From: Cliona cf. orientalis
Lineage: Eukaryota > Porifera > Demospongiae > Clionaida > Clionaidae
Reading direction: 5' to 3'
Length of the DNA stretch: 64,000 nucleotides
Assembly: GCA_963930775.1 (NCBI GenBank)
Contig: OZ005689.1
Coordinates: 9,126,854 to 9,190,853, forward strand
Of the stretch, positions 1-64,000 are shown one piece after another (within the stretch, counting starts at the first letter, position 1; every line of letters begins with the position of its first letter). A model generated the notes under the pieces. It made no database searches and was not told the origin of the DNA. It saw only the letters and a program-made list of their open reading frames with translations. A program made the position numbers and the translations under genes.

Positions 1-261
1 CGTGCGCATGGGCAGAAAGCACGCGGTTGATAGGAGTGACCAACAAACATTTTAGCCCCTGTACCCAGTATCGATCGAATCCAAACGAGGCCGAGTCCGT
101 TTCTTTGTTGTATTTGATCGCCGTTATAACCCACTGTGCTTAGATGCCCGTATGCATATCGTGCGGACGATGACAAAGACAGACTGACAAACTGACCGCT
201 TGCGCATGCGTGCGGAATAATAGTCTAATTAACCAGTTGTAAGCTAGAGAATCGATTTTCA

Positions 262-392
262 AACAGATTGGCGGGCGCGGCTCAGCCGCGGCGGCCAGCC
301 GCAGCCGATGGGCGGCCATTTGGCGGCCAACGGCGGCTTTTGGGCGGCCCACGGCGGCCCACGGCGGCCAAAGCCGCCGCGGCAGTGTCCTT
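262..392. repeat. GC-rich GGCGGCC-type simple repeat
   Basis: A block of imperfect GGCGGCC/GCCGC repeats stands out sharply from the AT-rich surroundings. It has no convincing reading frame or splice signals. Bases 1-260 before it and 393-550 after it show nothing recognisable. Confidence 0.6.
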
Positions 393-549
393 CTCGGCCA
401 CCGTACGCATCACACCTGGAAAATTCTTGGAAGCGGAATTTTGAGTCACACCTTAGAATTAAAGTTATTGAAGTATCCCCATATGTTTGTATAGGAAGCC
501 ATGCATTTGCAATGTTTGCCCATAAATAAATTACGGGCGCGCGGGGTAC

Positions 550-1475
550 GTTGACGACCCTTTGCACACTGATGCTAGCGGGAAAGGGTTGGGGGCAGTG
601 CTAGAACAGGAGGGTGAGGAAGGCAAAAATCACCCTGTGGCTTATGCTAGCCGTACTTTGTCGAAGCATGAGAAAAATTATGGGATCACTGATTTGGAGG
701 CCTTAGGGGTTGTGTGGGCGCTCAGACACTTTAGAGCGTACCTATTGGGTCATGCTTGTGTGGTTGTCACTGATCATACTCCACTCCGTGCTCTGCTTAA
801 GGCTAAGCACCAGTCTGGGAAGCTGGCTAGGTGGGGTCAGACGATTGCTGAGTTCAATGTAGAAATTAAGTATCGTCCGGGTCGTCAGCATAGCAATGCG
901 GATGCCCTTTCCAGAGCCCCTCTGGAGTCCGTAAACTCGGTACAGGCAGACAAGACAACCACTAATACAGTTGCTACTGACAATATGGCTAGTCAGCAGC
1001 GAGATGATCCCAAATTAAAGGCTATTATTGAATATCTGGATGGTGGAGTATTGCCCACTGACGAGAAGCTTGCCAAGCGTTTGGTTTTGGAGCAGTCTCG
1101 GTTCACAATACAAGATGGTGTTTTGTTTTATGTAGATGTAGCTCGTGAGGACTCACTCCGAGTAGCTGTGCCTTCCAACTCTCAGAGGAAGTTGTTGGAG
1201 GAAATTCATGGTGGTAGTCTTTCTGGTCATTTTGCTGCTAGGAGTATGTATAATACCCTGGCTAGGCGGTATTGGTGGGAAGGGATGTATGGGGATGTAC
1301 ATCGTTACTGCCGTGCTTGCCTCACCTGTGCTTCTCACAATGGTACTGGCCGTCGGCACAGAGCTCCACTGCAGCCAATTCCAGTCTCTGGGCCCTTTGA
1401 AAGGGTAGGAGTCGACATTATGAAGATGCCGCTGACGGAAAGGGGGAACCAGTACGTGATAGTCTTCATGGATTA
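550..1475 (+). pseudogene. Ty3/gypsy pol remnant, 5' part (RNase H, integrase N-terminus)
   Basis: The open frame begins inside the RNase H-like domain of a gypsy-type polyprotein. The HTDAS motif lies near 562 and a DALSR motif near 900. It continues through an integrase zinc-binding region (H and C residues between about 1200 and 1335) into the start of the integrase core (VGVDIMKMP near 1410). Gag, protease and reverse transcriptase are missing, so the copy is 5'-truncated near 550. The frame is cut at 1475 by a MITE and resumes at 1908. This is a dead genomic copy. Family assignment is firm; the exact clade is not determined. Confidence 0.85.
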
Positions 1476-1905
1476 CCGTAGACTCTGGTTAATAAGCGCA
1501 TGCGCTTATAGCGGTAAACGGAATGATAGTATGCGCTTAATAAAGGATATGCGCTTATATGGCACATAACCACGCCCACAAACGTTTGGGCACGTGATGG
1601 ATGCGAGGCCCGCTAGCACTAGCGCTCGATAGATCGAGCTCTTTCACGTTTACAGTTGCCGCTCAAGATGACGAGTACTGGCGATTTGTCGATCTTCTTG
1701 CATGATAACGTTATTCGTGGCCATCATTTCTCCAAAGATACCTGACTCCAAATACTTTCCAGCCGGTCAAACTCAGGTTCATAGAACGCCACGCCTATTA
1801 AGCGCATGCGCTTAATAAACAATAGCTTATGACAAGAAGAGGGCATGCGCTTAATAAATAATGTGCGCTTAATAGCGAGGTGCGCTTAATAACCAGAGTT
1901 TACGG
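1476..1905. mobile_element. 430-bp TA-flanked MITE inserted in the gypsy integrase
   Basis: The element begins CCGTAGACTCTGG and ends CCAGAGTTTACGG, with TA on both sides (1474-1475 and 1906-1907). This is the signature of Tc1/mariner-type elements. Many copies of AAGCGCATGCGCTTA-like words lie near both ends. An almost identical copy in reverse orientation lies at 3672-4101. It splits the integrase core in mid-codon. No long coding frame is present, so it is non-autonomous. Confidence 0.9.
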
Positions 1906-1907
1906 TA

Positions 1908-2710
1908 TCTTACGAAGTGGGTGGAGGCCTATGCCACTGAGGATCAAACCAGTGAGACTATATATAGCCAGGTTACTAGTTGATAACATTGTCTGCCGGC
2001 ATGGGGTACCTGCCGAGTTGTTGTCAGACAGGGGTCAGAACTTACTATCAGGTCTTATGCAGGAGGTATGCGACTTGCTCGGCATGCACAAGATCAATAC
2101 CACCGCATACCATCCTCAGTGCGATGGACTCGTGGAAAACTTTAATAGGACTCTGCAAACATTGTTAGCCAAGCATGCTAAGGAGTTCGGTCCATCATGG
2201 GATGTGCACCTCCAGCAGGTGTTATTTGCTTATCGGGCTAGACCACACTCTTCAACTGGGGAGTCACCATTCTACATGGTTTATGGTCGTGATCCACGTT
2301 TGCCTACCGAAACTGCATTCTCTGAAACCCGCACCCAGTATCGGGTAGATGCAGAAGACTATTGTGCGGAATTGACTCGAGGTTTAACGAAAACGTGGCA
2401 AGTGGCGAAACAGAACATTGGTAAGGCACAACAACGTCAGAAGGTTCAATACGACAAGTATTCGAAGGAGCCCAAGTACCAGGTGGCAGGCAGGGTCATG
2501 GTGTTTATGCCTCACGAGAAGACAGACAAACTTTCACTTCCATATCATGGGCCGTACAGAATTGTCGAGGTGTTGACGAATGGATTGTCTGTCAGACCGG
2601 TTGACAAGCCTAATATGAAACCAATACTTGTGAATGTTGACCGAGTCACTCCCTGCCCACCTGAGTTGGCCGACGAATCGTGGCTTGGGCTAAAGAAAGA
2701 GCGAAAGTGA
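1908..2710 (+). pseudogene. Ty3/gypsy pol remnant, 3' part (integrase core, GPY/F)
   Basis: This is the continuation of the integrase broken at 1475. It carries the core segment with HGVPAELLSDRGQ and HPQCDGLVENFNR, then a C-terminal GPY/F module (YHGPYRIVEVL near 2545) that ends before the stop at 2708. The first about 50 bp are out of frame with the rest; the shift lies in a TATATATA run near 1959-1966. The copy therefore carries a MITE insertion and a frameshift, and it is not functional. Confidence 0.85.
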
Positions 2711-2778
2711 GCTCGAACTCGCTACAATCTTCGAAAGTAAACTTTGAACACCCGAGGACGTGTGAGATAGGGAGCGGG

Positions 2779-3000
2779 TGATGTAATAACTGTGTTTCCT
2801 GATCTGTTTAATTAGTTGAGTTGTGTTCCTGATTTGTGGGTTAGTGATGTAATTGTTAGGTTTATTAATGACGTAATCGTATTGCATAATGCTGTTGTAC
2901 TTATCGTGTATGCTCATGTGATATGATCAGTCTGTGCTAAGTCAGTAAAAGACACAAGTACAATAAGACTCAGACTACGCTAGCCCACAGCGGCGTTGCA
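2779..3000 (+). repeat. Probable 3' LTR of the gypsy element
   Basis: A purine-rich stretch (AGATAGGGAGCGGG) directly precedes TGATGTAATAACTG, the expected layout of polypurine tract then LTR start. The right end near GCGTTGCA is a guess, because no 5' LTR remains for comparison. Confidence 0.5.
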
Positions 3001-3398
3001 TTAGCACAGGGCTATATGCTTGTACTGATTCTTGTTATTGTATGTAGTTTTATTATTATTATTATTCATGATTATTATTATTATTGCTTTACAGAATGCA
3101 CAAAGAGGAAAGAGAATAGGAATGGGGCTGGCAGTGATAACTTGAGTAGTTCATTCCTATAATAACAATGGTTCTTTTCCACATTCCCTTTTCAGCCTGT
3201 GTATGTAGTGTCAATATCTTCCTGATTATTCACCAGGCTACATAGAACCATCAAAAGGTGTAATCACTAACGCCAATGATATAATAGTGGGAACTTTCAA
3301 AGGGGGGGGGGGGGAGACTTTCACAGATGTTGCGGATCCAGAGAAAACTTTTACAGAACATTAAACTGATCATAATATAAATTAATGGGTGTGGCCTA

Positions 3399-3600
3399 CC
3401 GTATAGCGGGAAATTTTCGAGGGAGAAAACTTTCGCGGATCGGTAGGAAAGGAGCATTTCGCGGAGAAAACTTTCGTGGAACGTTAAAACTGGTCGCATA
3501 ATGGGTGTGGCATGCCTAGAATTTCGTGGAGAAAACTTTCGCGGATGGGTGAAAAATCGCGAAATTCGTGAAAGTTTTCTCCCTCGAAAATTTCCCGCTA
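3399..3600. mobile_element. MITE of the CCGTATAGCGGGAAATTTTCG family
   Basis: The left end CCGTATAGCGGGAAATTTTCG follows TA. The right side carries the inverted motif CGAAAATTTCCCGCTA but lacks the final bases, so this end is damaged. A complete relative lies at 54021-54185. Confidence 0.65.
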
Positions 3601-3671
3601 GACAAAACTTTTGCTGGTGGCTGTAAAATTGTGAAGGCTTTCTCCCTTTAAAGTTTCCCGCTATACAAGTA

Positions 3672-4101
3672 CCGTAAACTCTGGTTATTAAGTGCACCTC
3701 GCTATTAAGCGCACATTATTTATTAAGCGCATGCCCTCTTCTTGTCATAAGCTATTGTTTATTAAGCGCATGCGCTTAATAGGCGTGGCGTTCTATGAAC
3801 CTGAGTTTGACCGGCTGGAAAGTATTTGGAGTCAGGTATCTTTGGAGAAATGATGGCCACGAATAACGTTATCATGCAAGAAGATCGACAAATCGCCAGT
3901 ACTCGTCATCTTGAGCGGCAACTGTAAACGTGAAAGAGCTCGATCTATCGAGCGCTAGTGCTAGCGGGCCTCGCATCCATCACGTGCCCAAACGTTTGTG
4001 GGCGTGGTTATGTGCCATATAAGCGCATATCCTTTATTAAGCGCATACTATCATTCCGTTTACCGCTATAAGCGCATGCGCTTATTAACCAGAGTCTACG
4101 G
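3672..4101. mobile_element. Second 430-bp TA-flanked MITE, reverse orientation
   Basis: This is the near-identical reverse complement of 1476-1905. TA target duplications lie at 3670-3671 and 4102-4103. The undisturbed site survives in the paralogous stretch near 31701-31711 (CAAGTAGTTAGTGAA), which proves the ends and the TA duplication. Confidence 0.95.
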
Positions 4102-4564
4102 TAGTTAGTGAATGAGAAGAATATCTCTTTTTTTGTGTACTATAAGCATAATATGTTGGCTAGAATATGATCACAATCTTGTATGATGCATATACCGTTA
4201 ACATAATTTTTGTAAAGCACACTGGCAAGGGTTCACAGCTGCACCTGCAAATAAAATGCATAGACTCATTAACACTCTGTGTGTATCTGCCTCAGTGGCA
4301 GTACATTTAATTTCCTTTCCTCATGTTATATGCCAGGGTAATTATTTTGTGTGTCTGGTGTCACCACCAATAATTTATTTAATAGGCAGTTGATTGGCTA
4401 AGAAATATCATGAAGGTACTATAACTATGATAGGGTGAGAACTACAGAATCTGATATTTAGGTCCTAAATGTGAGAATTATCAGACGATCACTACCAAGA
4501 TTAACGGATGATGCAATACTGACTGTGAGCATGCATTTTGACTTAGTACACCATGTGCATATAC

Positions 4565-4811
4565 CTGAGGCAATCGTGTGAATCTCTGAATTAGAGCTTT
4601 GCTGGTGGCTGTGTGTTCTGATGTTAATGCTGAAAGGTACACACACAGAATGGGCACGTGCTGGAGTATGTAAGCAAGATCCTGGTGATACATGTACACT
4701 CTTGTGCGTCAAGTATCCAGTCACATCAAAAATTGATACATCATACGATTTATCTCCTGCGTACTGAGAGCAAAGCCTCGAGTAATACGACGAGTATGCA
4801 TCAAAGCACAT
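4565..4811 (-). pseudogene. Relic copy of exon 5 of the Ig receptor gene
   Basis: The minus-strand translation is very close to exon 5 of the gene at 30921-34888; it shares words such as SYDVSIFDVTGYLTHKSVHV. The 5' end of the exon is scrambled by a deletion near 4790-4830, and no partner exons lie nearby. It is interpreted as a duplicated, non-functional exon fragment. Confidence 0.75.
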
Positions 4812-4952
4812 CTCTTCATTGTTATGGCTTGATTTGCATATAAAATTTTGATAATGTTTAAAAATTTAATACTTCTGTCACTGACGCCCTATACCAGTAA
4901 TCACTTTTCACTAAAATTAGTATGACATTATTCTATAATAAGAACATACCAT

Positions 4953-6676
4953 GATTATGGCAATCCAAATGTGATAAAATTATCAAAATTCAAATTCAAG
5001 GGTACAAAAGTACAAAGCTGCATATAGAAGGGTGCAAAGATCAAACCTGCAAACTCAAGGGGATCTGTACAATATTACACTATTCAAAGATTTACTCCAG
5101 CGTTAACTGGCAGGAAAGAGTGTAGGGGTACACTCTTTCCTGCCAGTGTTACTCGGGAAATTGGGGGTTAAAATAGTGTGGGGGTACACAAAGGTCAATG
5201 CCCGCATATTACTGGGAGGAAACAGTGTAGGGGTACACTCTTTCCTGCCAGTATAACGGGAAAGAAAGAGTGTAGGGGTACACTCTTTCTGGCCAGTTAA
5301 TATCGGGAAGAGGAGAGTGCAGGGGTACACTCTTTCTTGCCAGTTAATAGTGGGCAGAGAAGAGTGCAGGGGTACACTCTTTCTTTCCAGTATTAGTTAG
5401 ACTCTGGAGAGCAATAGTGTGGGGTACACTCTTTCTTGCCAGTTAGTAAGCAGGCAGAGAAGAGTGCAGGGGTACACTCTTTCTTTGCAGTATCCTAATA
5501 AATCGCAGTGTGGATGCACTGTTTTATCTTGGGTAGCTGGCTAGCTATACTCCTTCAGTGCATATGTGCATAATGGCAAAGAAAGAGTGTACCCCTGCAC
5601 TCTTCTCTGCCTGCTTATTAACTGGCAAGAAAGAGTGTACCCCCACACTATGCTCTCCCGAACCTAACTAATACTGGAAAGAAAGAGTGTACCCCTGCAC
5701 TCTTCTCTGCCTGCTTACTAACTGGCAAGAAAGAGTGTACCCCCACACTATTGCTCTCCCGAGTTTTACTAATACTGGAAAGAAAGAGTGTACCCCTGCA
5801 CTCTTCTGTGCCTGCTTACTAACTGGCAAGAAAGAGTGTACCCCCACACTATTGCCCTCCCGAACCTAACTAATACTGGAAAGAAAGAGTGTACCCATGC
5901 ACTCTTCTCTGCCTGCTTACTAACTGGCAAGAAAGAGTGTACCCCACACTATTGCTCTCCAGAGTTAGATCTAACTAATACTGGAAAGAAAGAGTGTACC
6001 CCTGCACTCTTCTCTGCCCACTATTAACTGGCAAGAAAGAGTGTACCCCCACACTATTGCTCTCCCGAGTCTAACTAATACTGGAAAGAAAGAGTGTACC
6101 CCTGCACTCTTCTCTGCCCACTATTAACTGGCAATAAAGAGTGTACCCCTGCACTCTCCTCTTCCCGATATTAACTGGCCAGAAAGAGCTAGTGTACCCC
6201 TACACTCTTTCTTTCCCGTTATACTGGCAGAAAATTTAAAGAGTGTACCCCTACACTGTTTCCTCCCAGTAATACGCGGGCATTGACCTTTGTGTACCCC
6301 CACACTATTTTAACCTCCGAGTAACACTGGCAGGAAAGAGTGTACCCCTACACTCTTTCCTGCCAGTTAACGCTGGAGTAAATCTTTGAATAATCCCCAC
6401 CCAACTCAAGGATGCAAAAGTACAGAACTACATATGGCAGGGTGCAAAAGGTCAAACCTGTTAATTCAAGGAACTAGTTTATCAATTAATACTGTACTTT
6501 TGATTTTGTACTTTATAATATAATAGCTTAATGTGCCATCCACAGCTTTTGATTTGACCTTTTGCACCTTCCATATGCAGCTCTGTACTTTTGCACCCTT
6601 CCATATGCAAAATTTGTGCTTTTACACCCTTGAGTTTGAATTCTGATAATTTTGTCACGTTTGGATTGCCACACAT
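4953..6676. repeat. Giant inverted repeat (foldback) with tandem palindromic modules
   Basis: The outer arms begin GGCAATCCAAATGTGATAAA (left) and end TTTTGTCACGTTTGGATTGCC (right). Both contain the words CAAAAGTACAAAGCTGCATAT and GGGTGCAAA or variants. The inner part, 5090-6394, is a large palindrome whose arms are arrays of about 45-100-bp units. Each unit is built around GAAAGAGTGTA..TACACTCTTTC, itself palindromic. The symmetry centre lies near 5520-5590. No gene is present; short reading frames here are repeat artefacts. Confidence 0.85.
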
Positions 6677-7029
6677 GATCACTAAAGTGCATGTGTTTAT
6701 TACATTTTGTTTGCTAGCTACAATAATAAATATTCAAATAACAAAAAGTAATAATGATAATAATTATAGTATAAACTAGGGAAATAACTATTGTGGACAT
6801 CCAACAGACTTCACGAACAAAATAATATATTATAAGAACTATAATGTAGTATCACCTTAAAACCGCATTGAAATGTCAACAGACAATTTTATTGAACAGC
6901 TTGAGTTTCTAGCTCTTACAGCCTCTTCTAATTTCTTCTTTCCGGTAGAGCTAAACTTGTTACGCCACAATCTACAGATTGTGTAATTATAATAATACAA
7001 TGAACCATCATCATGCCTAGGTAAAAATG

Positions 7030-7385
7030 TTTCTCATTACCAATGTTGTTTTAGTTAACTAAAACTAATATCAAAACCCCTTCTTTTCCCCTAATTTATG
7101 CCTTAGTTTTAATTAACCAAAACTAACTTAACATGCCATGCCATTTTTAATTAAAAACTAAACTAAAGTAGTTATGGGACATTACTCTTAATTAAAAACT
7201 ACAAATAAATTTGCCAGAACCAGCTGATTTCAGCTCGATAACTACATAATGCAAATCATCTTTAGTAGACCAATTTTCATTTTAGTTTTAATTACTAAAA
7301 CTAAACTAAATTCTCCATTATACTCTAATTAAAAACTAAATCTAAAGAAGGAGACTTTAATTAACCTAATTAAAATTATCAAAGC
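7030..7385. repeat. AT-rich repeat with TTTAGTTTTAATTA words
   Basis: Words like TTTTAATTAAAAACTAAA and their reverse complements recur about eight times and form local palindromes. No coding signal is seen. The flanks 6680-7030 and 7390-7715 show nothing else recognisable. Confidence 0.5.
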
Positions 7386-8276
7386 CGTACTAAAACAAGA
7401 GTACTCATTACCCTAATTTTTCAAGGCATCCCGTGGAGATCAAGTCAATCAAGTGAGGGACTGCGATGTCATTTATGTTGTTCTCCCAAAGACTGTATAA
7501 TGATTAATTTTTAATACGTAATCCACAGAGATTGAAAAGCTCAAGAAACGTGTATATATATCATTTTTTACTCACTGTAGACTCCGAAAATTTGTACAAG
7601 ACTTGAGGCTTCTCACGAGAGCTTCACATCCTGTGCTACTTATTCTATTTCCTTTTAATCTTCAAAATTGATATAATTAGCAACTAATTGTTATTACATG
7701 TTCATAAATTATGAATGAGCTAGTCTAGCGAGCTAGACCCGTTCCCGTGTGCTTTTTAGATTTGACGATCATTTCCATTTGAAGCGAAAAGCGGGAGAGG
7801 ATCTAGCAAACATTATTAGTATTCATGATATTCAAAAGAGTAACGGTTGACCCGTTTGAGATTTCATCAACATTAATTTTTTCGGTAGAGTACCTTGCTA
7901 CTGAACACTATGTACACCTAGTCTCGTCCCCAGACCCCACCCTCTAAGGAGGGAAAAGGTCTGGTGCACCAAGTTCAAATTCTTGGGCCTAATGTGCCAT
8001 GTGGAGGGCTAGTCCCCACACCATACTGTGGTATTCGGTATGGGAACCGGGACAGAGCAATACTGCATGTATAATTTTTAGTATTTGCGTACGTTTGAAA
8101 AGATCAAGAGCACATGGTGCAAAGTGAAGCTTCTTGAGCAGTGATCTGTGTGTGTTGTCACACTGAGCTCGCCAAAAGTAGCCAGCAAAGGACCCTAATG
8201 CTTGCTTCAGCATCGACTTAATAAGTTGCCGAGTTTGTCCCAAAGTTTGTAGCACCCGCACTTGAAACATTACACT

Positions 8277-8401
8277 AACTCATCAATAATTCATTGCTGT
8301 AGCACTTGTATACAAGTTCCAAGATTTTCTTTCCTGGAAAAGAAAATCTCAGGACTTGGGACTTGTATACAAGTGCTACAGCAATGAATTATTGATGAGT
8401 T
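8277..8401. repeat. Long hairpin repeat, third arm at about 8640-8686
   Basis: A palindrome of about 125 bp runs from AACTCATCAATAATTCATTG to its reverse complement, centred on TTTCCTGGAAAAG. The word CTTGTATACAAGTGCTACAG and the segment AAGATTTTCTTTCC reappear at 8640-8686 in inverted orientation. They bracket the tRNA-like sequence. Confidence 0.8.
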
Positions 8402-8553
8402 AGGCCTGATGGCTAGTGCATCTAGCTGAGAGCCACAGTGACAGCATCGTCACTGCCAGGGGTGTTCCATAAGAGAAAGTTACTTTCTGATGTAATGGGC
8501 ACCAAGAACTAGCACATGTATATACCTTTCCTCCCCACCAACTTGCTCCCAAG

Positions 8554-8625
8554 GGCTTGGTAGCTCAATTGGTAGAGCATCACACCGGAGATGTGAGTGT
8601 GTGAGTTCGATCCCCACTCAAGTCC
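8554..8625 (+). tRNA. tRNA-like sequence (probable tRNA-derived repeat, not a working tRNA)
   Basis: It has a plausible cloverleaf: acceptor arm GGCTTGG with TCAAGTC, D arm AGCTCAATTGGTAGAGC, anticodon arm TCACA-CCGGAGA-TGTGA, and T loop TTCGATC. The A box and B box promoters of RNA polymerase III look intact. The base before the anticodon is C instead of the near-universal T33. The apparent anticodon GGA would mean serine, but the long serine variable arm is absent. It is therefore more likely the head of a SINE or a tRNA pseudogene carried by the foldback element. Confidence 0.55.
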
Positions 8626-9068
8626 TGAGATTTTCTTTTCCCGGAAAGAAAATCTTGGGACTTGTATACAAGTGCTACAGCAATGCATATGAATTGCCTA
8701 GCAACACATCTGTTAGTCATATGAACCAGCGATCAGATTGGCTTTCCTAAAAACAAGAAACGCTGAGTCATCACAACCAAGAAAATGCTCAATTGTCACC
8801 AGACCCTTTCCCTGGGTAGGGGGTGGGGTCTGGGGATGAGACTATGTACACCTGGCTACAGTACCTGCACCACATGTGGCGTACATACATAGCTGCACTG
8901 ACACAACCACAAGTACCCACAAATAGGCACAGTCAGGTCATGAATAAACTTAACCAGTTTTGGGTTAGCAGCAATCTGATTGGACAGATGGTCATGAATA
9001 TCATCCCGCTTTTCGCTTCAAATGGAAATGATCATCAAATCTAAAAAGCATACGGGAGAGGGTCTAGC

Positions 9069-9474
9069 TAGTCTCGTGTTACTGTACCAGACCACTCCCT
9101 CCCCAGCTCTGGATGTATTGCATCACCAGCGCGGAAAGGGAGGGTCTGGCCACTGTTGCACAGTTTCTGTGACACAGAGGAATGCATGTGGCTGGGAAAT
9201 GTGCATAACAGCTTGTAGTGTGGTCATCAGTGTTTACAGATAGTGCATTGATCTTATTCCAAATATGTACAAGTGATGATAACCACACTTTGACCTTTGC
9301 TCCAGGTGCATTTAAAGTTTCTAGTCATTACTCTAGCTTGAATCTCATTGTTCATATCCACATTCCAACCTGTGCCACGGAAACAGTGCAACAGTGGCCA
9401 GACCCTCCCTTCCCCATGCTGTTGATGCAATACATCCAGAGCTTGGGAGGGAGTGGTCTGGTACACGAGACTAA
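9069..9474. mobile_element. TAGTCTCG-family foldback with 9-bp target duplication
   Basis: It starts TAGTCTCGTGTTACTGTACC and ends in the inverted form. GGGTCTAGC is duplicated at 9060-9068 and 9475-9483. Long inverted arms of about 110 bp include CAGACCCTCCCTTCCCC-like stretches. It sits in the right arm of the older element at 7720-9495. Confidence 0.85.
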
Positions 9475-9496
9475 GGGTCTAGCTTGCTAGACTAGG

Positions 9497-10385
9497 AGTC
9501 GCTCACTCCTCTTACACCTGCACAGAATTTTAGATTGTTATTGACTGGCTTGCATTTATAATAGGAATAATCACCATCGCTGGACCAATCACAGAGCGCA
9601 CTCACATTGAACCCACATCCATACGCTCGCTTGCATATACACATAATATTATGATCGATATCGATGTGTATCTATCGACAACTTGGTAAGCTCATTTGCA
9701 CATCCTGGCTAATCATGTAATTTCTAGCCAGAAAATTTGTAACTAGGTGTCTTGCAGCTTCACTCGAAGGAGCTTGCTTCACAGAACACATGCAACAGAA
9801 TTGCCTCCCTCTGTCAAGCACCAAGAGTATATATTAGAGAAGGAGGGAGAGTATCCTACTTCACTATGGACCTGTGTTACAACCCTTTACGGGGGTAATG
9901 ACCTTTGTAATGATATTCACATACAAAGTGGTTTCACAGATTATCCTAGAACATCACATAGCAGCTGCAACAACCTGCATTAGTGCTCTACAGTACATGA
10001 GGTTTAGCTACATGCCCACAAATGGCTAGTACTGAGGCCTTGCAAACCTGTGAATATCAGTACAAAGGTCATGACCCCCGTAAAGTGTTGTAACACAGGC
10101 CCATAGTGAAGTAGGATACTCTCCCATTATATTATACTCTTGCAAGCACCGATGATGAACCTTCAAAAGCGAGCCCTTTGGCTCTTTTTAAGTTGCCACA
10201 TGTAAGTATGCTATATGCTCTTTTTTTCTGTCCTGCTTTCTTGTAAAGCACTTACTTTTGTCCAGAGTTGGTGGGATTGCCTGCAGTGTTGGTGAGCTCC
10301 CTGATGTAGTATCCAAGTGCAACATTGTGGAGTTTTGCGACGAGGTCTAATGGTTTCCACTGACCTCACTCACTCACACACACAC
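9497..10385. mobile_element. Interspersed repeat, copy A of a family also at 16.8-18.3 kb
   Basis: From CTCACTCCTCTTACACCTGC to TCCACTGACCTCACTCA it parallels 16800-17310 and, inverted, 17640-18265. Shared words include ATTGCCTGCAGT and TCCCTGATGTAG. A smaller palindrome with GGGAGAGTATCCTACTTC ends is inserted at 9845-10125. The copy ends 45 bp beyond the last visible LRR exon of the NLR gene. A (CA)n/(CTCA)n tract lies at 10370-10400. Confidence 0.6.
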
Positions 10386-10429
10386 TCACTCACTTACTCA
10401 CATGTAAGATAAATATGATGATGACTCAC

Positions 10430-13400
10430 TGAAGGTCTCTAAGTGAAGCGCAATGAGTGATGCCTTGTGCAAGAGCCAGGGCTCCATCATCACCAATATC
10501 ATTATCATCTAGGCTACATAAAAGAAAAACATTTCAAGACCAGTAGCTATGTGTTCTAAGCGTGTATGGGCAAACCATCATAGGATATTATACTATATTT
10601 ATTATGTACACTCCTTTCAATGACTATAATCCAAAACTTGCAAACACTCACTCCAAGTATTGAATTTCAGTGCAGATCTTTAGACCTTTTGCCAAATAGT
10701 GGGTGGATCCACTTGACCCAAGATTGTTTCCACTAAGACTGGAGAAAACGATTATAACTATTTGTATACATACACAGGCTAAATAATACATGTAATATCT
10801 GATAGAACTACTAACTGAAAATTAAAAACTCACATTAGTTTCGTAAGGCCAGTTCGACCAAATTCTGAGGACTGAATTTGTTCACTTCTATCAGTATTGC
10901 ATGAGGAAGCAGAGATAGTAATATTATAGATATTATATTGCAGTATTAATCTGGCATGACAGAACTAACATATTACACTAAGCATTAATTACCTGCTAAG
11001 GGCTTCAAGAAAAGCACCCACTGCATTGCCATTCCTACAATATTGGGAACAGTATTATAAATTTAATAGACGCATGCAAGTGTGAGTTGTGTAGCTATAA
11101 TAATACACATCAATAGCCTACTTTTTTTTTTGCTATACAACATCAAAAAATTTACCTCAGTTCCAAGGAGAAAGGACAACCCCCTACTTGCTGCAGAAAC
11201 AGAAATGCCGCCTCTACATTCGTGGAACATTCTTCAAACTCCAACTCGGCAATCCTTTCCTGCTCATTGGCTTGATGCACAACCGTTCCTATGACACAAC
11301 AGTCTGAGCGACTCAACTGCTTTTTGGAGAACTGTATTCGGTGTTTGAGAGATTGAATGACATGTTGACATGGCTGGGGCTGATGAGCTTCATATGCATA
11401 GTATATGCGTGTCAGTGTGTCCGTGTTCATCTCCACAAGAGTCTGAAACACGGGCTGTGTATCTTGTGCTTTTTGAAGCATCATTCCACAGAAGAACCTC
11501 CACATCACTTGAAGGTTGTCCTTACACCCATGAGCATTGATCAGTTTGATCTGTTTTTTCTCTGGCAGTCCTGCAATGTAAACAGCTGCTAGATATTCTT
11601 GAGTCGTCAGGTGCTGAAAGTTGTAGCTTTCGTCTTCACCAGTCTTCATGTAGTATCGATCTTTCACAACCAAGCCAAGTTTGCCAACTCCTTGAATGTG
11701 TTTAACGTCGGATGAAGTGAACATTTTTTTCGAATCGATCATCGCGTCAAAAGCTAAGTGACATATTTTGGTGAAGAGTTCTCTGTAATTTTTTGGGAGT
11801 TCGCCGAATGATGCTAATTTCACCAGCTTAGATTTTGCTCCTTCATTTTTCTTGATCGCTCGGTAGATGGTAGAAAGCATGAAGTGTTTGTAAATCTCAG
11901 TTTCAGTTGTTGGTATCACTTCATCTTCTTCATAAAAGAACACAAGCATAGCACAGTGAAGGGGAAGATAGCACATGTTCAACAGATTGGGGTAAGCGTG
12001 AAGGTGATCAATTAATTGCTGAGCTTTGCTTGTGTCATCCCCGAAGTAGTGCTTGATGTACTCAAAAATTTGACCTTTTAAAAACCCAAGAACTTCGATT
12101 TTCTTTCCCGCAAATCTTCGAAACTCAATACATGCGGAAGGACGAGAAGTTAACAAGACGACTGCTTTTATAAGGCTATGTCCGTACATAATTTCATGAA
12201 TATCTTCAATTTCACGTTTGACAGTTGATTTCTTCCCCTCTGCTGTCTGTATTTTGCGTTTAGAGTAACGAGGCTTATATTCATCAAGTCCATCGAAAAC
12301 AAACACGACACCTTTTCCCTGGCAGTACTCAATGTGAGATGCTAACTGCTTCAAGTCATCGGCTGGCAATGCAGGACATGTTACCTTGAGTATTGTCTGT
12401 AGGCTACGGTCTCGCTGGGCATTAAGATTTTGAAGGGGAACAAATATGACTAGATATGACTTTAACACATCACCGTTAGCCCAATCGCAGACAATCTTCT
12501 TTATGAGAACCGTTTTACCACTCCCAGGTCTTCCTTCAATCAGAATAAACTTTTTGTCCAATCTAGCGATATCATCAAATAAGTGTTGATAAGAGAGATG
12601 ATTTCTACCGGACAGTAAGTCCTCGACTGATCCCCGGAATGTTGTACGCCAGTTTGGACGAACGTTATCTTTGATCAGTGCAAGAGAGAAGAAATTCTGC
12701 TTCACTGGAGGCCAGGCATGACCATCACTTTGTCTAAGATAATATGTGGCAAGCATTTCACGGCACGTTAGACTCAGGGAATGAGTGGGGGTGAGCACTG
12801 TGCGCATAAAATAACAAAAATACATTCACAATGAATGTCACGAAATGTAGTTTGTAAGTGAATCATGTACATCGGCGAATAAAATAACAGTATATGCAGT
12901 ACACCAATGAAGCTAGGGGAATACGTATACACTAGAAAAAAATAGCTACAGTTAAAAATATTTTACACATGATGAAGTGTCTATTTTAATAAAGAAAACC
13001 TAGAAATATTGGCGTGCAATTAAATTTGACGAATTTAGCGATTCAATTTAAAACGCTAAATTAAATCTTCGCCAAACTTACCGACCTAGATGGGTCAAAG
13101 GTCATTGAGCCACGTGATTCAACCCGTACTAATGTACTAGACTGTGCACATGTACTATACTACACTGGCGTAAGAAGCAGGGGGGCTGGGAAGGCTGTAG
13201 CCCCCCCCATCTTGTCAGCCAAGTGGGCCTAAACTTAGGAAGATATTTATTCTACTAGACCTTGACATCTTGAAATTTGTGATGTAAAGTCTGCTTTACA
13301 GCCAAATTAGCACAAAAATGGGCATGGTTTGAAGGCATATGGTATGATCCAAAAAATTTTTGCGTACCTTGCGCACAATTTTATTTACAGCCCCCCTGTT

Positions 13401-16400
13401 CAACAACATCTTCTTACGCCACTGTACTAGCTAGATGATCGTACGACGATCGAATACTCACGTGCATGCTCTGCCTATTTTGGGCCGGCTTGGCATGTCG
13501 CTCTGATTGAGAAAAAAGCCAGTGACACTGACAGTTTGCCGCTACTGCCAGCATGAGATAAAGTTACGCATTCAACAAAGAAAGATTTGGAAGCTCAGTC
13601 AGGTAAGAAAATGGCTCCTAGCTACTATGAATCATTTTACGAGCTAAAACTTCCAAGTACTCGTTGTATGAATGGCAATAAGGCAGCAGTGTCAAAAGTT
13701 TTTCGCTGAACTAGCTAGGCCACAGTTTGTCTGAAAACATTGCTGAAATAAATATTCGCCAACGCGTCAATAACTCACAAAAAAACGCTAAATATTTTCT
13801 TCGCTAATATTTCTAGGTTTACAGTACCTGGTTCAGTAGTGGAATTCAAAGAGACACCAGCAGCTTGCAGACCTGCACATTAAGGAAAATAATAATATTA
13901 TTATGGCCTTCATGATTATGGTACTTCCAACAATAGGAACTTACCAGCCGGATACTGTTCAGCAATTCTTTTAGCCAAAGCATGACTTCCTCCACCAGAC
14001 TCATTCTCCACTGCCATAACCAATGCTCTCCAAGAAGGCATACCATACTTCATAGTATTGTAATCCTGATTAAGCCATTTCTGTACTACATCATTCAGTG
14101 CTTGCTGGGAGTTTTGTGAATGCTCTTGCTGAATTGCCTGGAGATCTCCGGAACGTAAACCCAGCATCACACCAAGAGGATAGTATTTGGATTTTAGTGA
14201 TACAATTGCCTGTATGACATCCTTTAGATCGTCTTCACCTACAATAAGTATGGCATTATAATAAAACATTATTATAACTGTCTGTATAATGCCGACAAAA
14301 TTTCTGGGTTAAACGAACTTATGCCATATAAAAGGGAGCACACAAATATGATTAGTCTCCTAAAAATGGCATCCAAGCCTCGCTCAAATAAAGAAGTTGA
14401 AAAGTTCGTGCACAACAAGCCCTCTTAGCACGAAATAACTGCCTTACTGACCATTAATTTACATGAAATAGCATGTACTACTAGCACAATATCATGCAGT
14501 AAGGAGTCCTACAGCTGGTTTTATAGACACTTGTGAGTGCCTACAAATACCTGTTGTTTAAAGGCTGAGCAAGGTACACCCTGGAGGTGACTTTCAGCAG
14601 TCAAAGGCAAAACAAAACTTCTGCTCGTCGATAGAAGTCATCCAAAACAGCGCTCGCACAATGTCATGCTTAATGTAGTTTCGACATAAGCTCACTGTAC
14701 CAATTATTATTGCTACTTGAACTTTCAACACAAAATGGCCACAAAAAATAACACACGTGCTTTACCAGCACGTGGTTCATAGTTGCATGGCAAACAGATC
14801 ATCCACGTTGTACCTTATGTATACACCACCCCGGGTGAAAAGGACCACGCAAATACGCGGTTAGTGCGAGCGTTGGTGGGTACAACACGGATATCCGCGG
14901 ATATACGTGAAATATTGACCGCTCAACGTCCAAGCATGCCCAAACGTGCGGGTTCAAGCGGTTCAAGAATTAACGACGATGGAGTTTCGACATTAAAGCA
15001 AGCTTGTAGCAGGCGATACTCAGGGTCGTTGAAGCTTAGCAGCCGAAGGTTCGAACGCGCACAGAATCGAAGCGCTCCTTTATTAACTTTGTTTTCGATC
15101 GCACTGGAAATAAACGGTTTGGGGCGGTATCGTGCGATAATACGCGTGAAAATTAGCATAAAACAGCGTATTTTCGACAATAAACCGCGCGTGCACGCGT
15201 TCCTTTTCTCCCGGGACTTCTTTTTCAAAGTTTGAATTTGGTTGCCATGTTTGTGCGCATAACAAAGACTTCCGACTGTGGCACCCCCTGTTATATTATG
15301 CTTCCTAGGCCATGGAGTTGCGTGAGATCACGAATGCAAAATGAAATGTATGTATATATTTCTTTATTCAACACCTGCTCGTTTCAGTGTGTCAGTGCTA
15401 TAAGTACAGTTACTTAGCTAGCTATCTAGCAAATTTGAAGTCACTAGAGTCTACAATTGTGGAGACATCAAAAAAAAATACAACAGCTCCATGTCACAAG
15501 CACTTACTGTAGCTACGGCTGACTTTTTCAAAGCTATAACTTGGTAAGTATAGTGCACGTGATCTAGGCCCTACAAAGTAGTCACTAATTTTATCACAGC
15601 AATGCTTCCTCAGGGTCACATACTGATTCTGTCTTTAATATTGAAACTCTGTTCAATACATGGTGTGTTTTACAATAAATATATAATTAATCATGGATAA
15701 TCTGGCTGATAATGGTACAAACAGTCGATATCAGACCTGCTCTATTCATGAGGGCAAGCATAATATTATATTCTACACTATAGTATATTGTATTGTACTC
15801 ACCTAGGAGGTGATTGTCAACACTATCATAGTCAAGATCTACAAAGGAAACATAGTACAAACTTGAAAGACATAGAGAGTATAATATACTTTGATAACTT
15901 ACCTGGTCCTGGGTTTAGCTCGACATCACCAGATCTTATAAGGAGGCAGGAATCAACGGAAGTCGTTTGCAGAAGAAAACCTGAATTATGTGTTGAGTGG
16001 TGATTATCAACATCATTACCAGGGCTTCATTTAGGGGGGGCAGGGGGGCGCTCCCCCCCCCCCCCCCTTGCTCCCCTTATAAAGCTGGTATTATCACACA
16101 CATAAAGTCAAGAAATCGCCTAACATGAATCATTATGATAATATTATTAAGTATTCAAAATGTAGTGCCTGAGAGTGCACCAGAAGCAATCTCTGGGAGT
16201 CCAAAATGCAAACATTTTCTGGGGGAGCATGCCCCCAGACCCCCCTAGAGATCGTGTGTACAGAAAATAGTCCTGCCCCCCCCCCCCCTTTGATCTCATA
16301 CTAGCTCGCTGTGCCCCCCTTGGGAAAGTTTCTAAATGAAGGCCTGATTACCCCCTCACTATGCTGTGCATGCATCAATTAATTATATTGTGTGTAGGCG

Positions 16401-16648
16401 TATTCCCTGACATTAAAGTAACTATATATCATGTTACATCTACATAGTTCGTATTATAGCTGCTTACATATTAAACAAAAAATGGCTTTAGCTGTCAAAA
16501 ACACTGCCACTAGTGATTTTATTTGGTGCCACGTGTCTGTGTTTGGTTTCACTCCTTTTGATCTTCTTGAAGGTTTCCTTGAAATACCCAGAGCACACCA
16601 GGATGAGCCGATACGAGCTCTCCAATCTTCAATACTCCAAAAAGGCAT
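10430..16648 (-). CDS. 2A-Death-NACHT-LRR receptor (NLR family), 3' end not seen
   Basis: NLRs are cytosolic STAND ATPases that oligomerise after sensing ligands. Minus-strand exons: 16468-16648, 15903-15980, 15803-15838, 13945-14238, 13828-13872, 11156-12797, 10993-11034, 10834-10887, 10652-10738 and 10430-10513. Every junction has GT/AG ends and keeps the frame, giving about 847 residues. Residues 1-85 are a leader ending in a 2A peptide. Residues 99-196 form a Death-like helical domain (DDLKDVIQAI, SWRALVMAVE). The NACHT domain has Walker A GRPGSGKT near 300, Walker B VFVFDGLDEY near 375 and sensor LLTSRPSA. The last exons encode ribonuclease-inhibitor-type LRRs such as LDDNDIGDDGALALAQGI. 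ATG 16648 is the first in-frame start. After exon 10 a repeat begins, and reading on gives an immediate stop, so further LRRs are lost or unseen. No start site or poly(A) evidence is visible. Confidence 0.85.
12997..13824. mobile_element. Non-autonomous element next to NLR exon 5
   Basis: Inverted ends AAAACCTAGAAATATTGGCG (left) and CGCTAATATTTCTAGGTTTAC (right) enclose about 0.8 kb. Inside is another insertion at 13163-13424, with ends CACTGGCGTAAGAAG and CTTCTTACGCCACTG, resembling hAT termini. The right end touches the splice donor of NLR exon 5 (exon end 13828). Confidence 0.6.
14750..15240. other. CpG-rich block inside an NLR intron
   Basis: CpG dinucleotides are frequent here (CGCGG, GCGCGTGCACGCG, CGAACGCGC) and rare on both sides. 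Open frames exist on both strands, but none looks like a known protein. It lies between exons 3 and 4 of the NLR gene. It could be an alternative promoter or a young insertion. The rest of the intron, 15240-15800, shows nothing else. Confidence 0.4.
15903..15980 (-). other. Exon coding a 2A-like ribosome-skipping peptide
   Basis: This 78-bp exon ends in SGDVELNPGP plus one base of the next codon. It matches the 2A consensus D(V/I)ExNPGP, with the usual hydrophobic and basic run (CLLIRSG) just before it. In known 2A peptides the ribosome fails to join the final Gly to Pro, so an 85-residue leader would separate from the Death-NACHT-LRR body, which would then begin with Pro. Exon 1 supplies a hydrophobic stretch (LVAVFLTAKAIFCLI) that continues into this exon as CFLLQ and could act as a secretory signal. 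Confidence 0.85.
16020..16346. mobile_element. Foldback element with poly(C)/poly(G) interior
   Basis: Ends CAGGGCTTCATTTAG and CTAAATGAAGGCCTG form an imperfect inverted repeat, as in hAT-type MITEs. Long C runs at about 16050-16068 and 16278-16288 lie inside. Only ATTAC is shared by the flanks, so the target duplication is unproved. Confidence 0.5.
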
Positions 16649-16794
16649 CTACATATATGTGAATTATAAGAATAAATGTTGGCTAACGTAATAGTTACCT
16701 CTACGTAGAAAGATGAATATTATGTTAGGAGGGAATCATGCAGCTAGTGCGATATACAGCCACAGATAATTAGAGTTCATAAACATATACAAGG

Positions 16795-18268
16795 AGTGAG
16801 CTCGCTTCGCTTGTTCACTCCTTTTACACTTCCACAGAACTCTAGATTTATTTCTTGCTTACATTTACAATAGGAATGGTCACTATGGCTAGATCAATCA
16901 TACAGACAAATTTTAATGTTCATGCCAAATGCATTGCTATGCGGGGAGAGCAAACGTAGAATAATAGTGATCGATCACGTGCACATCCTGACTGATCATG
17001 TGATTTTGTCAATTAACTAACCAGAGAATTCATCAAAAGAGCTCGCTCTACAGGACATTAACTATAGAATCGCCTCTCTCCGTCGAGCATCAGTGATGAA
17101 TCAATCCCAGAATTGAGCTCTTGCGCTCTTTCCAGGCCGGCAAGTATAAGTCTACTTTATCATCTCGTTTCCGTTCCTCGTCTTGTAAAACACTTTACTT
17201 TTGTCTAGAGCTAGTGCCATTGCCTGCAGTATCAGTGGGCTCCCTGATGTAGCGCCCAACTGCGAGTTTTGAGCCGACGTCTAATGGCTTCTGCTGACCT
17301 CCCGCTCTCTCTCTCACACACAGACAAAATAATGCAATTTTAGTATAATAATAATATTCTATAGCTATGTATGCATAATACATAAAATACAAACATGCAC
17401 ACATGTAATAATTACATGTCCTAATTGGGGTGCATGAGATGCATGGTCAAATGCACAAATAAGGGCATGCATCTATTTTGTCGGCCCATTATCCTATTCT
17501 TCACCAACCTAGCCTATGATCATTCATACCCTTACATAACCAGCAATTTGCATATAGAGAAAAGCTTTGGCTGCCGGGCAACAGCAAACATACATGATAA
17601 TAAATACGTCATTATACTAATCTTACATTAGTATGTCTGTCTGTCAGTAACGGATGCTCAGTGGAGGCCATTACACCTCGGCACAAAACTCGACAATGCC
17701 CCAGTTGGATGCTACATCAGGGAGCCTACTGACACTGCAGGCAATATGGCACTAGCTCCTGGTAAAAGTAAGTGCTTTACAAGAACGCGTGAAAGAAACG
17801 AGATAGTGAAGTAGACTTAAACGTGGCGGCCTAAAAAGAGTGATAGTCCTCGATTTTGGAATCAAAATTCATCACTGGTGCTTGATGGAGGGAGGCAATT
17901 CTATTGTAAGCATCCTGTAAAGCGAGCTCTATTGAGTGAAGCTGCAAGAACAGATGCCTCAGTTAACGAGTCCTCTGGCTAGCCATTCGACAAAATCACA
18001 TGATCAATCAGGATGTGCATGTGCATCCGCGAAGTTGAATTGAATTGATTGATGGATATCATTGCAATCCAGCAGTTCAACATTTGCACTCTCCACACAG
18101 CAACCTACTTGGCATGAAAATTTAACTGTATAAATTTTTGCATTAAATAATCATCATAATATTATAATCTTTGAATTAGCATTTGTTTGTGAGGAAGCCC
18201 GGTGATAGCACTGGGGAGATGGACAAGTTGGAGGAAGTGAGCAAATCGAGCTAGCTCACTCCTTGTAC
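16795..18268. mobile_element. Two head-to-head copies of the 9.5-10.4 kb repeat family
   Basis: The left copy begins ACAAGGAGTGAGCTCG. The right copy ends AGCTCACTCCTTGTA in inverted orientation. Shared inner words include TGCCTGCAGTATCAGTG, CTCCCTGATGTAG and their reverse complements near 17720. The spacer, 17310-17640, is AT-rich without features. From 18270 to 18995 nothing recognisable was found. Confidence 0.65.
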
Positions 18269-19003
18269 TTACTATATAATATATATACGTGAATATACAC
18301 AAGGAGCTCCAAGAATTCAACAAGAGTAATGATCCATGCACTGATTGTGCCAAGTACTTATATACACGCCTATTATGTTTCCTCATTCGAGTGGAATTTT
18401 ATTAGCCCTCAAACATTTTAATTCTTCAATATTGGCATCTTTTGAGACAAGTGCTAGATAATTGGTATCAACCTTCTAGGCAACATTATAGTAACTAGGA
18501 TGTCCGCGTGTGGTTATATAGCAGTTGCTTGTAAGGGTGCCAAACCAGCCTTTTGAAGGTGTAACATAATACCAATTACTTATCCTTACTGCAGTGAGAG
18601 GGTTTTGCAGTGACCTGCATGCTCATCTATCATATTTACTATGGCTTAAGAATGTACTAAGTGGTACAACAACAAACATAGAAAAGTTTATCAACAGTAG
18701 CATTTTGAGACTGCGTACAGTGAGTTTTGTTTGGCTACAACAGTTACTGGCTTTTGGCTTCTTAACTATAACTCTAGCACATAGGACATTATTAAAGCTA
18801 CATTCCTTCTTCAGTATGCAAGACATATCCTTTTTCCGGCTTTTTAGCCATGCTTGGTTGATTCCTTGCTTCCTGAGGCTGTCAGATATAAACTCAATAT
18901 TGAATTAGTATGCTGTAAATACTATTAGCTCTATAGACACTTGAAGACCACGGCTACCCACATCAATATCGATCTCCATCGATGGTTGTTTGCCATGCAG
19001 AGG

Positions 19004-19870
19004 TAGTGCTGGGCGATATAAGAAATTTCTGCAACAATATATTGTCTGCTTATAGTATTACGATATCACGATATATTGTCTGTCTCTCATTCAGAGATAA
19101 GACAACAAGTATTACATCAGTGCTCCAAGTAATTTTTGAAAGTGCAAGGACACAATGTCTTTCCATATCAAAAATGGACTGACATCCACAATAAATGATC
19201 AGACTAACTGACAGTCACTTTTTCCAGGGTGGCTTATCAAAGTCCTCACTAGTGCTGGAAGTACCAGCGTCTGTCTCTTTAGAACTTATCTTTCTATACA
19301 TCACTAAAATATTAATACTACTGCAGTACTGTACAAATGGCAGTAGTCTACAGTTAGAGTGCATGCATATAATCAAACTTCACAAATACTGTACACTGGC
19401 AGTAGTCTGCATGCCATATACATACAATCAGCTGACTGTACTAGAGTCCAGTATAGTGAAGTGCAGGCATACAATTGGGTGAGAGTTAATTTGACAGGAC
19501 TTTATGTCAGCCCAAGTTGATAATGGTCTGACATAGTTAAAAATTGACCGGAAAATGTCCGATGTCTGACCATTAATTGGAGCACTGTTACATCACAGTA
19601 AATCAATCATAAACTAATGTTTATTTACAAATTAATAAAAATCAGAAAACAGAGACATAAGAGTACACAAGTTTAGAGGTTTTTAGACAGTGCCAGCTGA
19701 CACTTGAGGTCAGAAGTCTGGAGACTATAATTCATTGTATTTTATATCGGATAATATTGGATATTACCGATATGTGATATATTGCTTATGCTCTAGGTTA
19801 TGCGATATTTGTATTGCTAACACAAAATATTGCGAATTACCCGATATCATTGGAATATTGCCCAGCAGTA
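19004..19870. mobile_element. hAT-type non-autonomous element with 8-bp target duplication
   Basis: Terminal inverted repeats are TAGTGCTGGGCGATAT and ATATTGCCCAGCAGTA. TGCAGAGG flanks both ends (18996-19003 and 19871-19878). An 8-bp duplication and GGGCGATAT-like termini fit hAT elements. There is no long coding frame in the 867 bp. AT-rich GATAT repeats occupy both subterminal parts. From 19880 to 20400 there is no recognisable gene. Confidence 0.85.
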
Positions 19871-20408
19871 TGCAGAGGTTCCCCAAAATTAGCCATTTTG
19901 TTAATTCACTTTGGCTACTAGTCCCTGGACTGAGTAGCCACTTTTTTACCATCATTTCCTATGTGACCAGCTTTGTAACATCGGCTCTGGCCGGTAATAT
20001 TGAGAAATTGCTACAAGATTTCATACGCTTCGGGAACCTCTGGCCATGTACAGAACTAAGTCCTTGCTAGCTGTTGGCTGGATTGTGTAAGTTTATGGCT
20101 TCAATCTTTTAGCAATCTGGTTGAAAGTTAGTGTACACCAAATAATAAATTATAATGAATAATAACCGCCCGCTCATGCCTATTTTGCAGCGTACTGTAG
20201 ACGGGAAAAAAATGATACAGTATATAGCCTGAAATTTTCATGGGCTCTAAATTTCACGGAGTAGTCGCCTGGAAAGTTTTTGCGGTTTAAATTTTTGTGG
20301 ATGACTATACTAGCTCAAGACCCATTAGACCTATGTATCCTCATGGGTGGAGTTCTTGCCACTAACTGCATTTCCAGTCTCCACCCAGTTCATCAATATT
20401 AGTGACAT

Positions 20409-20777
20409 CAGGAGCATATGAGCCGCCCGAAGGGCGGCGAAGGAGCGTCCGACTACTGTAGGGTTGGCTGTAGTATGTGTTAGGCGAAGTACTTAAGGCT
20501 ACACTTCCTTATTTGGAACGTGCAGCTGGTGCGGTGCATAGCAGATTACTTTTGTACAAGCCACACTGTACTAGCTAATTGATTTAGTCTGTAGTGTGGC
20601 TGTATACAGACTGTGTACTACGGGGGCAGTGCTATCACTATGGAGCTCAACCAATGAAAATACCCTGCAGCTGGCCACTCCATATAAGGTCAAGCATTGC
20701 TAATGAACTTCGCCTAACACATCTGACACGCGGTTGGACGCTCCTTCGCTGCCCTTCGGGCGGCTCATATGCTCCTG
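20409..20777. mobile_element. Foldback MITE with GC-rich ends
   Basis: Inverted ends begin CAGGAGCATATGAGCCGCCC, with about 42 bp of near-perfect complementarity and GTTAGGCGAAG further in. GTGACAT flanks both sides (20402-20408 and 20778-20784), giving a 7-bp, possibly 8-bp, target duplication. It has no coding frame. Confidence 0.8.
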
Positions 20778-21165
20778 GTGACATACAAGCCTAATTCCAT
20801 CATGCCACTATTAGATATGGGAAGGGTATAGTGGACAGTGTAGCTAATATCAGACTGTCTAGGCACCTTTGCATCCTACAACACATACAAGCAGTAGCTT
20901 GCTGGAGAATGTTAATCATAATGTATGTGACATGTACTTGTTTGACTAGAGTTCAAAAAATTCCAAAATATTTGTCACAGATAAGTGGCTAATAAGGTCA
21001 CTCATGTTAGTCTAATGAAATAATTATTAGTTACAACATTACTCTTCCATTTGTTTTCTGCGTGCAACGGGGAGTGGCAGGAGGATGAAGCTACTTGTCA
21101 TGACCGTTAACATTTTAACTTCAGATAACAGTGTAGCAAAGATGTGATGGAGTCTGGTGCTAACT

Positions 21166-21482
21166 TAGCCTCGTGCCCAGGCCCTTTGAGAGAGAGCAGA
21201 AAAAAGGGTGTGGTACTAATTATTGACTGCGCATGCGTCTATGCTATCCATAATCCATTCGTATTCTATTCTGTATAACATCAACTAGCCACATGGCGCT
21301 CGAGTGCTAGTCTAAATTTATTACATACATAGTAACGGTTCAAGGTAATATGAGTTATACGTACAGTGTCCGACACAAGTATACGATAACCCAGATCATG
21401 GCACATGCGCATGCACAGTCTGTGTGTACCAGGCCTCCACCTGAAGGGGCTTGGGTATAATATACATGTACATACGAGGCTA
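21166..21482. mobile_element. Diverged TAGCCTCG-ended MITE
   Basis: It starts TAGCCTCGTGCCCAGGCCC and ends CGAGGCTA, with GGCACATGCGCATGCACAG inside. The flanks are only partly similar, so the target duplication has decayed or the ends are recombinant. It is related to the 38-bp element at 41697. The stretch 21490-22140 holds nothing recognisable. Confidence 0.55.
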
Positions 21483-22267
21483 TGGCTACAAAACTGTAAC
21501 AACAAATGTTCATGGCCTAGAGCACCTTGACATTGTGCGCTGGTTGTTCTGAATTGGCAATCAAATTATTGTTAGAATACTACACTTAATAGCAAGTAGA
21601 AACACTGAAACACAGACAAAAAGCTGACTATGAGCTCAAGGCAGACTGCTTAAATAGTATATACAAACAAACTGACCAGAAATAACTAGAAAAAATGTTC
21701 CACAAGATTCTATAATGATATCGAGTGTGCATGAGTACAAGCTATATAAAGTACAAGGATTAATGATAATATTAATCTAAGTGAGAACATTCCAGCTCAG
21801 CATGCATGTGACATGAACATGTAACTATGATATCGTCACTTAGTTATTTTCAACACTTCTATGCCAAAACAATTGAACAAGATGAGTTGGCACTCTAACA
21901 GGAAACACTGTAGTAGCTAATTCAGCATTTCCTGCATGGGGCTCTCCCAGACTACGTGACTATAGAACATTTGTCTGCAGGTTAGCAGTAATATAATCAT
22001 TGTTATCATTCATCATTATCAAGGTAAGGTTATGCTAACCTTTGTCATAATATAAAGAAAGTACATAGAGGATAAAATAATCATGGCTAAGGAATGCATG
22101 AGTGAAAGTAGCCTCTCGCACTAGCACAAAAAAAAAATCTAGATACCGTAGAAACTGGTTGTTAAGCGCATGCACTTATAACACGCGGCAACAAGAAAAT
22201 ATATATGCGCTTAACAGCCGGGAAGCATGCGCTTAATTAAAAGTGCTAAAACACGGTAGGTGGGGCG

Positions 22268-22623
22268 TAGTCTGGCAGGCCAGCCCCTTCACAAGAGGGT
22301 GGAGGAAGGGTCTGGTATCATGCCTATACGCGAGTTGTACCTACTGTAGCCAGGAGTGCAGCCCAATCAGATTGCTCCACGTCATCACCAATATCATGGG
22401 GCTGTCTCAAACGCACAAGCTGACCAATCAGGTGCCAGATCTTCTTATTCATTAATTTGTTGGGACTGTCCCTACCATTCGCTCTGACCAACCAGGTGCT
22501 AGACCTTCACGAGTGTGGTTTTGCACGCACTACGTAACAGCTAAGCCCTGGAACAACTCGCGTATAGGCATGACACCAGACCCTTCCTCCTCCCTCTTGT
22601 GAAGGGACTGGCCTGCCAGACTA
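22268..22623. mobile_element. TAGTCTGG-family foldback with 9-bp target duplication
   Basis: TAGTCTGGCAGGCCAG and its inverted copy CTGGCCTGCCAGACTA form the ends of about 80-bp arms. GGTGGGGCG is duplicated exactly at 22259-22267 and 22624-22632. Confidence 0.9.
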
Positions 22624-22835
22624 GGTGGGGCGTGCGTAAAGAACGTGTCAAGGGTAGAAAGGCCTACAACGGTGGCCAAGAAGCGACCAGAGTACGTAAT
22701 TCTCGATGTTTTCTTCTCCAGCCTACTTCTAGCCTTCTTTCTGGGCTCGTGTAACCGATCGCTCGTCGTTCAGGTGGCTTGCTGGGCATATGTGCCTAAC
22801 AAGGAGCGGTAAAGCTCACAAAACTATGTGCTTAA

Positions 22836-23495
22836 GGTTACAGGATAGTATTCGACGCGCAATTTATAAATGATTGCGCACGGACACAGTTCACGTATGT
22901 TTCAATGCGGTTTTGTCAGAAATGCGAACGAATGGTGGTTATTTTCAGATGTAAACACAAGTCCAAATTTCTGCGTCAACTTTTGAAGACCAGAGACTTG
23001 AACGAACTGACTTCGCTGTCGTTCACGATAGTCCATCGATCGGAGCAGGGCCAAGTATAACGCTTTTTCGAAAACTCTAAGATGGTGAGTCATCAGACAA
23101 GGTTTTGTCCTGGAGGGTCGCCATTAAGCAAGTCACATGGCAACCGAGCAATAAGTTTTTATGTTCGCTTTCTGTTCGTATAACTCGACAGAGTTCAAAC
23201 GCTATACTTGGCTCTGTAGAGACTCGTAAGCTATCATTTCGTTTGTATGTCGATACATAGAGGCTGTTTACTTTGGCAAAAACTGACGCAGAAATTTGCA
23301 AAACTTACCCGTGCTTGCAGACAGACAGTGGCAGGTTTGGTTTTCGTTTTTGTGGACCATGGGGCAGGCATCAGGAGAGCTACTTACCTGTGCCTTGACT
23401 GTACAAAGAACGTGGACAAAAACTGGAATATAACTGTCTCATTTATTATTCATGTGAACTTTGACCATGCGGGGGCGGAACACTATCCCGTAACC
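22836..23495. mobile_element. TTAA-flanked element (piggyBac/Kolobok type)
   Basis: Inverted ends GGTTACAGGATAGTATTC and ACACTATCCCGTAACC sit between TTAA tetranucleotides (22832-22835 and 23496-23499). A TTAA target duplication is typical of piggyBac and Kolobok elements. No transposase is encoded. A lone related end occurs at 43957. Confidence 0.75.
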
Positions 23496-24495
23496 TTAAT
23501 AAAAAGTATGCGCATAACAGCGAGCAGCGCTTAACAAACAGTTTCTACGGTATTATCCATGTATTCAGAATACTTCCATGGCTATGAATCCTGATCTGCA
23601 TAGCAACCAACCATGCACACAGTTATCAACCAAATGTACATGCAGAATATTGCACACCCTAACAATAACATATCTATTACCAATCACATGCACTGATTGT
23701 CAGTGGATTGTCATATGAATAAGACAAAAAGTTCATGTCAACCAGCTATCCCACACACAATGATTATAGTAATGAATGCACTTATAGTGCAAAACGCTTG
23801 GCGCCGAGAATGAACACTACAGCGAGACTACAACTGGCAGCGTCTACAGCAGACATAAACATGATCTAGCTAATGAGTTCTCACCTCTTCCAAATCAAAG
23901 CTGGTTGCATAATATTATCATGAGAGGGTGCTGCTATTACAAGAAATTCCCTTCAAAGCTTAGCTCAAGATGAACACTTCCTCCAGAGTTGCGATTGCTA
24001 GCACGTTACACTCGAGATCGACCAGCCAAGAATCAAGAACAATGCCTAGTGTAAAGACACGTGGAATGCAATTACAGAAAGTAGGTCTATATTGTACATG
24101 TATTGTTTGTGCAAGTGCGTCCGCTGGAACGCCAATAGTTAATATTGATTTCGAATCTGACTGACGCGTGTAAATTGCTGCACACAGCACAAGAATCGAG
24201 CCAGAAGTCACCAGCTCAGTATACAATGGTTATCTTCTGCTCACAGAGACACAGAAAGTGCTATACCTGCATACGTATGAATCACACAGCTCGATAGTAC
24301 AAATGCCTGACAATTCAGCATACTGAGTCACGATTAAAAGCTATGTATCAAAATAAAAATTAAAATTATGAGGAAGAGCTACAGCAACTGATTGTGTAAA
24401 ACTTTATGATATCAGCTAGACTATTAAAGTAAGTAGTTATATTATTATCTATACCTAACTGCTGAATGAATCAGGTAGCGTGCACTTTATAGATA

Positions 24496-24867
24496 GTTCC
24501 GACGTCAACGTTTAGCCAATTCGCGCTTGCTGCTGAGGCGCGAATCACGCCAAGTCATGCCTTCGCTGGTTGGCAAGAATACACAGGCCTCTATGGAAGA
24601 AATGTAGTTCTACGTAAAATCGGCAACGTTGAAGCAAGCAACTCGCTGTAAACACTAGCGTACAGTGGGCTTGCACATAGGTGAGAGTGCAACTGAAACG
24701 AGATAAGCCCAGTTTGAATACTGTCTGCTCTAGAGGCCGTTTAAGTAGTTCTGCCATTTACCAACCGGTGAAGGCGTGATTCGCAATACGTTTTTACCAA
24801 CCGGTGAAGGCGTGATTCGCGCCTCGGAGTAAGCGCGAATTGGCTAAACGTTAATTCACGCCGGAAC
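24496..24867. mobile_element. TA-flanked MITE with GTTCCG ends
   Basis: Left GTTCCGACGTCAACGTTTAG and right CTAAACGTTAATTCACGCC..CGGAAC are inverted and flanked by TA. The words CAATTCGCGC and GAGGCGCGAATCACG pair across the element. A short tandem duplication (ACCAACCGGTGAAGGCGTG twice) lies at 24759-24815. The stretch 24870-25740 shows no gene. Confidence 0.75.
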
Positions 24868-25740
24868 TATGTGTAATAATATTATTAGTATACCCACCTT
24901 TACTATGATCTCTTTAGCTCTGTCACTTTGCTGATGGAAATAACTTTTCAATCTCAAATCTTACGTCTGACCGTGACAGTAGCTTATGGAAGGTTAGCGA
25001 CAGGCGTACGTGACCCGATTATCTGATTAGATTGCATCAAATATTTAATCTACGTAGCTCCGCCAGACAAAGGGGAATTTCAAAATGACTTATCGGGGTA
25101 AAGCATTTCTTTCTTGTGGCTGCGCAGGAATTTTTGTAAGTGCATGGACATAATACCTGCGACTGAAACAGATATCACTCCCACGCAAGTCCGGGTGTTT
25201 TTATTCAGCGGAATGGAACGATGGAATGGAATGGTGGAATGGAATAGTGGAATGATCACGCCCACAGAGCGCGTTCCGTGACGACCTATACCGATTATAT
25301 TGAGACACTAGCACTACTGAGCTGAGCATGATGCAGTAGTCCTATGCTCAAACTTGTGCAAACCAATAGTATTAGTGGATCTTTGAACTGATCCAGCAAC
25401 AGTAGAGATCAGAAGTGTGGGCTCAAGATTTAGTCTGAAACTGTGATGAAAGTTGGTCACAAATTGAAAGAGAATTTCCAAGTTCAGCTACAGTTGAAGT
25501 TTATTCAACCGGCATAGTAATGATAGCACTGCTTATTAAGTATTTACAATGGCATCACATAGCAGGCATAATAATTATTAGTAACCTATTTTTTTTTCTT
25601 TATGATAATTTATGCATAAGTATGCAAGGGACACATAAAATAGTGCAGAAAAAGCACTAGTGCAAAGTATGTATCCATGAGAGTGACATAAATTTAAAAT
25701 TATAATACATAGTACTATTGTTATGACGTGAATGACATTA

Positions 25741-28490
25741 AATTTAATAATAGCTAAGATTTAATGAACGTGTGTTAACTGCCTTTTGAAGGAGGGTAAG
25801 GATGTGGTGGTTGTTATTGATGAAGGAAGAGAGTTCCACAATGATATTGTACGATGAAAATATGAGCCCTGGAGCAAGTTGGTATGTGCAAAAGGCAATT
25901 GCAAGATATATCTATTTGCTACATTTGAGCGAGTGGAGTAGGTGGTAGAGTAGGTCAAGAGAGGAGCATTCGGTAGGATACATTCTCCATTAATGATTTT
26001 ATGTAGGAGGCCAAGACTAAGGTGATCCCTCCTAGTAGAGAGCTCTGGTAGACAGTGACACTTCTCAAGCAGATCCTTGTACGACATACTCCACTCTTTT
26101 GTGCACACTCTAAGTGCAAACTTTAGCACATATTCCAATCTATTAACATCTTTGGTTAAATCAGGACTCCATACAGGAGTAGCATATTCAAGATGTGGCC
26201 TAATAACGGATAAATAAATCTTAAGGAGAGTCTCAGGATCTGACCATTGGTAGAGCTGCCGGTACAGCATTCCTGTAAGCCTTCGAGTCTTGGCCACAAT
26301 CTTTTCAACATGAGGTGACCATGATATATCGGTTATATGAGAGTGTTACACCTAGATAGCTATACTTGTATTCAAAGACTCTTTCTAAGGCTTGCCCATA
26401 CAATTTCAGCTCAGGGACTGGAACCGCTACTTGTCCTACGCCTCGTTACAATCATAGTTTTGCACTTTGCAGAGTTTAATCGGAGATTGCTCCCAGTGAC
26501 CCAGCATCCAACATTGTTGATACCCTGTTGTATATACACAGATGAAATTTTGTGGGTTGTTAATGATTTTATATAATAGCATGTCATCAGCATAATATAG
26601 AGTTATACAATTGCCTTCTATCACAGCAGAGTCGACTGAATCATTGATGTATATTAGGAACAGCAATGGGCCCAGGACTGACCCTTGAGGAACACCTGAT
26701 GTAGCACTGCAAGTTGTAGATGTCTTTCCATTCAGGACAACATACTGCTTTCTGTCCATCAAGTAAGAGCATATCCACCTAACTTAGTAAGTATGTAGGG
26801 GTCAAGGTCAAGTGCTCTAAGTTTGTCAATAAGTGATTTATGAGGAACAGAGTCAAATGCCTTCCGTAAGTCGAAGAAGACAGCACATATTTCACTACTA
26901 TGGTCGAGAGCTTTTGACCATTCGTATACAACATCAATAAGAGCAGATACTGAAGATTTCTTTGGCTGAAAGCCCCATTGTTGTAGGGCAATGGGATGAT
27001 ACAAATTTAGATGGTTGAAAATTAGGCCATAGATGTGCCTTTCAAGTAGCTTGCTTAGGATTGGGAGCAAGGAGATCGGTCTATAGTTTGACACACTGGT
27101 ATCATTGTTCCCTTTCGGAATTGGAACAACAGACGATGTTTTCCAGGCAGTAGGGAATTTCCCGGAATGAATTGACATGTTCATGAGCTTTGTAATTCCA
27201 GGATCGAGCAATGCTGGTAGCTGTTTGTTTCAGCATAGTACCTGATATGCTGTCTGGCCCACTCGACTTGGTTGTGTCTATTGACAGTAGCATTTCCAGA
27301 ATCTCATCTTCTGTGCACAGAAGCTCCTCAGGGCAGGAATATTGGTCTGATTGGCTCAGTTGGTTATAATCAGACATATTAATAGGTGGGTGGGCATCGT
27401 TAAAGCAAGATGAAAAGAAATTGTTTAAGAGAGTGGCCTTTTCAGCATCATTGTGGACTGCCTTCTCGTTATTATCCTTCAGGATAGGAATGGAAGATGT
27501 TTGCTTTGTTAGGCATTTTATGACCTTCCAGAAGTGTTTTGGGTTAGATTTTAGCTTTTTGAAGTATTTCAGTTTAACGTGTTTGCAACTTTGTTTCTCT
27601 TTTTGTTGTAGTCGTTCCAATGGTCTAATCTTCTAGTCTTATGAGTTGGCTCACCCATCACCAGAGTAAGCATTAATGAGTTACAAAAATTAGTCAATTT
27701 AGTTGTCATGGGATGAAAAATCAATATTATTGAAATCGCCCAATACAATGAAATTAGAATATTTAATAATATCAAGTGACTCAACTACGTTACAAAAAGT
27801 ATCAAAATATTATGATATATCAGATGATGGTGGTCTATAAAAAATGGAGATACAGAACTTATGTTTACAAAACTCAATACAAAGTGGTAAAAATTCTAGT
27901 TGAGTAGGAAGCAAGGAGGGGGTTACAAAAGGTAAAATAGAACAAGGTAAAGTATTTTTGACAAAAACAATAATCCCACCACCATATCTATTCCTGTCCT
28001 TTCTGAAAATAGTAAAACCAGGTATGTACAGCTCAGTATTTGCTAGCCTACTACATCAGATAACCAAGACTCTACAATACAAATAATAATATCATAAGAA
28101 TTATCTACACACAAAGCACGTAATTCATCTAGTTTAGGAAGTATACTACGAGCATTTAAGTACAGTAAATTAAGGCATGCATTATGCTTACTGGTGTTCA
28201 TGTTTTTGCCTCTTGACCATGATTTGTTAACAAAAAAGAATGAGATGGCTGTAACAGTTATGGTTCAGATCCTGGGGCATCCTGTGGGTCAGGGAGACTG
28301 GAATTGTTGATAACGATGTTTTCTGTCTGCAAATCACTGTTTTGATTATTACTTGTGTCGTCAGATGTCGCAGGGCTTGAGGTATTGTTTGCATTGGTTG
28401 AAATACTGTCAGGGCTGTCGCTTGCTCCAGGGCTACCAGTACTGCTTTGATTTTAATAATAATAATATCGTAGTGATCGATGTTCAATGC
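25741..28490 (-). pseudogene. LINE non-LTR retrotransposon, endonuclease plus reverse transcriptase, decayed
   Basis: Read on the minus strand, a disordered Ser/Asn-rich leader lies near 28440-28260. An AP-type endonuclease start follows near 28180 (LLYLNARSILPKLDEL, then CIVESWLS and RYGGGI). Reverse transcriptase runs from about 27100 to 26580, with YRPISLLPILSK, FFDLRKAFDSVPH, GVPQGSVLGPL and the catalytic YADD near 26590. The C-terminal thumb region ends near 25761. Several frameshifts and stops split it into at least four frames, so it is not functional. The layout fits the jockey/CR1/L2 group of LINEs; the clade is not resolved. A separate frame at 28490-28625 may be its 5' part. Confidence 0.85.
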
Positions 28491-28879
28491 CAAAGCTCAG
28501 ATACCTCTTTTATCCCAGCCCCTACTCTGATACTTGGTCTATTAAGTATCATGCAAGTTTTCTCAAATTCTAAAAGTGAAGCAGTTATAGCCGCTCTACT
28601 CCCAATGAAGCTTTTAAATGTCCGGTGTATGTATGATATGGGACCCCCATGTCGCTGGCTATAGAGTGGTGTCCCCCTTCATGTGATACAGGGATCAAAT
28701 AATTTTTTATATGCTGCACAATTTATCATACAGTATTTTTTTTTTTCTCTATGAAATTTTAATGCATTGCATAGTGGTTGGACAGTTAGCCTTGGGCTAG
28801 TGTTGAAGTCCTCCCACGGAACACAAAGGATAGACAAAAAAAGAGAAAACTGGACACAAAAAGTGCATACGAGGGGAAA

Positions 28880-29580
28880 ATGAGGGAGTCTTAGATTAGG
28901 CAAGGGAAAGGCGACTCTTGAAAATATTAGGAGAGGGGCTGTTGACCACAAATGAAGATAGGGAATTCCAGGTAGGGATAACATCTATGAAGAAAGAGTG
29001 ACGATAAGAGAGAGTGGAAACAAAAGGTTGAAAAAGTATTCTATTGTGCTTATGACGGGGAGATGGGCAAGGGTGAAATGTGAAGGTTGATTGTGGAATG
29101 CGGAAATTGTTGTTCAAGATGTTATAAAGGACCTTTAACTTGATATTCTGCCTGCGAACTTTCAAGGAGGTCCACCCCAGTGTTGTTAGTAGCTTGTCAG
29201 TGTTTATGGTCCAGTTGTGAAACACCATCCTGCCTGCAAACCTTTGCATACTGTCTAGTCTGGCGATGTCTTGCTTTTGGTGGGGATCTCACACTGTGGA
29301 GCAATAATATTCCAGTTTAGGCAGGATTGTTGCATGAACTATTTTCCGGCAGACATCAACTGGAGCATGGTGAAGGTGTCGATGGACAAGACCAATCTTT
29401 TTTTTGGCTGCCTTACTGATGTTGGTGATGTGCTCAGACCAGGTCAGGTTTGACGGATGGACTGGGAGGGGGGGGGGGGGGGGGGGGATGATGTGACCTT
29501 CAATCTTAAGGTTGGTGGAGATTGGTCGACGAGAACGTGAGATAGTTAGGAGCTTGGTTTTGGTGTGGTTTGGCACCCTT
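28880..29580 (-). pseudogene. Second LINE fragment, reverse transcriptase C-terminus
   Basis: Two frames, 29576-29289 and 29249-28896, together match the region downstream of the YxDD box in LINE reverse transcriptases: KTKLLTISR, LTWSEHITNISKAAKKKIG, LPKLEYYCSTV, then FFIDVIPTWNSL. A run of about 20 G bases near 29465-29487 is inserted in the coding region. It has no 5' part. From 29590 to 30900 I see only an AT-rich repeat near 29600-29765 and no gene. Confidence 0.8.
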
Positions 29581-30920
29581 TACCAAATGATTGAATAATA
29601 TAGTCTCTAATTTTTCGGCAAAGGTCGTCATGCGTATATGCTATAAACGGGAATGGAATGCGCACGCAGACAGAATGTTGAATATTAATCTCTAAAAATT
29701 CGGCGAAGCTAATGCAATAATATTATTATTTTCATGCTGAATTTTTAGAAGAAATACGGTAGTATCACGAGTCACCAAATCAAACCACTTGAATTTGTTT
29801 TTTTGATCAAAATTTAATTGCACGAACAATCTGGAGAAATTAAAGAAATTCTCCAAAAAATACGTCCCAAGGAACTTGGTGTGCTAAATACGCCCACTCA
29901 TTTATTGCGCTTCCACCCCAAATTTTTATCACTAGATGAAACCCTGTATTATAATATAGGATGGAGGTTTGAACAGCAAGGTAGAGGAAGAACATACCAA
30001 TGGATCATTAATTCCCCAAAGCGAGAGGGAAGCAGTTGACAGCAGTTATAATGTTATTATACACATTATTATGGAGATCCAATGGGTGCAAATCTGGGAT
30101 GTTTGGGAAATTGCGAGAGTGCTTAATATCCTAAGGATGTCAAGAAATGTATGTATGAGCTTTATACAAGAACAAATAAAGCATGCACCACTATTTAGCT
30201 AGCGCCAATCCTAATTTTCCTCCCAGTTTTGTGGTGTGATAATTATAATTATAGAATAGACACTCTTGCACAACCTGTCAACTAGTGTAAAAGGCCATCC
30301 CAAATAACTATTGTGCATGATGTACAACATGAGTATCCATCCTACTAGTTACAGGGTTTGCCCTGGCCCTTTTATGTACTATAATTTTTATGCTTGCAGG
30401 GAAGCAGGCAAAACTCCAGGCCCTACAGAATCGTACGCATCTGAAACAGACCGCTCGACCACCATGCCAAGCAGAATTCTATGATAAGAAAATGTTTGGG
30501 CCATACTAATTATTATGTAGCTAGTGGGCAGTCACGTAGCTATAATAATAGTATTATTCCTAAAGTGCCCATGGGGAAGTCAATTGAAGAAACTGTAGCT
30601 AATAATAATTTATTATGGTGATGCCCCTTTGTCAACATAAAGCACTTTATAATGTTTCTGATGACATTGTGATATACTGGGTACAAGATGTACAGTCATC
30701 AAATTTAATTGCTATTAAGTCATACAAGCAAGCTGAGTGTTCGAGGCAACCTACCACAAGATTTAGTGAGTACACCTCCAAAAACAAATTATTATTGATG
30801 GCATGCTAGCAATAAAACGTTACAGCACAATTGAATGTAAAATTAATTATTATAAGCTTAGACTTAAACATAAACAATTTCCTTTCTATCTCTGTAATGA
30901 TCAAGGTTAGCTAGTTATAA

Positions 30921-33900
30921 TTATTGCATTGGAGTTAGTCCATAATTATTCTTATCAACATGATCATAATGTATTATGGTGTCACTGATTGTTTTAGGAT
31001 TCTTCCGGCCAGCAATGTAGACAGCTAATTTAAAAGCAATTATGCCAAGCAGAACAAGAAGAAGAAGAAACAGCAATGGTAAAACAATGCTCAGAGTAAG
31101 TCTGGTACCATCCATTGATGTCAATTTTAAATCTAAAGAGTTTAATTCATTAAATTTAAATAATAAATTTGACAATGTTAATACCTGGTTTACATGTGAT
31201 GTTTGACTCGAGCAATGCACACTGAGTGTCAAAAATTACATCATTAAACTTTAGGAACATCATTGATACTCGAACAGTGCCACACTGAACATTTTCTATC
31301 ATTTTACGATGTTGTCTCGAGCAGTTAAATATTATGATCTCCTGAGATCTTTCTGAGTCTACTGGTGGTAGTTCTATCATCAGTTTCACATCCGTGAGGT
31401 ACGTGTGATTGCATCTGAAAGTTACATTTGTTCCACTTTCTGAGGTATTGTTATAAACCTGTAAACTAACTGTGTGGATAAACAATAATTGATGTCGAAT
31501 AACAGATCACTGCCATCATAATGATATACCGTTATACTATTAGTGGGAATTAACTTTCAAAGGAAGGGAAGACTTTTGCAGATCAGAATATTTTGCAAAT
31601 CTTTTGCACAAATCGGTGTGGCATACCTATAAACAAAACTTTTGTGGGTGGCTGTAAAGTCGTGAATATTTTCTCCTTTAAAGTTTTCCGCTATAATATA
31701 CAAGTAGTTAGTGAACTTGAGGATAATATCTCTCTTTTGTGTACTATAAGCATAATATATATATTGGCTAGAATATCACCACAATCTTGTATGATGCATA
31801 CCGATAACGTTTTGTATAGCACACTGGCAAGGGTTCACAGCTGCACCTGCAAATATAATGTAGACTCATTAACACTCTGCGTGTATCTGCCTCAGTGGCA
31901 GTACATTTAATTTCCTTTTCTCATGCCAGGATAATTTTTTGTGTGTCCGGTGTCAATCACTGATTTATTTAGTATATAGGCAGTTGATTGGCTAAGAAGT
32001 ATCAAGAAGGTACTATAATTATGATAGGGTGAGAACTACAGAATTTGATATTATCAGACAATCACTACCAAGGTTAACGGATGATGCAATACTGACTGTG
32101 AGCATGCACTTTGACTTAGTACACCTTGTGCATATACCTGAGGCAATTGTGTGAATCACTGAATTTGAGCTTTGCTGGTGGCTGTGTGTGCTGATGTTAA
32201 TACTGAAAGGTGCACACACAGAATGGGCACGTGCTGGAGTATGTAAGCAAGATCCTGGTGATACATGCACACTCTTGTGCGTCAAGTATCCAGTCACATC
32301 AAAAATTGATACATCATACGATTTATTTCCTGCATACTGAGAGCAAATTCTTGAGTATGTATCAAAGCATATCTCTCCTGTTGATGAATTTATGACTTCA
32401 TTGAAATTGGTAGCTGCAAACATAAATGGAGCTGAATCTGTTAATGGTTACAATAAGTAAAATATTTATATTTCTAACCTTTAACAATAAATTTGTACGA
32501 AGCAATGTACAGTTTAAATAAGGCTCTACTTCTTGTTGCGACGCACCAAGGACGCTGAGAGTAGAAGAAGTGAATTCTTGTGTTGTTCATTCCTACGGAA
32601 GTATTAGTGAAACACATCTTGAGCTGTGTCCCACTAGAATCGGTGCAAAGTTTTATAGAGTTGGAATATATTGAAGTATTAAAACTTTTATCTCCACATT
32701 GATTTAAGGCATAACACTGCTCTGATGTGTTAGTTAGATCAGGAAGAGTAACTGAGCAAAGGAAATCTGGCACACTGCTCATGGGGGAGTGTGGAAGTGC
32801 TGCAAAGGTTCCCTTGTCTGGTTCTGGTACATCTATGCAGGTGCACCCACTAACGAGCACTTGTATGTCATTTGTTACCACTGTGGAAACCAGAGTAATA
32901 AAGCCAGTATATTATATACACACACCAAATACCATTAAGTTAAAAACAAACCTCCATGCTTTATTCTGAATCTTTCATCGATTGAGAGATCTTGTGATGG
33001 TAGAGTGATATTCATGAAGGTATTGTTGTCTAATCCATGTGAAGATACCGTTATTTCAGTGTCATTAACAATATAATTGTTAGAAATATTCTGGGGGTCA
33101 CAATCACTTATGCTTAAAGAATATTCGGAATTTGGTTGGGAGAGATCGGTATCAGTATCTCTGTCGAATACTCTCCATGCCAGAGTGACATTATCTCGAG
33201 TAAAGTGAAGGTGTTGGTGGGTTAACTGAATGACAGTTGATTCAGGTCCTACTTGGATTGGTTCATCTGCATGGTATAGAAAAATCATATGTTGATTGTA
33301 GCACTGGCTTCCAGACTCGATTAGTGAAGCTCCTCTAAATTAAATCTGGGATCCAGTATGAATGTACTTGTAGCGGGATTATCAATACACTCTATTCAGG
33401 GCTACCGTAGGGCTGCGATTATTTTGAAGGTAAAAATTTTATCGGATTCTGGAAATAGTGCATCTAGCGGGTACGTACTCATTTAGCGATTTTTCATTCA
33501 AAAAATTAATGTTGAAAATTTTAATATTTGTGGGCACTATTTTTAGCGACAATTGGACAACTTTAATCGCTAATTTCACTAAAATTATTTAGTACCCGCA
33601 AACAAGTGTCCTTATGGTATTGCCATAATTATTATAAGCATAGGTTATCGCAAAAATTCTAATAATCTCAACACATGGAAACTAGCAGGTGCTTTTTATC
33701 AAGGGCTTATAGACTCCAAAAAGAGAAGAGGTCATGTACGTAGTAGGCACCTGGCAAAATTCACATCTAAACTAACAATAGTACAAATCCTCAATACCCT
33801 TAGCTAGTGTAATCCAGGCGGCAGCTGTTACTATAATTAGTTACAAACCACTGAAATTTGCTAGTGGTTTGGCAAGGGCTTATAGATACTGAAGGGGAAG

Positions 33901-34888
33901 GGGGGGGGGGTGTAACTGACATACTATCCTCTATAGCTAAGCCCTTATTTTTACTTAGGCCATCGCTTGTAATAAAATTGTTTCCTGTCCCCCACCCGCA
34001 TGTTATTCTGGCACCTGCATCCTCACTTATTATTGGCAGTTTCATTAGTCACGCAAGGAAAGTTTGGTGGTGTGGTCAGATTCAGTATATAGATAGCTTG
34101 CATGCAAGATAATGTTCGAAGTTACTGCATGAATTGTATGTCAGCTGATTGGAACGCTCAAATACCTTTCCCTGACCCAAAGATAGTGTCTATTTTCACT
34201 AGTCTAGATCCCTTATCTCTCCTTGAGACCTATAGCTAGCTAGCTATGATTGTATTCAAGTTATTATCATAATAACAAATATTGTGATTGTATATTCCTC
34301 CAAGTTTGGCACAAATAGTGAGCACTTAGTTAGCTATACCAGGTTAGCGCGGGCCCATGCAAGAATAGCTCATGGACTTAACTATTATTATTATGGTAAG
34401 ATCAAAACTTACCACTTTCCGGATCGAACACGACAGTTAGAATACCTAGTGAGCTCCTCCGTGGTGTAGGGTCACTTTGGGACCCTGATGCAACAAAGCA
34501 CTGTAAGGTCGTTCCATTTAGGTGTCTGGTGATCAATTTAATAATGATACCAGTCGAGTTGTCAGAGGTTACAAACGGAAAAGGAAGCTGGGTTGTGTGG
34601 TAGATCCTACCATTGATGCCCCAAAATGGGGTATATTCTAATCCATCAAATGGACACGGGATGAACTCATCTACATCTCCTTCAGCTCTTGTAATGTTTC
34701 TTGGTCCAGAGGTATTGATAGGCTCAGAAAATACATGTCCCACACACCACAAAAGAACTGTGGTTAAAGTTAAACACTGTTCTTACTATTGTGCTGCTAG
34801 CTAGGTTACATTCAAACTTACGAATGACGACGTTTATAGCAGGATTGGTTCTATGGAGAGGGACGCGCTTCTTGAAAGTAAAAGACAT
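30921..34888 (-). CDS. Type I membrane receptor with N-terminal Ig-like domain
   Basis: Minus-strand exons: 34822-34888, 34413-34757, 32952-33266, 32479-32880, 32138-32437, 31185-31469 and 30921-31132. All six introns have GT/AG ends and are phase 1; the product is 641 residues. Exons 1-2 give a signal peptide (VVILLLWCVGHVFS) and an Ig-like fold with a C..W..C pattern (FIPCPFDG, FWGING, TLQCFVA). Exons 3-6 each code one extracellular module rich in Cys and N-glycosylation sites; I cannot name these. Exon 7 codes a transmembrane helix (LSIVLPLLFLLLLVLLGII) and a 40-residue tail with YDHV and YGLT. Symmetric phase-1 modules are typical of shuffled extracellular domains. It is paralogous in its Ig domain to the divergent gene at 35097-36149. 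Function is unknown; recognition or adhesion is inference. Confidence 0.8.
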
Positions 34889-35096
34889 AGCGTCCGACTG
34901 AGTCTACCCCTAATCTATTTGCCGCCGAAACCAGTCAGGTCGCGCCCATTTGGAATGTGATTTGGGCGGGCTGATACTAGTATAGTAAACTTCAAGGGTG
35001 GGGTGCGCATGCGCATGCATGTACAAAAGTCAGTCCATAATCGTGAAACGCCAATAATTATTTGGCCTTGAACAGATCATCAGATGGGGCTAACAG
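34889..35096. promoter_or_regulatory. Shared promoter interval between two divergent Ig receptors
   Basis: Only 208 bp separate the two start codons. The interval holds a GC box (GGGCGGG, 34964-34970) and a perfect NRF1-type palindrome (TGCGCATGCGCA, 35004-35015), and is richer in CpG than its flanks. No TATA box was seen at a suitable place. Transcription start sites cannot be placed from sequence alone. Confidence 0.55.
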
Positions 35097-36149
35097 ATGG
35101 CTCAAGTTCCAAAAAATTACTCCCAGAGATCTCAGCAGCGGCATGTGCTGTTATCAATAGTTGCAGCTGTTATTGTTACCTTGTGCAGTATTTCTGAAGG
35201 TATAATATAATAATTTATGTTATTACTGGTAATAAGCTTCGGAAATCAATTACTGTCACTAAGTAATATAATACTTTTCAATAGGCGCGGTAACCTTTAT
35301 CTCTGAACCTCGAAATATGACAGTACTGGAAGGTAATTCTGTCAGATTCGAGTGTGATTTTGAGGGCAGTGATTTGACCCCTAGCTGGATCATCAACAAC
35401 TCCGTCTATTATCATACAAATTTACCACTGATTTATTCATTCGATGAACAGGATTTTTCGCTCATTATAAAGAATGTATCCCTTGATTTGAGTGGTACCT
35501 CGTTTGAATGTATTGTGGGTCGGAGAAAAAGTGCCAAAGGTGTGCTTATTGTCCTAAGGTCACAAGTAAATTCTAGTCATCCTGAGACTCCATCAGAAGG
35601 TAAATTCACAGCATACAATAATTATTATTATTCAGGACTGCTTTTCCGATGATAGACTTCAATGCCACTGATTTTGGATTATTTCTATCAACTAGTACTT
35701 TACTCAGTACACAATCACTAGTAACTACTTCTTTTGATGAGCATCAAACTAAAATTTCTACTCTTTGGTTGGGTAAGTGTGCACATTCACATTTAATTTA
35801 ATTGATCATTGGTTTATGATTTTTAATCTAACCCGTGATTTCATCAATTATATTATTGCAGTGACTTTGGGCGTTGTCATGCTTGCAATTATTGTATTGT
35901 ATCTGTTGCTGTTAGTCGTTGTGGTATCAGTCAGATCATGTGCTTCATACAAGAAGCGAACAAGAGGTGAATTATTTTAGATTTTATGCATAGACAGCTG
36001 CTACATAATTGGTTAATTCATTAAATTTGGTTACAGCTAATTCTGTTGCAATAACTGAAATGAACGATGCATACGGAGTATTCAATAATGAAGTTGCAAT
36101 GAAAGTAAATCCGGCTTATGAAGATCTTCAGCTTTACAGACATAACTAA
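35097..36149 (+). CDS. Short type I membrane receptor with one Ig-like domain
   Basis: Exons 35097-35199, 35285-35599, 35656-35772, 35862-35966 and 36037-36149 join with phase-1 GT/AG introns into a 250-residue product. Exon 1 is a signal peptide (HVLLSIVAAVIVTLCSISEG). Exon 2 is an Ig-like domain (FECDFEGS, SWIINNSVYYHTNLP, SFECIVG). Exon 3 is a Ser/Thr-rich stalk. Exon 4 is the membrane helix (VVMLAIIVLYLLLLVVVVSV) followed by basic residues. Exon 5 is a tail with DAYGVF, an NPAY motif of the PTB-binding NPxY type, and YEDLQLY. The exon 3 acceptor was placed after GATGATAG, because the nearer CAG puts a stop in frame. The ATG at 35083 is out of frame. It is a paralogue of the minus-strand gene that starts 208 bp away. 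Confidence 0.85.
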
Positions 36150-37454
36150 TAATAGCAGTATTATCATCATTAATATCTTGCAGTTTGCTTGATTAACAAC
36201 AAAATATTGAAGTTTATAACAAGAGTAGTGTACTTAAACACGATTGCAACTAGCAAATTTGGCCCGCGGGTGGATGCTTACCCGATATAAAAATGAGTAC
36301 AGAATTAAGCTGTCATTAATTGATCCCTATTTGTTACATGCATAATAATTATGAGTGTTAATATTAATAATAGGTGGTTGTATGGACTGATGTTCCAGTA
36401 TTGAATCACAATATCCACAATAATATGAGTTGTGTAGCCTTCTTGCCAGACTCTGTTCCTTGCATGTATAATAATATGCTTCTCTCAGCATGAAGAATTA
36501 AAATGCATGTTACAGTAATACTCAAGTGGGGGATAGAACCGGGGAATAAGTTCTGACTAAAAAAATAAACTGCTCCCAAGATATAAATATCCTATATATC
36601 AGCACTAGTATTGGTCCTAAACATTGTAGCCTCTCTTGTTAAAACAGAGGTATAATAACTATAATAATAATATTATTATTTGAATGTGAAAGTGTTGTGT
36701 GGGCACTAACAGGTTGTGGCGCACAATAACATTACAGTTCAAAGTACGTAAATAATTATTATGAAATAATATTGACAGTGGAGGGAGACAGTAGCTATAT
36801 AGCTAACTGTTGCTCAAGTTAAACATTATAGCTAATATTATCTATCTATCTAGATCTGGTGATATATAAGTAATATAGCCTATCTACATAAAAAGCTATT
36901 GTACGTGGATTATGTCAGTTTGATGATAAGGTATAGAATAATAATTATTATAGTGTATGATTATTGATCTGTATTTATTTTAGTTTGAAGTTTGCTAACT
37001 AATGTTTTACCCAAAGACGTTATCCAGTTATTAGTAAAAACAATGCTGATACTATAATATCTATGCAATAAAAAGCCACTATGATGCGTGATACCGCATA
37101 TAATATTATTATACTCGAGCTCTTCACCTACCATGAAGTATCATTATCACAGTTACTGTGTACATGAGTATTCACTGTGGTGCGTGGTCGTTAATCCCAC
37201 ACACTACTAAAAAACCACCGTACCACTCTAGCTGTTCCTATACCAACTAATTAATTAAGCCGATTCCCTCAATATAATATTATATCAAGGAATGAAAGAA
37301 AGCATCTACAAATTTCCGAGCCCAGAAGTGCCATGGCTCAATGTGGAAAGCCAAGCAGAATGTGGTAATACCATACGCATGCACTACACCCTAGCTATTG
37401 CATGCATTTACAATCACCTATCTGTTTACGACTGGGTAATGGTGTCAATAATAT

Positions 37455-37637
37455 TATGGAGATTTATGTATCAGATACAGATGTCATCGATGAAGTTAAT
37501 GAGGAGTATGCTACACAAGTATCAGCGTATGCAATAAGTATCAATAATTATTATTATCATTAAATGTTAATCAACAATAATTATTATTTTGTATGAACCA
37601 GTGTCTGTGATCGATGGGTACGAAGTTGTTGATTAAC
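37455..37637 (+). other. Possible orphan receptor-tail exons
   Basis: An open stretch with EIYVSDTDVIDEV and EEYATQVSAYA ends at a GTATCA that could be a donor. A phase-compatible acceptor near 37602 leads to VSVIDGYEVVD and a stop. The spaced tyrosines recall the tails of the nearby Ig receptors. No upstream exon was found, so it may be a remnant. The flanks 36150-37280 and 37640-38860 show no other gene. Confidence 0.25.
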
Positions 37638-38861
37638 ATTTTTGGTGGCAGCTGGCTATCCATGAAGCTGTCACTGTTTAATGATTTTGCATGGAAACAT
37701 TTAATTTAATTGTTGTATATGAATGTGTACATTATTAAATAACGATCCAAGAGAGTTCTCGGATGTTAACTTAGCAGTCAAAAAAGTTAATTGCCTATTA
37801 ACTAAGTCGTCCAGTTAAAAGATACTAGCCATAGATGCTATATTATCAGCTTTGAACTCCATAGACATGCATGTACAGCATCAATATATAAACTGGCCAA
37901 AAGACTATGTCAGAGTACGTGAACTCTACTACTGGACCACCATATTATTAATATTGTACACATGCACAGAATTGTGTGCACTTGCATAAAAGGGCGCAGG
38001 AAGCCACTTAGTATGAACTGGCAGACACTGAATGGGGTATGGTCCACTGTAGTCAAGGGTGGAGAACGCTCTGAGGGGCTCATGATCACACTTTGAAGAT
38101 AATTAAGAGTCATTGGGGTACCTGACGGCTTCCCCAGGAAAAATTTGCTCCATGTAAGAGAGTGCTGCTTCAGTCTGAGAACTTTTGACAATACGTAATT
38201 TGAGGCCTCTTAATTTGTTATGATACAGCAGTACATCCTTTCAAAAATGAGGGGCTCAGCCCCCACCAACTACTTTCAGAGTTGGTTGGATCAGAGGAGG
38301 GAGGTAATTTTAAAGATTACTAATTAAATACTATAAATATATCCTTACAGTCTACTGTTGCATACAGTATTATACTAATTTAATGTGTGCAGTAATTATT
38401 ATCTAGCACAAGGTCAAGGTTAAAATTAACATTAGCAAGATTGGATAAAAACAACATAATTATTATTATAATTTTATTATTATTAGTATTCAGTAGCAAC
38501 AAGCCCTATCTTGGAAGTGATATCGATGGACTTAGAACCACAAGTATGCATTAGCTTTATTTTGGAAATCAGCTCTAAGGTTAATCAATTTGTAGCACTC
38601 TAATGTTTACAAACTTTGCAGGTTATATTAAACCTGACCTGACAAATTCTACAAGAAGCTGTGAAGACTGAAACTATCACTTACCTATGTAACTCTAGAT
38701 ATTAGTTTGTTTTTCTGGCTGCCATAGAATCTCATAAAATGTTAAGTGGAACACTATTTTCTTCCTCGATCTCAACAAATAAAAAATATGTAATTAAAAT
38801 AAAAAAATGAGATCTTAAGTGAATCAATATTCTAGTTACAAGGAACTTGAACTATACCCTC

Positions 38862-38988
38862 AGTTCAAGTTGTACACTAGTAAAGTGTTGAAATTAATTA
38901 TGATAGTATGATGGCAGTACCAGTTTAGGATGCATCATACTAACATGATTAATTTCAATACTTTACAATTAAGTGTACAACTTGAACT
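38862..38988. repeat. Short hairpin repeat
   Basis: Arms AGTTCAAGTTGTACACTAGT and its inverted partner AAGTGTACAACTTGAACT continue inward through TTGAAATTAAT and ATTAATTTCAA, leaving a loop of about 45 bp. It looks like a palindromic MITE. Confidence 0.7.
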
Positions 38989-39500
38989 AATTTGGAAATC
39001 ATTATACAGCTAGCCCTACATTCTGTGTTGGTTTATCATCAAGGGCTTATAGACTATAAGCCCTTGCACTGCCTGTCTGTATGATGAAGCCAGGCGGATT
39101 AATACTAATTATGAGTATACGTATTAGGTTTCTTCCTCATCCACCAGTGAGACTTTTAATTAGATCATGTAAGAAGATAGCTCGTTTATGCATGTAAATT
39201 TAATATTTTCACCAGATTTTGCTGCTCTGAAATTGATACTTTAAGGGTAAAATGTGTAATACTATACTTGGACGCAAGGGCCATACATTGGAATGTGATT
39301 ATATAGTAGAATTTGCCATTAAAAGTATTCTCACACTGATAGCATAAAAGCTTGTATGCGTACAGAGCTAGACTAGTTGACCATTGTCAGTTGTTGCACC
39401 AGCATCAATATCAATCTTCCTCGGCAACAATTCAAGCTTTTGAAAGACAGTACATTCAAACTCTGTATCAGCTCAGCTTGAAATTCTGACCTATAGCAAA

Positions 39501-40515
39501 ATGAAGGAAGGCATCCTGATACTGTGTGCACTGCTGTGTATGCATGTGGCTTATGGATATCCAGCAGATTTTCAAGATGCAGGTTATAGTCTTGCATGCA
39601 TGCCAAAATGTTTGTACCAGCTCATAGCTAACATTAATTATTTTACTTAAATTATGAATGACTAGATCAGCTATACTATTAAGATACAATAATAATATTA
39701 TTATTTTGCATATGCAGCAGCCGTTGCTGAAGAACTTGGTCATCCTAAACCTCCTAAACCACAAATGATGGGTAAATAAAAGTAACTGGATCATCAATAA
39801 TTATTTAAAATACACACCACGTTATGATTACAATTTTCAGAGCAAGAGACCATGATGGCTGCTGAAACAGAAAACGCTCAGCCATCCCCTCCACTGGCTA
39901 AAGGAATGGGTGAGCTAGCTATAATTACCTTACCAACCGACATACAAAATAGAAAAAAAACAAAACAAACATAATAATATTATATTTAGTTGCAGTGTCC
40001 TCATTAAAGTTAGTGAAATTGGTGTATATGTATTACTGGAATTTTGCTACCATGCATAAAATTAATGTCAATTATTTAAATTTGTTGTTCAGCATTTATG
40101 CAGATGTTGAATGCCATAATAAATGGAGGATTCAATGCAAAAGCTGAGAAAGTCAGTGTTCCAAATGGGCTCAAATCAACAGGGTGGGATGTAAGACTTC
40201 AAGTGGCAGTACGCAACCGTCGGGCAGAACCAGTTAATTGGTGGTGGGTGGATTACTCTGGCAATCCAGTATTGTATGGAATTATCTCACCTGGGGGTGG
40301 CATTCAACAGTTGACATTTGGCACTCACCCATGGCTCGTTACCGACGCTAACGGTCAAGTCATTAGCTCAGTTATCCCGTACAAATCCAATATGGAACTG
40401 ACCATTGAGTAAGTACTATAATAATTTTATTATTATTGCATTATTTTTGATGTGGTGTGCTATTACAGTGCATGATTTATTATTGTGCAGGAATACTGCT
40501 TCTTGGTCTAAATAG
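39501..40515 (+). CDS. Secreted protein with a VHL beta-like domain
   Basis: Exons 39501-39582, 39718-39771, 39841-39909, 40093-40408 and 40491-40515 splice cleanly to 181 residues. Residues 1-20 are a signal peptide (MKEGILILCALLCMHVAYGY). Residues 21-70 are a Pro/Glu/Met-rich linker. Residues about 85-172 match the von Hippel-Lindau beta-domain: VNWWWVDYSGNPVLYG, then an SPGGG turn and the hallmark TFGTHPWLVTDANG. The VHL alpha (elongin-binding) domain is absent. In animals VHL recognises hydroxyproline in HIF inside the cell. A secreted, single-domain form cannot be assumed to do that; it could bind another hydroxylated ligand such as collagen, which is inference. Exon 2 has a tandem CAGCAG acceptor. 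The start codon directly precedes the signal peptide. Confidence 0.85.
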
Positions 40516-40776
40516 AAGCCTCGTTAAAGATTTTTGATCGACCTAAAAATTCCCAACAACAACATTATCTGAAACAAATTCATGACATTGTATTTTAGAC
40601 TAGTTGGTGCAAACTATAACATTAAAATTAACTTGGTATTGACTTATTAGTAGCTACAGTAATGTTTCAAGAGTATTAAAATCAATTTCAATGAAAATTT
40701 TAATTTCTACTTGAAATCAACATAATTTAATAACATTGATTCAGAAGTGACATCGTTCTCAGTTGCTATCTGCATG

Positions 40777-40879
40777 AAACAAACGAAGATTCTTTGGGGA
40801 CAACTTGACTGTTCTGAGGATGACTAGAGCATCTAGTCGAAACGTCGGCAAGTTTTACCGAATGAATCTTCGTTTGTTT
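40777..40879. mobile_element. Short element with hammerhead-ribozyme-like motif
   Basis: Inverted ends AAACAAACGAAGATTC and GAATCTTCGTTTGTTT are perfect over 16 bp. At 40814-40848 the interior has CTGAGGAT, then a 7-bp stem GACTAGA-GCA-TCTAGTC, then GAAACGTCGG. This resembles a hammerhead core (CUGANGA, stem II, GAAAC) with one extra U, so activity is doubtful. Motifs of this form occur in Penelope-like elements and related short repeats. Confidence 0.5.
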
Positions 40880-40929
40880 TATTAATAATATTGATGATAG
40901 ATTTAGGCCATCTACTAAAGAAATGGCAG

Positions 40930-41345
40930 AGTTGCCTCTGGGCATCAGTAGCGTTTTCGTGAGTGGCACCCGACTCACTGGATATTCACCAATTCCTTAC
41001 CAGTGGCACTATCGAGCGTGGCTGTTCGCCTAACTCCTTACCAGTAGCGCTTTCATGAGTGGTTGTACACATGGGCCGCCTAATAATAACTATCCAAGTG
41101 GCTGTGCACGACTATAATATCAGTAGAGCAGGTGTGCACCTAACTCCTTACCAGTAGCGCTATCATGTATGGGTGTGCACCTAACTCCTTATCAGTATCG
41201 CTACGTATAATTACGAGCGGTTTGTACGCCCAATTCCTTACCAGTAGCGCTATCATGTGTGGGTGTGCACCTAACTCCTTATCAGTATCGCTATTATGAG
41301 CGGTTTGTACGCCTAATTCCTTACCAGTAGCGCTATATAGCGCGC
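40930..41345. repeat. Tandem repeat around CCTTACCAGTAGCGCTATCATG
   Basis: Seven or so degenerate units of about 55-65 bp share CCTAACTCCTTACCAGTAGCGCT and a following GAGTGG or GAGCGG. They differ by small indels. No gene is seen. Confidence 0.7.
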
Positions 41346-41439
41346 TACGGCTGATCACCAGCATGATCATGAGTAATATTATTACCAGTAGCGGATGTAC
41401 ACCTGCCCATGGGTGCTTAAACATAACTCGTGATTCCTG

Positions 41440-42650
41440 CCGATATGAGCGCTTACCCAGGGGTGGTACTAAAAGTAGGAACGGGGAAATGAGAAACGAG
41501 AAATTGGAAATGAGGAAATGGAAATGGAAATGGAAATGGTCGTCGTTGTTGGCAATGTTGCTAGTTGACAATACCGTAGTCTATCTATGGTGTATCAAAA
41601 GGTCGGTTGTAAAGGTTTAGTTTGTCAAAATTATAGATACTATCATAGATCTCTTGTAGTTACTATGAAATAGGGGTGCTTATGCATGTGTACCCCTAGC
41701 CTCGTCCCCAGGCCGCTCTCTTGGGGCGAGGCTAGTGTACCCCCTTTCGGTCACATAAGCAACAATTCAGGCTGGATTCCATAAGATGTTTAGCTACTGA
41801 GTCACCAACCAAGTTCAGATCATTGGCCACCCCATGGTCACTCAGAGCTTGGTATGATGCAAGTAAACCAAAGCAAGTCACAGTGACATCTTCAATACAG
41901 TCACCAACAAATTTTGAGATAATTTGTTGAACCTTGTAGCTACATCTACCAGCCTGTATCAGGGGCCAATACTGAGTCATGCCAGGTAGTCTCAGGACTC
42001 TGGCGGGCCAGACAGCCTGATTCTATAGTTTTTGTGACTATAGCGAAATACACATAAAGGTTAATACTCGTGGCCATATTATTTGCAGTGGTGACTTCGG
42101 TGAGTAAAATTACAGCTGAGTACAATTGATGCTATTACACGTACAATGCCGTACAGTAATAGTAGGTCGTCATAATTTTCTTATGTCTACTCACACACAC
42201 TTTACACATATGGATCAGAAAATGCTCCCCCCCGAACTGTCCCTACTCTACTATCTATGGCCAGACTGAGTCCAGGCTGAGATTCTGTGATGTAGTTACA
42301 CACCCAGAGTCTGAGACTAAACCTGAACAGACTCACAAGAGCAGAAATCAAATATGTGCACACTTTAACAGCGTCCATGGCTATGAAACTAGTCTGTTAC
42401 CTGCACGAGCTATAGGAATTTGCATGCAACTGAAAACTTAATTGTTTATCTAGTGACGACCATTTCCATTTCCGTTTCCATTTCCTCATTTCCAATTTCT
42501 CATTTCTCATTTCCTCGTTCCTACTTTTAGTACAACCCCTTACCGAGGGTATGTATTGCATACGTTTGTATAGAAGCTGCTATATTGACCCCATGAAATG
42601 CGATACACGGGCGCTTACCTGGGAGTGGGCGCCGGGACACTACGGTATTA
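41440..42650. mobile_element. 1.2-kb foldback element with GAAATG-rich arms
   Basis: GGTACTAAAAGTAGGAACG and a run of GGAAATGGAAATGG near 41468-41540 recur inverted at 42462-42535 (CCATTTCCATTTCC, CGTTCCTACTTTTAGTAC). GCGCTTACCCAGG-like words lie outside both arms. The interior has no coding frame, only the small insertion at 41697. Confidence 0.65.
41697..41734. mobile_element. 38-bp minimal MITE with 9-bp target duplication
   Basis: TAGCCTCGTCCCCAGG and TTGGGGCGAGGCTA are almost the whole element; six bases (CCGCTC) separate them. GTGTACCCC is duplicated exactly at 41688-41696 and 41735-41743. The ends match those of the larger TAGTCTCG family. Confidence 0.85.
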
Positions 42651-42719
42651 CCCCATGTGCATAGTAAAGTAATGGGTTTGGCATATTTCTCTCTTTCTCC
42701 TTGTTGAAGTCAGTTGCAG

Positions 42720-46732
<4,013 letters not shown>

Positions 46733-47332
46733 TGCCGTATAGCTGGAAATATTCGAGGGATCCAATTTTCGCGGTTTTCGCGGTTGATCGGCAATCCACG
46801 AAAATTAAATCTGCGAAATAAAAGCCTGCACGTGCGATTAGCAGGGGGCGTGGCCATGGTGGATGGCATGCATGCTAGCTGGAGTTCCAGCTTAGTCAAC
46901 ACGCATACCAGTTCGTTTTCAGCTGGGCCCATGACAAGACCATGGGGCCCAAGAACATTAGGATGTGACCGATGATTACTCCCAATCTTACCCCTGCTAC
47001 AGCGAACGGATCGCGATGGTTTTCAAGGTAGCTATAGCACACGAAACTTCCTCGTACACGTAATAACCACGGATCATAGCCTTAGTTATATGCGATTAGC
47101 ATGCCATCTCTTATACTAGCTTTTGCTAGCTAGCTAGCTAGCTAGCCACCCGATATGCGATCTCATAGGTACAGAAGTTTTCGGCTGGTTTGAACTGCAG
47201 CGCGCATTGCAGTAGGAGGCGGAGTCATTCAAGCATTGTGGGTGGAGCAGTTTTGGAACGTCCATCCGCGAAAATTAGATCGTGAAATCTTTGTCCATCC
47301 GCGAAAATTAGATCGTGAAATCTTTGTCATAC

Positions 47333-47425
47333 TTAGCACTGTAGAGCAATTTTTAGGTCCTTGGAATGTTAATCAAAGCGGCTAATTGACATTCCAAAGA
47401 CCTAAAAATTGCTCTACAGTGCTAA
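47333..47425. repeat. Near-perfect 37-bp-arm hairpin
   Basis: Arms TTAGCACTGTAGAGC.. (47333-47369) and ..GCTCTACAGTGCTAA (47389-47425) pair at 36 of 37 positions, and the single exception can form a G-U pair. The loop is 19 bases. It is a palindromic MITE or a pre-miRNA-sized hairpin. Just before it, CATCCGCGAAAATTAGATC is duplicated in tandem (47263-47327). Confidence 0.8.
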
Positions 47426-47609
47426 CTAAGAGGGGCTCCCCCACTAAATCAATAGCGCTGAGTTCGAAAATCACAACGATATCCTCTTAAAATCTTCACG
47501 AAAGCCTATAATAGCAATTTAATTAGTGAACTATTAGCCAAAGGTCAAGCGTGTCCTACCTCCTCTGCCACGTACCACGGGGATTGGGGACTAGGAACAA
47601 GACTAAACT

Positions 47610-47969
47610 TAGTCTCGTGCCCAGCCCCTTTTGCACCCGCGAGAAAGGGTCTGGGCCCGGGAATTGGGGGGAATCGTGCACATCCAGCGTGTCACAGTGG
47701 AATGTGTGACGCGTTCAATAATACGCACGTTAACGCGTTGCAATCATTAATTGAATATTAATTTTTTGGTCATGGCGCGGCGCGCGCACGCGTGCCGCAT
47801 TGATGTTTGTATAATTACATTCCTTGCGTTCTTGAATTGTCATGTGCTGCGTGCTGCAATCTGATTGGTGTTTGGAAATTCCTTAACAGGGACACGCCGG
47901 ATGTGCACAATTCCCCAGACCCTCTCTCTAGCTCTCTTTCTGAGTAGGCGGGGCTGGCGCGCGAGACTA
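47610..47969. mobile_element. TAGTCTCG-family element with 9-bp target duplication
   Basis: It begins TAGTCTCGTGCCCAGCCCC and ends in the inverted GGGGCTGGCGCGCGAGACTA. GACTAAACT is repeated exactly at 47601-47609 and 47970-47978. The interior is CpG-rich. A related end (ACGCGAGACTA) occurs near 49622-49632. Confidence 0.9.
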
Positions 47970-48060
47970 GACTAAACTACTTTGTGAAAAATGTTATAAT
48001 TGCAAGAAATGCAGAGCAAGTCAAGTACTAGTGAATTTCAGCAACTGCAGGTAACTGGGA

Positions 48061-49098
48061 CTACAGAAGTTGATCCAACACAAAATGCAAGAATTCTATA
48101 AATGCAAAGAGGTCTTCTTTCTTTTGTGGAGGATAGTCACTCAGCTGAACTTTCTCGTACCAGACTAGCTCCAGCTTCCTAGAGCGGGAGGAGGAGGAAG
48201 AGGAGCTGCTGTTTCTTGTGATTGGAAGCTTGAGCTTGAAGTAGTGGGTTGTTCCCACATCTGTTAAGGCAACTACAATGCTCGAAAGGTCTACATCACA
48301 CCCTAATAGGGCGTAGTATCCTTCCACCATAGCTTGGGCAAGATCGTTTTCACAAACACTAGCCAAGTGAGCAGCTACATCTTGTTTAAGTCCATAAAGG
48401 ATAAGACTTAAGATCCTTTTTCCATCACTGGATACTTCGACTGCTGCCACCAAATAGTCTGTACAATAGTTGTTGAGCACTTTGCCAAACGGTATTATTT
48501 CTAATTTCTTCCCCGCCTTCTTTGGGTATAGCTCCAAACCTTGCACAAGCATATCGCACAGCACAGGCATCTTTCCCATCTCATTTGCTGCTGCATCAAC
48601 AAATTTGAAATATCTCTCCATCCACAGAGTATCCAAGCATGGATACTCCTGATGGCATGACTTCCACTTTCCCCGCGTGGGCTTCCACTGAGTCTGAGTG
48701 CATGAAAGTGCTAGTAGGCCTGACACAGTTTTCCAATTTAAGTCCGGTGAACTTGGCCGTACAATTCCTTTCAGTACTTTTAGTACTAATGAAGCCTACA
48801 TGAGTAGCAGATATACATGTATACCAAGCAAAAACATTAAATGTATATAAAATACCTCCAAATATTCCTTCACCAATTCTGGACAATCATTCCTTAATAC
48901 TTCCCCCTTTTCCCATGTCGGCTCAAACTCCCCCTCCCACTTGACCAGGAACTGCTCCTCTTCGTGCAACACTCGACGTCGCATGATCGAGTCTATAGCG
49001 AACCTCGCCTGTATATATGTTTTCAACAACTAGCTAGCTAGAAGGCACTGTGAGGTACACATATCAAACATTACCTCCTTTTCCACTTTGCCTGCCAT
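48061..49098 (-). CDS. Chromodomain protein with unknown C-terminal domain
   Basis: Exons 49075-49098, 48856-49008 and 48061-48795 join in phase 0 to 303 residues. The start is MAGKVEKE. Exon 2 is a chromodomain (FAIDSIMRRRV, then EQFLVKWEG, EPTWE and LVKEYL), the fold that binds methylated histone tails or serves as a targeting module in retroelements. The usual aromatic cage is only partly visible: the first aromatic is F and the second W. Exon 3 codes about 245 residues I cannot assign (LWMERYFKFVDAAANEM, FGKVLNNYC, ILYGLKQDVAAHL), with a nine-serine run near the end. The frame is intact, so a host gene is plausible; domestication from a transposon is possible. A minisatellite lies at the presumed promoter. 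Confidence 0.75.
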
Positions 49099-49104
49099 TC
49101 TGGA

Positions 49105-49375
49105 TGAGGGAAGACGAATGTGCTGCTTGAGTTGTCTTGACACTGGGTGAGGGAGCAAGTGGTGTGCGGTCCTCCGCTCGACGACGGAAGACCAATGTGT
49201 TGCTCGAGTTGTCTAAGTTGACACTGTGTGGGTGAGGCCGGGAACAACTGATGTGCGATCCTCCGCTCGACGACGGAAGACCAATGTGCTGCTCGAGTTG
49301 TCTAAAGTTGACACTGGATGAGGGAACAACTGAAGTGCGCTCGACGATGGAAGACCAATGTGCGTATCCAGCTCC
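49105..49375. repeat. Minisatellite upstream of the chromodomain gene
   Basis: Three to four units of roughly 80-110 bp share CGCTCGACGACGGAAGACC and TGCTCGAGTTGTCT. They start 7 bp upstream of the start codon and may be 5' UTR or promoter. From 49640 to 50310 nothing else is recognised, apart from a partial inverted repeat with ATTTGAGGTCAG (near 49718) and CTGACCTCAAAT. Confidence 0.75.
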
Positions 49376-50320
49376 TCGTACTAGGCGCGTCCAATCAGAT
49401 TGCAGCTTTTCGGCGTTACCAAGGTCACGCGCGGATGCAAAAATTGCGCATTGTTGTAGAACATCGCGAGTCCATTGAAATGTTAGGGAAGCGCGCGCCG
49501 CGCAATATTAACCGTGACGTGACGTCACGTACAACAATCAATTATTGCATTCCTACGCGACAACTCGATGTATAATTTGCACTACACCAGACTCTCTCCC
49601 CGTAGGTGTAAGAGGCTGGCTACGCGAGACTAGGGTCATAGGACGTCCTCAATTTCATCAACACTAGTACACCACGGCTGCACAGGAGGAGCATTCCACG
49701 AGGCTTCTGATGGCTACAATTTGAGGTCAGTTGTGAAGAAGGCTCCTATTCTTGTGAATGATTCATTACATCACTTCTTTTATCCATCCAGGTGATAACC
49801 ACCCAGTTACCAGTCAGTATGTAGCTGGATTCTACAGGAGAGTAAGGTGAACCGTCACAGTGTGTGTGCTGAGGCCAGTTTCTCACCTGCCCACCATTAG
49901 GACAGGCAATATGGATTAGGTATGGACAATCCTCCACAGATAATATCTTTGCGGGAATGGTCAAGTCTGACCTCAAATGATGCCACAGTGGGCCTTTTGC
50001 TTTCCAGCTTTGGGATATGTAGTAAAGCCATCAAATTTGTATCCTGCAGGTGTAAATCGTAGGAGACAGGTACCATGGGACCCATACGAGAGTTGCCACC
50101 CCCCTCCCCATTCCTTCGCCTATGCTCATTTGCAGTGACACCCGTACATTTATAATGGGGGATAGGGGCATAGTAAGGAACTTCTAGCGTTGATCAGTAG
50201 GCTAGTATTTGAAAATGTATTGTATTGTCACTTTGGTGGCTATACTCTTAATGTAGCTGAGACATTGATATAACTGATAATCTGTGCATCTCTTCAGGAG
50301 TTGATACATGTACTGTATAC

Positions 50321-50891
50321 CTTCTAATATAGGCGCCGCTAAAAATTAATTACAGCTCGAAGAGGCGCCTCTAATTAGAATCGAACAATTCGCGAGCAGG
50401 TCAGAGGGCGCCTAAGAGCTGAATTAGAACGGTTCTCGAAGTTTTACCAGAGGCACAAGCGCAACCATTCATGGGTACTAAGTAGTGGCAGTGACTGTAT
50501 CAGTGGAAAAAAAAAACCAAAATATAGTTCTAGTTTCACTCTTCATGCCTCTTTTTGGAAGTTTAACTTTTAGATCGCCATCAGCTGAGTTGCTGGTGAC
50601 AGTAGCCATGGGATCGATTGTTTCTAACGCCAACAAGACATCGAAACAGTAGGTAAGAGCCCATATAAATATAAGAGATAGCTTAATTCGACATCTAGAC
50701 AACTAGTATAGCAGCTAGATAACTGGACTCGATCGGCAGTATCACACGTGGCGATATCCGTTCTAATTAAAATAGGTGCCGCCTAAAAATAATTGACATC
50801 CGCAAGGGCGCCTCTTATTAGAGCGGGAAAAATTGCGCATGCCTGAAAGGGCGCCTAAATTAGGGTGGCGCCTATATTAGAACAAATACGG
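50321..50891. mobile_element. MITE with TTCTAATATAGGCGCC ends
   Basis: TTCTAATATAGGCGCCGC (left) and GGCGCCTATATTAGAACA (right) are inverted. Further GGCGCC and AATTAGAA words repeat inside. It ends in TACGGTA, like other TA-type elements here. A (GT)n/(GA)n tract follows at 50896-50950. Confidence 0.6.
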
Positions 50892-51223
50892 TACGTGTGT
50901 GTGTGTGTGCTTGTTGCAGAGAGAGAGAGAGAGAAAGAGAGAGAAAGAGGAGGGGGAGATGAGGGATCGGTATGGAAAGTAGAGTGGTTTGCACTATTAT
51001 TTTAAAATTCCCTGCAAAAAGTGGTAGCCACTTTGGCATACACCATATCACCATGGAGATATCATAGGTCCCAAGATTCTTGAAGGGTCTTGGTGGTCTT
51101 GCTAGCCTAGCTCCAGCAATTAAATACTAAGTAAATGTTACTCAAAAATTGTGTTGCTGGATCACAAGCGAAACTAACCAATTGTTTCACCGAGACTATG
51201 CACAACATACATGTACAGTACAC

Positions 51224-52000
51224 CATGGATTATAGAGCTACTTACGTATACAGGATTGGAAACGGGATCATGTGCGCCATAGTCCCGCATAGTAAAGCCC
51301 ATGAAACATTCCCTCGAATACTTAGCGCTTGCAAAGATTTAGTGAAAGGTCACCTTTCGAAGACGTTTGTCGACCTCGTGGACGAACTTTCAAGCAATTC
51401 ACAGCGAAAACCAGGGTCAATACTGTTCTAGAGATATCGTTCGGTTTGTCTGAAGCTTCGTTTGTTTGCCAACCCAAAAGCCAGGAGCTCATGATGCGAG
51501 TTTGTTCGTCGAAGCAGCTAGTTCGTGGTAAGTCAAAAATTTGTCCCTCTACCGTGAGATACCTACATGTACGACTGACGGCCTCTTGGACGCCTTCAAT
51601 CTATTTATACCAGATTAAAGTATTGCATAAACACCTTTTGAATCTTTGAACGTTGCTTAGAAAGACGCTATACAGTAGAACAGCTTGGAAAGATGGCTCA
51701 CTAAACTTCGTGAAAAATGTTGAATTTTGTCTCCTTCTCTTGCGACTCTCCGTAGCTTTCTTACTCACGGAACTGAAATACAAGGCTTGTAGTGTTGCGT
51801 AGGCCAGAGAATAACCAGCTGTCTTCATCGTTAAGCTGAAACAAAGCGATAGCATCTACCCATTTCCGCCATTTTGGTAAATTTTTGTGCCCACGTGGCC
51901 TATCCCCATATCAATGTATTGTGGCCAAGTATTCGGGGGAGTGTCTTATGAAATTAATCCGTTTCCAATCCCGTATACGTAAGTAGCTCTATAATCCATG
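51224..52000. mobile_element. 777-bp element with 40-bp inverted ends
   Basis: CATGGATTATAGAGCTACTT opens 40-bp arms that match at 39 positions. The interior has weak frames on both strands, including an Arg/Lys-rich one near 51620-51850. A related inner end (CGGGATTGGAAACTGCTC) occurs at 54461. From 50960 to 51220 nothing is seen. Confidence 0.65.
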
Positions 52001-52206
52001 AGTTTACGGAGAAAGTTTTAAAAATGAATATCGGTTTTCTTTTGAAATTCCAGCACCTCTAGATATTCGACACCCTTTACCAAATGATGAAAAAATACAT
52101 GTACTTTCTAACTTGGGTGAGCTTAAACTTTACTAATATCCAGCAGGCACAAGAACAAAATGTGTCCAGCACTGCAGGTCTGCATCAGTTAGAATTCCTC
52201 TCATTG

Positions 52207-52545
52207 CTACAAGTGATCAGTAATATCAAGGGCTTGACAATGTACGATCCAGTTTTTGAACTGATCTGCTGTGAATGACGAGAATCCTGAAGCAATCTTA
52301 TAGGGAATATGACCAATATCAGATGGTATGTACCTTGAATCTGTTGACACGCTTTTGAATGATAGAAAATTTATCAACTGTCCCTTATCTAGCCAAATAT
52401 CACCCAGAAAATACTTAGTGATACCTAGAAAAAGATTGTGCATTGGGTCCACAACAAGTATCCTCCATGGAGCAAAGCATGGAAGGTCCATGAAAGCTGT
52501 ATACCTGTAGCCACTGGAGCTTTTTAGTTCATCAAGCCTGGATTG
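52207..52545 (-). pseudogene. Transposase fragment, tnp2/EnSpm-CACTA type
   Basis: The minus-strand frame reads GYRYTAFMDLPCFAPWRILV and VDPMHNLFLGITKYFLGDIW, then DIGHIPYKIASGFSSFTADQ and FKNWIVHC. The DPMHNLFLG block and the FTADQ..NW block are hallmarks of tnp2-type transposases. No catalytic partner regions remain on either side, so it is a fragment. Confidence 0.75.
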
Positions 52546-52778
52546 TGAAGTACACTACTGTGACCGCATGAAGATGATCAGCCCTGTGGGTGGAACTAAA
52601 TGGTTTGGAAATAAAGTGGGTTAGACTGTTGTGTTAACAGCTGGCAGAAATGTTCCTGGAGAAGCTTGTGCTAAGTGGTTTGGCAGTGAATGCGTAGACT
52701 GTTGGTGGACGTCAGTAGAATGCTTGGAGTTCTAGAGTAATATCAGTTTGTTTGAAGTATGTTTAGATTCTTGTGATA

Positions 52779-52964
52779 CCGTAAATCGCGAATATTTCGT
52801 GTCTAAAATATTTCATGCGATAAATTTTCGCGTTAAATAATTTTCGGACAAACGACCCTGTACCGCATTGTCGTTAATATTGCGCATGTATTTCGTGCGT
52901 TTAATTTTCGCACAAGCCCTGCTGTCCGAAAATATTTTAACATCGAAATATTCGCGATTTACGG
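52779..52964. mobile_element. 186-bp TA-flanked MITE
   Basis: CCGTAAATCGCGAATATTTCG and the inverted CGAAATATTCGCGATTTACGG are flanked by TA at 52777-52778 and 52965-52966. AATTTTCGC words fill the interior. From 52970 to 54010 no gene was recognised. Confidence 0.9.
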
Positions 52965-54020
52965 TATGTTGTCATGCACCAACGTATGTAGCTATGAGGG
53001 AAACCAAGGATAACTTTCTTGGTACAGTACAAGCATTGAATAAAGTACCATTAGCTGAGGCTTTTGTAGGCAAAATAGGCTCAAATTCTGAAATAAAAAA
53101 GTTTTGCTCTCTTGCTTGGTTGCACTGTACATGTGAGCATTTACTGTATGTACATGTACATTTGCTTGTGTTGAGTTTTGAGGAATTTTTTTTCTTTTTC
53201 TTTTTGTGAACAGCAAGATAGGAGTGTATGCTGGAAAGACTGAGGTAGATCTAAGTACAGTGCTCCAAGGGAAGAGAGCAAAACTTTTGATTTTTCAGCA
53301 TTATGGACATAACTTTCTACTCTTTAGTTTTCAAGCCACTCCACTTGGTATATAGGTTCAGCATTATGTCCTCTAACTGTGTTCAAATTATAATGAAATT
53401 ATGTACGATCAGTACGGTTTTATGGCTTCACCAGTGAAGAGATCCTTCTAAAAAAGCTTTAGATAAATATATGAGAACCACAGTGAGATACACAATCATA
53501 TGTGACACCAATGTAGGGCTACTTAGGTAGAAGCCTCCAAGGAAGTTTCAACTACATCCCCCCATTACTTCTTCAGAAAATTCAAATTTTGTGTATTTTT
53601 TGCAGCCATTTTGTTGCTGTTTGCTTTAGATCCATTTAAGGAAATTCCTGTGGTTTAGGGGTCTACGCTCTAGGGTATGCTAGACAAGTCCCCAAAATTT
53701 ATGTATGTCAAGTCTGAACTCCTAACTTCGTGTATGAATGAAGTTATGAGTCAAAATAGGAAAAAAACATTCAAAATTTGAAAATCGGAAGTATTTATAT
53801 AAAACAAAATGGCGGGTAATTAGGGTGGGTGTGTCATATTTTGTCAAATTTGACCTTGAATGTCATCCTAGAAGAATGTGCTATTAGTGTCAGGCCTCAA
53901 TAATCAATAAATAACAAATAATATACAATTTGATTTTTGACCCAATCTAAAAAGTTTTGCTCTCTTTGCTTGGAGCACTGTACACATATTTATTATGCTA
54001 TTGAAATAAAATTATGTTTA

Positions 54021-54185
54021 CCGTATAGTGGGAAATTTTCAAAGGAGAAAATCTTCACAAATTTCGCCATTTTACAGTCACCTGCAAAAGTTTTCTCCAC
54101 AAAATTTAAGCATACCACACCCATTATGCAACCAGTTTTAACATTACATGAAAGTTTTCTCCCTTGAAAATTTCCTGCTATACGG
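54021..54185. mobile_element. 165-bp TA-flanked MITE (CCGTATAGCGGG family)
   Basis: CCGTATAGTGGGAAATTTTC and GAAAATTTCCTGCTATACGG are flanked by TA. It is the complete relative of the damaged copy at 3399-3600. Confidence 0.9.
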
Positions 54186-54289
54186 TATAAGGTCACCCAT
54201 TTTATTCTCTTACTCTCACTTTGTTACTCCAAGTACGCAATCTCTCTCCCTCCCTCCCCAAAATCTTTCTCCAGTTTGTCCCCAATAAG

Positions 54290-55135
54290 GAATTTCTTCA
54301 GATCTTGCTCAAGTGCATCCAGGAGATCAGCCAGCACCTTCGCATTGTGTTGGTCCCGCCCAACAACCCCCACATCCTGATGATGAGGGCATACTCCTGA
54401 CTACGTCACTAGGTGAGCTAATGCTGTTTCACTATTATAGGTATTATAGACTAGGTAAACGGGATTGGAAACTGCTCACGTGAGCAATAGAACATACGTA
54501 TACGTGTACGTGTATGCGCACTCCGTGTTATGGTTTGCATTCTTGGATAGACCCGTTGCTATGACAATTTGAGCAAAAAATGGCCGAAAATGGCAACCGC
54601 AGTACACGTATCGACTAATAGCAGCGAAATAACAGTAGTTTCGAACTTGAACGAGGCTTATTCCAGTGATGGAGTCCCTACTCTAGCCAGCAAAGTTGAA
54701 CTTCTGAAGTCTCTCTGGTCTACTCTACAGTCCCACAAAGTCCAAGAAGCAAAAATAGCTGATCGAAAACTGGGTTTTTTTTCAGTGTGTTGGTGCAGCG
54801 GCCTTCAGGCTTGCCCTTGCCACCATTTCGGGATGCGCTGTCTTATTTGTGACAGTTTTGGAGCTGATGCACTGTCTTCTGTGAGTGAGCAGCTAGGCCA
54901 TGAAAAAGGCCAAAAATTGGCTATTTTTGCTTTCTCCCTCCCTCTCATACACTCTGTAGCCAGTGCTGCTGATGATGCCTGGTATTGGCAGAAACCAGAT
55001 TCCATCCTGGTCCAGCACATTGCTACAACAATTGTCTGTAGTTCATAAAGTCACTGTTTTATATCTTTCATGCAGATTATATACTGGGAGAGAATGGGGA
55101 GCAGCCTGAGCACCTATCCTCTCCCTCTCTCTGGG
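54290..55135 (+). CDS. Two weak exons of an unrecognised gene
   Basis: Exon 54290-54412 (frame with DLAQVHPGDQPAPSHCVGPA) ends in a GTGAGC donor. Exon 55077-55135 (YILGENGEQPEHLSSPSLW) follows a CAG acceptor and ends at GTATGT. Both junctions are phase 1. The product looks disordered and Pro-rich, and no start or stop was found. An independent frame inside the intron (54569-55045, with KVELLKSLWSTLQSHK and WYWQKP) is partly repeated, inverted, at 58380-58450 and probably belongs to a repeat. Confidence 0.3.
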
Positions 55136-55156
55136 TATGTACACTGTTTGCTGTAT

Positions 55157-55332
55157 TACCGTGTTTATGCTAATTAAAATGCATTGATCTAGTTAGCACA
55201 AGAAAATTCATGTTCTAAGATTTTTCATAGTGTATCTTAATGGAGCACGTGATGACCTTTACTAGAAAATCTTGTAAAATTAAGAATTGTAATTATTTTT
55301 TTTAGCTTGCGTCTATTAGCATAAACACGGCA
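55157..55332. mobile_element. MITE with ACCGTGTTTATGCTAAT ends
   Basis: ACCGTGTTTATGCTAATTA and the inverted TATTAGCATAAACACGGCA bound about 175 bp. A further end of this family is at 58280-58303. From 55340 to 56220 the sequence holds only scattered repeat traces, such as GGCAAGCACCCACT shared with 61860. Confidence 0.65.
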
Positions 55333-56404
55333 TAATGACTCCACTATATGACATGTGATTTGGTTCATGTTTTTGCATGTTCCAGAATTTTCAATTTCAT
55401 TTCATTATCGAGTTAGCAAAATCAACTACCATAGTGTTCCGGGCAAGCACCCACTCCCAGATAAGCGTCCATGTACGCGATCAAATGTAGCAGCTTACAA
55501 AACTGTGCAATTTCTATCCAGGGTAAGTGCCCATGCGAGCCAAAATTGCGAATTATGTTCAAGCACCCACGGGCCACTACAGTAGTATTGTACATCTGCC
55601 TGTAATACAAACACACTGAACAGTTAAGCTACTACAATAGGAATGTACAAAACGAGCGGATTTTTTCTGCCGATTTTTTAATCACGTCTGTAGCATATTC
55701 TGAGCTGAGTTTGAATTAATTGCATTTATATGTTGGTTTTGCTTTTCCTACTTAGGATGTAGCATGTACCTGGGTATGCTGTACTGAAGACGGCTAAAAA
55801 GCCAGAAACATACTGACCTCTTGGCAGGCAGTATGTCTACAGCTCCCTACATTTACACACACAGACAGGGCAAAAGGATAGGAGACGGACCTCCTATAAA
55901 GAACGGACAAGGCCATGTACGTGAGGGGTCAGGGGTTGGGTTTTGGGTAAGATTGTTTGTCATGGTTAGTCTCCAGGGTCTGTTTGGCAGGGTTAGGTTA
56001 GTCTCCAGGGTTAGTTTCAAGGGTTTGTCTGTGTTTGAATACTTGATGTCCAGTCACTGATTGGTGCAGCTCACTTTGATCAGGAAGATAGCTTATTACC
56101 CATAAGCTAGCAAGTTCTCTCTATATGCAAGTTCCTGTGGACATTTTGTCTTATTTTATCACTTTATCGTTGTACTCACTGGATTGACACAATAATAATA
56201 TTATTATACCACCACACACGCACGTGGTTCATCGTTGCTCTTACGCTTTATGGTCCAAGCTATTCCGTTTCCTCGTTTCCCGTTCCGGTTCCAACTCCAT
56301 GCCATGCTGTGCACGTACACGATCTGACAATATACCATGCCAGTTCAAACCGGTTTTGGCTCACCTGAGCGAGCTACTAGACCTAGTACAGTACCTCTGT
56401 TTCC

Positions 56405-56580
56405 TCATGATCACCTCTTCAGCCCGGCTGCCTCGAGCGTTGTGTCAACACATTAGACCTCCGTCTCCGAACGGTGACTCACCTCTTCAACCCGGCTGTC
56501 TCAAGCATTGTGTCAACACAGAAGACCTCCGTCTCCGAACGGTGGCTCACCTCTTCAACCCGGCTGTCTCAAGCATTCCA
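56405..56580 (+). repeat. Short minisatellite, about 67-bp unit, 2.5 copies
   Basis: CACCTCTTCAACCCGGCTGTC and CCTCCGTCTCCGAACGGTG recur about every 67 bp. An open frame runs through the array and on to about 56760 (HTYLLYFLLWKCKNEHAVSC), which may be an exon with a GTATAT donor; this is weak. Confidence 0.6.
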
Positions 56581-56762
56581 CATGATGGCTTTGTCGCTCT
56601 CTCCACGTCCAGAGGACCTGCCCTCAAGACCTCGCGCATCTCCACCATCGTCTGCACACATCCATACATATTTACTCTACTTCCTTTTATGGAAATGCAA
56701 AAATGAACATGCAGTCAGCTGTTTGTGTGGTGACCACAAGTATGCTGAGTACACTGTCATGG

Positions 56763-57154
<392 letters not shown>

Positions 57155-58445
57155 TGTTAAAGAGGTAATTACAAGCAACACTCAAAATTACTGGAGCACT
57201 TTGCGCCCATTATTCCATTATTATGATCCTAGGCTCTTAGGATATACATTGAGGTGATACATTTTTTTTAAGACTGTTAGGCATACACTTACTGTTCCAT
57301 GTATGCTTCATAGTGGGCTAAATGCTAGTTATGATATGATGGGCCCCGGCCTGGACGACGAGGACATGTTCTCCTACCCTGCAGGCTATCTGCATCAAAC
57401 AGTCATTCAAACTGAAATGCAACTGACACATATTGTATATCTAGAAACTGAGTTGATTCAGTAGAAACAGCTAGAAACAGCCACATGATCACACTGAAAA
57501 TTCACCTGTATATGTAATATTAGTGCATACATTAAAAAATAGTATACTGAAGGACTCACACTAGCTACAGTGCTGGCTTGGTTCATGTGACTACAGTTAC
57601 TCAGAGTACAAACTGAAAACTATACAGACACAAGTAAGTATTCAAAAAATGATCGTAGGCATTAAGTGCCGGCGCAGTACCTCATAATTACCATAGAAAA
57701 GGACCACAATTAAAGCAGCGACACACATAAATACACGACACACCCACAGACACGTCTGCGATGAGCACGAGTGGGAGGATGGTAGGTGTGACTTTCACCA
57801 ACTTCGAGTATGCGTGTTTAGCTTTACCTGCTTGGAAAGTGGTTTTCTGCAATGAGTAGCACCTGATTCTACCGCATGGTTGACCACACGCACCCAATTC
57901 TCCATTGGATACCTCCACACCAAACTCCCCTAGATGCCCTGTGCTTTACTGAAGCACCAATACATTGTTTCCTCCCCTAACAAAGATCCTGTATGAAACC
58001 GTGGTGTTGAGTCAAACAGGCGGGAATGAAGAAAGAATGCAAGGGTAATAGTAACTGACCCAGATCCACTATATATAATATAATGGTTTAAAAGATGATG
58101 AACGTAATCTAAATGGTATCACCATTATGAGAGAACTCAAAGTACAATCTGGGGACTTGTCTTTGAAAAAAATACATGCGTACAAATAGTAACATGCAAC
58201 AGGGCAAAACATGCATGTTGCAACTACCAGTACACTATATACCAGACGCAAATCAGATTTGAAATTATTTTTTTTGCTTGCGTTCTATTAGCATAAACAC
58301 GGTATACATATACATTGATGTACACAATGTAGTAGCATGTGCTGGACCAGAGGTACATGTACTCCACACCAACAGATTTGAACTACATACATGTACGTAT
58401 ACCTCTGGTTTCGGCCAATACCAGGCCTCATCAGCAGCACTGGCT

Positions 58446-58546
<101 letters not shown>

Positions 58547-59300
58547 ACTAGCCAGTGATGGTATCCACACCACTATTGATGGCATTACACTTACTGTTGG
58601 TTGCCAAAAAATCATGGCTGCCAATACACAGAGGGCCGCCTACACTTTCTATAAAGCCTTACAGCTCCACAGACAAAAACATTACTCTCTCTCTCAAAAG
58701 CCCCGGCTTAAATTCAAGGGAGAGAAAGAAGGAATGGGGATTCCTGGATTGAACTTGTAAGCACACAAATAACTCCCCGCCCAGCTCTGACTACAAGTAT
58801 CTGGTTATCAGAAATGCCCTCATAGCTACTTTGGAAAATGAAATCATCTAAAGCTGACCAACCAAGAATCAGCCATTACATACCTATTATTACGTACACA
58901 ACAAGCCTTCACATTCGTCCCGACTGAGCTCTAAGAAGAGAAGAGAGATACATGTATAGCGATTCGTACATTTTGTGGCCCTTATCAAGCATTTATCAAT
59001 CAGAAGCCATCAGCGATTCATCACACCACCCGAGGGTGGGAGCTTCAGGCAACTGACATCAACAAGAAGAGAGAAATGCATACAAATATTGAGAGCAGAG
59101 AAAATAAACCCTGTTTGCTGACTTGGCATTTGGGCACTTCCCTATAAGGTAGTATACCAGTCAGCTGTTTAGTGTCCCCGATAAGGATACATACACATAC
59201 CAGCCAGTATTTGAGACCACACAAACTACAAGAGAGAGAGAGAGAGAGAGAGAGAAGATAGATATATGCAGTTATGTATATAATAGAGGGAGAGGTGATA

Positions 59301-61215
59301 TCATATCCCGATCTTGCATGGGTCATTACCACTGCAAATGTCGTATGCAAATGCTAAGGCAAGGACTCCACAATCGGAACCATTTGACTGCCTTCCAACA
59401 TCCATCATTCTCACTACAAGCTGTTTAGCAGGACTGAACACAAGGCTGGCAATCAATTTGACCGTCCCACTGGAAGCACTGGAGTACATGCTGTCGTACA
59501 CATTGACCACTCCATCGTCACATCCAACGTTGGAAATAGTACACCAGTGACAGCCTCCAACAAAGATGATCTGCACAAATTCTCCTCTGAGGATTTGGAA
59601 CGATAGACTCCTGTGAACTGCCGGATCTTGCAGGCCGGCTATGTTTGGGAATTCCTGCAAGATAAACAACTGACCGGCCCTAATGACTGTGTCTGAGAGC
59701 CAACCATCAGATGAAACAATTTCCCGTTTCTTATCTATGTGCAAGGTGTACAGTGGAGTGGATACCCAGGTGTTGCTTACAACTGCAGAACCATCGGCTG
59801 AAGACAAGGCTGTGGGATCGTCAGTCAGGTCAACAACATGCTCAACAACAGGCTTGGCTAGGCCACAGTTACACACTTTGAGATTTGCAGAATCATTTGC
59901 TACATCTCGTAGTGAGGTCCTTCCTGCAGTTCGCCAGTTCTCTACTGAAATGGATGGATCACCGCTGATAGCCGTCAACTGCCCCTTTGCATAGCCAGTA
60001 GTGAGAACTCCCTTGTGACAACATAGTAGGCATCGATCACCAAACACTTGCACAACACAGCAAGGAAGGTGACATTTGCCCAATTTGCTATCATGCAAAT
60101 TCACGCAGTCACCCACCTTGAAGTTGGGCCTAGGCCTTTTCGCTGGGGGAGGCTTCTCATCACCTGGCTTTTCTCTCTTTCCTCGACGAGTGGACCTCGT
60201 ATCGACCGGCTTGCTTGCTTTAGGAGGTTTGGATTTCACACAAGCATCATCCTTGCCATTCTTGTCAGAGTCAGCAGAAGAGGCCTTGGGAAACAATGTG
60301 CACCCAACGTAACGATTTCGTGAGTTTGAGGGGCAATCCCTCTTGTGTGCTCGTCCGAGCGCTCGCAGTGAAGGACTTAAATTTCTGCAGCTTTTCCAGC
60401 TGCTTCTTGTGGCCCTACCGGCATGCCCACCACAGATCATGATCTCTGCGTTGGGAAAGTGGTCTGTCACTGCCTTAGCAGAGGAGGAGTCGGCATCTTG
60501 CCACTGAATGGCAATGTTCATTACTTCGTCCTTGGCTTTTTTGAACGTAAGGCGTGCGGCATAGCCTTCGGCACCCTTGGATGTCCCCTGGTAGAGCTCT
60601 TCTTTAATTATGTCATCTCTGCCTTTCTGACAGAGATGCTTGCGGTAAAGAATAGCTCCATTGTAGTAATTTCGAATGCTGAAAGTAGCATTCTTAAGCT
60701 TGCTGTGATGACCACGTGTCATCCACGTGCCATCAGCGGACGGGACGGCACGACTCCATGAACCCAGTTCATTTTGGTCCATGCGTTGCATGCCATCCTT
60801 TGCATCATTGCACATCTTATCGACCATCTCTTTGACAATAGGGTACATTCTCTTGATGGTCGAGTCAAACATTGGCCAACTAACTCCTTCAATCCCAAGT
60901 GCATGCTTCAATAAGTCACATGCGTGCAACCAGCTATGATAAAAGCCACCTGCGCAGCAATACTAATTTCGGTAGCACAGCCAAGTTCGTATTTAGATGA
61001 TGTTTCAAACAATGCCCACTGACTAGCACAACCGTTACAAGCATAGGTGATAGAAAGAGCACCACCCAGCCCAAGGCTTTTCACATGAATGGGACACAAT
61101 GCACCTTTACAACCAGGTGTGGCACAACAACGTATTTGATTCACTTGCTTAATGATGGGCGTATCTAGTGGGTGTGGTCTATGTCCCTGGAGCTGTTCAG
61201 GAAAAGTTGGAGCCT
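59301..61215 (-). pseudogene. Mutator-like transposase joined to a Ulp1-type protease, frameshifted
   Basis: Read on the minus strand, a Cys-rich segment starts after a possible acceptor at 61215 (CCATPGCKGALCP, CNGCASQW). A transposase core follows, with SADGTWMTRGHHSK, WQDADSSSAKAV and CGGHAGRA; the two Asp-containing blocks fit a DDE-type core of the animal Mutator-like group. After a basic linker and a beta-rich segment (FKVGDCVNLHDSKLGKCH) comes a C48-type cysteine protease: GGCHWCTISN, VYDSMYSS and QSNGSDCGVLALAF give His, Asp, Gln and Cys in the right order. The frame is shifted near 60925 and again just after CGGHAGRA near 60415, and the middle of the transposase is missing. The C-terminal 360 residues remain open. 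MULEs carrying Ulp1 proteases are known in plants. Confidence 0.7.
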
Positions 61216-62139
61216 ATATAAATTACAGTAACAGTGGCAGTTCCTGTACAGTGGCAAGTGCATATAGTGCGTACAGTGTTCCTCAAATTTTTCACGCAGC
61301 GCACCTGATTTTGTGGAAGTTTACTGTTATATACATGTGGACACACAAACCTCTTACCCCCAATGCGCAATTACTTCAATTCCTACTCAAACGTCCCTAG
61401 GGATGAGACTATAGGTTACTTGCAACTGTGTGTGTGTGTGTACATGTTGTGTGTGTGTGCATGTGAGCACTGGAGTTTTTCATTGGTATTATGTGAATAG
61501 GATAATTTAGTCCAACAATAAAGTGAGACAAAACGTCCATAGGAATTATGCACCTGGCATAGAGAGTCACCAATGAACTTCAGTCTCCTATCATCTGTCC
61601 TGCCTTATGTGTATGCAAATGTAGGGAGCTGTAGACACACTGCCTGCCTAAGAGGTCAGTATGTTTCTGGCTTTTTAGCCGTCTTCAGTACAGCATACCC
61701 AGGCCAATATATACATGTACATCAATGACATTGTAATTAAACTCAAATGCAGTATGTACATGACAATAAACAATCGGGATTCGGCAGATACTAGAGCACA
61801 AAAAAACCAATCCAGAAATTTTCATCATCGATTTAGCAAAATTATCTATCGTAGTATCCCTGGCAAGCACCCACTTGCGGGTAAGCAGCATTTCAAGCAG
61901 TCAATGTTATATAAACGTATCCATGCAGGCCAAAATCATATGGGCACTTCACAGTAGAGTGTATGCAAATGTGCCCAAGAGTCGAGTTAGCATCCATGTC
62001 TAGTGGACCCGTGGACTATCCTTACATTCTCCAGTACATATCTTAGTTACCTAGACTTACAAGTACAACCACCACAATCCAAGATATTCCTGTACATTTT
62101 AGAACAGACTATAGCTCACTGTATTACTAAGCCTCTTAA

Positions 62140-63680
62140 AGTCCAGTGTCTAAGTATCCAATGTACTGAAGTTAGGACTACAGGCCTGGAATATCCAAGA
62201 CCATCCATACATAGTGCATGTAATTTTAATGGGAGAGTTCTGGAATATCCAGCTCTGTCCATATCTGACATATCCCGTGCACCAAAGTTACTGGGACTGT
62301 CCAGGAATATCCAAGACCGTCCATAAACATTTTATGTACCCCTGTGTCTAAGTATCCCGTGTACCAAAGTTACCGGGATAGTCCAGGAATATCCAAGACC
62401 GTCCATACACAATCTATGTACCCCCGTGTCTAAGTATCCCGTGTATCAAAGTTACTGGGATAGTCCTGGAATATCCTAGACCGTCCATACACAATCCTGT
62501 GTCTAAGTATCCCATGTACCAAAGTTACTGGGACAGTCCTGGAATATCCAAGACCGTCCATACATAATCTACAGTATCTAAGTATCCCGTGCACCAAAGT
62601 TACCGGGACAGTCCAGGAATATCCAAGACTGTCCATACATAATCTATGTACCCCTGTGTCTAAGTATCCAGTGCACCAAATTAAAGTTACCGGGATAGTC
62701 CTGGAATATCCAAGACTGTCCATACACAATCTATGTACCCCTGTGTCTAAGTATCCCGTGTACCAAAGTTACCGGGACAGTCCAGGAATATCCAAGACCG
62801 TCCATACACAATCTATGTACCCCTGTGTCTAAGTATCCCGTGTACCAAAGTTACCGGGACAGTCCAGGAATATCCAAGACCGTCCATACACAATCTATGT
62901 ACCCCTGTGTCTAAGTATCCCGTGTACCAAAGTTACCGGGACAGTCCAGGAATATCCAAGACCGTCCATACACAATCTATGTACCCCTGTGTCTAAGTAT
63001 CCCGTGTACCAAAGTTACCGGGACAGTCCAGGAATATCCAAGACCGTCCATACACAATCTATGTACCCCTGTGTCTAAGTATCCCGTGTATCAAAGTTAC
63101 TGGGATAGTCCTGGAATATCCTAGACCGTCCATACACAATCCTGTGTCTAAGTATCCCGTGTACCAAAGTTACTGGGACAGTCCTGGAATATCCAAGACC
63201 GTCCATACATAATCTACAGTGTCTAAGTATCCCGTGCACCAAAGTTACCGGGACAGTCCAGGAATATCCAAGACTGTCCATACATAATCTATGTACCCCT
63301 GTGTCTAAGTATCCAGTGCACCAAATTAAAGTTACCGGGATAGTCCTGGAATATCCAAGACTGTCCATACACAATCTATGTACCCCTGTGTCTAAGTATC
63401 CCGTGTACCAAAGTTACCGGGACAGTCCAGGAATATCCAAGACCGTCCATACACAATCTATGTACCCCTGTGTCTAAGTATCCCGTGTACCAAAGTTACC
63501 GGGACAGTCCAGGAATATCCAAGACCGTCCATACACAATCTATGTACCCCTGTGTCTAAGTATCCCGTGTACTAAAGTTACCGGGACAGTCCAGGAATAT
63601 CCAAGACCGTCCATACACAATCTATGTACCCCTGTGTCTAAGTATCCCGTGTATCAAAGTAGTCCTGGAATATCCAAGAC
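62140..63680. repeat. 82-bp minisatellite with 645-bp higher-order period
   Basis: About 19 units contain GTGTCTAAGTATCCCGTGTA, CAAAGTTACCGGGACAGTCC and GGAATATCCAAGACCGTCCA. Units at 62743, 62825 and 62907 are exactly 82 bp apart. A block of variant units at 62430-62729 recurs almost unchanged at 63075-63374, so the array grew by duplication of multi-unit blocks. The left end is the most diverged. 82 is not a multiple of 3, so the array does not code for protein. The flank 61220-62130 holds (TG)n near 61430-61460 and no gene. Confidence 0.95.
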
Positions 63681-63880
63681 CAGTCCACACATGTATATAC
63701 ATTTTGGTATTAATGGCCTAATACTAACATTCCTGAATTACACAAGGTAGCCAATGTCCTTTTACAATTATTGTACATTGACTTATGGAACAATTTAGAT
63801 AGCAACTCAATAATTACAATATTATAGTTAGTTATTGCTCGAGTTAACTTGATTATGCTGTTGATTTAATCAAGTATCTT

Positions 63881-64000
63881 CTATTTTTTGGGTGAAGGAG
63901 TTCCATCGGGAGTACTCTCTGCTGGACGTTTGGTTGGGGTCCTAGGTGAAATACGCGAAGGAGTGGTTACTACAGTGGCAGCTCTTCGTTTTGCTTCAGC
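63881..64000 (-). CDS. C-terminal exon of a gene that leaves the window
   Basis: The minus strand is open from the window edge to a TAG at 63881-63883 and reads about 39 residues rich in Ser-Pro and Thr-Pro (TTPSRISPRTPTKRPAES). This looks like a basic, proline-directed kinase-target tail, often nuclear. The family cannot be told. The 3' flank 63690-63880 is AT-rich, as expected for a UTR. Confidence 0.5.
   Translation of the reverse strand, partial: AEAKRRAATVVTTPSRISPRTPTKRPAESTPDGTPSPKK

Follow-up and report, generated by a model that had tools for sequence, protein, structure and literature searches.

Can a single sponge immune gene give rise to two proteins, and is the shorter of them a working partner of the receptor or only its address label? 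The question is raised by a predicted NLR gene on the minus strand of a 64,000-nucleotide stretch of the Cliona cf. orientalis genome (contig OZ005689.1, positions 9,126,854 to 9,190,853; the window), in which a hydrophobic leader ending in a 2A ribosome-skipping signal precedes Death-like, NACHT and leucine-rich-repeat parts. NLR proteins are named as cellular genes with 2A in the available part of PMC11512398. The studied case is the sea urchin Strongylocentrotus purpuratus, where 2A-like sequences are present in 85 of 241 NLRs (Roulston et al. 2016, PMC4981915), and 2A-like signals near NLR N-termini in sea urchin, mentioned in an earlier note on this DNA, are thus documented in the sections of that paper seen. 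According to the same sections, the NLR 2A studied gives about 80% recoding in vitro and a non-skipping mutant goes to the Golgi, which is read as dual targeting; the 14 characterised entries carry a 26-residue N-terminal element that doubles as signal sequence, and other 2A elements lie within the N-terminal region (PMC4981915).

For sponges, large NACHT and NACHT-LRR sets are described in Dysidea avara (PMC12909245) and Halichondria panicea (PMC8242945), with Death-NACHT-LRR genes reported in the former. Both papers count domains by Pfam, and their main texts, as far as available, contain the words "leader" and "skipping" 0 times. Searches of the open-licence literature yielded no account of sponge NLRs with 2A leaders, no description of a conserved leader family and no paper in which "2A-like", "transposon" and "Helitron" stand together. 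The reading favoured here, held at a probability of roughly two in three, is that of a two-product immune gene, which would encode a membrane-type leader and a 2A-released cytosolic Death-NACHT-LRR receptor, with the leader as a selected partner or regulator.

The predicted gene

The ten-exon model (Table 1) starts with the ATG at 16648, stays free of stops at least as far as 10430 and has GT-AG at every junction; the gene probably continues further downstream of 10430. An in-frame TAG lies directly 5' of the ATG, exon 1 ends in phase 1 at the donor gtaagc, exons 2 to 5 are all phase 1-1, and exon 2 is flanked by the acceptor ttcag and the donor gtaagt. The joins that the earlier note had proposed (16468 to 15980, 15903 to 15838 and 15803 to 14238) are borne out as a gene model, each being GT-AG and in phase 1. 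The leader for which it had drawn on three exons does have 85 residues (MPFWSIEDWRARIG...CLLIRSGDVELNPG), ending in SGDVELNPG and followed by P, but exons 1 and 2 alone encode it. Exon 3 separates the 2A proline from the Death exon and has a counterpart of equal length and phase in the C5-type paralogs (the 36-nt exon E4 in L011). The 2A had also been placed exactly at an exon boundary; it does sit at the exon edge, with one extra base between the proline codon and the donor.

Table 1. Features of the predicted NLR gene, in window coordinates.
Feature	Position	Strand	Content
Exon 1, predicted	16648-16468	-	ATG, N-terminal motif MPFWSIEDWRARIGSSWCALG, a basic stretch and the larger part of the hydrophobic segment
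Exon 2, predicted	15980-15903	-	rest of the hydrophobic stretch and 2A signal; phase 1-1
2A core G-D-V-E-L-N-P-G/P	15904-15930	-	predicted skip between G and P; G000:C1:9142758-9142783
Exon 3, predicted	15838-15803	-	36-nt linker exon encoding DLDYDSVDNHLL; phase 1-1
Exon 4, predicted	14238-13945	-	Death-like domain; phase 1-1
Exon 5, predicted	13872-13828	-	short linker exon; GT-AG, phase 1-1
Exon 6, predicted	12797-11156	-	NACHT NTPase (PF05729)
Exons 7-10, predicted	11034-10993, 10887-10834, 10738-10652, 10513-10430	-	leucine-rich-repeat-like; GT-AG, phase 2-2

The NACHT domain of exon 6 is recognised at 4e-22 (79.2 bits, cut-off 26.7) and is followed by a sub-threshold HD2-like match. Exons 7-10 (translation LSGNNLGSSGS...LDLDDNDIGDDGALALAQGI) look by eye like leucine-rich repeats, with two repeat-like exons, 87 and 84 nt long, that share one phase. 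The Death-like exon matches PF00531 below its cut-off (E 0.0035, 17.9 bits against 22.6), with the unrelated WGG (PF10273) slightly better (E 0.0015) and likewise under cut-off. PF00531 reaches E <= 0.1 in 6 of 13 members of the Death-exon family (best 8e-5), a profile of this family finds FADD death domains as the nearest PDB chains, weakly (E 0.1 and above), and the window exon is 45-50% identical to all 12 of the 12 paralogous exons. The designation "Death" is based on these sub-threshold profile matches together with the conservation of the family.

The 2A motif

Within the window, this 2A is the sole match of NPGP patterns across six frames. The C-terminal consensus D(V/I)ExNPGP is present as DVELNPGP, directly preceded by CLLIRSG, an upstream context that was compared by eye with the description in the accessible part of PMC4981915. 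In the assembly (216.8 Mb, 149 contigs, to which all genome-wide counts refer), DxExNPGP has 155 matches against 1 for a reversed-pattern control, and GDVELNPGP 62 against 0. Among the 155, 48 distinct 2A sites were read, and a phase-1 GT donor lies no more than 16 nt past NPGP in 44 of them, against 15% of 3000 random positions; left unspliced, the frame meets a stop 6-231 nt after NPGP in 47 of the 48. From the DNA we infer that the window gene is spliced as modelled, that skipping separates its products, and that these differ in localisation.

A leader family across the genome

The search for W-RARIG and NPGP exons upstream of NACHT genes that had been suggested for this genome brings out a family of leaders. 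The exon-1 motif WRARIGSSW, as the pattern W-R-(A/V)-R-I-G-(S/T)-(S/C)-W, occurs at 43 places against 0 for its control, and the idea of a leader restricted to the window gene is rejected; a chance origin of the motifs is ruled out by the reversed-pattern controls (155 against 1 and 43 against 0). These 43 copies were picked regardless of 2A, and 41 of them are followed on their own strand, at a distance of no more than 9 kb, by a DxExNPGP; on the opposite strand none of the 43 is (154 of the 155 DxExNPGP sites entered this count). One of the remaining two carries the variant GNVEENPGP, and one copy (L053) is without a 2A in the 2.0 kb read. Most NLRs in the genome are without the arrangement: among the 103 NACHT places that scored best, out of 490 candidates, 12 have a DxExNPGP no more than 12 kb upstream.

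Thirteen exon-1 loci (L009-L020 and L028, 9-10 kb each) include 10 with a NACHT match to the window protein. Identity to the window gene is up to 86% over the first 21 residues (C5-type loci and L028) and 26-51%, by stretch, over NACHT. In L018, SPRY (3.5e-12) takes the place of NACHT and COR-A falls just under its cut-off (6.7e-8; 33 against 35.3 bits); L019 resembles it by eye. The leader thus appears to precede a SPRY/Roc-COR receptor too, as judged from L018 and its sub-threshold COR-A match. Both loci have two 2A exons in tandem ahead of the Death exon, by eye one C5-type-like and one C4-type-like. At L009 the Death exon is interrupted by a stop, and the 10 kb read show no NACHT match. 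Some 7 kb beyond the L009 leader, on its downstream side, reading of the sequence points to a reverse-transcriptase-like frame, separate from that of the leader.

DVELNPGP arrays on two other contigs (C13 and C18) appear to belong to a second leader family, of about 250 residues, with 42 genome matches, some of them partial. The RARIG exon is absent from the three array loci read (L021-L023); in L021 there are five hydrophobic segments in the leader, and downstream of it a Death-like exon, a TRADD-like match under cut-off and ankyrin repeats.

Relatives of the leader in other collections

A 13-leader profile, run on the protein collection with scoring restricted to the 8000 candidates sharing most words, has 161 protein matches with E <= 0.01. 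The leader motif is present in 113 of 123 collected proteins, always with M-P at its start, a count that is partly by construction, since most of the proteins were found with the leader profile; 5 of the 113 have a 2A in the same open frame as the motif. The first 22 residues recur in proteins from other public contigs, some of which may come from the same species. Two of the five proteins with an in-frame 2A, P0003 and P0005, share 53% and 61% identity with their best-scoring places in this genome (up to 70% over short N-terminal stretches), which makes it probable that such leaders exist in at least one further species. In P0125 and P0126 the 2A is linked to Death via a frame that, as read, is open through introns, and among the matches of the joined-leader searches none was demonstrated as a spliced transcript.

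Peptide patterns match 33 stretches in viral_contigs and 7 in the GTDB genome_contigs, none confirmed as a leader relative, and a prokaryotic or viral origin of the leader finds no support among them. Eight leader proteins match no Pfam family above its cut-off (sub-threshold, ABCC10_N at 0.0094 in P0003 and zf-C3HC4 at 0.11 in P0037), and the leader profile finds no PDB sequence at E <= 1.

Selection on the leader

Codon comparisons indicate that the first 22 leader residues are under purifying selection. Pooled over 8 divergent types, pS is 0.58 and pN 0.12 (pN/pS 0.21), and the window gene differs from the other 7 types with pS 0.52-0.90 and pN 0.10-0.17. The C5-type analyses cover 11 of 14 loci, leaving out L016 and L017 for length and L031 for divergence and retaining L009, whose Death-exon stop was skipped in the counts. 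In these 11 paralogs the leader consists of three exons and 232 codons, with pN/pS 0.36 (bootstrap 5-95%: 0.28-0.44); the ratio is 0.11 (0.02-0.35) for the first 22 codons and 0.48 (0.41-0.60) for the Death exon. The leader exons have diverged by 0.04-0.10 and the introns between them by 0.24-0.31, and the exon model of the leader gains support from this lower divergence.

Discordant histories of leader and Death exons

Eleven paralogs fall into two clearly distinct Death types, across which the leader DNA differs as much between types (0.119) as within them (0.118), whereas the linker-Death part differs by 0.137 within and 0.356 between. The Death grouping is rejected by the leader data (AU p 1e-45), and L011 and L038 combine leaders 97.6% alike with different Death types. 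Leader and Death exons therefore have discordant histories, which in the trees suggests that modules have recombined.

Swapping of leaders alone was dropped as an explanation, since NACHT is also alike across Death types: protein identity is 87-94% among L010, L011, L016, L017 and L020 (L016 and L017 stood outside the trees, their Death type being assigned by eye). The part that moved may be the Death exon. The swappable leader cassette of the earlier note accordingly keeps its modularity, in the donors behind NPGP and the discordant trees, and loses the leader as the evident moving part, NACHT being alike across both Death types.

A broader proposal, held tentatively and somewhat short of even odds, is that these genes carry an undescribed sponge membrane-leader family (MPxWSxxEWRARIGSSWCALGR) that shares an mRNA with the receptor, is released by ribosome skipping, forms with the 2A, linker and Death exons a set of phase 1-1 modules recombining among paralogs, and serves as a working partner.

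Proposed leader topology and mechanism

In the window leader a single segment, residues 46-64, is strongly hydrophobic (mean hydropathy 2.66); it has a net charge of +6 ahead of it and stops 21 residues before the skip site. The leader of L011 is about 230 residues long and has four segments above threshold. Shuffled sequences equal these numbers of segments in 80 of 500 cases (window leader) and in 18 of 500 (L011), which means that composition alone accounts for some of them; the leader of P0003 has zero at the threshold used. Since some reach about 230 residues and four hydrophobic segments, the leaders resemble a small membrane protein, beyond a mere signal. The targeting signal proposed in the earlier note is modified in this sense, both the 22 conserved residues and the multi-segment relatives of about 230 residues suggesting more.

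The ribosome exit tunnel holds about 30-40 residues. With the segment only 21 residues from the skip site, skipping would precede its emergence, and a segment still in the tunnel at that moment leads to the proposal of post-translational insertion, as for tail-anchored proteins. A single spliced mRNA would encode the small membrane-type leader, then the 2A stop-go signal, then the receptor. After skipping, the cytosolic Death-NACHT-LRR receptor would begin with proline, and the freed leader would be inserted into a membrane post-translationally, its basic N-terminus and the WRARIG motif facing the cytosol. Where skipping failed, the hydrophobic segment would emerge and direct the whole receptor to the membrane. 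The leader would be selected for its own sake, as a membrane-resident partner or regulator. A shared contact is proposed for its N-terminal motif, since leaders of this kind stand in front of receptors that differ in architecture.

Alternative readings

The alternative that survives best, though an unlikely one, is dual targeting in the sea urchin manner, in which the leader is a signal sequence only, without a function of its own once freed, and incomplete skipping sends one share of the receptor molecules into the secretory path while the rest stay in the cytosol. It fits the single hydrophobic segment of the window leader with the +6 charge before it, and the sea urchin NLR 2A signal sequences show both activities in the available part of PMC4981915. 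A signal alone, however, needs neither a 22-residue motif held at the pooled pN/pS of 0.21 nor a leader as long and as rich in segments as that of L011.

Less probable still is a 2A that is inactive in the sponge, the leader being a plain N-terminal membrane anchor that tethers the receptor. The even number of segments in L011 would indeed hold a fused receptor on the cytosolic side, and GNVEENPGP in one copy would suit a signal out of use, yet an idle motif should decay and DxExNPGP is kept in 41 of the 43 copies found by exon 1. Very improbable is a separate small leader gene or retained-intron isoform, with the NLR link a modelling artefact, which could draw on the early stops of the unspliced frame, making a stand-alone leader, and on joined-leader matches none of which was demonstrated as spliced, but is opposed by the excess of phase-1 donors behind NPGP, by the in-phase succession, in the window and the C5-type paralogs alike, of a 2A exon, the 36-nt exon and the Death exon, and by the order 2A, linker, Death in P0125 and P0126.

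Relation to known 2A systems

The two-product reading has its closest relatives in the sea urchin NLRs, with which the sponge genes share, in the part of that work seen, a D(V/I)ExNPGP motif beside hydrophobic residues, in many gene copies, at the start (or close to it) of receptors of Death-NACHT-LRR type, a type that is predicted for the sponge genes. Unlike the 14 characterised entries, the sponge 2A ends a multi-exon leader of 85 to about 230 residues, although longer sea urchin leaders are possible; the window element, with its 85 residues and the motif first, is not of the 26-residue type. As far as the available sections describe the sea urchin entries, the sponge leader also differs from them in its conserved 22-residue N-terminal motif, in its apparent presence on a SPRY/Roc-COR receptor and in the tandem 2A exons of L018 and L019. 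The idea of dual targeting is in essence that of Roulston et al. 2016 as seen in these sections, from which the conserved leader and its spread over receptor types are distinct.

With the 2A of picornaviruses and non-LTR retrotransposons the sponge signal shares the DxExNPGP motif and a proposed stop-go mechanism; there it is internal to polyproteins, whereas here it is found in host immune genes with introns. In contrast to the Pfam-counted surveys of D. avara and H. panicea, as available, the eight leader proteins compared here match no Pfam family above cut-off.

Implications

The occurrence in a demosponge is far from the echinoderms. In keeping with a demosponge, a pattern for the silicatein active site with serine in place of cysteine has 4 matches in the assembly against 0 for its control; three of them, clustered on contig C12, have serine, and the fourth, on C19, has cysteine, likewise admitted by the pattern. 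The one C12 frame compared (L050) has silicatein alpha as its nearest solved chain (2e-25). Annotation could miss such leaders, of which the eight compared have no Pfam match above cut-off and which lie on short exons, possibly several kilobases upstream of NACHT. Their conservation yields a testable claim, namely a function for the product ahead of the 2A. Should the leader be a partner of the receptor, skipping would set the ratio of the two at source and would offer a simple means of switching, during translation, between receptor in the cytosol and receptor at a membrane. The broader proposal of recombining modules, if true, would give the sponge a mix-and-match repertoire of receptor genes, host "polyproteins" whose leader does more than carry an address.

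2A leaders at other loci

A leader ahead of a predicted 2A ribosome-skipping motif is also found in a second family, represented by the L021 locus and by arrays on contigs C13 and C18, in which the leader (MMDGVDLDVSQARA...) is distinct from the first family, whose exon-1 leaders carry the RARIG motif. Genes of this second family combine Death-like and TRADD-like parts (the latter sub-threshold) with ankyrin parts, and their leader has 42 matches in the genome, part of which are partial.

Within the first family, L009 is a broken copy in which the leader frame is still open. Its Death-like domain exon contains a stop in frame, and a NACHT match was not found within 10 kb. The 2A exon of this locus holds three consecutive copies of DVALSVAASVILSLLL.

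Mobile elements

The L026 locus is a Helitron in which the replicase frame follows a leader, containing several hydrophobic segments, and a 2A that reads DIEVNPGP; the leader stretch is present in two copies. Among the matches listed, the 2A sites in DNA of this type number 15 and all lie on contig C1 (18.0-35.6 Mb), the Helitron context having been read at L026 alone (1/15). The insert in intron 1 of the window gene resembles a MITE and contains G-runs.

Features of the window and of other loci
Feature	Position	Strand	Details
Insert, intron 1 of window gene	window 16020-16346		inverted ends of 15 nt (93% complementary) that are 297 nt apart
Tandem 2A exons	L018 1126 and 1496; L019 8030 and 7826		
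Helitron with 2A leader	L026 (G000:C1:18006000-18015999), 1971-7365	minus	Helitron_like_N 1e-31, PIF1 2e-27
Downstream frame, L009	7906-9765		resembles reverse transcriptase (by eye)
Second 2A leader family	L021 2922-7540; C13 and C18 arrays		
Gypsy-like remnants	window 526-2710		RNase H 3e-35, integrase zinc-binding 4e-19
Open frame	window 59304-60962	minus	Mutator-like transposase and Ulp1 protease, weak, both below cut-off
Immunoglobulin I-set domain frame	window 35272-35649	plus	4e-6

Tandem 2A exons

In L018 and L019, first-family loci encoding receptors of the SPRY/Roc-COR type, two 2A exons are arranged in tandem upstream of the Death-like domain exon, DVERNPGP being followed by DVEM/TNPGP. 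Either one mRNA would give rise to three products through this arrangement, or else the two would be alternative exons.
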